Below are positions 1-55,840 of a stretch of 55,840 nucleotides of DNA, piece after piece (positions within the stretch are counted from its first letter, which is position 1; each line of letters begins with the position of its first letter). The stretch covers positions 1 through 55,840 of the forward strand of contig JAHFIJ010000003.1 of assembly GCA_023246445.1 (NCBI GenBank), written 5' to 3'. The stretch comes from Candidatus Woesearchaeota archaeon (lineage in GTDB: Archaea > Nanobdellota > Nanobdellia > SCGC-AAA011-G17 > JACQNH01). The translations under genes and the position numbers were made by a program. The notes under the pieces were generated by a model. It saw only the letters and a program-made list of their open reading frames with translations, made no database searches and was not told where the DNA came from.

Positions 1-1
1 A

Positions 2-115
2 GGAGATGAAGATAAAATATATTACGACAAATGTGTAATAGTGCAGGGAAAAGATGAAGATGGAATGATAAGAAGTGCAGACAGATTAGTATTAAGCTTA
101 TTAGGGGTATATTAG
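2..115 (+). CDS. C-terminal fragment of an unidentified protein, truncated by window edge
   Basis: Open frame from base 2 (GDEDKIYYDKCVIVQGKDEDGMIRSADRLVLSLLGVY*), 9 nt upstream of the next gene. Confidence 0.5.
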   Translation, partial: GDEDKIYYDKCVIVQGKDEDGMIRSADRLVLSLLGVY

Positions 116-124
116 AAGGAAAAA

Positions 125-829
125 ATGACTAAAGCAAAGGTATTAATTGGCTGTCCTACATATGATGGAAAGGCTTATTGTTTGGATAGGTTTCTACAGT
201 CGGTTAAAGATTTTAATTTTAAGAATTTTGAGTTTGTATTAGTGGATAATTCTAAAACTGAGGACTATTTTAATTTATTGCAAAGAAAGGGCGTAAATGT
301 AATAAGGGGAAAGGATTTAGGACACCCTGTTAAAAATGTGATTGTTAACAGAAATATATTAAGAGATTATTTTTTAGAGAAGGATTTTGATTATTTCTTT
401 AGCCTGGAGCAGGATGTTATTGCACCTAAAGATGCTGTGGACAAATTGATAGATAATAAGAAGGATATTATAAGCGGGGTTTATTATACAGTATACAGAT
501 TTAAGGGGGAGCCGGGTATTAGGCCTTTATTATGGGCTTCTGTTGAGGGAAATACTGAAGCAGTAAGATTTATGAGCACTGAAGCGAAAAAACCAGGCTT
601 ATACAGGATTAAGGCGTGTGGTTTAGGGTGCTTAATGATAGCCAGAAAAGTGCTGGAGGATATTAAATTCAGATATGTAGAGAATTCTGGTGTTTTTGAT
701 GATATATGGTTTTGTCAGGATGCTGATAAGAAGAGATATGAGATATGGGCTGATACTTCAATACAATGTGATCATGATTTAGATATAAAGGTAAAGCCTG
801 CTGAGAAGCCCAAATATCTGCAATTTTAG
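125..829 (+). CDS. GT-A-like glycosyltransferase family protein
   Basis: N-terminal VLIGCPTYDGKAYCLDRFLQS...VLVDNS, later EQDVIAP resembling a DxD-type region. Confidence 0.6.
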   Translation: MTKAKVLIGCPTYDGKAYCLDRFLQSVKDFNFKNFEFVLVDNSKTEDYFNLLQRKGVNVIRGKDLGHPVKNVIVNRNILRDYFLEKDFDYFFSLEQDVIAPKDAVDKLIDNKKDIISGVYYTVYRFKGEPGIRPLLWASVEGNTEAVRFMSTEAKKPGLYRIKACGLGCLMIARKVLEDIKFRYVENSGVFDDIWFCQDADKKRYEIWADTSIQCDHDLDIKVKPAEKPKYLQF

Positions 830-873
830 ATTATAGAAATTTATTTAAAGCAGTTTTCATGAGATTTTAAGAT

Positions 874-1041
874 GCCGTGGTCGCATAATCTGGTAGTGCG
901 CTAATTTCGATTTTAACAAATCGAGAGCGTAAGCCTTGAGAGCTGGTGTCCGCAAGGACATACAGGTTCAAAAGAGTTTTCTTTAAAAAAGAAACCTTGT
1001 AAAGAAAGGTTGAAAGAACGCTGAAAGTCCTGTCCACGGCG
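874..1041 (+). tRNA. tRNA-Ser(UGA) with two non-canonical introns (about 904-932 and 972-1026)
   Basis: Acceptor GCCGTGG/CCACGGC; D-arm GCAT-AATCTGGTA-GTGC; spliced anticodon arm CTA|GC-CTTGAGA-GCTGG; class II variable arm TGTCC-GCAA-GGACA; spliced T-arm ACAGG-TTCAA|GT-CCTGT; G73. Confidence 0.82.
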
Positions 1042-1073
1042 CATTTATTTTCAGAAAGGATTACTATCAAAGT

Positions 1074-1790
1074 TTATTTAGTTTCTTTTTCTTTAACAAA
1101 ATTAGCTACATGCAGAAGAGTATCATGAACCCCCATATCAGACCATAAACCCTTTAATATAGTATGGTTTAATTTTCCTTCCTTAAGATAGAGGCTATTA
1201 ATATCAGTTATTTCATATTCTCCTCTTCCTGAAGGTTTTAATGTTTTAAATTTGTCTATATACGTATTATCGTAGAAATATAAACCTGTAACAGCGTAAT
1301 TTGATTTTGGTTCTTTGGGTTTTTCCTCTATTATAGATATTTTTCCATTTATAAAACCAGGACAGCCGAATCTTTGTGGATCTGGAACTTCTTTAAGGAA
1401 TATTATCGAACCAGAATTAAAATTTTTAGTATCTATGAAGTTAGAGATATTGTCTTCAAAATAATTATCTCCTAAGATAACAACAAAAGGTTCATTATTC
1501 AAAAAATCCGTTGTTAATGAAACTGCATGTGCAATACCTAAGGGCTCATCCTGGACAACATAAGTAAATCTTGCATTATACTTCTTTCCAGAACCTAGAA
1601 CATTTGCTATGTCACCAATATTATTACCCCCAGAAACAATAATAATATTTTTTATACCAATATCTAATAAAGTTTGCAATGGATATTCTATCATTAATTT
1701 TTTATAAACTAGTAAAAGATGTTTATTAGTAATTAAAGTGGCTGGCAATAATCTAGTCCCCATCCCCCCTGCTAAAATAACACCTCGCAT
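1074..1790 (-). CDS. Sugar-phosphate nucleotidyltransferase (RmlA/glucose-1-phosphate thymidylyltransferase-like)
   Basis: MRGVILAGGMGTRLLPAT..NKHLL, VILGDNYFED motifs. Confidence 0.85.
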   Translation of the reverse strand: MRGVILAGGMGTRLLPATLITNKHLLLVYKKLMIEYPLQTLLDIGIKNIIIVSGGNNIGDIANVLGSGKKYNARFTYVVQDEPLGIAHAVSLTTDFLNNEPFVVILGDNYFEDNISNFIDTKNFNSGSIIFLKEVPDPQRFGCPGFINGKISIIEEKPKEPKSNYAVTGLYFYDNTYIDKFKTLKPSGRGEYEITDINSLYLKEGKLNHTILKGLWSDMGVHDTLLHVANFVKEKETK

Positions 1791-1985
1791 AAAAATAATT
1801 TTGCTTAAAATTGCTTTTAAAGGTTATTAATGATGAGTAGAGATTCTTAAAATATTTTAAAACTGTTGTTAGTAGGATTAAATAGTAGGTTATTCCATAT
1901 TAAAATTTCAGTACAGCACCAATTAAGTTATTAAAAACAGAAAGGTTTATAAATAAGTATATCTTATTATAAGAAAGTAAGAAAC

Positions 1986-2270
1986 ATGGGGGGAAATAAA
2001 ATGCATGTTGAAATGATAAAAATGTCCTCGAGGGGGCAGATAGTAATACCTCAAGATATCAGGGCGGAAATATGCGCTTCAGAAGGAACTATGTTCGCAG
2101 TAGTCAGTGGAAAAGACAGTATAGTTCTGAAGAAAGTTGAAATACCTTCTAAAGAAGATTTAATCTGCGAGCTTAAAGAAATAGCTAAAGAAGGAAAGAA
2201 AAGACTTGAAGCAAAAGGTATCAAAGAGACAGACATATCCGATATAGTAGAGAAGTCAAGAAAAAAATGA
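1986..2270 (+). CDS. AbrB/SpoVT-type antitoxin-like DNA-binding protein
   Basis: MSSRGQIVIPQDIRAEICASEGTMFAVV swapped-hairpin AbrB motif; overlaps PIN gene. Confidence 0.8.
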   Translation: MGGNKMHVEMIKMSSRGQIVIPQDIRAEICASEGTMFAVVSGKDSIVLKKVEIPSKEDLICELKEIAKEGKKRLEAKGIKETDISDIVEKSRKK

Positions 2271-2488
2271 TAACAAAAGTTGTATTTGATACAAATGTGC
2301 TAATATCTGCTACTTTATGGAATAATAGTGCAGCTCAGAAATTTTTATTTAGATGCATAAAAGAAAATATTCAAATCTTCTCATCCCAAGAAATAATTGA
2401 AGAATACAAAAAGATTTTAGCAAGAGATTTTGATTATAAGGAGCAGGAAGTTGAAAGAATATCAATGCATAAAAATAGTTCGTCCTGA
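2267..2488 (+). pseudogene. Truncated PIN-domain (COG1569-like) toxin
   Basis: N-terminal VVFDTNVLISATLW...SSQEIIEEYKKILARDFDYKEQEVERIS, then abrupt end; out-of-frame KIVRPEDL* follows. Confidence 0.65.
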
Positions 2489-2606
2489 AGATCTTTGAGA
2501 GAGCAGTAGTTAAGATTCTATTTTGACATTACAAATTTTAAACAAAATTATTAATTTTTGCTAGTTAGAAGGAGAAAAAGTTATTACTTATTATCTACTG
2601 TCAAAC

Positions 2607-2912
2607 TCAGGCAGAAGCCAATAAATGTTCCAGCATATTTGATTGGACAACTGATTTTGAAGCATCGAAAGAGACTACTGCCCCATTAGAATCTTGTAAA
2701 GATAATAATTGAACAGTTGTCAAACCATTATCTGGATTGCTCAAATAATCATCAGCAAATTCTCTTGCCCTGTTCATTGCTTCTTGGTGGGCAACTTGAG
2801 GACTATCTGCTAAAAGAGTTTCGGTCCTTTCCACATTACCAGGATATTTAACTCCATAACCTGGAGAAACTCCACAATCAATTCTGAAAGTTGCTCGATA
2901 TTCCATTTTCAA
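2607..2912 (-). CDS. Hypothetical protein
   Basis: 101-aa ORF with ordinary composition and its own intergenic spacing; no family recognised. Confidence 0.45.
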   Translation of the reverse strand: MKMEYRATFRIDCGVSPGYGVKYPGNVERTETLLADSPQVAHQEAMNRAREFADDYLSNPDNGLTTVQLLSLQDSNGAVVSFDASKSVVQSNMLEHLLASA

Positions 2913-3029
2913 AATAAGAAAATGTGCTAGAATTTAAAAAGATTGTTGTGCTGGAGTTGAAAGTACGCCACTAAAATTAGAAACTGAAATTTACCACAGT
3001 ATTCAGAAATATTAAGAAAAAATTAAATA

Positions 3030-3061
3030 AAAAAGAAAAAAAAGAAAGGCTTAATGCCTTT
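3030..3061 (-). terminator. Intrinsic-like terminator of the S-layer-like gene
   Basis: Minus strand: AAAGGC-ATTAA-GCCTTT hairpin followed by CTTTTTTTTCTTTTTT. Confidence 0.6.
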
Positions 3062-5846
3062 ATTCTACACTTGAGACTTCTTCAGTTGTTCCTTTAACAA
3101 CTACTTCTGTCTTTCCAGCTAATTTTGACTTGTATTGTTTAGCGTTTGCTAATACTACTGCAGCTCTCTTTGTGTCGTCTGCACCTGTACCGGCTACAAG
3201 TACTGCTACTTTATTTCCATTTTCAGCTAGCTTGATAATTCCTTCACCTGGCTTTAAGCTCCAACCAGAGCATGTTAAGCCAAATACGTCAGGAACTACT
3301 GAGTTAGCACATGGACCCCCAACAACAATTAAGTTATTGGCTTTTGCAACACCTGATACTTCACTAGCTGTCTTTGTCGAAGGAGTAATATCCTGTACTG
3401 TACAAGATGTTCCTGTTGATGTTGAAGAAACTGCAACAGAACCCATTGTAACATATACTTGAGCTCCTCTTTCAGCTAATGGGTACTCTACCAACAATGT
3501 CTCAGCTTCTGTTGTACCTGATGGCTCATACAAGTCGATTTTTGCACCATAATCAGTCATAGCTAAATGATGGTCTTCATCGTCATCTGGTTCATTAAGC
3601 ACAAGTCTTTGCGTAACTCTTTTAGCAAAATCTTGAATAATACCTGTAGCTGAAGTTCCATTATCTACATAATAGACATCGGCTTTTGGTATACCTAATT
3701 CATTATTGGTTCTGGTTACAATACTAAATACCAAGATTTCATCCCCACCATTATTTAGAGGGCCGTTCTCATCAAATTCAGAGTTTACTGTAACCAATGT
3801 AAGGTTATTAGTTCCTGTATGGTTACTGATTGTTAAACCCCCTTGGATTTGAGCATTTGTTCCTCTCGCTGCTCTTGGATCCACACCGTGCGATTGTGTG
3901 TGATTACCTAAGTCTAATACAGCCCCGCCTCTTACTGTTACTTTAACTTCTTGCAAATTAGAAGTAGCAAGAGGGAAACCCCCAGTTGCTTGGCTAGAAA
4001 ATTCTGTACCTGATGTAAGAATACTTACACTAGCAGAAGTACCAATTGTACCATCACCATTCTGGTCTACAGCTAAAGCATAGTTTGTAGAGGCATTGTT
4101 GTTGATATATGCCTGATAGGTATTCCCCCCAAATAATAGGTTTGCCTTACCAATTGTTACAGTTGAATTGCCTATGCCTGATGTTGAGTAGGTAAACTCT
4201 CTTGTTCCTGTTGCTAAGTCATCTACTGTTACCTGGTTATTTGATGTGTCAATAGATGTATAACGGACAACATGGGAAACAGCGGTTTCATCTGTTGCAT
4301 TTGCAGCATCTTGCTTAGATAATACAAAGTAGTCATTTGTTTCAATATTGAAGAAAAGATTACTTGCATTAACGCTAGCGCTTGTATTTATGTAACCTTC
4401 ACTAAACACAAGATCATCGTCATCGTCACCAAACTTGAAGATTCCACCTTGATTGGTTATATAAGGCACTCTGTATAGTTGACCTATTTGGTTTGTGAAT
4501 TCTAATGTATAGGCATCGTCACCCTTAGGATCTAATTTAATTACAGAAACACCTGTGTCATCCAGACCTTCATACCTTACGTCCCAGTTTTGACCTAGTA
4601 GTCCTTGAGGTTCATCTAAGAACTCACGAACACCATGTCCTGGCGGAACATAGATATTTGTTAAACCTGGCAAAGAGTCAGCAACAAGCCTGTATTTGAT
4701 ACTAGTTATTTCAGCTTCTGTTGAAGATAACTCAGTTAGATCAATTTCAACCCATGCATCTTCTAATGGTTCATTATCAATTTTAACTCTACTTTCGAAG
4801 TTAGAGTCTATATATTCCTTATCTTCTATTTCAAGCTTATTAGCTCCAATATAGAATTCTACAATGTCGCCGCCACCAGCTTCTCCAGCCTCATTTGAAA
4901 TTACTTCTGAAACACCTAAAAGTGTTCCGTCACTTAATGTAGCAACCTCTCCATCATCAAGTTCTTTGGTTTGTTCACCATTAACCTTGAAGACAACTGT
5001 TTCTGGTGATTGGTCTGTGATAACTACTACCTGGACATCATAGGTCTTTCCTTTTATTGTGTAGGATTTCTTTTCTCCTTCTTCCAAGACATCATAAACT
5101 GCTCCACCTAACAATACTAGTTTAACTTCGTTGTTAGTTGTATCAATCTTTGTGTCTACAAATACATAGGTTTGCCCTAAAATTACTAGGCTTTCATCAT
5201 CCATGTCTGCTAATTTAGAAGATGAGATTGTAGATTCTAGACCTTCTTCAAATTGTAATTCATATTCAAAGAATGCGTCTGTGGCATTTGTTCCACCAAC
5301 CTGGAAAACCAAAAAGTCTCCAACTTTCTCTACTGGCTCATCATTTTCAGTAAAGTTTACTAGTGGTGGATTTGAAATTGATAAAGTGGAGGAGTTAAAC
5401 CTTAAATATTGATTATATTCTGTTCTTCCTTCATTTGTTGTTACTGAGCCACCTCTTAAACCATCTAAATCAAATTCACTTAGTGTTTCTCTTACATCTC
5501 CAATACCCTCTTTTAATTCTAATAGGTCTGAATTTGTAGATATGGCTGCTGCATCGCCTACAACATTAACGGTTCCTTTACCACCGGCGGTACAAACCTT
5601 ACTTTCAAATTGCAGGTTTGCTGCGATGTCTAAAGCACCAAATGTGTCTGGCCCTTTTGCCTCATCACCTAAAACAAAAACATTTGATGGATCATATACT
5701 CCGCCTTTTACAAAAGGGGATGGATACTCTCCAAGATCTAATGCTAGTGCACTAGTCATTGTAGCTCCAAGCATAGTCACTGCTGTGCTTATTGCCAATA
5801 CTTTCTTCATAGCTTTTTTAGCTTTTAATACGAATGTTTCTTGCAT
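3060..5846 (-). CDS. S-layer-like secreted surface protein
   Basis: Signal peptide KKAMKKVLAISTAVTMLGATMTSALA; long acidic beta-rich Thr/Ser/Asn sequence; C-terminal NNLIVVGGPCAN...AVLVAGTGADDTKRAAVVLAN; SD CGGAGGTG upstream of ATG. Confidence 0.8.
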   Translation of the reverse strand: MQETFVLKAKKAMKKVLAISTAVTMLGATMTSALALDLGEYPSPFVKGGVYDPSNVFVLGDEAKGPDTFGALDIAANLQFESKVCTAGGKGTVNVVGDAAAISTNSDLLELKEGIGDVRETLSEFDLDGLRGGSVTTNEGRTEYNQYLRFNSSTLSISNPPLVNFTENDEPVEKVGDFLVFQVGGTNATDAFFEYELQFEEGLESTISSSKLADMDDESLVILGQTYVFVDTKIDTTNNEVKLVLLGGAVYDVLEEGEKKSYTIKGKTYDVQVVVITDQSPETVVFKVNGEQTKELDDGEVATLSDGTLLGVSEVISNEAGEAGGGDIVEFYIGANKLEIEDKEYIDSNFESRVKIDNEPLEDAWVEIDLTELSSTEAEITSIKYRLVADSLPGLTNIYVPPGHGVREFLDEPQGLLGQNWDVRYEGLDDTGVSVIKLDPKGDDAYTLEFTNQIGQLYRVPYITNQGGIFKFGDDDDDLVFSEGYINTSASVNASNLFFNIETNDYFVLSKQDAANATDETAVSHVVRYTSIDTSNNQVTVDDLATGTREFTYSTSGIGNSTVTIGKANLLFGGNTYQAYINNNASTNYALAVDQNGDGTIGTSASVSILTSGTEFSSQATGGFPLATSNLQEVKVTVRGGAVLDLGNHTQSHGVDPRAARGTNAQIQGGLTISNHTGTNNLTLVTVNSEFDENGPLNNGGDEILVFSIVTRTNNELGIPKADVYYVDNGTSATGIIQDFAKRVTQRLVLNEPDDDEDHHLAMTDYGAKIDLYEPSGTTEAETLLVEYPLAERGAQVYVTMGSVAVSSTSTGTSCTVQDITPSTKTASEVSGVAKANNLIVVGGPCANSVVPDVFGLTCSGWSLKPGEGIIKLAENGNKVAVLVAGTGADDTKRAAVVLANAKQYKSKLAGKTEVVVKGTTEEVSSVE

Positions 5847-6150
5847 ATCGAAACACCTCCGTTTGAATTTTTGCTGAATATCAGCGTATTATCTACCTCT
5901 TTTTGAAGCATTTATTTTATGCTACTTGATAGACTTGCTAATATTGTAAGAGATGCGTTTATAAATATTTTGGTAATAAAATAGATAGTATAATTTGAAA
6001 ATGTGTTTAAAACGTAGTTATAAGGCTTATAGACTAAATTTTTTAAAAAAAAGTGCGTATAAATATGTTTGTTAATCAAAAGTCTGTATGATAGGTTCAG
6101 TAAAGCAAATAATCCTGGGTTTATTTGAGATTTAATTAAAGTTTTCATTT

Positions 6151-6774
6151 TTATTGATTGCATAGGGCTAATTTGAGAGAGATTCCTGAGATTTGAGTTT
6201 GAATATTCCTGGAACTTGTAATTATATCGCCTTTGCATTCTCCGAACTCCAAAACATCTTTATTTTCTTCTTTAATTGAGATTTTAAATGTTTCTTTTGG
6301 CTTTAATAGTAATTTTAACATTTTTTCTGTTTCTTCCCTGACTAATTCGCAGGCGTTTTTATTACATGCGTTTAGCGATTGAGAGCATAATTTAACTGCT
6401 TCTTCCAGGTTAATTTCCGTGCAAAGCGTAACTTTAGAGATTATGTTTAACATTGAAGTAGATTTAGAGACATCCTTTACAGTAGGCAAAGAAGGGTTTT
6501 TATAGGATAATGTAACAAAGGTTAAGACCCCAAAGACAAGTAAGATTATTATGATAAGAAGACCTATTATCTCCTGTTGAGCAACCTTTCTTTTAGGAAA
6601 AGAAACGTTGGCGAAAGAAAACGGTGTTTGAATCTTTCTTTTAGGAAAAGAAACGTTGGCGAAAGAAAACGGTGTTTGAATCTTTCTTTTAGGAAAAGAA
6701 ACGTTGGCGAAAGAAAACTGTGTTTGAATCTTTCTTTTAGGAAAATTTAAAGGATTTTGAATTGTTTTCTTCAT
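6151..6774 (-). CDS. Pilin-like membrane protein with repeated N-terminal leader
   Basis: FPKRKIQTPFSFANVS repeats then FPKRKVAQQEIIGLLIIIILLVFGVL transmembrane helix. Confidence 0.65.
   Translation of the reverse strand: MKKTIQNPLNFPKRKIQTQFSFANVSFPKRKIQTPFSFANVSFPKRKIQTPFSFANVSFPKRKVAQQEIIGLLIIIILLVFGVLTFVTLSYKNPSLPTVKDVSKSTSMLNIISKVTLCTEINLEEAVKLCSQSLNACNKNACELVREETEKMLKLLLKPKETFKISIKEENKDVLEFGECKGDIITSSRNIQTQISGISLKLALCNQ
6586..6746. repeat. 48-bp tandem repeat, 3 copies plus a 17-bp partial
   Basis: ctttcttttaggaaaagaaacgttggcgaaagaaaacggtgtttgaat at 6586, 6634, 6682; partial at 6730. Confidence 0.95.
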
Positions 6775-7368
6775 TTAATCTACCTCCATTATTAATGAGC
6801 CTAGAGCATAAATATTTTTATTTGGGTAATATAATAGAACAGGATTTGAGATTATTGATCTTCTTTCTTTTAGATTTAAATCTTTTATTGTGAAATATAG
6901 GCAATTATCCGGGAAATCTGGTGAATTAAAATCTTGTAAGACACATTCTTTTGTAGATGTTTTTATTGGATATAATTGTTTAACCGTAATTCTTGCTTTT
7001 GGCAAAGTAACTGATTTTGATAATTCTGAACTCTTGAATAAAAGCAGTTTAGTAGCATCCAGGCAGATTTCTTTAGAGGCTCTGAAGCTACACTGAAATT
7101 CGGGCATATTTGGAATTGAAACTAGGTAAACCCCTAATCTTTCATTTATCAAATTTTGTGTTGAGGATTTAATGTCTGAGAATTGAAACTGATAATAATA
7201 GTAGATGCCAACTGACAATATAATTAAAAATACAAAGAGGACTGCTATTAATTCCATTGATTGAGTTTGAGCAACCTTTCTTTTTAGAAAAGAAAAGTTT
7301 GAAGAGCTGTGTTGAGCTTTATTATTCAATCCTTTATACCGAATAGAGCCTTTAGTAGAGAGAAACAC
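6775..7368 (-). CDS. Pilin-like membrane protein
   Basis: FLKRKVAQTQSMELIAVLFVFLIILSVGIYYYY: basic leader, Q/E near the start of the hydrophobic helix. Confidence 0.6.
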   Translation of the reverse strand: MFLSTKGSIRYKGLNNKAQHSSSNFSFLKRKVAQTQSMELIAVLFVFLIILSVGIYYYYQFQFSDIKSSTQNLINERLGVYLVSIPNMPEFQCSFRASKEICLDATKLLLFKSSELSKSVTLPKARITVKQLYPIKTSTKECVLQDFNSPDFPDNCLYFTIKDLNLKERRSIISNPVLLYYPNKNIYALGSLIMEVD

Positions 7369-8344
7369 AGTTACCTCCTGCTAACATGTTGTTTACCTGT
7401 TCCAGAGAATTATAAAATAATCTTAATGATTCTAATGTGGAAGTATCTAATGCATTTAATATTGAAGATGCCTGAGGATAAGGGCAAGAGGCAAAAGAAG
7501 AGAGTAATAAACTGGCTTTCTGATTGTAAAGCTTTGATAATAGTTTTAATTTTTTTAATAATAATTCCTTAGAGCATTCATAAGTCTCCTGTGATTCTGA
7601 GAATATAGCTGCATATAATAATGGCAAAGAGAAGAAATTTGAATCTTTTGATGAGGTTTTTGAGATAAACTTTAAGCTGCCCTGACCATCCTGATAATCT
7701 ACTGATAATATGTCTAAATCGGGGAGCTTTTGTGATATTTTTGTTATATCCTGCTGGGAGAGTTTTGTAAATAAAACTAATCTGGTTATCTGCTGTTTTG
7801 CAAGATCATTAAGGTTAGACAGTAAATTTTGCCTGGATATCAACTGAAAATTAAATATTGATGGCAATTTAACACGGATATCACTTTTAAATGATTCAAC
7901 TAAATTCTTAGTGCTATCATCAAATACAAACAAGTATCTTTTGGAATTTTCTGAAATAATAAATATATTTGTTATTTTAAATGGGAATAAAACGGATTTT
8001 GAGTAGACTGCCAACTGCTTTGAGTTAAGTTTCTTTGGCGAGAAAACTATGGAATTTAATTTTGCAGGCTTGGAATTTTCAACTACTAAATTGCCGCAGG
8101 ATATTTCATAATTCATTTTTAACGGGTTTTTAGTCATTTCCTGGTTATAGATATCTTCTGCTGCAGACAATAATAACAATGTTTCATCAAAATAAAATGC
8201 TGCTTCCTGCGAGGATTTTGATTTTTCAATTTTAAGATGGCCTTGTGCAAACCATAATATAAAGATTAATATTAAAGATCCTGCTATTATGGCAAATAGA
8301 TAAGTAAATGGCTGTGAAACATCACCTTTTTTGTTTAATAACAT
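7352..8344 (-). CDS. Membrane-anchored protein of the surface locus
   Basis: MLLNKKGDVSQPFTYLFAIIAGSLILIFILWFA, N-terminal KKG-type leader plus helix. Confidence 0.65.
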   Translation of the reverse strand: MLLNKKGDVSQPFTYLFAIIAGSLILIFILWFAQGHLKIEKSKSSQEAAFYFDETLLLLSAAEDIYNQEMTKNPLKMNYEISCGNLVVENSKPAKLNSIVFSPKKLNSKQLAVYSKSVLFPFKITNIFIISENSKRYLFVFDDSTKNLVESFKSDIRVKLPSIFNFQLISRQNLLSNLNDLAKQQITRLVLFTKLSQQDITKISQKLPDLDILSVDYQDGQGSLKFISKTSSKDSNFFSLPLLYAAIFSESQETYECSKELLLKKLKLLSKLYNQKASLLLSSFASCPYPQASSILNALDTSTLESLRLFYNSLEQVNNMLAGGNCVSLY

Positions 8345-8380
8345 TTTACCTCTCCTTTAGAATATAAGAAAATTGTGTTT

Positions 8381-8884
8381 TTAATTGTTTTGTATTGGGG
8401 TTATTTCAACATAGACTTTATCTTCTGTTGCTTTTGTTTCTAATGTGAATGATAAGGAACCTTTAGTTGCAATACATAAAGGGTTTATTGAAGGTTCTAA
8501 ATTTTTAACTAAGAATCTTGTTGCTTTAAATGAGGTTAATGGGAGAAAATAAAGGTTGTAATTAGAGTTTTGGATTAAAGGCTTTAAAGATTGATCTGGC
8601 AATTGCCCTGTTATTGGGGATTTAGATTTAACAAAGCAGGCATAATTTACCTTATTTGAGACCCTAATGGAGCTATCAAATTTAAATTGTTTTTTTGATC
8701 CTGGCTCTAAAGTATAGTAAAAATCTACTTTTTCCCTTAGGCTTTCAACTGCTTTTGCCAGCGCTGCTTCATCCACTGTCTTTGTTAGCTTTTGAATTGC
8801 AGAGAAACCAAATGCTAATATTAAAGCTGCGGCTATAATACCAAAAAGATAAATAAATGGCAATGAAAATAATTGTCCTTTCAT
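8381..8884 (-). CDS. Membrane-anchored pilin-like protein
   Basis: MKGQLFSLPFIYLFGIIAAALILAFGFSAIQKL; same N-terminal architecture as neighbour. Confidence 0.65.
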   Translation of the reverse strand: MKGQLFSLPFIYLFGIIAAALILAFGFSAIQKLTKTVDEAALAKAVESLREKVDFYYTLEPGSKKQFKFDSSIRVSNKVNYACFVKSKSPITGQLPDQSLKPLIQNSNYNLYFLPLTSFKATRFLVKNLEPSINPLCIATKGSLSFTLETKATEDKVYVEITPIQNN

Positions 8885-9079
8885 AAGTATGGTTTAGATT
8901 AAGAGTTTATATTTATTATGGAAAATCTTTAAAACAAATTAATTTAATACATAGAAATTTCTTTAGTTGTTTTTTAATTCCATAATTTTAACATAGAGTG
9001 AAATTTGATATCAATTTTGAAAGCTAATCTATTTTTAGTAGAAATAAAAGGTATTGTGAAAATAGAAGTTTGGTGGCAT

Positions 9080-9694
9080 TCATTCAAAAGTGCAGATTTC
9101 TTTCATTGTGTAATCTACTTTTTCTTTATTTAAAAATTCAATTAATTTTAACTGGTTTTCTTTTGGGATTATGAGAATATTAGAACTTAACTTACTTCCA
9201 TTAACATCTTTAATTAAACCATGCTCTTTATAGCCTCTTTCTTTTCTTCCATATAAAAACCTAATTAAATGAAGATATTTCTTTTTGTCTTTTGGTAACT
9301 GGAAAATAAACAAAACCTTACGTTCTGCTGATTCAAATTCTATCTTTTTTGAATATAAAAGCAAACCTTCTGAGTAAATACTTGTTTTTAACTGCCATTC
9401 TTTTATATTACCAACCTGAACTGAAATTGGATAAGTAAATTTCAATAACTGCCATTTTTCATAATCTTTAGATCTGTAAAATCTTGATAAGGCTGATTTT
9501 ACAATGTTTTCCACTTCTCTTTCATTTTTACAATCAATAAAAAGGTCTATATCGCTGTCTTTTGTTAAATCCCCCCTGACTGCTGAGCCAAATAGGTGAA
9601 TGCTGTTAATATGGCTGTCAATATTCGGGTCTAAAAAAATAAAGCTTATAGCATTTTGCATATAAGCTATAGATTTTAATGTTTGCTTATTCAA
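9080..9694 (-). CDS. MNT-type nucleotidyltransferase (TA component)
   Basis: GSAVRGDLTKDSDIDLFID (GSx10DxD). Confidence 0.8.
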   Translation of the reverse strand: MNKQTLKSIAYMQNAISFIFLDPNIDSHINSIHLFGSAVRGDLTKDSDIDLFIDCKNEREVENIVKSALSRFYRSKDYEKWQLLKFTYPISVQVGNIKEWQLKTSIYSEGLLLYSKKIEFESAERKVLFIFQLPKDKKKYLHLIRFLYGRKERGYKEHGLIKDVNGSKLSSNILIIPKENQLKLIEFLNKEKVDYTMKEICTFE

Positions 9695-10118
9695 TTTCTT
9701 TACCTATTTCCTTAAGTTTATTTTTTATAATTAAATATAATTTTTGAAAAGAAGATAAAACTGCTTCCGTAACCTCTTTAACTGACTTCCCATAGATTAA
9801 TTTGTTCCTTTGATCTTCTATCGAATACATTAAGTTTAAGATTTCCTCTTTATCCGGGAAGTTAACTCCTAATTTTCTTTCTGCTAAAGGTGCAATCTTT
9901 TGTCCGGGTAATGGGGGTTTGAACCAGTCATGTTTTATCATTGTGCCTGTTGAAATCTTTCCTAAAGTATGGAGGTATAACTCCAGAAGGGAGATAGAAC
10001 ATGCAGAAGTATGCAAACCAATAGTTGCAGGTCTTTTTTCTATCCCTATTGTTATAGCATCTTCTATTTCCTGTAAATGTTCTTTTATATGCTCTTTGTG
10101 AATTTGTATCGAAACCAT
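9687..10118 (-). CDS. HEPN-like partner of adjacent MNT protein
   Basis: Helical protein overlapping the MNT gene by 8 nt; RNKLIYGKS resembles a degenerate HEPN motif. Confidence 0.55.
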   Translation of the reverse strand: MVSIQIHKEHIKEHLQEIEDAITIGIEKRPATIGLHTSACSISLLELYLHTLGKISTGTMIKHDWFKPPLPGQKIAPLAERKLGVNFPDKEEILNLMYSIEDQRNKLIYGKSVKEVTEAVLSSFQKLYLIIKNKLKEIGKEIE

Positions 10119-10294
10119 ATTAGGAATAAAAGTTCCAAGTATTTATAAATATTTCGGTAGAAAAGTTCCTAGTTAGATTAAAGAGCTTCCATCTCCACAA
10201 GCTTAAATTCGGACAGTTCTGTTAATGAGACTAATCATAATTAGGACTAATCCAGATTAGTATCTAAAAGTTTCTATTTTACCGAATGTTGAGT

Positions 10295-13200
10295 TTAGGC
10301 TGCAATCTTGAATTTAGCTATATTACTGAAGGTGTCTTTGCAGATAATAAATAAGGAAGAAGAGTCCATAGAAGTCTGATGATTTAGATTGTTTTTTAAC
10401 ATTTTAACCCCTTCTCCAAATGTGAAATCTACTGTTGAAGATTCACAGTCTGCATCTTCATCTATTCCAATTGTTAGTATATTTCCCTGCTTAAATATTG
10501 AGGTTAATTGTGAAGGAACTGTATCTACCTGTATTGAGAATTTGGATTGTAAGTCTATTAAATTACCAGCTGCGTCTAAACATTTAATGAAGAAGGTATA
10601 ATCTCCTTTAGGCAATATTAAATTTTGAGTGTGTTCTGTTGAATCTGTGTTCAGAAATAAAGCCATATCTGTTACTGGAACATTCTTGTCTGAGAATGCG
10701 CATTTGGCTTTTCCATTTTCTGCGCCTTCATCAGTTCTTACTTTTAATGTGATGTTTGAGGTAAATAGAGTTATATTTGCTAATGGAGATATCAAGGTTG
10801 CCTTTAATTGCCTGGCTACTCTTAAGCTGAAAGGGAATGATTCTTCATTTGTATTTCTCTTATCTTCTGGAGCTGAAGGCTGATCTTTGCATCTGAAAAA
10901 GAATTTATTTTCTCCTAAAGCCAAATTATTTAATTTTGTTTTACATTCATATAATCCCTGGAATAATGGTATTCTTGATGCTGAAGACGTAACACAAGTG
11001 AAATTATTCTGCATATTTTTGAAATCTATATCAAATTTATCCCATTTACATTCTGATGGTTCATTTAGGAATATAGATAAATCAGTTTCTGTAGTATTAA
11101 ATTGTAAAAAGGAATTGTCCTGTATTGACGTTACTTCCAAAGAAGGCGCTGTTAAATCAGGGCCTTTTTCTATATTAAATTTAATGAAATAGTCTCTTTG
11201 ATTTGAGTTTCCTTTTGCATCTGTGCATCTAGTAAATAATTCAAATCTTCCGCCGTTTGTTACTTTAATTAATTCCGCTGATGTAACTTCCTGCGGCAAG
11301 GAGAATAACATTGTATGATTAGTTTTAAATGAGGGAGAGCCGAAAAAATTTGGAGGCATGGTTTCAAATTTAACTGAATGATTTAATGATACTTTACATT
11401 GTGAAGGCTCGTTTGTTGTTATTCCTATTGAAATTGCCTGGAATGGTTTGAATTGTGGTGTAATTGTGAAGCCTTCTCCTTTTTGCTCTTGAACTTTAAA
11501 TCCTGATGGCAAAGAGTTTTCATCTGGTGTTATAATTGGAGAGGTAACGTCATTTGGATGTATATCTACACATTTTTCTTCTGTTGTTCCCTGATTTACT
11601 AACTGACAAGATTGACCCAAAGATTTGCATCTGTATTCTGAACAAACTTTTCCTGGCTGGTTGCATTTATCACAGTCTGAGTTTGAAATTATTGGAGGAG
11701 CAACCCAAGGCCTGCATTCTGCTACTAAATTATCTGTTTTTTGTTTTTTTAACATCATATCTATCGCTTGGTAGATTGTGTATGCCCACATTACTGTGTT
11801 TATGACCTGGAAAACGGTTATTCCTGTTGTGCCTTTAACCTCTACTATTGCGTCTTTTGCCGATAATATTTTTTCTTCAATTTTGCCTTTGCCTGGATTT
11901 TCTAGAACGAACGCATAATCATTATTTGACATTTTGTATATAAAACCTTTTTGATTGTTAACTAAAAAAGTTCTACTCTGTTTTATTTCCCCGGTTAAAC
12001 TAGAAAATTTAATTTTACTTAAATGCCCTGCACCTGCCAAAGTCCCGCCAGTATTTGGAAATAATGCTTGAATCCCTTTACCTAATAAAGTCCCACCCAA
12101 TGGAGAAGCACCTGCAAATGAACCTGCTGTTGTAAAGTATTTTGTATAAACTCCTGCTGCTGCAATAAATGTTAATGGAACTGCTAATCTTTTCATTAAA
12201 TCTGTAAATTCATATCTGCTGTCTTTTGTTTTGGAAGATTTTGAAAATGTTGTGAAATCTGATAAGTCTGCCAACTCCAAAGCAAATTTATTTGAGTTTT
12301 CTGAAAAGCCTTCAAATGTTGCTTTCCCTTCTATATTAAAATATGCACCACAATCGCCTATTGCCTTGCATACATTATTAGAGCCAACAATCCACTCTCT
12401 TGTTAAACAGTTGCAATTTTCCAGGCATTCATAACCGCCTGTGCCAAATACTCTGTCTATTCCACCCTTCTCATATTTAACAGAACATTTTTGCGTTGCC
12501 TGAGCGCATAAAGTTAAGCCTGCTGTCTGTGTAGTTGTTGCCTGATTAAATGCTGCCTGCGGATTTAAAGGTGATGCTAATGATGTAGAAGAACCTGCAG
12601 GGGTATTTTCAGCTAGGCCTGCTTCCCAGAATCTAATACCCGGGGAAATATGCGGAACACAAAAACCGCCGCCATCTTCCGGAGAAACTCTTAAGTCAGA
12701 TACGCCAAATGGAGCCCAGAAACAATCTCTTAATGCTAAATTATCACAGGCTTTTTTTCTACAGCATGCTATCTCTCTTTGCTTTTTTATAGCATCGCAG
12801 TCACCATCTTTACAGCCAGATATTTGAAATTTTGCAAAGTCACAGTCTGCACCACAACCACCAATTTGAATTTGATTTGCTGCATTGCAGGTTTCCCACC
12901 TATTATCACGACAAGCTGCTTCTATATATTTTCCTGAACCAGTTAAAAATAATGTCTGAAAATTATCAAAGGGTGGCTCTCCGGAATTACCCTGAACGCA
13001 AATTTCTTCACGAAAGTCTGCACATTCATCTGTAATTTCCTGGCCATCTATACAAATTTTTCTTAAATGCCTTGAGCCTACTAAATCTCTTCCAAAGCCT
13101 ACAGGACCATCATAATTACACCATGATTCGCCTGCTTTTTTCGGGCCGCCTGAAGCAGGAGATGTGGGAGATTTGAAAACATCCTGGGCTGAACAAGCAA

Positions 13201-14203
13201 TTGATTTACAAGTGAATTTTCCAAATGTAGGGGATTTATCACGAGAAGCTTCTTTGCATAGAGTTGATTTAGCAAAATCACAATTGCCACAATTAGAATC
13301 TTCCGGATTTGATAAAGAGCAGGATTGTTCTTTACTTAAAATAAAGCCATTATTAAATGAAGCTCTTTTATCTGAAGAATAAATATTTTCAGGATTGCCG
13401 CAGGAATCCAACCAATAAACTTCATCCTTATCTGATAAACAGCCTGTTGTTTTCTGCCTTGCACAGGTAGTTCCTAATACAGGATTAGAGCATAAAAAAT
13501 CCTTGTGAAATCCAACTGTAGATTTATTTACACCTGATAATGGAGAATCTGTTGTAGTAATCTCAACACCACATGATTCTCTTGTTGTAAAAACACAGGT
13601 ATTATCCGGCTTAACACAAGCACCTCTGTCTAAGGAGCGGCATTGATTTATACAAGCTAATTCTGTATTAATATTAGATAAAAATGTTGAATTAACATCT
13701 GCAAAATTTGAAGTTTCTCTTTTACATCTTGTTTGTGTAACAAAAGAACATTCATTTGATAAAACGCAGCATCCTTTAGTGCAAGGGAGAATGTTACAGT
13801 CTGCACCTTCTTTCCATGTTGAATTGGATTGAGATTCACATAGGCTTCTTGGTGTATTCTTAAAGCAATTGCCGGAGTTTTCATTAAAACAACATCCAGT
13901 CTTGCAAAAGCTGGTTTGATCACATGAAGTTGGAGCTGATAAAAATGAAGAGTCACATTCTGAAGCATTTGTGAAAACACATGATGAGCCTGTTTTGGTT
14001 TTTTGACAGCAGGATTTTTGATCTCCTGAGATAACGGTTTGTGCAGATACTGGAGAAGAGAATAAATCAATAGTTAAGAATGGTGTAAATAACAAGATTA
14101 AGATTTCAAATATAGCATAAAATTTTTTTTTAGGACAACCCTTTTTAATAAACATTAATGAAATAAAATTTCTTATTACTTCAAACGATCCAAGATATGT
14201 CAT
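10295..14203 (-). CDS. Giant secreted/membrane Cys-rich protein with C-terminal Ig-like beta domains
   Basis: Signal-like N-terminus; many CC/Cys motifs; central hydrophobic segments; AECRPWVAPP...DCDKCNQPGKVCSEYRC; paralogous to 19725-22940. Confidence 0.75.
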   Translation of the reverse strand: MTYLGSFEVIRNFISLMFIKKGCPKKKFYAIFEILILLFTPFLTIDLFSSPVSAQTVISGDQKSCCQKTKTGSSCVFTNASECDSSFLSAPTSCDQTSFCKTGCCFNENSGNCFKNTPRSLCESQSNSTWKEGADCNILPCTKGCCVLSNECSFVTQTRCKRETSNFADVNSTFLSNINTELACINQCRSLDRGACVKPDNTCVFTTRESCGVEITTTDSPLSGVNKSTVGFHKDFLCSNPVLGTTCARQKTTGCLSDKDEVYWLDSCGNPENIYSSDKRASFNNGFILSKEQSCSLSNPEDSNCGNCDFAKSTLCKEASRDKSPTFGKFTCKSIACSAQDVFKSPTSPASGGPKKAGESWCNYDGPVGFGRDLVGSRHLRKICIDGQEITDECADFREEICVQGNSGEPPFDNFQTLFLTGSGKYIEAACRDNRWETCNAANQIQIGGCGADCDFAKFQISGCKDGDCDAIKKQREIACCRKKACDNLALRDCFWAPFGVSDLRVSPEDGGGFCVPHISPGIRFWEAGLAENTPAGSSTSLASPLNPQAAFNQATTTQTAGLTLCAQATQKCSVKYEKGGIDRVFGTGGYECLENCNCLTREWIVGSNNVCKAIGDCGAYFNIEGKATFEGFSENSNKFALELADLSDFTTFSKSSKTKDSRYEFTDLMKRLAVPLTFIAAAGVYTKYFTTAGSFAGASPLGGTLLGKGIQALFPNTGGTLAGAGHLSKIKFSSLTGEIKQSRTFLVNNQKGFIYKMSNNDYAFVLENPGKGKIEEKILSAKDAIVEVKGTTGITVFQVINTVMWAYTIYQAIDMMLKKQKTDNLVAECRPWVAPPIISNSDCDKCNQPGKVCSEYRCKSLGQSCQLVNQGTTEEKCVDIHPNDVTSPIITPDENSLPSGFKVQEQKGEGFTITPQFKPFQAISIGITTNEPSQCKVSLNHSVKFETMPPNFFGSPSFKTNHTMLFSLPQEVTSAELIKVTNGGRFELFTRCTDAKGNSNQRDYFIKFNIEKGPDLTAPSLEVTSIQDNSFLQFNTTETDLSIFLNEPSECKWDKFDIDFKNMQNNFTCVTSSASRIPLFQGLYECKTKLNNLALGENKFFFRCKDQPSAPEDKRNTNEESFPFSLRVARQLKATLISPLANITLFTSNITLKVRTDEGAENGKAKCAFSDKNVPVTDMALFLNTDSTEHTQNLILPKGDYTFFIKCLDAAGNLIDLQSKFSIQVDTVPSQLTSIFKQGNILTIGIDEDADCESSTVDFTFGEGVKMLKNNLNHQTSMDSSSLFIICKDTFSNIAKFKIAA

Positions 14204-14204
14204 T

Positions 14205-14981
14205 TTAACCGGGTTCTCCCTGGATAAAGAATTGGAATCTAAATGGATTATTATTTGTTTTTAAGATGTATAATTTATCCGGATAAGGTTTTTTAAGCTC
14301 AATTAAAATTTTACCTTTATGCGTTATCATATACAATAATTGCTCGAAATTACCAAACTCTGCTTCTGTATCTATAACCTGGTTTACAGCAACATCATAT
14401 AAAGAGCCTAAAGGATAATCCAAGGCTGTGGAAAAGTCCTGAACTGTTAATTGTGCACCTGATCTTGATGTTAATACAACAGGATAATTTACTTTTACCA
14501 AAACCTTGTCTTTTTCTATATTAACATCTGTTTTTAATTTTTTAGGAGTTTGTATTGAAAACCCACTGCTAAAGCCTTTACAACTTTGGACATTAACACA
14601 AGACTGCAAAGCGAAATCCAAAGCGTTTTCTAATTGCTTTTCCATTTCTTCTTTTGTCAGCATCCTATTAATACATTCATCCCTTCCAGGAATATTGTAG
14701 CATAAAACTGAAACTCTAGAGCCATTAAATAATCTGAAAGTATCTGGCGGGGTATTTAAGTAACCGCCTTGCTTTCCTATTAAATTAATATAATCCGGAG
14801 CAACTCTTCCAATACAATCGGTAATAATTTTTTGAGGGCAATCTGTTTCTTTCTGCAAATCTTCTATTTTTGGTGGAGTAATGAAAGAGGATCTTAGATA
14901 GAAGGCTATAGATAACAGAATCAATATAATTATCCCTACTGTAATTAATAGGGTAGCTTGACCCCTTTTTTTTAATATCAT
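14205..14981 (-). CDS. Pilin-like protein with class III-type signal
   Basis: MILKKRGQATLLITVGIIILILLSIAFYL. Confidence 0.65.
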   Translation of the reverse strand: MILKKRGQATLLITVGIIILILLSIAFYLRSSFITPPKIEDLQKETDCPQKIITDCIGRVAPDYINLIGKQGGYLNTPPDTFRLFNGSRVSVLCYNIPGRDECINRMLTKEEMEKQLENALDFALQSCVNVQSCKGFSSGFSIQTPKKLKTDVNIEKDKVLVKVNYPVVLTSRSGAQLTVQDFSTALDYPLGSLYDVAVNQVIDTEAEFGNFEQLLYMITHKGKILIELKKPYPDKLYILKTNNNPFRFQFFIQGEPG

Positions 14982-15078
14982 AGATAAATCTTTATAAAGT
15001 AAATATATAAATATTACTGTTTGATTTTAGATATAGTATAACCCTCTGTTATATGAAATTTAATTTTCAAATCCTAGA

Positions 15079-15555
15079 ATGATAAGTAATATAAAGAACT
15101 CCGCCTTAAACAATAATATGAATGACGAACGCTTCATGAAATTAGCAATTGAACAAGCTAAAAACGCACCTTTTCCGTTTGGTTGTGTTTTAGTTAAAGA
15201 CAAGCAGATTATTTCTAGTGGAAAATCAGGTAAAACCAATAATTTTGACCCCACAGCTCATGCAGAAATTAATGCGATAAGAGATGCGTGTAAATCACTA
15301 CATTCCAAAGATTTAAATGGGGTTACTTTATATTCTACTTGTGAGCCTTGCCCTATGTGTTTTTCTGCTTCATGGTGGGCAAATATTAGTAGAATCGTCT
15401 TTGGAATTTCATTAAAAGAATCTTCAAAATTATTTGGTAAAGAAATGCTTGTTAGCACTAAATATCTTAATAGAAAAGGTGCTAATAAAATTGAAATAAA
15501 AGGCGGGGTTCTAAAAGAGGAAATCTTTAAACTATATGACAGATTTGAAAATTAA
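15079..15555 (+). CDS. Cytidine/deoxycytidylate-deaminase-fold nucleoside deaminase (guanine/tRNA adenosine deaminase-like)
   Basis: AHAEINAIRDA and TCEPCPMC zinc motifs. Confidence 0.85.
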   Translation: MISNIKNSALNNNMNDERFMKLAIEQAKNAPFPFGCVLVKDKQIISSGKSGKTNNFDPTAHAEINAIRDACKSLHSKDLNGVTLYSTCEPCPMCFSASWWANISRIVFGISLKESSKLFGKEMLVSTKYLNRKGANKIEIKGGVLKEEIFKLYDRFEN

Positions 15556-15852
15556 ATTTCTCCGCTTTTTTTCTTCTGAAAAAAATACTCGACCCAATTG
15601 CATTCTCACTTCGTTCGGGTCGCTTAACACGTGATTTAGCGGTTCCGTCCTTGCAGTCCTTCAACCCAAATTTCCTTTATTGAAACTTCGTTAAATCCTA
15701 AAGTTAGGCGACATATTACTCGGTGGGCTCGAAAACGATTACGAATATTTTTCTTTCAGAAAAATTATGGTGTCGGCTCGAAGTCGCTTACGTGACAGAT
15801 AGCTGAAAACCTGCGGATTTTTAGATTAGTAGACCGAAAAGCTTAAATACTA

Positions 15853-15884
15853 AAGTGAATAACATTATTCATTAAGTGAATAAC
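15853..15884 (+). promoter_or_regulatory. Operator-like repeats at HTH-MNT gene start
   Basis: GAATAA-CA-TTATTC inverted repeat; AAGTGAATAAC repeated at 15853 and 15874 (21 bp apart); TATA-like cttaaata upstream. Confidence 0.6.
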
Positions 15885-15888
15885 TAAA

Positions 15889-16509
15889 ATGAGACAAAAA
15901 ACATTATTAAAGATTATAGAACTGATGAGAACTAAACTAGACAAGGGGCTAACTATACTGGAAATTTCTAAAAAACTGAAAATTGGCTACCGACCAGCAC
16001 ATATGCATATTACCAACATGGAAAAAGAAGGGATAATAAAAATTGAAAAAGTTGGAAGTGCTAAGCAATGTTCTCTCAATTTGGGAAATGCAAATACAAG
16101 ACATCTTTTAGAAGAAGTAGATATATCAAGAAAGGAAGAGCTATATCAAAAGAACCCTAAGTTAAAAATTATAGACAAACTAATCTCAAAATTAACGGAA
16201 AAGTTCATCTCTGAAATTCATTCTATTGTTTTGTTCGGAAGTTATGCCAAAGGAACAGCAACAAACCAATCGGATATTGATATCTTGTTTATAGTAGGCA
16301 ATATTGGAGATAAAAATTTAAGAGAAGAGATAGAAAGAGAGAGTGCAAGTTATCAATATTCTCATAATATAAAAATAAGCCCCCTAATCACAAATATTAT
16401 GGAATTTCAAAAAATGCTAAAGGCGAAAGAATTAAATGTTGGAAAAGAAACAAGAGAATATGGAATATCTTTGTATGGACATGAAATATTTTGGAGGATT
16501 ATGGTATGA
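15889..16509 (+). CDS. wHTH-MNT nucleotidyltransferase fusion (antitoxin-like)
   Basis: N-terminal HTH; GSYAKGTATNQSDIDILFI (GSx10DxD). Confidence 0.8.
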   Translation: MRQKTLLKIIELMRTKLDKGLTILEISKKLKIGYRPAHMHITNMEKEGIIKIEKVGSAKQCSLNLGNANTRHLLEEVDISRKEELYQKNPKLKIIDKLISKLTEKFISEIHSIVLFGSYAKGTATNQSDIDILFIVGNIGDKNLREEIERESASYQYSHNIKISPLITNIMEFQKMLKAKELNVGKETREYGISLYGHEIFWRIMV

Positions 16510-17063
16510 AAAATAGAGGTGAAGTTTTAAGGAAGAAGATTGATAGATATTTGAGAAAAGAACAGCTTTTTCAAGATGAAGAACATAAAAAACTGGAAAA
16601 AGCTTTTTTAACAAAATCAAGAAAGAACTTTACTGTTGCTAATCTCATCTTTAAAATATCTGAACAAGAAGGCATAAGAAAATTACTTTCTCTTGCTTCT
16701 GATTTTGAAATGTATGACTGGGTGATTATCGTCTCTTATTATGCAATGTATACTTCTGCTTTATCTGCATTAGCGAAACTTGGATTTAAGTCAAAAAGCC
16801 ATGCAGCAACAATAACTGTTCTTGAGCATCATTATGTAAATGGGAGTAAAGATAATGGTAAATCTTTGGAACAAAAAGATATTCATAAATTGGTAAAAGC
16901 TTATGCTATAAGTGAACAACTTATAACAAAGTTAATTCAAACCAAAACAAAAAGAGAAACTGCTCAATATGATGCAACCCCCTCAATTACGAAAGAAAAT
17001 GCAAAAACAGCTTTACATGATTCAGAAGAATTTATTACAAAGATTGAAGAGATCTTGACTTAG
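16491..17063 (+). CDS. HEPN-domain protein
   Basis: YDWVIIVSYYAMYTSALSALAKLGFKSKSHAAT, overlaps MNT gene. Confidence 0.75.
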   Translation: MEDYGMKNRGEVLRKKIDRYLRKEQLFQDEEHKKLEKAFLTKSRKNFTVANLIFKISEQEGIRKLLSLASDFEMYDWVIIVSYYAMYTSALSALAKLGFKSKSHAATITVLEHHYVNGSKDNGKSLEQKDIHKLVKAYAISEQLITKLIQTKTKRETAQYDATPSITKENAKTALHDSEEFITKIEEILT

Positions 17064-17485
17064 GTAGTGGCCTCTTTCCACAGTAACTCGAAATAATTTC
17101 TATAAGAATCTGCCACTTCCTTGCTTATGATTAAAGTAGCAATTGGAGTTTCGCTCCAAACAATAATCGCGGTTTTATCATCATAAATAAAAGTGGTTGT
17201 AGGAGAAGAAAACTCATCTTTAAAATATCTGAATTTTGTAAAAGCAATTTTTACTTGTTCTGTATTCTTTGAACTTTTAGATAAAATTACTCTTGCATCA
17301 ATCTTTAATTCTTTTTTCTGCTTTTGGAATATCTCAAAATCATGTTTCATTATCTCTAAAAATCTCCCTGATGAGCCAAAAGCAACATATTCTTTATAGT
17401 TCAGAATATCTTGGAGTATTGATTTTATACCTTTTCTGCCTCTAAATATATCAGATTCTTCCTTTTCTTTTGATTCTTTAAACAC
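17060..17485 (-). pseudogene. TrmB-like regulator, C-terminal domain only
   Basis: EILPELNSVFKESK...GIKSILQDILNYKEYVAFGSSGRFLEIM...YRNYFELLWKEA resembles the TrmB C-terminal half; no wHTH in frame. Confidence 0.55.
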
Positions 17486-17584
17486 AGAATTTAATTCAGG
17501 CAGAATTTCTTGCTTATTTTCATATTTTCAGTTAAGCAAGAACCTTTTCTTAATCGAGATGTTATGTCTAATTCAGAATTCGGC

Positions 17585-17935
17585 CTACTCTACTTTGGCA
17601 AATCCATTGAAATGAATTTTAGAATCTTCATGGTCAAATACTTCAACAACTTTATATTTCCCTTTTGTGAATGGCTCACCATCTAATAGAAAATGTGTTG
17701 CTTCCAAAATTATAATGCTCGCCAAGGGTTTTGAAAGTTGTTGATTCCCTTTTGTTTCTAATAATGGAATCTCTCCTTCAATCCAATAATTCCTTTGACC
17801 CTTCTTTAGAAATTCATGGATTTGCTCATTAACAAGATTTTCAGGAATACACTCTTCTTCTTTTCTATTTCCTTTTTTGAATTCTTCAATATTTCTTAAT
17901 GCCAAATCAGGATTGTATTCTGTTTGTATGCCCAT
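17585..17935 (-). CDS. Conserved hypothetical protein
   Basis: 116-aa ORF with TATA-like tttatataaat upstream on the minus strand. Confidence 0.55.
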   Translation of the reverse strand: MGIQTEYNPDLALRNIEEFKKGNRKEEECIPENLVNEQIHEFLKKGQRNYWIEGEIPLLETKGNQQLSKPLASIIILEATHFLLDGEPFTKGKYKVVEVFDHEDSKIHFNGFAKVE

Positions 17936-17955
17936 AACCGAACAGAAAATCTTGT

Positions 17956-18036
17956 ATTTATATAAATGTAATCCTTTTTTACTCTTAACTGATTGGGATA
18001 TAGTGATATTTGTTGATATTTTTTAATTTGTAATAA
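17956..18036. repeat. Direct repeat copy 1 (about 80 bp, diverged)
   Basis: tatataaatgtaat..cctttttyactcttaaCYgattggRatatagYgatRtttgttgatattttttaatttgtaatWact shared with 19659-19738. Confidence 0.8.
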
Positions 18037-18232
18037 CTCTATTTCTAATGTTATTTTAGACTCTTTAGTCGTTTCTTAGTTTTTACAATATTTTTGTAAT
18101 ATTTACGAATTTTTGTCAAAAATACGCAATTCATCTCAAGACCTAAAGGAATGAGATTTCTTGCTTAGAAGATCTTAAAGTTTACTTTACAGTGTAGAAA
18201 GGATTTTAAACTGTTTACACTAGTTAAATTTT

Positions 18233-18619
18233 ATGGAAGGGCAAATAAAATTTTTTTTGGAAAAATTGAAAGAGATGTCTGATCTTGGTAGTGTTAAATT
18301 TGTTTTTTTATTTGGTTCTTATGGGCAAGGAAAACAAAATAAACTATCTGATATTGACTTTGCTGTGTATTATGATGGCGAGGGTAAAGAGAGATTTAAA
18401 TTCAGATTGAAGCTTACTGCTAAATTACCTAACAATTATGACATACAGATATTCCAGGATTTACCTCTATTTGTAAGAAAGGAGGTTTTGAAGGGTAAAT
18501 TGATATATACAAGGGATTTAATTTTTGTGTATGATAAAGCCTATGAAACAATAAAGGAGTTTGATCATTTTAAGAAATATTATTATGATTATATAAGGCA
18601 CAGGAGATTAAGAATATGA
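18233..18619 (+). CDS. MntA-like MNT nucleotidyltransferase antitoxin
   Basis: FLFGSYGQGKQNKLSDIDFAVY. Confidence 0.85.
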   Translation: MEGQIKFFLEKLKEMSDLGSVKFVFLFGSYGQGKQNKLSDIDFAVYYDGEGKERFKFRLKLTAKLPNNYDIQIFQDLPLFVRKEVLKGKLIYTRDLIFVYDKAYETIKEFDHFKKYYYDYIRHRRLRI

Positions 18620-19035
18620 GGAAGGAAATAATTGAAAGTAAGCTAGCTAAAATTACTGATAGTTTGAATGTTATAGTGGAAAATATGCCCGAGGAATATG
18701 AAGATTTTATTAAATTAGGGCTGATAAAAGAGGGCTTATATAAAAAAGTTGAATTTGCAATAGAAACTATTCTTGATATCTGTGCTGTAATAAATTCGGA
18801 TTTGGGCTTGGGGATGCCTGAAGTAGAAGATGATATCCTTGATAATTTAGAGAAAAAAAGAGTCTTGAAAAAAGAAGTAATTGCAAAAATAAGGGAAATG
18901 AAAGGGTTTAGAAATTTGCTTGTTCACAAATATGGTGATGTAGACGATAAAAAGGCATTTGATAATCTAAAAGAAGGCATAGAAGATTTTGATATAGCCA
19001 TGAAGGATATTGAGAATGTTCTTAAAAGATATTAA
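18616..19035 (+). CDS. HepT-like HEPN toxin (DUF86)
   Basis: RNLLVHKYG (Rx4HxY), overlaps MNT gene. Confidence 0.85.
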   Translation: MRKEIIESKLAKITDSLNVIVENMPEEYEDFIKLGLIKEGLYKKVEFAIETILDICAVINSDLGLGMPEVEDDILDNLEKKRVLKKEVIAKIREMKGFRNLLVHKYGDVDDKKAFDNLKEGIEDFDIAMKDIENVLKRY

Positions 19036-19093
19036 TTTGTTATAACTTTGCAAAATTGTAGATCTTATAAATAAGAGAGTTATGTATTATAGT

Positions 19094-19258
19094 ATGAGGA
19101 TGCGAGTAAAAACTGTCAAAGAAAGCGAGTATAATGAATTGAAAAAAAAGGCCGAGCTAAATGAAGACTTGTTAACTCAGTTAGTAAGTGGATTAGAAGA
19201 TATAAAGGCTGGAAGAATAAAACCTTGGAAAAGAACTACAAACCGATCTTCTTCTTAA
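19094..19258 (+). CDS. Small orphan antitoxin-like protein (54 aa), missed by ORF track
   Basis: MRMRVKTVKESEYNELKKKAELNEDLLTQLVSGLEDIKAGRIKPWKRTTNRSSS*. Confidence 0.6.
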   Translation: MRMRVKTVKESEYNELKKKAELNEDLLTQLVSGLEDIKAGRIKPWKRTTNRSSS

Positions 19259-19324
19259 TTTCTTCTCTGTAAGAATGTGCAGGTAATTCTATTAATAGCG
19301 GCCATATTCAATTGAAAAAGAACT

Positions 19325-19639
19325 TTATTTCTTCTGATATCGATTATTATCCCGATTATAACATTTATCCATGACTTGCTTCCATGCTTCTTCAAGATTT
19401 ACCCCATTTGAGTTTGCAAGACAACATAATGTAAAAATCACGTCTGCAATTTCAGTTCCCAGTTCCTGCTCTTTTTCAGAACTTTTCTTCTTTTTTGGGC
19501 CATGTAAATGGTTAACTTCTCTCGCCAGTTCACCTATTTCTTCCATAAGTCTTGCTAAAATTTCATGAGGTTTCCAATATTGTGGCTCGAACTGGGAAGT
19601 CCATTGGTCTACTTCATCTTGCAAATTTTTTAGTGCCAT
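19325..19639 (-). CDS. MazG-like nucleotide pyrophosphohydrolase
   Basis: LARLMEEIGELAREV...GTEIADVIFTLCCLANSNGVNLEEAW. Confidence 0.85.
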   Translation of the reverse strand: MALKNLQDEVDQWTSQFEPQYWKPHEILARLMEEIGELAREVNHLHGPKKKKSSEKEQELGTEIADVIFTLCCLANSNGVNLEEAWKQVMDKCYNRDNNRYQKK

Positions 19640-19658
19640 GGATAAATGAAGTTACAGG

Positions 19659-19738
19659 ATATATAAATGTAATTCCTTTTTCACTCTTAACCGATTGGAA
19701 TATAGCGATGTTTGTTGATATTTTTTAATTTGTAATTA
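19659..19738. repeat. Direct repeat copy 2 (about 80 bp)
   Basis: See 17956-18036; overlaps the 3' end of the 19725-22940 gene and the MazG promoter region. Confidence 0.8.
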
Positions 19739-22700
19739 CTTTAATTTTCTGCATCTGATTATTGAAAATATCTGTGCATTGTATAAAATGTATTAGGTTT
19801 AAATCTACTGAGAATTGTTTTGAATTTTCAGCTATTCTAGTTGCGTTTGCGGAATTATCCTGTGCAAAGAAACAAGTTGATATTTCATTTGTGGATAAGA
19901 ATAGTTTAGTTGTTTCTTTGTAAATGCCAGTAATTAAAGGTGGTAAGGTATCTGCTTTTACTTCAAAGCTTATTATGGAAGAAGCCAAGTTATCTGCTGA
20001 ATCCCTACATTTAACAAAGAAGGTGTAGTTTCCTAAGATTAATGTTAAGGGCTGCTGTGATAATTGAGTATCTGTATTTAAAAATTCAATCATATTTTCA
20101 TAAACTGTATTCTGCTCTGAGAATCTGCAATTTGCAATACCGCTATCTGCACCCCCTTGTGTTGAAACCAATAGAGTTAAATTAGTTGCGAAAATTTCCC
20201 CTTTTGGTGTTGTGTCTGAGATTGATAAATTTTCAGTAGATATTAATGATAATTTGAAACTTTCCTGATTTGTGTTGTTTGCTAAATCCCTGCATCTGAA
20301 GAAAAAGTTATTTATTTTTTGCTTTTCTATATTTAATACAGTCTGGCATTCTGCTGATTTATAAAAAGTAAAGTTATATTCTAAAGGCAAAGCGCAGCCT
20401 AAATTATTATTTAACAGCTCAAAGTCATTATCTCTTGTATCAAATTTACAGTTTACAGGCTCTGAAACAAATAATGTTAATGGCATTGAACTGAAATCTG
20501 CATTTAGTTTTGTTCCATCTTTTAATGAAGAAGATTCAATTACTGGTGGTGTTAAGTCTGGCCCTGCCTGTGTTTCAAAATTTATTAAATATTCCCTGTT
20601 ATTCTTATTTCCTGAGGCATCCTGACATCTAATAAAAAAAGTGAAATCTTTTCCCGGCATTAGAGATAAGGTTGTATTATGCTCTTTTCTGTATATTCCG
20701 TCACCAATATTATTAGCCATTTCATCGAAGGTTTTTGTGTGAATGTCTGAAATTTTACATATAGCAAGCTCATGGGTTTTAATTCCGAATCTTATTGGTG
20801 CAAAGGGATTAATTTTGGGTGAGATTTTGAAACCAGATTCAACTGCAGCTAAAGTATAGCCTTTTGTTAAAACTTCTGAGTCTGGGGATATTAAAGGTGA
20901 GTTGGCGTCATTTGGATTAGAGTCAAAACATTTAACTTCTACTGTTCCTTCATTTACAATCTTACAATTTTGCCCTAAAGATCTGCATCTGTATTCTGAA
21001 CATTCTTTTGAAGGCTGATTGCATTTATCACAGTCTGAACCTCCTGTTGGAGCAACCCAAGGCCTGCATTCTATAATTTTCGTTGATACTAATCTATTTG
21101 TTAATAATTCTAAAATTAATTTTGTTACTGAATATGCTAAGAGAACCCAACCTACAATTTGAACTGCAAAAAGAAGATGACCTAAAAATGACTCTGCTAG
21201 TTGCGTTGCTGCTAATTCTGATGCTGCTTTCGTTCCGAGGTCTCCGAAAAGAAATGTCATGCTAGGTAAATAACCCTTTGTAAATATATGCAAAGCAATT
21301 TTAGTTACAAGTTTTTCAATCCCTAACAAAACCAAACCCGTAATTGCAGTTGCAACTGCTGATTCATCTTCCATCCAAGCCGCAAATCCAACCTGCTGTT
21401 CTGCATCTGGCGATAAAGGTTTAATATTCAAGCCTTTGGATTCTATAGAGTAATCTGTAAATGGTTGTTGAGGTAAAGTTCCTTCTGAAGATTCTGAAAA
21501 GCCTTCTGTAGTGTATTTACCAACAATATTATAATGAGCCCCGCAATCCCCTATTGAACGACAATGAGTGTTCATAGCAGTCAACCATTCATCGGTTTCA
21601 CAGATACAATTTCCCTTGCATTCCCAATCCCCAAATGGCTTTTTTTCATATAATACTTGGCAAGATGTAGATGCTGAAGAACATTCAGTGCCACCAGTAA
21701 AAGAAGAAACTTGCCTTGATTGTGTTTGGCCTAATTCCCAAAATCTAAATCCGGGCGGAACAGCGGGAATACATTTTCCATTCTCATCATCTCCTGCCCA
21801 GACACAAGTTCTTAATGAATTTTCACAGCATTTTTTATCATCCAGTATTTTTTCCTTAAAATTTGGAAAGTCTGGTTTGGCCTGATTACATGTTGTTATG
21901 CAATCAATAAAATTATTCTGCTTGCATTGTGCTTCTATATATGTTGAACCTGAGGGAAGATTAACCTCTGCATTAATACAGATTTCTTCCCTAAAATCCC
22001 TACAAGGCTCTATAATCTCTTCACCATTAACACACATATGCCTATAATGCCTTGAGCCCACTAAATCAAAACCTAATCCAGTTTTACCATCATAAGAACA
22101 CCACGATTCACCATTTTTTCTTGGAACCCCATCATTATCCATAGAAGGGGAGTCATAGGTTTTTTCGCAATTTATAGAGATACATTTAGGCTCACTATTT
22201 TTATCTGAACAAACAGTTCCTTTATTGTAATCGCAATCTTCTGCCTTGTCTTCCAAATTACCACAGGAGTCTACATAATAAACATCATCTTCAAAGCATT
22301 TTTTAGATTTTTTAGGAGTGCATTCACCACAATCATTTATAGAAGAACAAAATTTTCCAGATTCAAAATTATCTGTTACCTGACATTCATCTCTTGTAAT
22401 AAATTTGCAAGTATCCTCTGTGGAAGAAACACAGCAGCCTTTTTCCTGGGCTCTGCAGACATTAGTGCATTCTAATTCTGATGCAACTTCACGAAAATCA
22501 AATTCAAATTGATTATCCTTGAATAAAGCTTTAAAGGATTTTTTGCAATTTGCTTCTGTTCCTAGAAAACATTGAGAGCCTAGAACACAACAGCCTTGAG
22601 AACATTCATCCACTGAACAGTCTGCGGATGTTTTAAATATTTTATCCGGATCCTGACATGCTGCCTGAGGAGTATTTTTAAAACAATTAGATGAGGTTTT

Positions 22701-22940
22701 ATCTATGCAACAACCTAACTGACAATAAGTGGCTTTGTCACATGTATTTTTTAAATTTTGAGATCTTACATTTAAATCGCAATTTGACTCTTCAGTATAC
22801 AAACAAGTTTCTCCTGTTTTTGTTTTTTCACAGCAGGCTTGTTGAGCTGAAACCTGAGAAGAAAAATTAATAACAGAAAATATAGAGGTTAATATTATAG
22901 TGATTAGGAATAATGCTTTTGATTTAATAAGCTTAGTCAT
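19725..22940 (-). CDS. Giant secreted/membrane Cys-rich protein, paralog of 10295-14203
   Basis: Signal peptide ..FSVINFSSQVSA; ECRPWVAPTGGSDCDKCNQPSKECSEYRC; IGDCGAHYNIVGKYTTEGFSESS. Confidence 0.75.
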   Translation of the reverse strand: MTKLIKSKALFLITIILTSIFSVINFSSQVSAQQACCEKTKTGETCLYTEESNCDLNVRSQNLKNTCDKATYCQLGCCIDKTSSNCFKNTPQAACQDPDKIFKTSADCSVDECSQGCCVLGSQCFLGTEANCKKSFKALFKDNQFEFDFREVASELECTNVCRAQEKGCCVSSTEDTCKFITRDECQVTDNFESGKFCSSINDCGECTPKKSKKCFEDDVYYVDSCGNLEDKAEDCDYNKGTVCSDKNSEPKCISINCEKTYDSPSMDNDGVPRKNGESWCSYDGKTGLGFDLVGSRHYRHMCVNGEEIIEPCRDFREEICINAEVNLPSGSTYIEAQCKQNNFIDCITTCNQAKPDFPNFKEKILDDKKCCENSLRTCVWAGDDENGKCIPAVPPGFRFWELGQTQSRQVSSFTGGTECSSASTSCQVLYEKKPFGDWECKGNCICETDEWLTAMNTHCRSIGDCGAHYNIVGKYTTEGFSESSEGTLPQQPFTDYSIESKGLNIKPLSPDAEQQVGFAAWMEDESAVATAITGLVLLGIEKLVTKIALHIFTKGYLPSMTFLFGDLGTKAASELAATQLAESFLGHLLFAVQIVGWVLLAYSVTKLILELLTNRLVSTKIIECRPWVAPTGGSDCDKCNQPSKECSEYRCRSLGQNCKIVNEGTVEVKCFDSNPNDANSPLISPDSEVLTKGYTLAAVESGFKISPKINPFAPIRFGIKTHELAICKISDIHTKTFDEMANNIGDGIYRKEHNTTLSLMPGKDFTFFIRCQDASGNKNNREYLINFETQAGPDLTPPVIESSSLKDGTKLNADFSSMPLTLFVSEPVNCKFDTRDNDFELLNNNLGCALPLEYNFTFYKSAECQTVLNIEKQKINNFFFRCRDLANNTNQESFKLSLISTENLSISDTTPKGEIFATNLTLLVSTQGGADSGIANCRFSEQNTVYENMIEFLNTDTQLSQQPLTLILGNYTFFVKCRDSADNLASSIISFEVKADTLPPLITGIYKETTKLFLSTNEISTCFFAQDNSANATRIAENSKQFSVDLNLIHFIQCTDIFNNQMQKIKVITN

Positions 22941-23081
22941 TTTTAACCCCTTTTTAATTAGAAAAGTAAGTAAAAGCAGTATATAAATATGTTTTTGTTC
23001 TAATGATCAGAATAAAAAGCATTAAATTTTTAGATATTGTATTTAAGTGATTTATTTTTAATGAAGATTTTAACAAGAAAA

Positions 23082-23357
23082 CTATAAGCCAAAGGCATCA
23101 GTAATGTTTTTAATTTTCCTTAATTCTTCTGTTAATTTTAAGCCATTATCTGTAATCCTGAAGAATTTCTTTTCACCATCAGTTATCTCTTCTATCAACT
23201 GCTTAACTAATAATTCATCTATGTAAATCTTTAATCTGTCATGGCTCAAGTTTCCACCATATAAAATATGTGTTGGTTTAACTTTCCCACCTTTCCTCTG
23301 CATTAGGAAAAGGATGTCGCCAATTATTTCTATTTTTGATCTTCTTTTTGATGCCAT
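23082..23357 (-). CDS. Winged-helix DNA-binding protein
   Basis: KIEIIGDILFLMQRKGGKVKPTHILYGGNLSHDRLKIYIDELLVKQLI...FRITDNGLKLTEELRKI. Confidence 0.75.
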   Translation of the reverse strand: MASKRRSKIEIIGDILFLMQRKGGKVKPTHILYGGNLSHDRLKIYIDELLVKQLIEEITDGEKKFFRITDNGLKLTEELRKIKNITDAFGL

Positions 23358-24001
23358 TTTGTTTCAATCCTTAGAACAATTGCCAAGAAAAATAAAAATG
23401 CAACTAACTGAATTGTATATGCTGCTGCAACTATCTCTGTCACAGGCCCTAAAAAGAATAGTAAGGCGTGACTTAATAAGAATAATATAAAAGCAATAAT
23501 GACTAATAACTTGTTTAATTCTTTTTTCTCTAAATAATTTCTTGCTTGATAGAATAGTACAAATAATAATAAGCCTATAGCAACTGCATTAAAAAACCTG
23601 AAAGAATGATAAGCCGGATACATTAAAGCCAGGATTAAAAAACCAATTAGAGTTAGTTCTGCCTTTTCCTTTATTTCTGAGTAGATTAAAATAAATAGAG
23701 TATAGGCTGTTAAAGTAAATAAAATATAAACACCATATATTGAGTGGTAGACAGGAATTATATTTTTGATAACATCAGGTATTGCTTCCGGGAAAAAGTA
23801 GCTGGTTGTTTTATGGATTACAAAGGCGGTTATTAATATTACATAGCCCATTAACTGCAATAAAAAGGACAGACCAAAAAAGGCGTATTTCTTCTCATTT
23901 GTTAATTTATAGGCCTTATAACCATAAAGAGCTATAATTGCAGCTACTATAACACTGATTATATTCAAGAAATAATAGATATTATGCATTACGAATACCA
24001 T
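23330..24001 (-). CDS. Polytopic membrane protein
   Basis: Repeated hydrophobic helices. Confidence 0.7.
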   Translation of the reverse strand: MVFVMHNIYYFLNIISVIVAAIIALYGYKAYKLTNEKKYAFFGLSFLLQLMGYVILITAFVIHKTTSYFFPEAIPDVIKNIIPVYHSIYGVYILFTLTAYTLFILIYSEIKEKAELTLIGFLILALMYPAYHSFRFFNAVAIGLLLFVLFYQARNYLEKKELNKLLVIIAFILFLLSHALLFFLGPVTEIVAAAYTIQLVAFLFFLAIVLRIETKWHQKEDQK

Positions 24002-24145
24002 TGTGTAGTAAGTAAACCTTATTGATGGTTTATAAATATTATGATTTTTTCCTCTCTATAAAACTTCCTTACAAGCCTTTCATAAGGCATTTATAAGCGG
24101 TTTTATTATTAATCCTAACAGAAGTTGGAGGTGATAACAAAAAAA

Positions 24146-24310
24146 ATGAAAAATAACTGAAAAATAAAGGCTGCGTGGGGGGTTATAATTGTAACCTCCC
24201 TTTATATTTATGTTGCGTTACGAGACCAATTTAGAGGCTCCTTGAAGTTTGTTATGCTATTGAATTTTGGGGGGCTTCTATTCCTCCTTTTGAATTTTAA
24301 TCAGAATTAA
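24146..24310 (+). CDS. Putative small membrane protein with in-frame UGA at codon 5 (recoded gene or pseudogene)
   Basis: MKNN*KIKAAWGVIIVTSLYIYVALRDQFRGSLKFVMLLNFGGLLFLLLNFNQN*; SD GGAGGTGAT at 24127-24135; TATA-like tttataagc near 24090. Confidence 0.5.
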
Positions 24311-24873
24311 TGACAACCACAAGAAGATTTACCACAAGAAGATTTTTTATTTGGATTAGAAATTTTAAAGCCTGAATGTTCTGGATTATCTATGAAATCA
24401 ACTTCTGAACCCCTTAGATTTTTCCATGAATCAGGATCAATAACAACCTTGGATTTATCTGCCAAAATTAAATGATCATCAGGCAATTGTTCTGAAAAAC
24501 CGAGAACATACTGAGCACCTGAACAACCACCTGGAACAACTTGAATTCTGAAAACGGCTTTTTGGTTTTTTTCTTTTTTAGATAATTCAAGAATTTTGTC
24601 TGATGCTGTTTTTGAGATTGTGACTTTGTTTGATATTATTTTAGGTTTTTGATTTAAAGCCAGAGTATTTATCTCCTTTAGCATTAATTCAAACTCTTTT
24701 TTATCCATTCCATGGCTTAAGGCACCTTGCTCCAGTGTTTCCATAGGATTAGCATGGCAACCAATACAGTGCAAACCGTGTGATAACATAACTTCTGTAG
24801 TGTCTGGATATTTTGATACTACCCCCCCAATTGCCATATCTTTTGTTACTAACTGATTATTTTTTGTTTTCAT
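24307..24873 (-). CDS. DUF1858-like domain fused to HesB/IscA-type iron-sulfur carrier domain
   Basis: N-terminal MAIGGVVSKYPDTTEVMLSHGLHCIGCHA; C-terminal VTISKTASDKILEL...VPGGCSGAQYVLGF...KKSSCGKSSCGCH. Confidence 0.75.
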   Translation of the reverse strand: MKTKNNQLVTKDMAIGGVVSKYPDTTEVMLSHGLHCIGCHANPMETLEQGALSHGMDKKEFELMLKEINTLALNQKPKIISNKVTISKTASDKILELSKKEKNQKAVFRIQVVPGGCSGAQYVLGFSEQLPDDHLILADKSKVVIDPDSWKNLRGSEVDFIDNPEHSGFKISNPNKKSSCGKSSCGCH

Positions 24874-24938
24874 GTTGAATAGAAAAATAAAATTATTTAT
24901 ATAATTATCCTTTTTCGTTAACAGCGTTACCTTTTAAT

Positions 24939-25289
24939 TTATTCATTCTCGCATTTGTCGCTAAGATCTTTACAGGATCTAACAAAATTAGCCTTGAACC
25001 TTTTTTCTGCTTCGTCTAATTCATTTACTAAGATATTAAAACCACCAATACCCAAAAGAAAAATCTCTGAGAGTGGAGGTGGCTGACCGGCAAGAACATT
25101 TACCATAAAAAATGGCATACCTAACACAAAAGTTGGAATGTGAAATCTGTTATATAAACCAGTAAGAGTATTGTAAATATTGCTAAAGAATCCAGAATCA
25201 TATTTATAATTACTCTCCTCTAAAAAATGAGATTTTGAAGATAATTCATTTAAGTCTAATCTTTCTTCATTTAACGGATATTGAGCCAT
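24939..25289 (-). CDS. Hypothetical protein
   Basis: 116-aa ORF with one or two hydrophobic segments. Confidence 0.5.
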   Translation of the reverse strand: MAQYPLNEERLDLNELSSKSHFLEESNYKYDSGFFSNIYNTLTGLYNRFHIPTFVLGMPFFMVNVLAGQPPPLSEIFLLGIGGFNILVNELDEAEKRFKANFVRSCKDLSDKCENE

Positions 25290-25632
25290 AAATATTATTA
25301 AGAAATTCGATTTTTAAATTTAATGAATTAGTCATTGTGCACTAGTCCAATAGATATGGTGGTTTTTTATTCTTATTTTTTAATCCTTTAAAACAATTTA
25401 TGAAATGCAAAATATACCTAAACAGGTCTTTTCTCATCTAATTATTGAATATAACATCGGAATTTAACGAAGTCGTGAGCGTAACGAGTATATATATGCG
25501 AAGCACGGGGGGGTTCGTCGTTCTATCGTTTGAGCGAAGCGATACATCAAGAACAGTATAACACAAATTCTATTAAAACGTTCCTAAATCAAATAGATTA
25601 GCCATAATAATAGAATAAAGAGGTCGGTGGGC

Positions 25633-26163
25633 TTACTTTATTTCGATAATTTTATCGGCGCTTCCAAATGAAATTTTGTATTTACTAGGAATGGCATTTT
25701 TTAAATCATAACTTTGCATACTCCTATTGATTAATTCATTATTGTAAGGATTTTTACTGTAAGGATTTAAGCAAGATTCCACAATTCCTTTTCTTTCATA
25801 AATTTTTGAATTCCAAGTAAAATCTCCACTCTTAAAATTAGGTTTTGGGAATCTGCAAGAACCAAAATCACAATGCATTGGCAAACCAATCATTTCACCA
25901 TTAACACAAGCCCATCCACCAAAACCATATAATTGTGTTGGAACTATTTCCCAACCAGTTGTTTCCTGTTTGAATATTTGAATTTCTTTATTACTGCATG
26001 TGCACTCTTCAAGACTAAAGTCAGACCAATGAATTTGTATTTTTTCACCTAGAGAATATACCTTTTTGTCAGTTGAAAGAGTTTGAATACCCGAAACTGA
26101 AAAGTAGATTAAACCAAATAGAATTACAAAAATGATTATAAGTATTGGGTATCGTTTTTTCAT
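25633..26163 (-). CDS. Hypothetical membrane-anchored protein
   Basis: N-terminal TM KKRYPILIIIFVILFGLIYFSV followed by Cys-containing extracytoplasmic region. Confidence 0.6.
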   Translation of the reverse strand: MKKRYPILIIIFVILFGLIYFSVSGIQTLSTDKKVYSLGEKIQIHWSDFSLEECTCSNKEIQIFKQETTGWEIVPTQLYGFGGWACVNGEMIGLPMHCDFGSCRFPKPNFKSGDFTWNSKIYERKGIVESCLNPYSKNPYNNELINRSMQSYDLKNAIPSKYKISFGSADKIIEIK

Positions 26164-26346
26164 TATAATGTATTATATTATTGGGTATATTTAAATCCAC
26201 CGAAAACTTCAACGAAAGTTGAAACAATCTACGAGCCGGCCTCTTTCTATTTTTAGCCAATTTTTTTATTGCGTATAGCATCGGATTCCCGTTATCCGCC
26301 CCAAGCCGAAGGCAAGGGACAGTATGACGCATGAGCCCAAAATACG

Positions 26347-26778
26347 TTAGAAGAATAAAAACTTTATAATTAATATTAGAATAATAAAACCAATAATATA
26401 AGGAATCATCTTAAAAAAATCTCTAAAATTTTCATCATCTTTTTTAGCATCAATCTCTGCTTGTTTTTTATATTCTTTAGATTGGAGATTAATTTTATTG
26501 TGTAAATCTTTTGAAGAGATTTTTTTATGATAGTAATCAAGAATTATTTTTTCATATTTATTTGGTATTTCATCATAATCAGAATTACACTTATCACATG
26601 TTTTGAAAACTCGTTCTGATGCCCAAAAATAATTTATTGGAATGAAATACAAAGTGTTATATCTTTTGCCAATAATAATTCTATGTTTAAGTTTATGTTT
26701 TTCACATGAACTTTCAAGCTCAGGAATATCAATATTTAATTCCGCTATTGGTTTTATTTTCCATCCAAATATAATCAT
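26347..26778 (-). CDS. Hypothetical protein with CxxC and C-terminal TM
   Basis: FKTCDKCNSDYDE; MIPYIIGFIILILIIKFLFF. Confidence 0.55.
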   Translation of the reverse strand: MIIFGWKIKPIAELNIDIPELESSCEKHKLKHRIIIGKRYNTLYFIPINYFWASERVFKTCDKCNSDYDEIPNKYEKIILDYYHKKISSKDLHNKINLQSKEYKKQAEIDAKKDDENFRDFFKMIPYIIGFIILILIIKFLFF

Positions 26779-27024
26779 AACTAGAATAGATTAATTGATT
26801 TATATAAAGTTTTAGTATTTTGGGCTCCGAGTAATATTGCAATTAACATCTGGCTTAAACAACCCCAATGGCTCGAATGGAATGAAGTGACCTCGAGAGT
26901 TTTTTACGAAGTAAAAAATTTCGTTGAACATAATAGACAGTATTCACAAGACATACGATTGTGCTCTTAAAGCATGGAATAAACTTAGGAAAAAGTTTCT
27001 TGAGCATTACAAGTCCATGAATAT

Positions 27025-27771
27025 TTAGTCATTTGGAACTCTTGGGGCCATGATAAAACTTAACTCTAATTTATCTTTTATTTTGTAGCTTAATTTTATT
27101 GGATAGTCTTGGCCAAATTCCAAAGATACAATCTCTGAAAATTTAGAAGCTTTCATGAATTTTTTTAAATATTCTACACCATATCTTGATTTTACACTAT
27201 CCCCTGTTAAATTAATAATCATGCTATCACTATTAGGGATCTCTACTTTTGCAGAATTAACTGATGATTCAGCCTCTAAGATTAATTTATCTTTATGGAC
27301 TATTAAAGCGACAGCATCTGAGATAATTGATATATCTTCTACTGCATCATTTAAGTTTAAAGCGGGCATTTCTATTTTTAATGGAAAATTTAAGTCAGGA
27401 ATCTTTTTTTCCTCTTCTTCTAATTCCAGCAAAGAGATATGAAATGTTCTTGTTGTGTCTCCTTTCAATTGTATTTTTAGACTGTTTTTTTCTTTATCTA
27501 ATTCTATTTTAATTGTATCTGAAGTTTTTGCCCTGTTTAAGACTGATTTTAGGCTATCCAGGGACAGAGATAACTCCAGATGCTCTGGAACTTCATATTC
27601 AACAAAGGCAGATGATAAAAGCTTAAAATTAACCAAAGAAATTTTAGCAGGATCTAAGGCAATTAATTCAATCTTATCGCTATCAAATTTGAATTTTACT
27701 TCATTAACTATATCTGAGATTATAGATACGGGCTCTTTTAAAAATCTTGGCTCTGATAGTAGTAGATTCAT
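27025..27771 (-). CDS. pcn: DNA polymerase sliding clamp (PCNA)
   Basis: IISDIVNEVKFKFDSDKIELIALDPAKISLVNFKL, C-terminal LSYKIKDKLELSFIMAPRVP. Confidence 0.9.
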   Translation of the reverse strand: MNLLLSEPRFLKEPVSIISDIVNEVKFKFDSDKIELIALDPAKISLVNFKLLSSAFVEYEVPEHLELSLSLDSLKSVLNRAKTSDTIKIELDKEKNSLKIQLKGDTTRTFHISLLELEEEEKKIPDLNFPLKIEMPALNLNDAVEDISIISDAVALIVHKDKLILEAESSVNSAKVEIPNSDSMIINLTGDSVKSRYGVEYLKKFMKASKFSEIVSLEFGQDYPIKLSYKIKDKLELSFIMAPRVPND

Positions 27772-27826
27772 CTGTTTACAGGCTTGAGATTAATTTATAA
27801 CCATTATTGTAATGCTTTGTATATGA

Positions 27827-28246
27827 TTATTCGTGTATTTCAGAATGATTCTTCATTACAAATGCGTCTACCAGCAGATATATACCAAAAAAGGCTAATA
27901 TCCCCTGAAAAACCGTTAAATCTGTAAATGGTAGAGGGATTTTAATTATATTTAATTTTAAAACTAAGACAGGGATAATCCCAATTGCTAAGATAATTAA
28001 ACCTGCTAGGATTGATAGAAATTTCCCACCACCATGACTAATAGAGAAAGAGTCTACGAATAATAAAAAGCCTCCAATTACCAGGCAAATGTAAATGAAC
28101 AGATCATTGTTGAAAAAATTAGATAAAAAGGCTAATGCCTGAATGTTTTTAAAAATTAACTGATAAGAGCCTATAAATAAAAATATTAAACCTAAAATAA
28201 AACTGGATATACTTCTATAACCTTTTACCCAACCCCTTTTGTTCAT
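27827..28246 (-). CDS. Small polytopic membrane protein
   Basis: Four hydrophobic segments. Confidence 0.6.
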   Translation of the reverse strand: MNKRGWVKGYRSISSFILGLIFLFIGSYQLIFKNIQALAFLSNFFNNDLFIYICLVIGGFLLFVDSFSISHGGGKFLSILAGLIILAIGIIPVLVLKLNIIKIPLPFTDLTVFQGILAFFGIYLLVDAFVMKNHSEIHE

Positions 28247-28364
28247 GGATTTTAGTATAAAGTGAGATATTTAAAGATTATTATTCTGTTTTAATAAAAA
28301 TAGTAATCTAAAATACAGATTTTAGCTACAATATATTTTTATATGCACGTCTAAACGAAAGAAT

Positions 28365-29537
28365 ATGGTAAAACAGGAAAGTGTTTATTATATAACTTCT
28401 GAGAGCGTTACTGAAGGGCATCCGGATAAAATTTGCGACCAGATCAGTGATGCAATTTTAGACAATTTAATTTCACAAGACCCATATTCCAGAGTTGCAA
28501 TTGAGTGCTTAACAACTACCGGAACAGTTCATGTGGCTGGAGAAGTTACAACTAAAGGGTATGTGAATGTTCAGAAAATTGTTAGGGAAACATTAAGAGA
28601 GATAGGATATACAAATCCATTATTTGGAATTGATGCTGATGATGCAGGAGTCTGGGTTAGTATTCACGGACAAAGTCCGGATATTGCTCTTGGAGTTGAT
28701 GAAAATCCTGATGCAAATAAGGATCAGGGTGCTGGAGATCAGGGGATGATGTATGGCTTTGCCTGCAATGAAACTCCTGAATTAATGCCATTTCCTATTA
28801 TTACAGCACATAGATTAACCAGAAGAATGGCTGAAGTAAGAAAAAAAGGAATTATTAATGAATTAGGTCCTGATGGAAAGTCACAGGTTTCGGTCAGATA
28901 TAAAAATGGAAGGCCTGAGAAGATAATTGCGGTTGTAATCGCACAGCAACATACAAATAATATTGATGAAAAAGAATTAAGAGAAAAAATTATTAAAAAT
29001 GTAGTAGAGCCAATATGCAGGGATATGATCGATGATGAAACCAAGATTTACGTGAATGCTACAGGGAGATTTGTTATTGGTGGGCCTGAAGGAGACACAG
29101 GCGTAACAGGAAGAAAAATAATAGTTGATACTTATGGTGGTGTTGGAAGGCATGGTGGCGGCTGTTTTAGCGGGAAGGACCCAAGTAAGGTTGACAGATC
29201 AGGTGCATATATGTCAAGGCATATTGCAAAAAATATAGTTGCAGCCGGATTATCAGATAAATGTGAGGTGCAAGTAAGCTACTCTATTGGGATTGCTAAG
29301 CCTACTTCATTAAATATAGACACATTTGGAACTGGAAAGATTTCAGATGAAAAAATAAAGGAATTAGTGGAAAAACATTTTGATTTGAGACCAAAAGCAA
29401 TTATCACATATTTAAATTTAAGAAGACCAATATTCAAGAAAACTGCAGCTTACGGACATTTTGGCAGGAGTGAAGAAGAGTTTACATGGGAACATACTAA
29501 TAAAGCTGAGATTTTAAAAAAAGAATCCGGAATCTGA
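28365..29537 (+). CDS. metK: S-adenosylmethionine synthetase, bacterial type
   Basis: [52 protein letters not shown]. Confidence 0.95.
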
Positions 29538-29873
29538 TTATTTAGAAGATCTCCATCTGTTTTTGCATTTAACACATTCAAAAAATCTTGTTTCTGCTTC
29601 ATCACCAGCTCTTGTTTGAATTGTCCAAAAATAGGCTTCCTTGTGCCTACATTTAGGGCATTCCTCTTCTGTTTTTGGAAGAGAATCAACACGCTTTTCA
29701 ATAACTGCAATTTCCTCGTTTTTATGGACTTTAAGAGTTTCTTTAATAATTAAATCATCTGAAGATTTAGATTTGTAAGAGCAACCAGAACAAGATAAAA
29801 CACCTTTCACCCCTGGCTTTGGGATTAAAATTGATGAGCATTTTGGGCAAAATAACATTTTAAGAACCTCCAA
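29538..29873 (-). CDS. tfs: Transcription factor S (TFIIS/RPB9-like)
   Basis: FCPKCSSILIPK; CPKCRHKEAYFWTIQTRAGDEAETRFFECVKCKNRWR. Confidence 0.92.
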   Translation of the reverse strand: MEVLKMLFCPKCSSILIPKPGVKGVLSCSGCSYKSKSSDDLIIKETLKVHKNEEIAVIEKRVDSLPKTEEECPKCRHKEAYFWTIQTRAGDEAETRFFECVKCKNRWRSSK

Positions 29874-30432
29874 ATAATTTCATTAAAGGCGAAACTATTA
29901 ATTCTGTAAATATAATTTTTATGTAGCCTACAAATGGAATTCTTAAGATAGCTTTACCAATTATACTATCCCTTGGGATTTCCTTTTCAAATTCCTGGAT
30001 TCTGTTCACATTATCCCCTTTTGTTGAAATTTTATCATTGATTATCACAGCCCTATGAATAATCGGGTTTGAATGACTTGCTGAGTGGTAAACGAGAACA
30101 TTTCCCCTTTTTATATTTTTTGGAGCTATTAAAATCATTAAATCACCCTTATTAAAGCCATTTTTAAATGAGTAAGAGGAAAATTCTTCTTTTGTAATAT
30201 TTAAAGATTCGTAGAAATTACTGTTTAAAGACCACCAATTTTCAAAATTCTTATTATGCTCCATGCTTTCTGAAACAACAGCTACTATTGGAAAATTAGT
30301 CCCTAAGAAAAAACCCAAAACAGGATAAAAAATAAATTTAACAATTATAACTGCTAATATTACAGTAGTAACCCACGACGCTAAAGAATCTTCATGCCAA
30401 ATAAAATGCCACAGCTTTTTTAAAAATGACAT
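29860..30432 (-). CDS. Signal peptidase I (S26B type)
   Basis: VAVVSESMEHN; KGDNV; hydrophobic N-terminus. Confidence 0.82.
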   Translation of the reverse strand: MSFLKKLWHFIWHEDSLASWVTTVILAVIIVKFIFYPVLGFFLGTNFPIVAVVSESMEHNKNFENWWSLNSNFYESLNITKEEFSSYSFKNGFNKGDLMILIAPKNIKRGNVLVYHSASHSNPIIHRAVIINDKISTKGDNVNRIQEFEKEIPRDSIIGKAILRIPFVGYIKIIFTELIVSPLMKLFGGS

Positions 30433-30448
30433 TTTGATTATAAAGAGA

Positions 30449-30718
30449 TTAAATTAATTTCTTAAATTTCTCTTTTAATTCCTCAGTTTGTTTTATTAAT
30501 CTTGAGATTGCATTCTGGACAGCTTTTTTAGCATCTTTTCTGTGCTCAACTATAAAGGTTGGATGACCTATCATTGGATGCTCTAGATGATAAGCTGCAG
30601 CTATTAGGTCTTTATCATTCCAAAGCTCTTTTCTTAAGATATTACATATAGTGTGGGATTCACCTTTAAGCTCAAATTTTAGCCTTGTTTTTGTATCTTC
30701 CAGAATTGTTATTTTCAT
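30449..30718 (-). CDS. rpoL: DNA-directed RNA polymerase subunit L (Rpo11)
   Basis: LKFELKGESHTICNILRKELW...AAYHLEHPMIGHPTFIVE. Confidence 0.9.
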   Translation of the reverse strand: MKITILEDTKTRLKFELKGESHTICNILRKELWNDKDLIAAAYHLEHPMIGHPTFIVEHRKDAKKAVQNAISRLIKQTEELKEKFKKLI

Positions 30719-30763
30719 AGGTGATAAAAGAGGAAAGATAATGTTTTTAAAGCTTTCCTAGGT

Positions 30764-31027
30764 TTATTTTCTATGTTTTTTATTAGATTTCTTTTTATTA
30801 ACCTTAACAACAAAATAATACAATATAGCACCCAAAAGCCCGAGCAATATTAAAATAATTACCCAAACAATTTTTTCATTATCTGACTTGAATTTTCTTT
30901 GTATACAATCAACTAATAACCATAGCCAAAATATTGTTCCCAGTATTGCAATCAAGAATCCAAATGCGCCCATTGCAAAAAAGAATGGGATAAACATTAG
31001 ACCGAACATATTTGATAAGCCCATCAT
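30764..31027 (-). CDS. PLDc_N-like small membrane protein
   Basis: WLWLLVDCIQRKFKSDNEKIVWVIILILLGLLGAILYYFV. Confidence 0.75.
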   Translation of the reverse strand: MMGLSNMFGLMFIPFFFAMGAFGFLIAILGTIFWLWLLVDCIQRKFKSDNEKIVWVIILILLGLLGAILYYFVVKVNKKKSNKKHRK

Positions 31028-31055
31028 AAAATTCAGTTAATTTCTTAGTTTATAT

Positions 31056-31517
31056 TCATTTCTTTTTTAATTTTATTAGATCACCTATTGTTAATTCTGA
31101 GCTTTTGAAGTCTATTGTTTTATTTTTAATATCTTCCTCAACTTCCTGCAATATATTAATTTTAAGAAGATTTTCAATTTTTATGGTTAGATTTATCGGT
31201 GGAATGAAATGGCCTGATTCCAGATTATGGATTAGAGAAACTTTCTCATTTAGTTTTTTTGCCAATTCTTCCTGTGTTAAGTTTAATTTTTCTCTTGCAG
31301 ATTTAACTTTTAAATTAAATTTATCTACAAATACAGACCATGGCTCTTCATGTTTTACTGGTTTTTTTATAGTTTGGGGGACAAGAGCAACATCATCAAT
31401 TAGTTTAGTTCCATGCTGCAAACAAGAGGGGCAAACCAAAAACTTTGTATCTTCCACTAGTGCAGGAGTCAGATTAGCGGTTTTACCACATAATTCGCAT
31501 TCTACCATAGAGATCAC
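31056..31517 (-). CDS. Multiprotein bridging factor-like HTH protein (aMBF1)
   Basis: CELCGKTANL zinc ribbon plus KSAREKLNLTQEELAKKLNEKVSLIHNLESG. Confidence 0.88.
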   Translation of the reverse strand: MISMVECELCGKTANLTPALVEDTKFLVCPSCLQHGTKLIDDVALVPQTIKKPVKHEEPWSVFVDKFNLKVKSAREKLNLTQEELAKKLNEKVSLIHNLESGHFIPPINLTIKIENLLKINILQEVEEDIKNKTIDFKSSELTIGDLIKLKKK

Positions 31518-31574
31518 ATTAATTAATTTAGAATATTAAAAGGGTTTAAATATTTTGTTATTCTACAGAAATAT

Positions 31575-32222
31575 ATGAAGGGCTTAAGTATTGTAATACC
31601 TACATTAAACGAGGAAGAGAATATTAAAGAAATAATAGGAATTTTGAATAGATTGTATAATGGGGTTGAGATTTTAGTTGTGGACTCAGATAGTAAAGAT
31701 AAAACCAGAGAAACTGCAATAAGGTTGGGGGTTAGGGTTATAGGAACAGGCAAAGGATTATGCAGAGCTGTTTTAGAAGGTTTAAAGATGGCTAAAAATG
31801 ATTTTATAGTTGTGATGGATGCAGATTTGCAGCACCCACCGGAATTAATTAAAGAGATGTATGAAACTTTAAAATATAGTGACGTAGTAATTGCAACGAG
31901 ATTTAACAGAGAAGATTATGGAGATTTTAGTTTTAAAAGATATTTGATAAGCAAAGCTGCTAATTTTACTGCAAGAAGATTTTTAAAGGTTAAAGTTAAA
32001 GATCCTATGTCTGGGTTTTTTGGGATTAGAAAAGAAATAGTAAATAAAATAAATGAGGGTAGATTTGTTAAAGAAGGCTATAAGGTTTTATTTGACATAT
32101 TAAAGCAGTTTAAAGATATAAAAATTAAAGAAATTAAATATAAGTTTCAAATAAGAAAAAAAGGGAAAAGTAAATTTAATTTTAAACATGTAAAATGCCT
32201 GATAAAAAGTTTTTTAAGATAA
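31575..32222 (+). CDS. GT2 dolichyl/polyprenyl-phosphate mannosyltransferase-like
   Basis: LSIVIPTLNEEENI; VDSDSKDKT; VVMDADLQHPPE; DPMSGFFGIRK. Confidence 0.88.
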   Translation: MKGLSIVIPTLNEEENIKEIIGILNRLYNGVEILVVDSDSKDKTRETAIRLGVRVIGTGKGLCRAVLEGLKMAKNDFIVVMDADLQHPPELIKEMYETLKYSDVVIATRFNREDYGDFSFKRYLISKAANFTARRFLKVKVKDPMSGFFGIRKEIVNKINEGRFVKEGYKVLFDILKQFKDIKIKEIKYKFQIRKKGKSKFNFKHVKCLIKSFLR

Positions 32223-32223
32223 T

Positions 32224-32907
32224 TTAACAGTCTTCTGGCTTTTGCTTATAATTTTGGCATATTATTTCTTTTAAAGGCTCATTTTCTATTAAACCTTCAT
32301 ATTTTTTATTTTCAACAACAATCGCAGGATAAGCAGTAATATTAAACTGAACCATCAGGGTTTTAACTAATGGCTCCTGCTCAGCTAATCTTGCATCAAA
32401 AGTGAACACTAAAAATTTGTCCCCTAAAAGTTTTTTATAATAGTCAAGAACAAATGCCTGAGGATCACAATCATTACAATCTTCTGACAAGAAGAACAAT
32501 ACACGAACAAAATCCTCATTGCAAGACCTTTTAATTTCTCCGGCTAAAGTCCAGTATTTTATTTCTTCCAGAACATACTGACGATGAGTTAAAACAAAAT
32601 CTTCTGTTTTGTAAATTGCCCGATCTTTGTAAGAAACCAATCTGCCTAAAGATTTGCTTAAAGATTTAATATTACTATTAAGTATTTCCTTTATTGCAGG
32701 ACAACTTTGGGTAATATTTTGTGTTGTTAGATATAAGTATTGCAGCTGAATAGAATCTGACTCAACTTTTTGCTGGGATAATACTGTAGAAACATAATTT
32801 GATCTGACCTTATCAATTATTATACCTGAAATAAAGCCTATAGAGAATACTGTTAAAGTTATAAAAAATGCAGCTACATATTTTTTTGTGCTTAGTTTTC
32901 TTTCCAT
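32224..32907 (-). CDS. Thioredoxin-fold membrane-anchored protein
   Basis: N-terminal TM; VLFFLSEDCNDCDPQAF; FNITAYPAIVVENKKYEG. Confidence 0.7.
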   Translation of the reverse strand: MERKLSTKKYVAAFFITLTVFSIGFISGIIIDKVRSNYVSTVLSQQKVESDSIQLQYLYLTTQNITQSCPAIKEILNSNIKSLSKSLGRLVSYKDRAIYKTEDFVLTHRQYVLEEIKYWTLAGEIKRSCNEDFVRVLFFLSEDCNDCDPQAFVLDYYKKLLGDKFLVFTFDARLAEQEPLVKTLMVQFNITAYPAIVVENKKYEGLIENEPLKEIICQNYKQKPEDC

Positions 32908-34211
32908 TCTGTTGAGTAAATCCTGGCATATTTATAAGCATTCTGATGGAGGGATATTGGTTTGAATGTTTTGTCAATAAAATCCCTGTATTCTGGTTCA
33001 CCGTGATAGTTATCCATAAAGATATACTTTATGCTATTATCCTTAAGATTAGTTAAAAATTCTTCTTTTGTTTTTGGAAAGAATAAAGAGTTGTCTTTTT
33101 TTCCGAAATAGGCACAATAAGGCTGAGAATTGCAATAAATCTTACTATCTGGTAAATTACTTAACTCTTTTGAAGAGTCTATTAATAATTTTGTGTTTGC
33201 CTTATCATTTAAGATTATTGATATTGAAACCGGAAGCATTAGTAAAAATATAATTAATAAGATAATGGATGAATATTTTTTTATTATAAGTTCAATGCCT
33301 GAAGCTATAAATGGCAGAATTAACGGGAATAATGGAAGCAAAAATCTTTCCTGAACATTATGGCTAAATACCAATTGCAAGATTATAAAATTTATTATTA
33401 AAGTGATTAAAAACAGTTTTAGTTTTTTTCTGTAATTCATTAAACCCAAGATTATAAATGGGGAAGTAAATAAAAATATTTTAAAGAAATGCCTTAAATA
33501 AAACAAATAATCTTTTGCTTCTATTGTTATCTGAGATTGAAATATTAATGCGCCTAATGGGTGGCCATAATATAAAACCCCCTGAATAAAAACAGGAATT
33601 AATGGGATAATAAATGCAAAGAAGGCTTTTAATAATTTTATTTTTGTTATTAGTTTTATGTTCTCTATCAAAATATACATTAAGAAGGGAAGAGTGAAGG
33701 CCAAGTTTAATGGCTTTGATAATGTTGATAAAGATGATGAAAAAATTGCCAGGTAGACATTAATCTCGTTATTGGTTTGCTTAAACTTAAAATAGAAAAA
33801 CAAAGAAAGAGTTATGAGCAACATTGAAGGGGATTCTGTCATTATTTTAGAAGTCCAAAAAAGATAAAGATATAATGTAGAAATTGAAATTATAGATAAT
33901 AAGGATATTTTTTCACTAAAAAAGTAATTTAGCAGTTTATAAAAGAGGTATAAGACTAATAGGGATATAATCACCATAATTAAATGCTGGATAAAACTGT
34001 TTTGTGTAAAGGAGAGTATTGCGGGCAATAAAACCGGCCTAAAACCTTCTTCTATATAAGCATTATAAGACTCTTTCTGATTAAGATTTTTAGCTAATTG
34101 CAAGTAAACAACTTCATCCCAATAATAGTTTTCTTTTGTGAAATTTATTAAGTAGACGTTAACCAGAAAAAATATTAATAAGTATAACAGGAAATAATGT
34201 TTAGTTTTCAT
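32892..34211 (-). CDS. GT-C/ArnT-like membrane glycosyltransferase
   Basis: YYWDEVVYLQLAKNL near N-terminus and many TM helices. Confidence 0.75.
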   Translation of the reverse strand: MKTKHYFLLYLLIFFLVNVYLINFTKENYYWDEVVYLQLAKNLNQKESYNAYIEEGFRPVLLPAILSFTQNSFIQHLIMVIISLLVLYLFYKLLNYFFSEKISLLSIISISTLYLYLFWTSKIMTESPSMLLITLSLFFYFKFKQTNNEINVYLAIFSSSLSTLSKPLNLAFTLPFLMYILIENIKLITKIKLLKAFFAFIIPLIPVFIQGVLYYGHPLGALIFQSQITIEAKDYLFYLRHFFKIFLFTSPFIILGLMNYRKKLKLFLITLIINFIILQLVFSHNVQERFLLPLFPLILPFIASGIELIIKKYSSIILLIIFLLMLPVSISIILNDKANTKLLIDSSKELSNLPDSKIYCNSQPYCAYFGKKDNSLFFPKTKEEFLTNLKDNSIKYIFMDNYHGEPEYRDFIDKTFKPISLHQNAYKYARIYSTEWKEN

Positions 34212-35413
34212 TTAACTCTTTTACCAGCACTATACCATTTATAATTTCTGTCGAATATTGCACTGTAAGTAACTATTATAAAAACAAAAGCCAAGAATAA
34301 AGGATGGACAAACATATAATAGGCCAATGAGCTAAAGGTTTTACCATATAAATTTAATTTTTCATTGATTAATTTATGGGAATAGTAAACAATTATTAAG
34401 GCCATTACCGCAGAAACTAAAATAATTGAGAGGTTTACAAATTTAATATCAAGCATTTTATAATTAAATTCAAATGTTTTTATTAAAGTGAATATATCAA
34501 AGTTTATCATTATTAATTTTTCAATTCCTCTTGTTACCCAAAGCCTTATATCGTTCATGAAAGCTATGAACATTGTTATTGATAAAAAAGGCAATATTAA
34601 AATTGAAGGCATTCTCATATACCATCTTTTTCTTTGGTAATACAAGCCTTTAATAGTATTTGGGGGGAGAGTGTAGACTTCTGCATCATATGTCTGGAGA
34701 ATTCTATAATTCTTTTTTTGAATTCTTATTGCTAATTCCAAATCTTCTGTAATGCAAGTTTCATCAAAACCATTTAATTCTTTTAAGACTGAGGTTCTGT
34801 ATAATGGAAAAGGCCCAGGAGTAACGTGGATGCAGTTTAATTTTTCATTCATTAACCTGTAAAACATATTAACAGTGTATTCAATTCTTTGCATTCTTTG
34901 CAATAAGTTTTTAGGATTTTTTATCTTCATTGTGGGGAGAACAGAGGCAATATTTTTCTCTGTAAAATAAGGCAATAGATTTTTTAATATAGATGGCGTT
35001 GCAAATGAATCTGCGTCTAATGTTGCTGTAAATTCAGAATCAACTAATTTCAGAGCAGTATTTAAAGCACTTGCCTTTCCACCATTTAGTTTATTTATTA
35101 ACAAAACATTTTTATTTTCCTTAACAATTTTTTCTACTATTTCCTGTGTCCTATCCCTGCTACCATCGTTTATCACTATAATTTTTAGTTTATCTTTTGG
35201 ATAATCCAGATTTATAACTGACTTAACTGTTTCTTCTATAGAGTCTTCTTCATTATAAGCAGGGATTAAAACTGAAACTGTGGGCCATATTTTCCAATGC
35301 CTCTTCTTTACTTCTGTTTTTTCCAATAAAGTTAATAACCAAAATACTGTAAAGTATAAAGACGCAAAGTATACTACAGTTAATACTACTTCCGAGAAAT
35401 ATATGCTAACCAT
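34208..35413 (-). CDS. Processive GT2 glycosyltransferase
   Basis: VSVLIPAYNEEDSIEETVKSV; TLDADSFATP; TEDLELAIRIQK; QRKRWYMRM (QxxRW). Confidence 0.88.
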   Translation of the reverse strand: MVSIYFSEVVLTVVYFASLYFTVFWLLTLLEKTEVKKRHWKIWPTVSVLIPAYNEEDSIEETVKSVINLDYPKDKLKIIVINDGSRDRTQEIVEKIVKENKNVLLINKLNGGKASALNTALKLVDSEFTATLDADSFATPSILKNLLPYFTEKNIASVLPTMKIKNPKNLLQRMQRIEYTVNMFYRLMNEKLNCIHVTPGPFPLYRTSVLKELNGFDETCITEDLELAIRIQKKNYRILQTYDAEVYTLPPNTIKGLYYQRKRWYMRMPSILILPFLSITMFIAFMNDIRLWVTRGIEKLIMINFDIFTLIKTFEFNYKMLDIKFVNLSIILVSAVMALIIVYYSHKLINEKLNLYGKTFSSLAYYMFVHPLFLAFVFIIVTYSAIFDRNYKWYSAGKRVK

Positions 35414-35495
35414 GGATTTATAGGTTATTTTAAGGGTTATAAATATTGCGTAGGTTTTGTAAAAAGTGCATTATTGCGTTGTCGGGTGCTGGATT

Positions 35496-35571
35496 GTGCT
35501 GTATGGCATGAGCTAACAGAGAAAAATTAGCCAGAATTATGCTAATCTTTCATAATCATACCACACAGCAC
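35496..35571 (-). ncRNA. Structured RNA element candidate downstream of the 35653-37089 gene
   Basis: Arms 35496-35511 and 35556-35571 pair over 16 bp as minus-strand RNA with two G-U wobbles; inner AUUAGC/GCUAAU hairpin. Confidence 0.4.
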
Positions 35572-35652
35572 CAGAAAAGTCATAACATGTTATAGTGACA
35601 GAATTGTAGTATAAAGGAATAAAAGCCTATTTTAATGCAATGTGGAAGTTAG

Positions 35653-37089
35653 CTAAATTTTAATTATCTTCCAAATCTCTACCTTATCATTTTTGTAGAA
35701 TCTTACTATGTTTGGGTTGTTTTTTAAAATAAACTGCAAGCCTTCATCATCTGTATTCCATAACTGCTTTTTTAGCTCTGAGTCTATAAAGATATAATTT
35801 ATTTTGTATTTGTCTGCTATTCCATTAAATTTATTAATGTCTCTTGTCTGGAAAATTTCATTAATATCATTTAACCTTTCTTTTGCTTGCGGCGCTAAAA
35901 AAGTATTTGAGTCTGCTATATTTTTCCTTTCTGCGAAATAATTAATCCAGTGGCCTCTTGATGGATCTGATAAGATAACGGAATCTTCAGGAGAGTTTTC
36001 ATTTAGATATTTTAATGATAAAATCAATTCTTTATCAGGCAACTGAGTTTCAATACTAAAAACAAATGTTAAGCTGGATAAAACAATGCCAAACATTAAA
36101 GCCGTGATAGTTATAATTTTTAGATTACCTGAGATCCATTTTTTATTATGCAGATTAAATATCCCAAAGGCAGCCAGGACCGAGGCTATTGGCGCTAATA
36201 AGAATAAAGCAAAAGATGAAAAAAATGATAAAATAAATAAAAATATGACCGCAAAGTATAACTGCTTCGAATATGAAAATTTTTTCCATAAATGAATTAA
36301 GCTATAGACTGAAGCAATTAATAAAAATATAGATAACCCCGGGTTAAAACCAAAATCAGAGATTATTAAAGATAGAGAATTAACTTTTTGAAATGGATTA
36401 AAGTAAGAGGAGAACTTTGATAAGTAAATTAGATATATAAAATAAATTATTAAAGTCAAAAATGAGGGGAATAATAGATAGATTTGTTTTTTGTTTTTAG
36501 AAATTATTAATATTATAAAAAGGATTATAACTATTAAAGCGGCTAAAGGGTTTACAAGAGGAAATAAAAATAGGATAAATGATAATGCTTTATATTTTGA
36601 TTTAAGATATAAATAAAATGCGAGAATTGAGAATAATAAAGGCGTTAAATTCTGGGATATTGTAGAGATTAAATAAATAAAAACAGGCGATAAAATAAAT
36701 AAAAGGACCGATAAAAATGAGATTTTATTTTCAATTTTTAGCTCTTTTAAGATAATGATAAATAAAATTAAAATTAGTATTGAGATTAAAATCGAGAATA
36801 TCTTTGCGATAACCAAAACATTAATGTTAATTAAAACAGATATAATGGCTAAGAATATTTCTGATAAGGAAAACGCAGGATTGAACCTTGATGAAAAACT
36901 TAACCCATCTTTTATTATTATGGAAGGATCTTTTAAAAATTCTTTAGCTATCTTTAATGTTAAGTAAGAATCTTCTCCTAAGGGATAATCAAATGATCTT
37001 GAAAATGAGAATAGTATTACTAGTAAAAGAATTAAGAATATTAATTTATTCTTTTTAACATTCGGCGCTATAGAGCTCTGCTTCTTCAT
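35653..37089 (-). CDS. Polytopic membrane protein, GT-C-like
   Basis: Many TM helices; C-terminal soluble domain homologous to next gene. Confidence 0.65.
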   Translation of the reverse strand: MKKQSSIAPNVKKNKLIFLILLLVILFSFSRSFDYPLGEDSYLTLKIAKEFLKDPSIIIKDGLSFSSRFNPAFSLSEIFLAIISVLININVLVIAKIFSILISILILILFIIILKELKIENKISFLSVLLFILSPVFIYLISTISQNLTPLLFSILAFYLYLKSKYKALSFILFLFPLVNPLAALIVIILFIILIISKNKKQIYLLFPSFLTLIIYFIYLIYLSKFSSYFNPFQKVNSLSLIISDFGFNPGLSIFLLIASVYSLIHLWKKFSYSKQLYFAVIFLFILSFFSSFALFLLAPIASVLAAFGIFNLHNKKWISGNLKIITITALMFGIVLSSLTFVFSIETQLPDKELILSLKYLNENSPEDSVILSDPSRGHWINYFAERKNIADSNTFLAPQAKERLNDINEIFQTRDINKFNGIADKYKINYIFIDSELKKQLWNTDDEGLQFILKNNPNIVRFYKNDKVEIWKIIKI

Positions 37090-38512
37090 TTTTGAATACC
37101 TCTTTCAGACATTTATCCCGGAATGATAATTTTTGGATATTATAGAATTTTCTTCCGTGTTTTGTTAATAACATATAATCGATGCCATATTTATCTATTA
37201 TTTGTTTTGCAACTGATGATATTTCTGTTATATATAATGTGTTTAAGTCATCAAATCTTTCTGTTGTTTCCGGAGCATTCAAGTAATAAGTATCCATTAT
37301 ATTTCTCCGGCCAATAAAATTAATTAAGTGCCCTTCTACTGGTGAAGCAGCTATTTTTGATAAAGGAGAGGTTTTAGATTTAATAAACTCAAAGGCTTCA
37401 AATTCTTTTTTTGATATTGTATCCAATGCTGAGGCTTGCGTGAAAGATGGGAGTATGGACGTTAAGATTATTAGTATTAAGATTATAAAAATAAAAATAG
37501 GTTTTAATTTATAAAGTTTGGTTTTGGAAATATATGAAAAAAATGCTATTATGCCTAAAGATGATAATAACGATAGAGACAGACCTAAGATTAAAAGCCC
37601 CAGATTAAAATCAATAAGCTTGAAGGCTAATAATGCAAACAAGGTTAATATCAAAGAAGAGATTAAGAATATGGATGCTTTTTTTGCCTTGAATAAACCA
37701 TTTGAAATACCAATTAAGCCAAATACCAGATTAATTAGACCAATACCGGAGACAATTTCAATGAGATTAACAGATTTGAAGAAGTTATGCTGAATTTGTG
37801 ATGGAATGTTCTGGAAGATTGTGTTAAAGCCTAATATGGAAAGATCTTTTTTAAATATCAAAAGTGCGGCTAGTAAAGATAAGATAATAAAAAATATTAT
37901 TGCTTCTTTTCTATTTTCATTTATTTTTATGTTAACAATTTTTAATAAGAGAGGATATAACATAAATGAGATAGTTAAAATTAAAAATAAAGGATGTGTA
38001 AATAAAAGCAATACAGTTGTTAGTATCAAAAGATTAAATACCGGCTTTTCTTTTAGAGTTATGACGAAGTATAATATTAGAAACATTAAAGGGATTGCTA
38101 AAGTGTAGATTGAAACTGAATTTAAAGTTTGTTTAATGGCTATGGGTGTAAAAGAATATAAAACTGCAGCTAACAGGGAAGCCCATTCATTATTTGAGAT
38201 TCTTAATGAGACTAAAAAGGCAATGATAACAGATAATGAAAATAATAAAGCGGGGATTATTTTGTAGTTGTTTGGAATGAAGGACGTTAATGCCAGGATA
38301 TAATGGAATAATGGCGGATAGGAAATAGTTCTGCCTGAATAGCTTAACTCATCATAACCTGGTGGGATAATATTTTCTTTTATTTTTTCTGTTTGGTAGA
38401 TATGAAAATAAGATTGACCTAACGTAAAATTATCATAGGAAAAAGAGAAATATAATCTAAATAAAAATGTTACTATAACAATCAAGATTAGTAATAAAAA
38501 CACCTTACGCAT
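37055..38512 (-). CDS. Polytopic membrane protein, GT-C-like, paralog of 35653-37089
   Basis: EGHLINFIGRRNIMDTYYLNAPETTERFDDLNTLY versus RGHWINYFAERKNIADSNTFLAPQAKERLNDINEIF. Confidence 0.65.
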   Translation of the reverse strand: MRKVFLLLILIVIVTFLFRLYFSFSYDNFTLGQSYFHIYQTEKIKENIIPPGYDELSYSGRTISYPPLFHYILALTSFIPNNYKIIPALLFSLSVIIAFLVSLRISNNEWASLLAAVLYSFTPIAIKQTLNSVSIYTLAIPLMFLILYFVITLKEKPVFNLLILTTVLLLFTHPLFLILTISFMLYPLLLKIVNIKINENRKEAIIFFIILSLLAALLIFKKDLSILGFNTIFQNIPSQIQHNFFKSVNLIEIVSGIGLINLVFGLIGISNGLFKAKKASIFLISSLILTLFALLAFKLIDFNLGLLILGLSLSLLSSLGIIAFFSYISKTKLYKLKPIFIFIILILIILTSILPSFTQASALDTISKKEFEAFEFIKSKTSPLSKIAASPVEGHLINFIGRRNIMDTYYLNAPETTERFDDLNTLYITEISSVAKQIIDKYGIDYMLLTKHGRKFYNIQKLSFRDKCLKEVFKNEEAELYSAEC

Positions 38513-39113
38513 TTTGTTTCGACTCTTCCTTTGTATTTTCTAAGGCTTCTTTAACTTCTGTTTTAGGCTCTTCAGCTAAAATCTGTTTTGCTTCCTTTTC
38601 CAAGGATTCTAAGACTTTAGTTTCTATTTTCTGGAATTCCTGTTTTAATTTTGTGTCAGGAATGTCAAAGTAATCGTAGAATTTCTGCGTTAATTTCAAT
38701 AATCTTGTTCTTCCAAATTTCTCGGATATTATAAAATCCAACTCCTTTAATCTTTGAATATGATCATAGGCTTTGTTGCCTCTTACTTTGATTACTTCTG
38801 ATTGAGTCATTGGCTGTTTATAGGCTATAACTGCCAGAGTTTCTTGAGATGGACGATCTAGTTCTGCATCTGAAATTAAGCTTGAAGTTAAATAATTATA
38901 AGACCGTTTTAAACCTAGTTTCCATTTATCACTTTCATTGAAGATTTCTAATGCTGTCTGTTTTTGATCGTATTCTTTTTTTAATTCTGTTAAAGCAATT
39001 TTAATATCTTCCAATGAATTGTGGCAGTAAGGTGAAAATTCTTCTGGCAGCATAAACCTGCCTGTAATAAATAAGACTGCTTCTACCTTTAGTTTTAAAT
39101 CTTGATTTTCCAT
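38505..39113 (-). CDS. scpB: Segregation and condensation protein B
   Basis: KVEAVLFITGRFM...RPSQETLAVIAYKQPMTQSEVIKVRGNKAYDHIQRLKELDFI. Confidence 0.88.
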   Translation of the reverse strand: MENQDLKLKVEAVLFITGRFMLPEEFSPYCHNSLEDIKIALTELKKEYDQKQTALEIFNESDKWKLGLKRSYNYLTSSLISDAELDRPSQETLAVIAYKQPMTQSEVIKVRGNKAYDHIQRLKELDFIISEKFGRTRLLKLTQKFYDYFDIPDTKLKQEFQKIETKVLESLEKEAKQILAEEPKTEVKEALENTKEESKQNA

Positions 39114-39200
39114 TAGACTAATAAGAAATAAGGATTTTTTAAAGGTTGTTATTGCCTTTTGATAATTTTGACTTCAACATATAACATATTGTATACAAAT

Positions 39201-39440
39201 TTAATGAATTTCTACAAGCTCATTATCCATGATTTTTACAGCATACATTTTTGGGTTTATTTCTCCATTGGATTGAACTTTTATTAGCCCATTTAGAGTA
39301 TCTATTGTTCCAATATTCTTTATGTTTTCTGCAATTTCTTCTCCCGGTAATTTTTTTCCTTCTGTAGCTCTTCCAATCAGTTTTATTATATCATAGCCAA
39401 ATGAAGCTGCAAATAAGGGATCGCTATTGAAAACTTCTTG
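39201..39440 (-). pseudogene. C-terminal remnant of a branched-chain amino-acid-type ABC substrate-binding protein
   Basis: QEVFNSDPLFAASFGYDIIKLIGRATEGKKLPGEEIAENIKNIGTIDTLNGLIKVQSNGEINPKMYAVKIMDNELVEIH*; TAA directly upstream in frame. Confidence 0.6.
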
Positions 39441-39610
39441 TTAATTGCAATAAATTTGAAGTCCTAAATAACAAAACAGGGATTTGGTTTAGCATTGTAT
39501 TTCATGAACTATATATCTGTCTCCTTGCTCACCAGTTACGTCTCGACCGACCATTCTTTTATCATTGAGAGAATAAATAAATCTGTTTCATTAGAAAAGT
39601 TTATAATAAG

Positions 39611-40078
39611 GTGGTGTTAAATAGTATATATTCGAGGGGCGAGAAAACTCGAAGGGGAATCAAAATGCCAAATTGTGCTCAATGTGGAAAACAGGTCGGC
39701 GTATTTTCAGCAAAATCTGATTTTTCTGGAAACTCTTTTTGTAGTGATGAATGTAAAAGTAAATTTACTGAAAAAAAGAACAAGGAAAAAGAAACAGAAA
39801 AGGAAATGATGTCGAAAGGAATGATAAAGGAAATAAAATGCAAATGCAACCAATGTGGGGATGTATGGCACTATCTTGAGGAAGATGAGAAGAAATTAAA
39901 AAGTCAATCCATGAGCAATGCTATGATTGGTTGTGGAATGTGCTGTAATCCTTTCGGAGCATTATTTTCTAATAAGTCCATTGATTTACAAAGAGAAATG
40001 GACAAGATGAAGAAATGTCCAAAGTGCAATTCAACAGATGTTACAAGAACTCCAACTTACCATGCAAAGAGAACCTAA
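39611..40078 (+). CDS. Zinc-ribbon protein
   Basis: Multiple CxxC pairs (NCAQCGK, FCSDECKS, CKCNQCGD, KCPKCNS); likely start at MPNCAQCG (39665). Confidence 0.65.
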   Translation: MVLNSIYSRGEKTRRGIKMPNCAQCGKQVGVFSAKSDFSGNSFCSDECKSKFTEKKNKEKETEKEMMSKGMIKEIKCKCNQCGDVWHYLEEDEKKLKSQSMSNAMIGCGMCCNPFGALFSNKSIDLQREMDKMKKCPKCNSTDVTRTPTYHAKRT

Positions 40079-40304
40079 TTTTCTGGAGAAAGTATCAATT
40101 TATATCATTATCCATATCCATCAGAAGAAACTATCTCCTAAATTCAATAGAATGGGTGCTAAATGTAGGTTTTATCCATCTTGTTCAAACTATGGATTAA
40201 AGGCAATTGAAAAATACGGTTTCTTCAAAGGATGGATAAAAACTATTAGGAGGATATGGAGATGCAATCCATGGAATGATAATTCTCATGTAGATTATCC
40301 ATAA
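40062..40304 (+). CDS. yidD: Membrane protein insertion efficiency factor YidD (DUF37)
   Basis: CRFYPSCSNYGLKAIEKYGFFKGWIKTIRRIWRCNPW. Confidence 0.85.
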   Translation: MQREPNFLEKVSIYIIIHIHQKKLSPKFNRMGAKCRFYPSCSNYGLKAIEKYGFFKGWIKTIRRIWRCNPWNDNSHVDYP

Positions 40305-40310
40305 TGTTAA

Positions 40311-41369
40311 ATGCCAGAACAAAAAAATCAACATTATGTTCCAGAATTTTATCTTAAAAATTTTTCAGGGGATAATAAGAATTTGAATATATACGTGTTT
40401 AAAGACAAAAAGTTTATTTCAGGACCGATAAAACATCAATGTAGTAAATCATATTTTTATTCAAAGAATACAATTCTTGAAACTTTGCTATCTCAATTAG
40501 AATCCAGAGAAGCGTCAGCAATTAATAAATTAATAAAAGAAAAGAATTGGACTAATCTCAATTATGAAGATGATTACATAAGGGTTCTTGAATTTATCTC
40601 AATGATGCATGGTAGAACATTAACTAAGAAAAAAGAAATGGAAAAGATGGTAGAAGATTTCACAGAAAAAATCTTTAAGCCGATGTTTAGAGCAGACCCG
40701 TTAAGTAAAGACCTATCTGATGGGGATATAGCATCTATTAAAATGAAATGGCCTTACTTACATCTATTAGGGATTCAAGTGTGTCTTAAAGGTTGGATAT
40801 TGCTCTCAGATTTAATACCTGTTCTACTGATTAATAATACAGAAATTGAGTTTTGGATTTCAGACAATCCAATAGTATTCTATAATCGCGCTTTCCATCA
40901 TCTAAAAGGAGTGAGTATGTCAGGATATACTTGCTATGGGCTTCAAATATTTTGTCCAATCTCTCCCACACTTTGTTTATTGTTCTTCCATCTTCCTTAT
41001 TATGAAATAAGAATAGATAACTCACATAAGGTTGAATTATCAATTGAGGATGTGAAAGAGATTAATAAACTTCAATTTTTCGCAGGATTTAATTCCATAT
41101 TCTATAAGAATGACAATCAAAAATCACATGTTGAAAAAGCACATAATGAATTGGGAGGGATACCTGAAAAACCATATGTCAGTAGTAAGTTTGAAAAATT
41201 TACATCTGATTCTGGAGAAATTAAAGACATGTTCCATACTTCTGATGATAAAATTCCTTACCAGATCAATCTAAAGTTTATTAATCCAATAGAAATTGGT
41301 GCAGGCACAATCGGATTTATAAGAAATCGTGAACTCTACGAACTTTTTGAAAAGATACCTTTAAAATAA
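40311..41369 (+). CDS. DUF4238-like protein
   Basis: MPEQKNQHYVPEFYLKNFSGDNKNLNIYVFKD. Confidence 0.8.
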   Translation: MPEQKNQHYVPEFYLKNFSGDNKNLNIYVFKDKKFISGPIKHQCSKSYFYSKNTILETLLSQLESREASAINKLIKEKNWTNLNYEDDYIRVLEFISMMHGRTLTKKKEMEKMVEDFTEKIFKPMFRADPLSKDLSDGDIASIKMKWPYLHLLGIQVCLKGWILLSDLIPVLLINNTEIEFWISDNPIVFYNRAFHHLKGVSMSGYTCYGLQIFCPISPTLCLLFFHLPYYEIRIDNSHKVELSIEDVKEINKLQFFAGFNSIFYKNDNQKSHVEKAHNELGGIPEKPYVSSKFEKFTSDSGEIKDMFHTSDDKIPYQINLKFINPIEIGAGTIGFIRNRELYELFEKIPLK

Positions 41370-41467
41370 AATGTTTTCTCGCCTTGATTCTTGTCATCTA
41401 TTGCTCACTATGTTCGCCCGATAGAACGCCACTAAAAATTACTCTGTGATTTATTGGGATAAAGTTC

Positions 41468-41758
41468 TTGCAAAATTACCTAAATTTAGAAGAGAAAAAA
41501 AGAATTAAAAATAAAATCAAAGCGTATCATATTTTTTCTGAAAGAAGTGATTATTATGAAGCTTTTAAAAGGATGAAATTTACTGAAATTAGGGTGTTAA
41601 CTGCAATAACCCCTGTTGCGCTTGACATATTTGGAGATGATAAGGTTTTAATTTTAAATTATAAAGAACCTGCATCCTGTATTTTAATTTATGATGTTCA
41701 TACTGCAACATCTTTTAAACAATTTTTTGAACAATTATGGAAGATTGCTTTAAAATAG
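41468..41758 (+). pseudogene. TrmB-like C-terminal domain fragment
   Basis: YYEAFKRMKFTEIRVLTAITPVALDIFGDDKVLILNY...SFKQFFEQLWKIA; no HTH. Confidence 0.5.
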
Positions 41759-41770
41759 AAATCTTTAAAT

Positions 41771-41812
41771 ATTATCATAATGGTGATATTTATTATCATA
41801 ATGGTGATAATT
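41771..41812 (+). promoter_or_regulatory. Operator-like tandem palindromes at HTH-MNT start
   Basis: attaTCAtaatggTGAtat repeated at 41771 and 41792; TATA-like tttaaata upstream. Confidence 0.65.
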
Positions 41813-41819
41813 TAATAAA

Positions 41820-42326
41820 ATGGGACTATTAAGAGTGCTAAAGGAAAACTTGAATGTAAGAAGAATATTTGGGAAGAGAGAACTAGTTATAATCCAAAAG
41901 CAGTTATTTGGAGTAAATTTAAAAGATTCGGAGCGCACAAGGCTTTCTAGGGACATAAGAAAGAAGTTTGAGGTTATAGAAGCACTTTTACTATTTAAGG
42001 AAGAGTTTAAGTTGAAAAAAGGTGCTGAAATTAATAGAATGATAAAAGAAGCCAAAGAGGTTATTTTTGAAAGTAGATTTTTTCCCCGTATTAAAAAAAT
42101 TTTGTTATTTGGTTCAGCTGTAGAGAATAAACTAGCATTAACTTCAGATATCGATATAGCAGTTGAATTTGACAGAATTTCTAGCGAAGAAGCTACAAAA
42201 TTTAGAAAGGAAGTTTTAGGGAAATTAAATGAAAAATTAGACATACAGGTTTATAATTCACTTCCTGACAAAATAAAAGAGGAAATCCGGGAAAAAAATG
42301 GAATATTATATGAAAGGAAGAATTAA
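41820..42326 (+). CDS. HTH-MNT nucleotidyltransferase antitoxin-like protein
   Basis: N-terminal regulatory region; ILLFGSAVENKLALTSDIDIAVEF. Confidence 0.82.
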   Translation: MGLLRVLKENLNVRRIFGKRELVIIQKQLFGVNLKDSERTRLSRDIRKKFEVIEALLLFKEEFKLKKGAEINRMIKEAKEVIFESRFFPRIKKILLFGSAVENKLALTSDIDIAVEFDRISSEEATKFRKEVLGKLNEKLDIQVYNSLPDKIKEEIREKNGILYERKN

Positions 42327-42723
42327 AGACAAGATTGAAGAGATTGAAAATTACTTAAACGAACTTTCAAAGATAAAACCTGAAAATTTTGAATTATATA
42401 AAAAAGATTTTAAGACTAAAACTGCATGTGAAAGATATATTGAGAAAATTATTGAGGCTGTAGTTGATTTAGCTTTTCTGGTTATTAAAGATAAAGGCTT
42501 GGAACTGCCCGAAGATGATAACAAGGCATTTGAAACATTGGCTAAGGCAGATATAATTGATGAAATTTCAGTCAAAAAATTAATAGAAGCGAAGGGGATG
42601 AGGAATATAGTGGCACATCAGTATGGTCAAGTTGATGATAAAATAATATTTAATGCAGTTACAAAGGAAATTGAAGCCGATGTTAATGAGTTTATTATAC
42701 AGATAAAGAAGATTAATCCATGA
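42298..42723 (+). CDS. HepT-like HEPN toxin (DUF86)
   Basis: RNIVAHQYG (Rx4HxY), overlaps MNT gene. Confidence 0.85.
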   Translation: MEYYMKGRIKDKIEEIENYLNELSKIKPENFELYKKDFKTKTACERYIEKIIEAVVDLAFLVIKDKGLELPEDDNKAFETLAKADIIDEISVKKLIEAKGMRNIVAHQYGQVDDKIIFNAVTKEIEADVNEFIIQIKKINP

Positions 42724-42737
42724 TTCAAAAGATTTAT

Positions 42738-42768
42738 ATACATAATATTATGTATCAATATACATAAT
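42738..42768 (+). promoter_or_regulatory. Operator-like palindrome plus half-site at HTH-MNT start
   Basis: Perfect palindrome ATACATAATATTATGTAT (42738-42755); extra ATACATAAT at 42760 overlapping the ATG. Confidence 0.65.
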
Positions 42769-43342
42769 GGAAACAGAGAACAAGATAATTAAGTTATTTA
42801 TTGAAGAAAAAAATCCAAAGACAATTAGGGAAATCTCAAAGAAAATTAAATCAGATTACAGGATAACCCATATTGCAACCCAGAGATTAATAGGTAGGGG
42901 GATTCTTCTCTACAAGAGAGTTGGCAAAAGTAGTTTATGCGAGTTGAATAATTTATATTACGGTCTTGAAATCTACGAAGCCGAAAGTAAAAGAAAAGAG
43001 AATCTGCTGAAAAATAAAGATTTTAAGCAATTATATAATGAGATCATGAGCAAGGTAAAATCAAGTTTATTTGTTTTTATTATTTTTGGTTCATGGGCTA
43101 AAGGCAAACCAACAATATCTTCGGATATTGATATTATATTTATCTCAAATGAACAGGGATTTGAAGAACGAATTTCAAACATTCTTTCTTTATTACCAAT
43201 AAAAACTCATACTTTGGTATTTTCAGAAGAAGAATTTATAAGAATGAAAGATTCTAAAAAATCAAATGTAGTCAAAGAAGCTATTGAAAATAATGTTATA
43301 TTATATGGAGTGGAAACTTATTATAGGTTGAAAAATGCTTAG
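42767..43342 (+). CDS. wHTH-MNT nucleotidyltransferase
   Basis: N-terminal wHTH; FGSWAKGKPTISSDIDIIFI. Confidence 0.82.
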   Translation: METENKIIKLFIEEKNPKTIREISKKIKSDYRITHIATQRLIGRGILLYKRVGKSSLCELNNLYYGLEIYEAESKRKENLLKNKDFKQLYNEIMSKVKSSLFVFIIFGSWAKGKPTISSDIDIIFISNEQGFEERISNILSLLPIKTHTLVFSEEEFIRMKDSKKSNVVKEAIENNVILYGVETYYRLKNA

Positions 43343-43871
43343 TGATAAAAGGATAAAGGAAGCCGAATCAAATGTAAAGCGATATTTAGCTGAAGGTTTG
43401 TTAAAGAAACAAACAACCGAAACTGCTAAAGAGATGTATATTGAAAATAGTGATGTATCATTAGAAACAGCTCAGAAATTAGTATCTCTGGAAACTCAAA
43501 CTTACCAACCTTTTCTTTGAATAATTGTTTCTTCTTATTATGCCATGTATTACATTGCAAATGCAGTCTTACTTAAAATTGGTTATAAAGTGGGGGATAA
43601 AATAAGCCACAAAGTAACAGCAGATGCACTAATTGTCTTTGCAAGAGACAAACTTAAGAAAGAGCTTATTGAAAAATATGAAGATGTTAAGCAAGATGCG
43701 CTGGATCTTATGGCATCTAAAGCAGATTCTTTATTAGAATCTCTTGATTTTGAAAGAGAAAAACGTTCAAAATTTCAATACCAAATGGATGAAAGGGTTA
43801 AGAAATCAAAGTCTTTAACTTCATTAGAAAGAGCCAAACAATTTGTGTTTGAATTGAAAAAATTACTATAA
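43335..43871 (+). pseudogene. HEPN protein interrupted by a single in-frame TGA (43518-43520)
   Basis: Both ORF-track fragments are in the same frame; PFL*IIVSSYYAMYYIANAVL aligns with YDWVIIVSYYAMYTSALSAL of 16491-17063. Confidence 0.75.
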
Positions 43872-44112
43872 ATTTCTTGCTTGCTTCCACATATAAAAGC
43901 TAGCTGCATTCTGCTGTAGCATATTAACAATTTTCCAGCCATTTTTTCATCCAGCGGATTTTTTTAGCTACAATTGGCCGTAGCAAAGGAGGCGATAGCC
44001 AGATTTTCAGAACATCGAGTGCTATAATATTTATAGAAAGAGGCTTGGGGCTGTCCAAAAAGTCATTATATTTTCTGAGTAAAAGTATATACTACAGAAC
44101 AATATTATCTAT

Positions 44113-44295
44113 ATACTTGTAGCCCTTAAACAACTGGGATATACACCTCCTAAACCCTAAGAGATTCCCGAAGAAGACAAAGAGAGAGCCGATGATGAAG
44201 AAGTGTACTGGAAAAATGAGAGAGTCCGAGTAAGGGGGGAAAAATTCGTGAATAGAAGGATAATGCGGTATAGACCTAAGAAAAGAGGGCATTAA
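44113..44295 (+). pseudogene. Small ORF with in-frame TAA upstream of nuclease gene
   Basis: ILVALKQLGYTPPKP*EIPEEDKERADDEEVYWKNERVRVRGEKFVNRRIMRYRPKKRGH*. Confidence 0.3.
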
Positions 44296-44296
44296 A

Positions 44297-45214
44297 ATGA
44301 TTGAAGAAAATTTTGAAAAAGGAAAAAAAGCTGAAAAGATAGTTAAACAAATGTTTAAGGAAGCAGGTTTCAAGGTTAAAAAATCAGGTTATGAGAATAC
44401 TTTCGGAGATCTTGCAGACAAAGATAATCTAATACAAGGTCCTGCTGCCAAATATATCAGGCATTATCCTGATTTTATAGTCGTAGACCCATCTAACAAT
44501 GCGTATCTAATAGAAGTAAAATATAGAAGATTTGGCGAAATAAAACAAGGAGACATGTTCAATTTCCCAGAAACACAGGTTATACTGCTAACAAAAGATT
44601 CTATGCATTGCCAATCGCTTAAGCAGATTCATAAAGGTGGCAAAAAGTTTTTATCATTAGATGCTCTAAAGCCCTTCTCAGACATCCCTCTTGGAATAAG
44701 AGAGAAATACATCAAAAAGATGAGGAGATGGTTAGGAGATGAAAATATAATCGGCCAGTTAATAGAAAATATCTCTGAAAAGATAGTTGGCAAGAACTTT
44801 AAGCAACCATATACCCCGGGTGGAATCAGATTCAAATACACCTATATCGAATCTTATAATCCTGAAGGAGATTCTTATGAGAATACAGGAGATAGAGAGA
44901 TTATAAGCAACAGACATGAAGCTGAAATCACCTCCAATGACAAAAAGCAGTGGAGTGAACATGAAACAAGCCTGCTGAAGGATTATTATAACACTGGAAT
45001 GGCGATTAATGATATTGCTGGGAATCTTGGCAGAAAAAGAGAAGCAGTAATATTCAGATTAGCTAGGCTGGGTCTAATAAACATGAGGCAAGCCGTGGGA
45101 TTGGTAAGAGGAAGAAACCAAGGCCATCATCATGGTAGACTAGGTAGAGGAAACAGGAGAGCACAAAGAAACAGATGGAAACAAAGACAGAGACATAAAA
45201 AGAGAAGGCGATGA
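44297..45214 (+). CDS. Putative PD-(D/E)XK nuclease with C-terminal SANT/HTH-like domain and Arg-rich tail
   Basis: PDFIVVDPSNNAYLIEVKYRR (D-x(n)-ExK); WSEHETSLLKDYYNTGMAINDIAGNLGRKREAVIFRLARLGL; tail RGRNQGHHHGRLGRGNRRAQRNRWKQRQRHKKRRR. Confidence 0.65.
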   Translation: MIEENFEKGKKAEKIVKQMFKEAGFKVKKSGYENTFGDLADKDNLIQGPAAKYIRHYPDFIVVDPSNNAYLIEVKYRRFGEIKQGDMFNFPETQVILLTKDSMHCQSLKQIHKGGKKFLSLDALKPFSDIPLGIREKYIKKMRRWLGDENIIGQLIENISEKIVGKNFKQPYTPGGIRFKYTYIESYNPEGDSYENTGDREIISNRHEAEITSNDKKQWSEHETSLLKDYYNTGMAINDIAGNLGRKREAVIFRLARLGLINMRQAVGLVRGRNQGHHHGRLGRGNRRAQRNRWKQRQRHKKRRR

Positions 45215-45420
45215 CTAAGTTAATTGATAACCTTAAAATGCGATGGAATAAATTAAAATTATTTCATAAGATATTATCTATTTGTTTTCTTTCTTCTATT
45301 TTTATTATTTTAATTCTGATCTCTTTCAACATATTAAAACCAGTATATGTTTTATGGATTCTATTCTCGATATTTATTATAGTATTAATGATATGGGGTA
45401 AAAAGGGGCTAAGGTTTTGA
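45211..45420 (+). CDS. Small membrane protein
   Basis: Two hydrophobic helices; overlaps nuclease stop by ATGA. Confidence 0.5.
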   Translation: MTKLIDNLKMRWNKLKLFHKILSICFLSSIFIILILISFNILKPVYVLWILFSIFIIVLMIWGKKGLRF

Positions 45421-45655
45421 GTGTGCCTCTTGACTATTGTCCTTTACGTATCGCTTCGCTTTAAAGAATAGACGACGGTGTGCCACTGCGTCATAACTTT
45501 GCGGACGTAATTTTAACAGCAGACGCCGCCCCATAATTATTTTTAAAACAACATTTTAACGAGAAAAAATATTTTTAACATCCTTGGGTTGCTCTCAATC
45601 TCCAAATCTTCTGTAGATTATGTGCTATGCTCGCCAAATTCATTTCAATTCTTAC

Positions 45656-45700
45656 GTTTTCAAGACCCTTGAGCAGATATGGAAAATTGCTAAAGATTAA
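45656..45700 (+). pseudogene. Short C-terminal relic of a TrmB-like domain
   Basis: VFKTLEQIWKIAKD* resembles FKQFFEQLWKIALK* at 41758. Confidence 0.35.
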
Positions 45701-45745
45701 TCAATGATTCAGAAGATTTTTAAGATGGAATTTTAGTGAAATTTT

Positions 45746-46168
45746 ATGGGAAGAGCTTTTGATTTAAATTCGTTGACTAGATTGGTTCCTCAATTAGGAA
45801 ATTGTTTGGAATTAAACACTAAGAAACAAAAAGAACCATTTAGTGGGGCTTATTTGGATAGAACAGACCAGACAGAAGATTGGAGGTATAATCAGGCAGG
45901 AATTTTGATTCCAATAAAAGAAAGTATAAAACTTGGTTTAGAAGTCTATAAACAAGGATTAGTTACTAAAATAAGCATTCAGCCTTCTTTTGGAGCAAAA
46001 AGAGTTGTTCGTTTAGGGGCTATACCGAGACGACCTTTGGTTCTATTTAATGAAACGAATTTAAATGAATTAGTTTATGATATTAAAGAGGGGGAAGAAT
46101 TAATTTTAGGCACTAATCTTGAAGAGATGGGGTTGAGATTCAGAGTTTATCCTCTTAAAATAAATTAA
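45746..46168 (+). CDS. Conserved hypothetical protein
   Basis: 140-aa ORF, coding-like composition. Confidence 0.5.
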   Translation: MGRAFDLNSLTRLVPQLGNCLELNTKKQKEPFSGAYLDRTDQTEDWRYNQAGILIPIKESIKLGLEVYKQGLVTKISIQPSFGAKRVVRLGAIPRRPLVLFNETNLNELVYDIKEGEELILGTNLEEMGLRFRVYPLKIN

Positions 46169-47262
46169 ATTTCATATCTTAACAAAGCAGCTACTTTTCC
46201 CAAATCCCTTAGCTGCTGGCCTTCTTTTGTATCCACAGATATTATTTTAATTTCTGTTGACATTTGCTCTGCTAAAGCTTCCAATTCTAATATTTTATTT
46301 TCTTCCAAAGTTTCTGATATTAATAATGTTGAAACTGCACCCATTTCCAAGGCTTTTTTTACTTTCTCATAACCATAAGAGGTTTTATTTTGTTCTTTTG
46401 CTAAAGCCTGAAAAAATTTCTCCATAATTTTCTTTTCTTCTATTATGTGTTCTTTTGCTAGAGTAGACTGTGCTTTGTCAATTAAATGATGCAATCCAGT
46501 TTCATCTGTGTAAGTAATATCTTCTATGGCTTTAACCTTGTCTTTTAATTCCCTATTGATATAATCTGCTTCATAGAATTCTGTTTTTGTCATTCCAGGC
46601 CCACCAATAATTATTCCTTTGATATTCGTTTTTAACGGCAGTAATTCTGTGTTTACTATATTTCCAATCTTAACAAAAAATTCCTTAGCTGCTTCTTCCC
46701 TTAATCTCTGGAAACGTGCTGAACTTTGCCCTCCTGCTTTGAATTTGCCAGGAACAAAAGAAGTCAAATGCTGCAATACATCTATTCTAGTCCCCCTCAA
46801 AATTCCTAAAGTTGCTTCTCTTTTGTCCATTACTAATAAACCATAAATTTCTTTAATATCCAACATTTCTTTTAATGGTTCAATAACGAAAGTTTGATCA
46901 CATCTGTATAACCTAATCTGTATTGGCTCTGGCGGCTCTAGGGAATAGGCTTCAACTTGTGTTTTACTCGGATTATCTGAAACATTTCCGGAAAAAACTG
47001 CTAAACCATGCTCGGGTGTTCTTTTATATAATCTTAAATGGCGGATCATCTTGTCAATGCTTTCTATAACATGGGTTCTTGTATTTTTGTCTTTTATATT
47101 TGCTGCTGTAGACTGTTCCTGATCTAATTGTTGAACTACTTTATTAATATCGAAACCAGCCGGAATATAAACTGAAACTAATTCAGTATGCCTTCCACGA
47201 ATTTTACTTATGTCATTAATAAATTTTCTTAATTTTTGTTTTTGAGATGTGTTTAATACCAT
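46165..47262 (-). CDS. prf1: Archaeal peptide chain release factor aRF1
   Basis: AANIKDK; YRCDQTF; AGGQSSARFQRLREEAAKEF. Confidence 0.95.
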   Translation of the reverse strand: MVLNTSQKQKLRKFINDISKIRGRHTELVSVYIPAGFDINKVVQQLDQEQSTAANIKDKNTRTHVIESIDKMIRHLRLYKRTPEHGLAVFSGNVSDNPSKTQVEAYSLEPPEPIQIRLYRCDQTFVIEPLKEMLDIKEIYGLLVMDKREATLGILRGTRIDVLQHLTSFVPGKFKAGGQSSARFQRLREEAAKEFFVKIGNIVNTELLPLKTNIKGIIIGGPGMTKTEFYEADYINRELKDKVKAIEDITYTDETGLHHLIDKAQSTLAKEHIIEEKKIMEKFFQALAKEQNKTSYGYEKVKKALEMGAVSTLLISETLEENKILELEALAEQMSTEIKIISVDTKEGQQLRDLGKVAALLRYEI

Positions 47263-47429
47263 TTTTATTTTGTTATAATGGGGGTTTAAAAATTATTCTA
47301 GAGATATATTTTAAAGCAGTCTTTTAAGCATTAGTAACTACTTAATAATGGTTAATATTAGAAAGGTTTAAAATATAGTAAAGCCTACATATAATTTTAT
47401 GATAACAATTGATAATTTGACCTGGATTC

Positions 47430-48100
47430 CTGAAGATAAAAGAAGAAATAAAAAAATCACAACAGGTTAATGCTGATGAAACAGGGAATAAGATAAATGG
47501 AAATAATGTATGGGGCTGGGTTTTTATTACGCTCGCTTCAGTGTTACACTTGATAAGCGATACAAGAGGGCAAAAAACAATAAAGGAAAGTTAGGGTGTG
47601 ATGGGTGGACTTCGTATCCCAAATGCGTAAAGATATTACAAAGGTGTTGGGCCCATTTGTTAAGAGAAGCCAAATGGTATGCAGAAAAATATGAAGGGCA
47701 GTCAAGATTAATTTACAAATGGCTGTGTGAGATATTTGTAAGAGTAAGAAAAGCAAAAGTCTATACAAAAACAGGCTTAACAAGAACCTACAATTGGGGC
47801 ATCAAACAAATGCAAAGGTGTATTAACATTTGCAAAGGCTATACAGAACTTAGGAAATTTGCAAATAAAATAGAGAATGGATTGGAGCACTGGTTTACCT
47901 GCTTGTTGTATCCTGAGATAGAACCAACAAATAATAAAGCGAAAAGAGCAATAAGAGAGATAGTAATACAAAGGAAAATAAGCAAGTTAAGAACAGAAAA
48001 AGGTACAATGGTAATGGGGATCATAATGTCAGTATTAGCCACATGGAGATTAAGAGGGCTAAATACATATAGCTTACTTAGGCAAACCCTAAGTAGCTAA
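47430..48100 (+). pseudogene. IS66-like transposase relic with frameshift near 47590
   Basis: QQVNADETGNKINGNNVWGWVFIT...DTRGQKTIKES* then KLGCDGWTSYPKCVKILQRCWAHLLREAK...EIEPTNNKAKRAIREIVIQRKIS in another frame. Confidence 0.75.
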
Positions 48101-48151
48101 CCAGTTACCTCTAAATGAATTAATACGTTTCCAGGCTTTTTAGTCAATAAA

Positions 48152-48652
48152 TTATTTAATAGCATTTTGAGTATTAGGGAAATCCTCCCTTATCTCTTTT
48201 TTTTGTATTGCCTTTGCATAAATGTTTAGAAAATCTATTGTTCCAGGTAAACAATCTTCGTCTTTTGGAGCTTCATTTACTTTAAACCATTTTATTTCAC
48301 TAACTCCATGATCCTTAAGAAGCATCTTCCCCCCCAATACGCTACAAACATAGCATATCAAAATTTGTTGAGCCTCTCTTTCTGGAGATTCCCATTTTGA
48401 TGAGAGTAGTTTTGGCAGAACATATTCTACTTTAATATCGTAACCAGATTCCTCTTTTGCTTCCCTTTCTGCAGTTTGCTCTGGAGACTCGCCAAAATCT
48501 ATTTTTCCTCCTGGGAATTCCCATTTATTGTGAGCTTGCTTCATTTCCTTTTTATTCCTTTTAACAAACAAGACTTCACCTTTTTCATTTACAACAAGAC
48601 TTTTAACTATTATAAACTGCTTTCTTATCTTCTCTGGTTTTTTGTCTATCAT
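48152..48652 (-). CDS. NUDIX hydrolase
   Basis: GGKIDFGESPEQTAEREAKEESGY. Confidence 0.85.
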   Translation of the reverse strand: MIDKKPEKIRKQFIIVKSLVVNEKGEVLFVKRNKKEMKQAHNKWEFPGGKIDFGESPEQTAEREAKEESGYDIKVEYVLPKLLSSKWESPEREAQQILICYVCSVLGGKMLLKDHGVSEIKWFKVNEAPKDEDCLPGTIDFLNIYAKAIQKKEIREDFPNTQNAIK

Positions 48653-48969
48653 CTTATCCTCCTGAGTATCAATTCAACTGTACGATTTATACCTGTGTTG
48701 TTAATTACTAGTCCGGATATTAATAAATCTTTGCCATACTGTTCAAAATAGTGCCTACTTAATTCAAGTTCTAGGTGAACTAATCCTCTGTCCCAATATT
48801 TATCCGCCTTGCTCTCGCATCTTCTCTTGAAAAGTGTTTCTTCGTCAAGATCTAATAAAATTAAGTCTATTGATTTCAATTTTTGCTTTATGAACTCTTC
48901 GATAAGAAGATGTATCAAAGAATCTATCTTTATGTTGTATGCAGTATGCGCAGTCCAATGGACATCCAA
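48649..48969 (-). pseudogene. Nucleoside/thymidylate kinase-like C-terminal fragment
   Basis: IDLILLDLDEETLFKRRCESK...HYFEQYGKDLL...VELILRRI; P-loop region absent. Confidence 0.5.
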
Positions 48970-49057
48970 AACTAAGATTTATTGCCATCCAACTTTTCAT
49001 CTGCGTAGCTATCTGAAATTCATTGGAATAATTATAAGATTTTTCTTGGGATTCCAT
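48845..49057 (-). pseudogene. Radical SAM protein N-terminal fragment
   Basis: SWMAINLSFGCPLDCAYCIQHKDRFF (CxxxCxxC), then out-of-frame junction into kinase fragment. Confidence 0.55.
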
Positions 49058-49400
49058 AAGAGTTCAATCAACTCCAGTTAAAATTAGCCCGTCCAATATA
49101 TAAAACCTGCGTTTTGACATTTCTCTAGAGTGGCTACAGAACACCTCTCTGTTAGTCAAAATTCTAAACACTGCAACAAACGATAAAGAATTGTTTAACC
49201 CTCTTTAATTTGCCAAAAGAAATAAAGATAGATACCCACCGAACTTCCACCTTACTAGTAGAAACATTTATAAATTACTTCAAGTTTACTTAAAGTTACT
49301 TAAAGTTACTAAAAAGAGTTGATAGTAAAAATGGATAAAGAAAAATTAGTTCAAATAATAAAGGATATCCTGAAGAGAATCCAAAATTATTGAGTGTTGC

Positions 49401-51818
49401 TTATATTTTTTCCACCTTTATTTTTAATGCATTTTTATCTATTACTGCTGGAAGATTATTACTAAATTCTATTTCTTTGATATTACATACTGTTTTTAAA
49501 TCATTCAGTATTAAATCGATCTGTTTTTTATCTGACTTATCTAACTTTAACTTAATTGGATCCTTTAAAGACATTTTGTTTTCTGCTTTGAATTTTCTTA
49601 CTTCTGAGATTATTAAAATCCCTTTATCGCCTGCTTTTTCAATATCAGGATTTGCTTCTATGATTAAAGGCCATGAACTAATATGGATGCTAATTGATTT
49701 TTCTTTTTCCCTGAACATTGTTTGATAAATCTCTTCAGTGACATGGGGTGTTATGGATGCAAATAATTTTAAAATGCTTAACAAAGAGCTATATAAAACA
49801 TACTGCGCTGATTTTTTAGGATCTCCCTGCGAATTGTATAATCTAAACTTAACAATCTCTAAATAATAATCGCAGAAAGTATTCCAGAAGAAATTTTCTA
49901 CTAAACTTTTAGGTGCAGCATACTCATAATTTTCAAATGCTTCTGTGCATTCTTTGATTATTTTATTTAATTTTCTTAATAACCATTCATCAAATATCTC
50001 TAATTTTTTAGGTTTAGAATAATCATAATTTTCCAGGTGCATTGAACAAAATTTAGAAGCATTCCATAACTTTGTAATTGTTTTCTGCCCGGTTACTAAA
50101 TCTTTTTCTAAATATCTTAAATCTTCACCTAATTTAGAGCCTGCTGCCCAAAATCTCATGGCATCTGCACCATATTTTTCCAAAACTCCTGCAGGTTCTA
50201 CTGCATTCCCTTTTGATTTGTGCATAGCCTCTCCTTTGGGATCTAAAACATGACCTGAAATAATGATATTTTTCCACGGAATCTCATTATGATGATAAAT
50301 GCTCTTAACGATTGTATAAAAAGCCCATGTTCTAATAATATCATGAGCCTGCGGCCTTAGAGACAAAGGGTGCATTTTTTTAAAATCTAAATTATAACCC
50401 GGATCATTTACCCAATTAAGAATAATTTCAGGAGTTACTGAAGATGTAGCCCAAGTATCCATAACATCTTTTTCACCTTCAAAATTATCTGAACCACATT
50501 TACATTTATTTTTGGGTTTATTTGTTAATGGATCTACTGGCAAATCCTTTTCTTCTGCTATTAAGATAGAATTACATTTTTTACAATACCAAACCGGAAA
50601 TGGAACTCCAAAATGCCTTTGCCTTGAGATGCACCAGTCCCAGTTTAAACCTTCAACCCAATGCATATATCTTTTTTTCATATATTCAGGATACCATTTT
50701 ATTTTATTTCCTGCATCTATGAACTTTTTCTTATTATCTAAAATTTTAATAAACCATTGTTTTGTGCTTAAAAACTCTATTTCTGTTCCGCATCTTTCAT
50801 GAACATTAACTATGTGCTTTATTAGTTTTTTATTAACTAACAACTTTTCTTTTTCCAGATCATTAATTATTTCCTTTCTTGCTTCTTTAATGGCTAAGCC
50901 TTGATATTTTTTTGCTAATTCATTTAATTTTCCATCTCTTGTGAAAATAATTCTAGGCTCTAATTTTCTTTTGTTTACTGCTTCTACATCATATTTGTCT
51001 CCATAGCTGCATATCATTAAAACCCCGGTCCCTTTATCCTGATCTGCTGATTCATCTGCATAAATCCTGACTTTTTGATTAAACAATGGAACTGTAGCTT
51101 TTTTCCCTGCTAAATTTTTGTATCTTTTGTCATTTGGATGAACATAGATACAAACACAGGCGGCTAATAACTCCGGTCTTGTAGTTGCTATTGTTATTTT
51201 AGTTTTGTCTTCTAATTCAAAATGAACATCTATAAAACTTGAATCTAATTCTTTATCTTCCAAATCTGCCTGAGCTATTGCTGTCTGGCACTGGACACAC
51301 CACATTGAAGGGGCTTCATGCTGGTAAACTAATTTCTCTTTAAATAAATCTAAAAAAGATTTTTGCGATGTTTTAATGCAGTGCTTGTCTATGGTTGAAT
51401 ATGTTGTAGAGAAATCACAGCTCATTCCAATAAATTTCCAGTCATTGATGAAATCCTCTTTAATTTCTGTAATTGTCTTTTGGCATAAAGCAACAAATTC
51501 CTGCCTTGACATTTTAGTAGATTTAACATTTTTTAATTTTTCAACTAATCTTTCTGTTGGCAATCCATTGTCATCGGTTCCAAAAGGATAGAAAACATTT
51601 TCTTGCTTCATTCTGTGGAACCTAGCTATAAAATCCTGTTGTGAATATGAAAAGGCGTGGCCTATATGCATCTTGCCTGAAACTGTTGGGGGGGGTGTAT
51701 CTATGGAATATATTTCTTTTTTACTATCTGGATCAAATTTATATATTTTAGATTTTTCCCAGAACTTCTGCCATTTTCTTTCTGCTTCTTGGGGATTATA
51801 TTTTTCAGGAAATTTCAT
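49401..51818 (-). CDS. valS: Valyl-tRNA synthetase
   Basis: PPPTVSGKMHIGHAFSYSQQDFIARFHRM; KSKGNAVEP. Confidence 0.93.
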   Translation of the reverse strand: MKFPEKYNPQEAERKWQKFWEKSKIYKFDPDSKKEIYSIDTPPPTVSGKMHIGHAFSYSQQDFIARFHRMKQENVFYPFGTDDNGLPTERLVEKLKNVKSTKMSRQEFVALCQKTITEIKEDFINDWKFIGMSCDFSTTYSTIDKHCIKTSQKSFLDLFKEKLVYQHEAPSMWCVQCQTAIAQADLEDKELDSSFIDVHFELEDKTKITIATTRPELLAACVCIYVHPNDKRYKNLAGKKATVPLFNQKVRIYADESADQDKGTGVLMICSYGDKYDVEAVNKRKLEPRIIFTRDGKLNELAKKYQGLAIKEARKEIINDLEKEKLLVNKKLIKHIVNVHERCGTEIEFLSTKQWFIKILDNKKKFIDAGNKIKWYPEYMKKRYMHWVEGLNWDWCISRQRHFGVPFPVWYCKKCNSILIAEEKDLPVDPLTNKPKNKCKCGSDNFEGEKDVMDTWATSSVTPEIILNWVNDPGYNLDFKKMHPLSLRPQAHDIIRTWAFYTIVKSIYHHNEIPWKNIIISGHVLDPKGEAMHKSKGNAVEPAGVLEKYGADAMRFWAAGSKLGEDLRYLEKDLVTGQKTITKLWNASKFCSMHLENYDYSKPKKLEIFDEWLLRKLNKIIKECTEAFENYEYAAPKSLVENFFWNTFCDYYLEIVKFRLYNSQGDPKKSAQYVLYSSLLSILKLFASITPHVTEEIYQTMFREKEKSISIHISSWPLIIEANPDIEKAGDKGILIISEVRKFKAENKMSLKDPIKLKLDKSDKKQIDLILNDLKTVCNIKEIEFSNNLPAVIDKNALKIKVEKI

Positions 51819-51932
51819 AGTTTTTTAGTATTTTTTCAGGTTTAAAAATTCTTTCTTCTTGAGTAACTGATTAGCTACTCTATCACAATAATCAACAAAT
51901 AGTTTTTTAAGCGTTGTTTTTCTAATATTTTT

Positions 51933-52352
51933 ATGGGGGGAAAACCGACATTTAGGATTGTGCTTGCATGTGCTCTTATTAATGGCGGGAAAGTTCTATT
52001 GTGCAAGAGAAGCGAAGACGAAGATGTCTTGCCAGGTTACTGGGGCTTACCAGGAGGAAACCTAACTACCATAGGAAACATACAAGACATAATTGAGAAG
52101 GAATTAAAAAGAGAAATTCTTGAAGAAGTGGGTGTAGAAATAGATAATATTAAGTATGTTGAAAGTCATTCTCATGAAAAACAAATAATAAATATGTGTT
52201 TTGTGGCAGATATTATTTCTGGTGAGCCACAAGCCTTAAATGAAACAGAAGAAGTAAAATGGTTCACTTTTGAAGAAGCAAAAAAGTTAAAATTGACACC
52301 CCATGTGATAGAAAGATTAGAAATTATTTTTAATACAAAAATAACATTATAA
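51933..52352 (+). CDS. NUDIX hydrolase
   Basis: GLPGGNLTTIGNIQDIIEKELKREILEEVGVE (Nudix box with a short insertion). Confidence 0.82.
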   Translation: MGGKPTFRIVLACALINGGKVLLCKRSEDEDVLPGYWGLPGGNLTTIGNIQDIIEKELKREILEEVGVEIDNIKYVESHSHEKQIINMCFVADIISGEPQALNETEEVKWFTFEEAKKLKLTPHVIERLEIIFNTKITL

Positions 52353-52434
52353 AATCTTTGGTTTCAAAACTCCCTTTAACGTTACAATGTAGGTTAACCA
52401 AAATATATTTATAGACAAATAATAGTTATAGACT

Positions 52435-53013
52435 ATGCTAATAAAAAGAGAACAAATACCAATTTTAGTTGTAAACATAATAACTATAATGCTCTTTACT
52501 ATTTTATTCAGCGCTAAAAAGAATTATGAGTTTCTTATTTATGTAGGGATTATTGTAATATTATTAATATTGATAGCTTTAACAAATAAGAAGGTTAATT
52601 ATTCTAATAGTGTTTTATGGGGTTTAACTGTATGGGCATTAATGCATATGTCTGGGGGTGGGATTTATATTAGAGGTGTAAGATTATATGAGACTATTTT
52701 AATTCCATTATCTAAAGCTTATCCAATACTAAAATATGATCAGTTTGTGCATATAATCGGGTTTGGTGTTGCTACTATTTTAATGTATGAATTGATAAAA
52801 CCTAAATTAAGATCTAATAAGTGGACGGCTATTTCTATTGTTGTTATAATGGCCGGATTAGGTGTTGGTGCTTTGAATGAGATATTAGAGTTTATTGCAA
52901 CTGTTTTAGTGCCTGAAACTGGTGTTGGCGGTTATCTGAACACTACTCTGGATTTAGTATCTGACTTAATAGGGGCAATTTTAGCTATGATATTAATCAG
53001 GGTAAAAAAATAA
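52435..53013 (+). CDS. DUF2238-like polytopic membrane protein
   Basis: VHIIGFGVATILMYELIKP...GVGALNEILEFIATVLVPETGVGGYLNTTLDLVSDLIGAI. Confidence 0.65.
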   Translation: MLIKREQIPILVVNIITIMLFTILFSAKKNYEFLIYVGIIVILLILIALTNKKVNYSNSVLWGLTVWALMHMSGGGIYIRGVRLYETILIPLSKAYPILKYDQFVHIIGFGVATILMYELIKPKLRSNKWTAISIVVIMAGLGVGALNEILEFIATVLVPETGVGGYLNTTLDLVSDLIGAILAMILIRVKK

Positions 53014-53052
53014 TTTAGAAACTTTTAAAAGAAGACTTGTTTTAATTATTTT

Positions 53053-53137
53053 GGGACAGTAGCTCAGCCTGGGAGAGCATACGGCTGAAGTTTATATGGA
53101 CACCGTAGTATCGGGGGTTCAAATCCCCCCTGTCCCA
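53053..53137 (+). tRNA. tRNA-Phe(GAA) with 11-nt intron at 37/38 (53091-53101)
   Basis: GGGACAG/CTGTCCC acceptor; GCTCAGCCTGGGAGAGC D-arm; TACGG-CTGAAG|A-CCGTA; GGGGG-TTCAAAT-CCCCC; A73. Confidence 0.92.
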
Positions 53138-53232
53138 TTTTTTACGTTCTCTGGTGCATTAACTGGTCTTAAAAAATAAAAAGAATTAAGGATAATTTTA
53201 GAGGATGGAAAGATTGTTATTGAAAAAGAAAA

Positions 53233-53613
53233 TTAAATCCTTACTCTTTGTTTAATTTGCGATTCCTCAACAATTCTTTTTAACACTAAGTTAAAAGTTT
53301 CTATTAATACTTTAACTTCATTTTTTTCTGTGTTAAGCTTATACAGTTGTGCTCCGCTTACCTTTCTGGTTAGGATTATATAGCCTTCTTTAATTAATTC
53401 CTCTATTGTATTATAAGTTGTTGCACGGTTTAATCCTATTTCTCGTGCTATGTCACCAATCGTAAAATCTACTCCCTTAGTTTCTATTAAAAATTCTAAG
53501 ATTCTATTTCTAGGATTAACGCCAATTACATTACAAAATTCTCCCCATTCACTCTTTACCATTTGTTTAGTTTCCACTCGCATTTTTTCACCTCTTTTTT
53601 TATACCGAAACAT
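53233..53613 (-). CDS. wHTH transcriptional regulator
   Basis: NRILEFLIETKGVDFTIGDIAREIGLNRATTYNTIEELIKEGYIILTRKV. Confidence 0.8.
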   Translation of the reverse strand: MFRYKKRGEKMRVETKQMVKSEWGEFCNVIGVNPRNRILEFLIETKGVDFTIGDIAREIGLNRATTYNTIEELIKEGYIILTRKVSGAQLYKLNTEKNEVKVLIETFNLVLKRIVEESQIKQRVRI

Positions 53614-53622
53614 TTAAATATA

Positions 53623-53658
53623 TGGATAGCCTATCCACCATCGTGGTGATGGATAGGC
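53623..53658. promoter_or_regulatory. Operator-like inverted repeats upstream of wHTH gene
   Basis: TGGATAG-C-CTATCCA (7-bp arms) plus third TGGATAG at 53650. Confidence 0.55.
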
Positions 53659-53687
53659 AATAGTCTTGTGCTTTTTTCTTACTTATT

Positions 53688-53966
53688 TTACTGAACCAAT
53701 TGGTAGATTTCAGCTAGTCTTCTTGGATTCAAGAAAACGTGTCTTCCAGAAGGTTTTGGTTTTGTTAATACCAAACCTTCTTTTATACACCTCTCCCAAT
53801 CCTTTAAAGCATTTTTATGCTCTGTTTTTGGAAGATGCTTAATCCACCTTAAACATAGATTTTCAGGAATGTGTTTCCCTCCAATCCTTTTTTGATTCAA
53901 TAATCTTCGTAAGATTATTACACAACCCACACTTACAGATTTCACATTTCGTTTACCTCCTTTCAC
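53688..53966 (-). CDS. Small basic conserved hypothetical protein
   Basis: 92-aa ORF, coding-like. Confidence 0.5.
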   Translation of the reverse strand: MKGGKRNVKSVSVGCVIILRRLLNQKRIGGKHIPENLCLRWIKHLPKTEHKNALKDWERCIKEGLVLTKPKPSGRHVFLNPRRLAEIYQLVQ

Positions 53967-54249
53967 TTCTGTTACACAGAGTGAACATGATCAACACAGG
54001 AGGTAATCAATGGTCTTCTTCGAAAGGAAGTAAACCGATGTAAAACCTATAATTTCTATATACTTTAGACTTTATAAATATTTCTATTATTTTAGACATA
54101 GTGTATTTTAAAATAGAAAACTTTATTCCTTTCCGGGTTTAATATCCCGTGAGCTCTGCTCCGATTGCATAGTTCATTTTTTAAGCCCACTTAATGCACT
54201 AGTGTATTTTTTACGAAATCTTTATTAACTATCTAAATAATAAAATTCT

Positions 54250-54786
54250 ATGGTGAAAAGAGGAAAAAAGGGTGCGATTGAACTTTCTATGACTACGATT
54301 ATTGTTATTATTCTAGGCGTTACTTTATTGAGTTTGGGTTTAGTTTTTATAAGAGGAGTTATAGCTAAAGTAACTAATCTAAGTTTGAGAGCTTTTGAGG
54401 CTGCTGATACTGAAATTGGAAAAATTTCAGGGGTTGATCAATTATTAACTTTAAATCCTACCAGCATTGATTTGCCTCAGAAATCTTCTAAATATATAGA
54501 TGTGATAATTGCGAACTTTGAAGATAGCCCAATCTCTGTGATGGCTGATGCAGAAAGCGGAGATCCTAAGCTATCCTGCTCTTTTGTGGACCAAAAAGAA
54601 AGAAAAGACAAATCCAAGCAATATCAATTAGCTTCCGGAAAACAGGCTAAGGTTAAATTAATAGTGGAAGATACTGGCAGCGATTTGGGAATAAATCATT
54701 GCGTTATAAATATGAAAGGGACTGGTGTTGATGAGACAACTGAAACCTTAATAATTAATTTAATCCCTAAAAGAGGTGTTTTTTAA
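54250..54786 (+). CDS. Archaellin/pilin-like protein with class III signal
   Basis: MVKRGKKGAIELSMTTIIVIILGVTLLSLGLVFI. Confidence 0.75.
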   Translation: MVKRGKKGAIELSMTTIIVIILGVTLLSLGLVFIRGVIAKVTNLSLRAFEAADTEIGKISGVDQLLTLNPTSIDLPQKSSKYIDVIIANFEDSPISVMADAESGDPKLSCSFVDQKERKDKSKQYQLASGKQAKVKLIVEDTGSDLGINHCVINMKGTGVDETTETLIINLIPKRGVF

Positions 54787-55545
54787 TTATTTTCCAAACC
54801 TTCTTTCTCTTAGGCTATATTCTTTCAAGCATTCAACGAAATCTTCTTTACTAAATTCAGGCCATAATTTATCAATGAAAATTAATTCTGCATAACTGCC
54901 CTGCCATATTAAAAAATTAGATATTCTTTTTTCTCCACCAGTTCTTATGATCAGGTCTATATTAGAATTCAAATTTAGATTTTCTTTAAAAACTTCTTCA
55001 TTTACTTCTTTTATATTTTGATTCTTTTTAATTTTATTAACTGCATCTATTATTTCCTGTTTACCACCATAAGCAATAGCAAAGTTTACCTGATAAGATT
55101 TATGATTTTTGGTTTTTTCCATTACAGAAGATAGGATTTCCTGTAAATCTTTCGGCAACATCCATAATCTACCAATGAAATTTACTTTTATCTGATTTTT
55201 GTAAATTTTTTCATCTGTTAATAAACAAGTAAACTCCTTTTTAAAAATATTCATTAAATAATCAAATTCTTCTTTTGGCCTATTAAAGTTTTCAATTGAG
55301 AAGCAGAATAAGGTTAATTCTTTTATATCATACTCTAAACACCAGTTAAACAGCTCTTCCACTTTTTTAGCCCCCCACTCGTGACCTTTCCATGGCTTTA
55401 GCATTAATCTCTTGGCAAAACGCCTATTGCCATCTAAAATGACACCAATACTTCTTGGGACTTTATTGCTGCTGGGCTCCATAATGAAATTTAGATAAAA
55501 AATGCTTATAAAGGTTTTGAACGTATTTTTTAATAAAAAGCACAA
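54787..55545 (-). CDS. uppS: Undecaprenyl/polyprenyl diphosphate synthase (cis-prenyltransferase)
   Basis: IGVILDGNRRFAKRLMLKPWKGHEWGAKKVEE; FSIENFNRPKEE; IDLIIRTGGEKRISNFLIWQGSYAELIF. Confidence 0.93.
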   Translation of the reverse strand: MCFLLKNTFKTFISIFYLNFIMEPSSNKVPRSIGVILDGNRRFAKRLMLKPWKGHEWGAKKVEELFNWCLEYDIKELTLFCFSIENFNRPKEEFDYLMNIFKKEFTCLLTDEKIYKNQIKVNFIGRLWMLPKDLQEILSSVMEKTKNHKSYQVNFAIAYGGKQEIIDAVNKIKKNQNIKEVNEEVFKENLNLNSNIDLIIRTGGEKRISNFLIWQGSYAELIFIDKLWPEFSKEDFVECLKEYSLRERRFGK

Positions 55546-55583
55546 ACGAAAGACTTTTAAAAGAGTTTAGAGGCTTTAAAACA

Positions 55584-55840
55584 ATGACAGGAATTCATGA
55601 TGTGGATACAGGAAGATTAATAGAGAAAACTGCTGAAGAATTAAAGAAATTAAAAACTATGGAAATGCCACCTTGGGCCAGGTTTGTTAAAACAGGAGTA
55701 GGACAAGATAGAGCACCTGAAAACAAAGAATGGTGGTATGTAAGAGCTGCTTCATTATTAAGAAAAGTGTATATGTTAGGGCCTATAGGTGTAAGCAAAT
55801 TAACAGGATATTACAGAAGGAGAAAAAACAGGGGTTATAA
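55584..55840 (+). CDS. rps19e: Ribosomal protein eS19 (at window edge)
   Basis: MTGIHDVDTGRLIEKTAEELKKLKTMEMPPWARFVKTGVGQDRAPENKEWWYVRAASLLRKVYMLGPIGVSKLTGYYRRRKNRGY. Confidence 0.92.
   Translation, partial: MTGIHDVDTGRLIEKTAEELKKLKTMEMPPWARFVKTGVGQDRAPENKEWWYVRAASLLRKVYMLGPIGVSKLTGYYRRRKNRGY

Follow-up and report, generated by a model that had tools for sequence, protein, structure and literature searches.

Introduction

The closest described counterparts of the locus studied here are interrupted tRNA genes of other archaea, in which positions 29/30 and 59/60 are both listed intron sites (PMC4090602, PMC4033280). The Thermoproteales have multi-intron tRNA genes and large-scale intron transposition, as the work of Sugahara 2008 and Fujishima 2010 is summarised in later papers (PMC4090602, PMC4033280). 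A 2014 review described the mechanism that moves archaeal tRNA introns between genes as unknown (PMC4090602). Non-canonical introns were reported with tRNAscan-SE 2.0 mainly in Crenarchaeota and Thaumarchaeota (PMC8450103), and have been tied to (alpha-beta)2 or epsilon2 forms of the splicing endonuclease EndA that carry special loops (PMC6379350, PMC12397907). The alpha4 form takes only strict bulge-helix-bulge (BHB) motifs (PMC6379350).

We analysed a stretch of 55,840 nucleotides (the window) from a Candidatus Woesearchaeota archaeon whose assembly comprises 883 kb in 46 contigs and is 90.8% complete. Near its start lies what is very probably a functional tRNA-Ser(UGA) gene with two introns removed by EndA, the interior of intron B being a hairpin element repeated in the lineage. 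The Woesearchaeota introns resemble those of the Thermoproteales in occupying positions 29/30 and 59/60, in having BHB or relaxed motifs and in being nearly identical across tRNA species. However, the Thermoproteales have an (alpha-beta)2 EndA with the CSL, whereas here there is a single alpha-type EndA, and the Woesearchaeota intron core also lies in 23S rRNA and outside RNA genes, of which we found no report in a literature search of incomplete coverage. Nanoarchaeum equitans and ARMAN, which are also small archaea of DPANN type, likewise have tRNA introns in unusual places, but their EndA is (alpha-beta)2 or epsilon2 (PMC6379350, PMC12397907), and here there is one alpha-type gene of 194 aa.

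The 23S rRNA inserts described below are like archaeal rRNA BHB introns in that their flanks can form a BHB. They are unlike them in being only 42-46 nt long, too short to hold a homing endonuclease gene, and in having a core in common with tRNA introns. Rickettsia palindromic elements are small palindromic repeats that lie either in non-coding DNA or, in frame, inside proteins. The Woesearchaeota element recalls them, as a lead for comparison, by occurring in both kinds of site, but it is archaeal, much shorter, and fits removal from RNA by EndA inside tRNA and rRNA. No literature report of T-loop introns in DPANN or Woesearchaeota was found in a search that most subscription papers lay outside. 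What appears to be new here is that such introns occur in this lineage and on this scale, and that the element is dispersed; both intron positions were already known in archaea.

Results

A serine tRNA gene with two introns

The original prediction had placed a tRNA-Ser(UGA) with two non-canonical introns, one of them in the T-loop, at this site (Table 1), and the analysis bore it out. Removing 904-932 and 973-1027 leaves an 84-nt RNA whose minimum free energy fold is a complete serine cloverleaf (-35.0 kcal/mol), with the UGA anticodon, long variable arm and G73 of a tRNA-Ser, and both introns are present in a sister genome. The parts earlier described as intact, the acceptor, D-stem, serine-type long variable arm and G73, could all be read directly in the sequence. 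The acceptor is formed by GCCGTGG 874-880 and CCACGGC 1034-1040, with G73 next to it at position 1041; GCAT/GTGC forms the D-stem and TGTCC-GCAA-GGACA the variable arm, and the T-stem pairs ACAGG 962-966 with CCTGT 1029-1033. The anticodon, at 937-939, sits in the loop CUUGAGA.

Table 1. Features of the serine tRNA gene and its surroundings, with positions in the window
Feature	Position	Strand	Basis
Possible TATA-like box TTTAAA (archaeal), 25-30 nt 5' of the tRNA	844..849	+	Sequence
Exon 1 of tRNA-Ser(UGA): acceptor 5' strand, D-arm, anticodon-stem nt 27-29	874..903	+	Sequence, mature fold, sister gene L149
Intron A, 29 nt, position 29/30	904..932	+	hBH pairing; kept in sister genome
Exon 2: anticodon-stem nt 30-31, anticodon loop, variable arm, T-stem 5' strand, T-loop nt 54-59	933..972	+	Sequence, fold
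Intron B, 55 nt, T-loop position 59/60	973..1027	+	BHB geometry, R1 and R2 matches
Exon 3: U60, T-stem 3' strand, acceptor 3' strand, G73	1028..1041	+	Sequence, fold
Tandem copies of the element family, 3.3 x 48 bp	6586..6745	+	R2 E about 4e-4; antisense to pilin-like ORF 6151-6774(-)

The unspliced gene was detected neither by ARAGORN nor by Rfam at the gathering score. A second intact tRNA-Ser(UGA), which the original prediction had named as a finding that would count against it, was sought in the 90.8%-complete assembly with the mature sequence and not found. Among serine codons, UCA is the one used most often in 20 ORFs of the window (276 occurrences, 29.7 per 1000 codons).

In the sister genome the same gene (L149) keeps intron A in position and sequence. 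Three stem pairs co-vary between the two genomes: 2:71 (C-G/U-A), 5:68 (U-A/C-G) and 29:41 (A-U/G-C). As pair 29:41 spans intron A, its covariation indicates that selection acts on the spliced form, and the sister gene with both introns, together with the compensatory stem changes, argues that the two-intron gene is not a product of chance. We infer that both introns are spliced out and the exons ligated.

Intron boundaries and splicing motifs

Intron A lies exactly where it had been predicted. GCGC 898-901 pairs with GCGU 927-930 (GCGT in the DNA), and the flanking bulges, UA^A 902-904 and AA^G 931-933, would be cut after the second base; the exons joined in this way form a perfect anticodon stem. 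Drawn by hand, the inner helix has 9 bp (905-913/918-926) and a UAAC loop; the minimum free energy fold gives a closely related register. On the outer side a U-C mismatch (897/934) is followed by two pairs, which falls short of the outer helix of a full BHB, and by its predicted pairing intron A is of the relaxed hBH form. An early placement of the helix by hand, CGCU/AGCG, was dropped, as it gave the wrong exon join.

Intron B has all the parts of a full BHB, with two 3-nt bulges, a 4-bp helix, and outer and inner helices. The exon sequence UUCA 967-970 (T54-A57) pairs with UGAA 1022-1025 near the 3' end of the intron, the bulges are AA^A 971-973 and AG^U 1026-1028, and the outer helix is the 5-bp T-stem; together these would delimit the intron. 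The inner helix by the bulges is imperfect, a G-C pair and a mismatch preceding five pairs. The length of 55 nt originally given stands, but the position, 972-1026, moves one base to the right. Boundaries at 973-1027 appear best placed by the recurring BHB geometry, because most related T-loop introns fit position 59/60 with bulges AAN and, usually, AGU. Removal in this register leaves the T-loop UUCAAAU, and the alternative register, 972-1026, a loop of equal length. The original prediction had been unable to draw a textbook BHB for either intron; a BHB-type motif can be drawn for both, in the relaxed hBH form for intron A.

Two models were used to search for related sequences: R1, a covariance model built from nine T-arms with introns, and R2, a sequence-only model of the hairpin core. 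R1 scores the intron B site at 70.2 bits (E=5.7e-14), with the intron B sequence itself among its nine training sequences. R2 matches intron B with E=1.7e-6, and the dispersed hairpin core corresponds to about 973-1008.

The splicing endonuclease

A genome search identified one EndA gene, of 194 aa, with N- and C-terminal domains in a single reading frame, where PF01974 and PF02778 each match once, and its catalytic Tyr, His and Lys residues align to those of M. jannaschii 1a79. A second EndA subunit was not found in the 90.8%-complete assembly. By these gene characters (a single gene, both domains, the catalytic residues and no second subunit gene) the enzyme is predicted to be of the alpha4 type. 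In the alignment it lacks an 11-residue segment of S. tokodaii 2cv8, leaving a gap after YGEPI. We read the missing segment as the CSL, and on this reading the protein is not one of the CSL-bearing enzymes of relaxed specificity. The class of endonuclease, an open question in the original prediction, is thus narrowed to a single alpha-type EndA gene. The protein is 79% identical to a homologue in a Woesearchaeota MAG, and most of its other named relatives are from Woesearchaeota or Nanoarchaeota, which makes a woesearchaeotal host the most likely. Exactly one EndA gene is present in 95 of the 96 EndA-positive genomes of the order; the sister genome has two matches, but its assembly is 6% contaminated.

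T-loop introns in the genome and its relatives

About 15 tRNA genes in this genome have T-loop introns at position 59/60, most with a common hairpin core, as counted by R1 search, removal of the inserts in silico and ARAGORN on the spliced sequences. They are Ser(UGA), Ser(GGA), Leu(GAG), Leu(CAA), Ala(GGC), Ala(UGC), Arg(GCG), Arg(UCG), Arg(CCU), Glu(UUC), Gln(UUG), Thr(UGU), Ile(GAU), Val(GAC) and Lys(UUU). Assignment by hand was needed for five of these (Arg(CCU), Leu(CAA), Lys(UUU), Ala(UGC) and Ser(UGA)), where ARAGORN was led astray by a second intron or made no call. The introns of Ser(UGA), Arg(UCG) and Ala(GGC) have a 35-base core in common at 34-35/35. R1 matches occur in 21 of the 103 genomes of the order, and in 24 of 371 sampled genomes of the phylum, all within one class.

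The full 4-bp h helix was present in 42 of 58 candidate T-loop inserts, compared with 3% for random intron 4-mers, a share that is biased upwards because the loci were mostly fetched with R1, which rewards the h helix. The 58 were picked without requiring the helix, and some of those that do not fit are duplicate registers or chance stems. Exon position 57 pairs as A-U in 35, G-C in seven and G-U in three, and never as A-C. Because every example in the training of R1 had A-U here, that training does not account for the G-C cases.

Other tRNA genes showed peculiarities of their own. A tRNA-Ala(UGC) gene adjoining the 16S rRNA gene (L022 1501-1634) carries both an apparent D-loop intron and a T-loop intron, with a second bulge of 4 rather than 3 nt. 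In the tRNA-Phe(GAA) gene at 53052-53138 of the window, the anticodon loop holds a very short insert in its canonical 37/38 region. One and the same tRNA-Leu(UAG) gene was seen at the end of contig C6 and again at the end of C30 (L014, L015), which suggests an assembly overlap.

The core at other RNA sites

In relatives the core also occurs in tRNA introns of the D-loop (L240, L252) and near the anticodon (L247, L248), and in the 23S rRNA of two related families, as inserts of 46 nt (L234) and 42 nt (L244). The two 23S inserts share one position in the archaeal LSU model, following AGAGCUCA. As no uninterrupted copy of the insertion site was found among the loci examined, the Rfam model was taken as reference. 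In L234, GCUC/GAGU with bulges AUA and AAA form a BHB, and the resulting join, CUCAU-AUCGACGG, is one we take to be conserved 23S sequence. The same L234 23S gene carries a group I intron (2132-2420(-)), and the L244 gene has a further large insert of about 567 nt.

Copies outside RNA genes

In this genome 41 sites matched R2 at an E value of 0.1 or below, many of them outside tRNA genes: on contigs C15 and C12 (both tandem), C29, C32, C40, C14, C23, C44, C35 and C8, and at 6586-6745 of the window. As R2 was trained partly on non-tRNA copies, a separate test was made with the 35-base intron core. It matched the copies on C14 and C40, which both adjoin protein genes, at 35/35 and 34/35. The best match in ten simulated 883-kb genomes (order-3) was 24-27/35, which rules out chance AT-rich similarity for these two. 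The remaining copies match the T-loop core at 22-27/35, many at 22-25/35, and are recognised by R2 only. Rfam gave no identity for the element in the window.

The copies lie dispersed at unrelated sites. Those on C12, C40 and C29 are between genes or over a stop codon, and those on C32 and C8 read in frame inside ORFs. In both sister genomes the C-terminal tail of GrpE is element-derived at the same place, ahead of dnaK (L193, L249). The 48-bp tandem copies in the window give 16-aa repeats (IQTPFSFANVSFPKRK) in ORF 6151-6774(-), just before a hydrophobic segment, and the neighbouring ORF 6775-7368(-) has one stretch related to them. EndA and RNase Z are divergent genes in this genome, and a weak copy lies between them at about 1501-1540 of L208; in another Woesearchaeota a copy lies just 5' of EndA (L080 2691-2724); either may be coincidence.

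Discussion

In the gene itself, EndA would excise both introns from the tRNA-Ser(UGA) precursor, and RtcB would presumably join the exon ends after cutting. The interior of intron B would be a copy of a hairpin element of roughly 36-40 nt that is repeated in the lineage. A copy entering a tRNA or rRNA gene could persist at sites where a BHB motif is made complete by the host sequence, since EndA would then cut it out of the RNA; elsewhere, copies might be retained at the borders of genes or, within proteins, as short stretches of peptide that are tolerated. We infer that the element has moved. We put forward tentatively, as a plausible account that could well prove wrong, that a small mobile Woesearchaeota hairpin doubles as an intron, spliced by an alpha-only EndA at tRNA and rRNA sites that complete the BHB and an ordinary palindromic repeat elsewhere. 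If this is true, the T-loop tRNA introns of the lineage originate from a transposable repeat.

Other readings have to be set against this one. The gene could be a decayed pseudogene, interrupted by repeats and never spliced: standard finders miss it, and its splicing is predicted from the sequence. It is, however, the only tRNA-Ser(UGA) found in the 90.8%-complete assembly, UCA is common in the window, its stems have changed in a compensatory way between sister genomes, as expected from selection on the spliced form, and both introns satisfy BHB-type rules. We rejected this reading as extremely improbable, on the failure to find a second gene in that assembly, the compensatory changes and the codon usage. 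It is also quite unlikely that the T-loop introns spread solely by gene conversion through the conserved T-arm, with no mobile element involved. The constant 59/60 position and the near identity of the Ser(UGA), Arg(UCG) and Ala(GGC) introns would fit such a process, but the core is also found at other tRNA positions and in 23S rRNA, and the copies beside protein genes that match it at 34-35/35 have no T-arm homology.

The copies outside RNA genes raise two further alternatives. As many lie between genes or over a stop codon, the hairpin could be a regulatory or processing signal of gene borders, such as a terminator or RNA cleavage site, that was later trapped in tRNAs. This seems unlikely to us, since copies also occur inside reading frames, in either orientation and in tandem arrays, and are more conserved in sequence than a T-rich hairpin needs. 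Alternatively, these copies might be mRNA introns excised by EndA, as in archaeal cbf5; their core is that of the excised introns, and the EndA of archaea can act on mRNA (PMC12397907). Yet on inspection by hand the flanking h pairing could not be drawn for the copies on C40 and C15, and several copies read as in-frame peptide, which makes excision from mRNA very unlikely.

The enzyme provides a point against our own main explanation, as the rule that an alpha4 EndA takes only strict BHB motifs conflicts with the relaxed form of intron A. The T-loop intron is a strict BHB and would not need a specificity loop, but intron A might. A loopless, single alpha-type EndA in a genome with many non-canonical introns calls into question the rule that these occur only with specificity-loop enzymes. 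As the core occurs both as a tRNA or rRNA intron and at ordinary sites within one lineage, a direct comparison of insertion sites, empty sites and enzymes can be made, and the hairpin family thus allows ideas on the spread of archaeal tRNA introns to be tested. The tRNA annotation of such small genomes also overlooks interrupted genes: ARAGORN and Rfam missed several others here besides tRNA-Ser(UGA).

A Y1 (REP-type) transposase was considered as the mover of the element. Y1 transposases are present in 7 of the 15 element-positive genomes and in 27 of the 88 others, and there are none in the element-rich genomes G054 and G080. With no clear association with its distribution, they do not track the element and so do not explain its movement. 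A reverse-transcriptase-like ORF, by eye similar to the diversity-generating type, was seen at L209 1020-2222, with a weak R2 match inside it.
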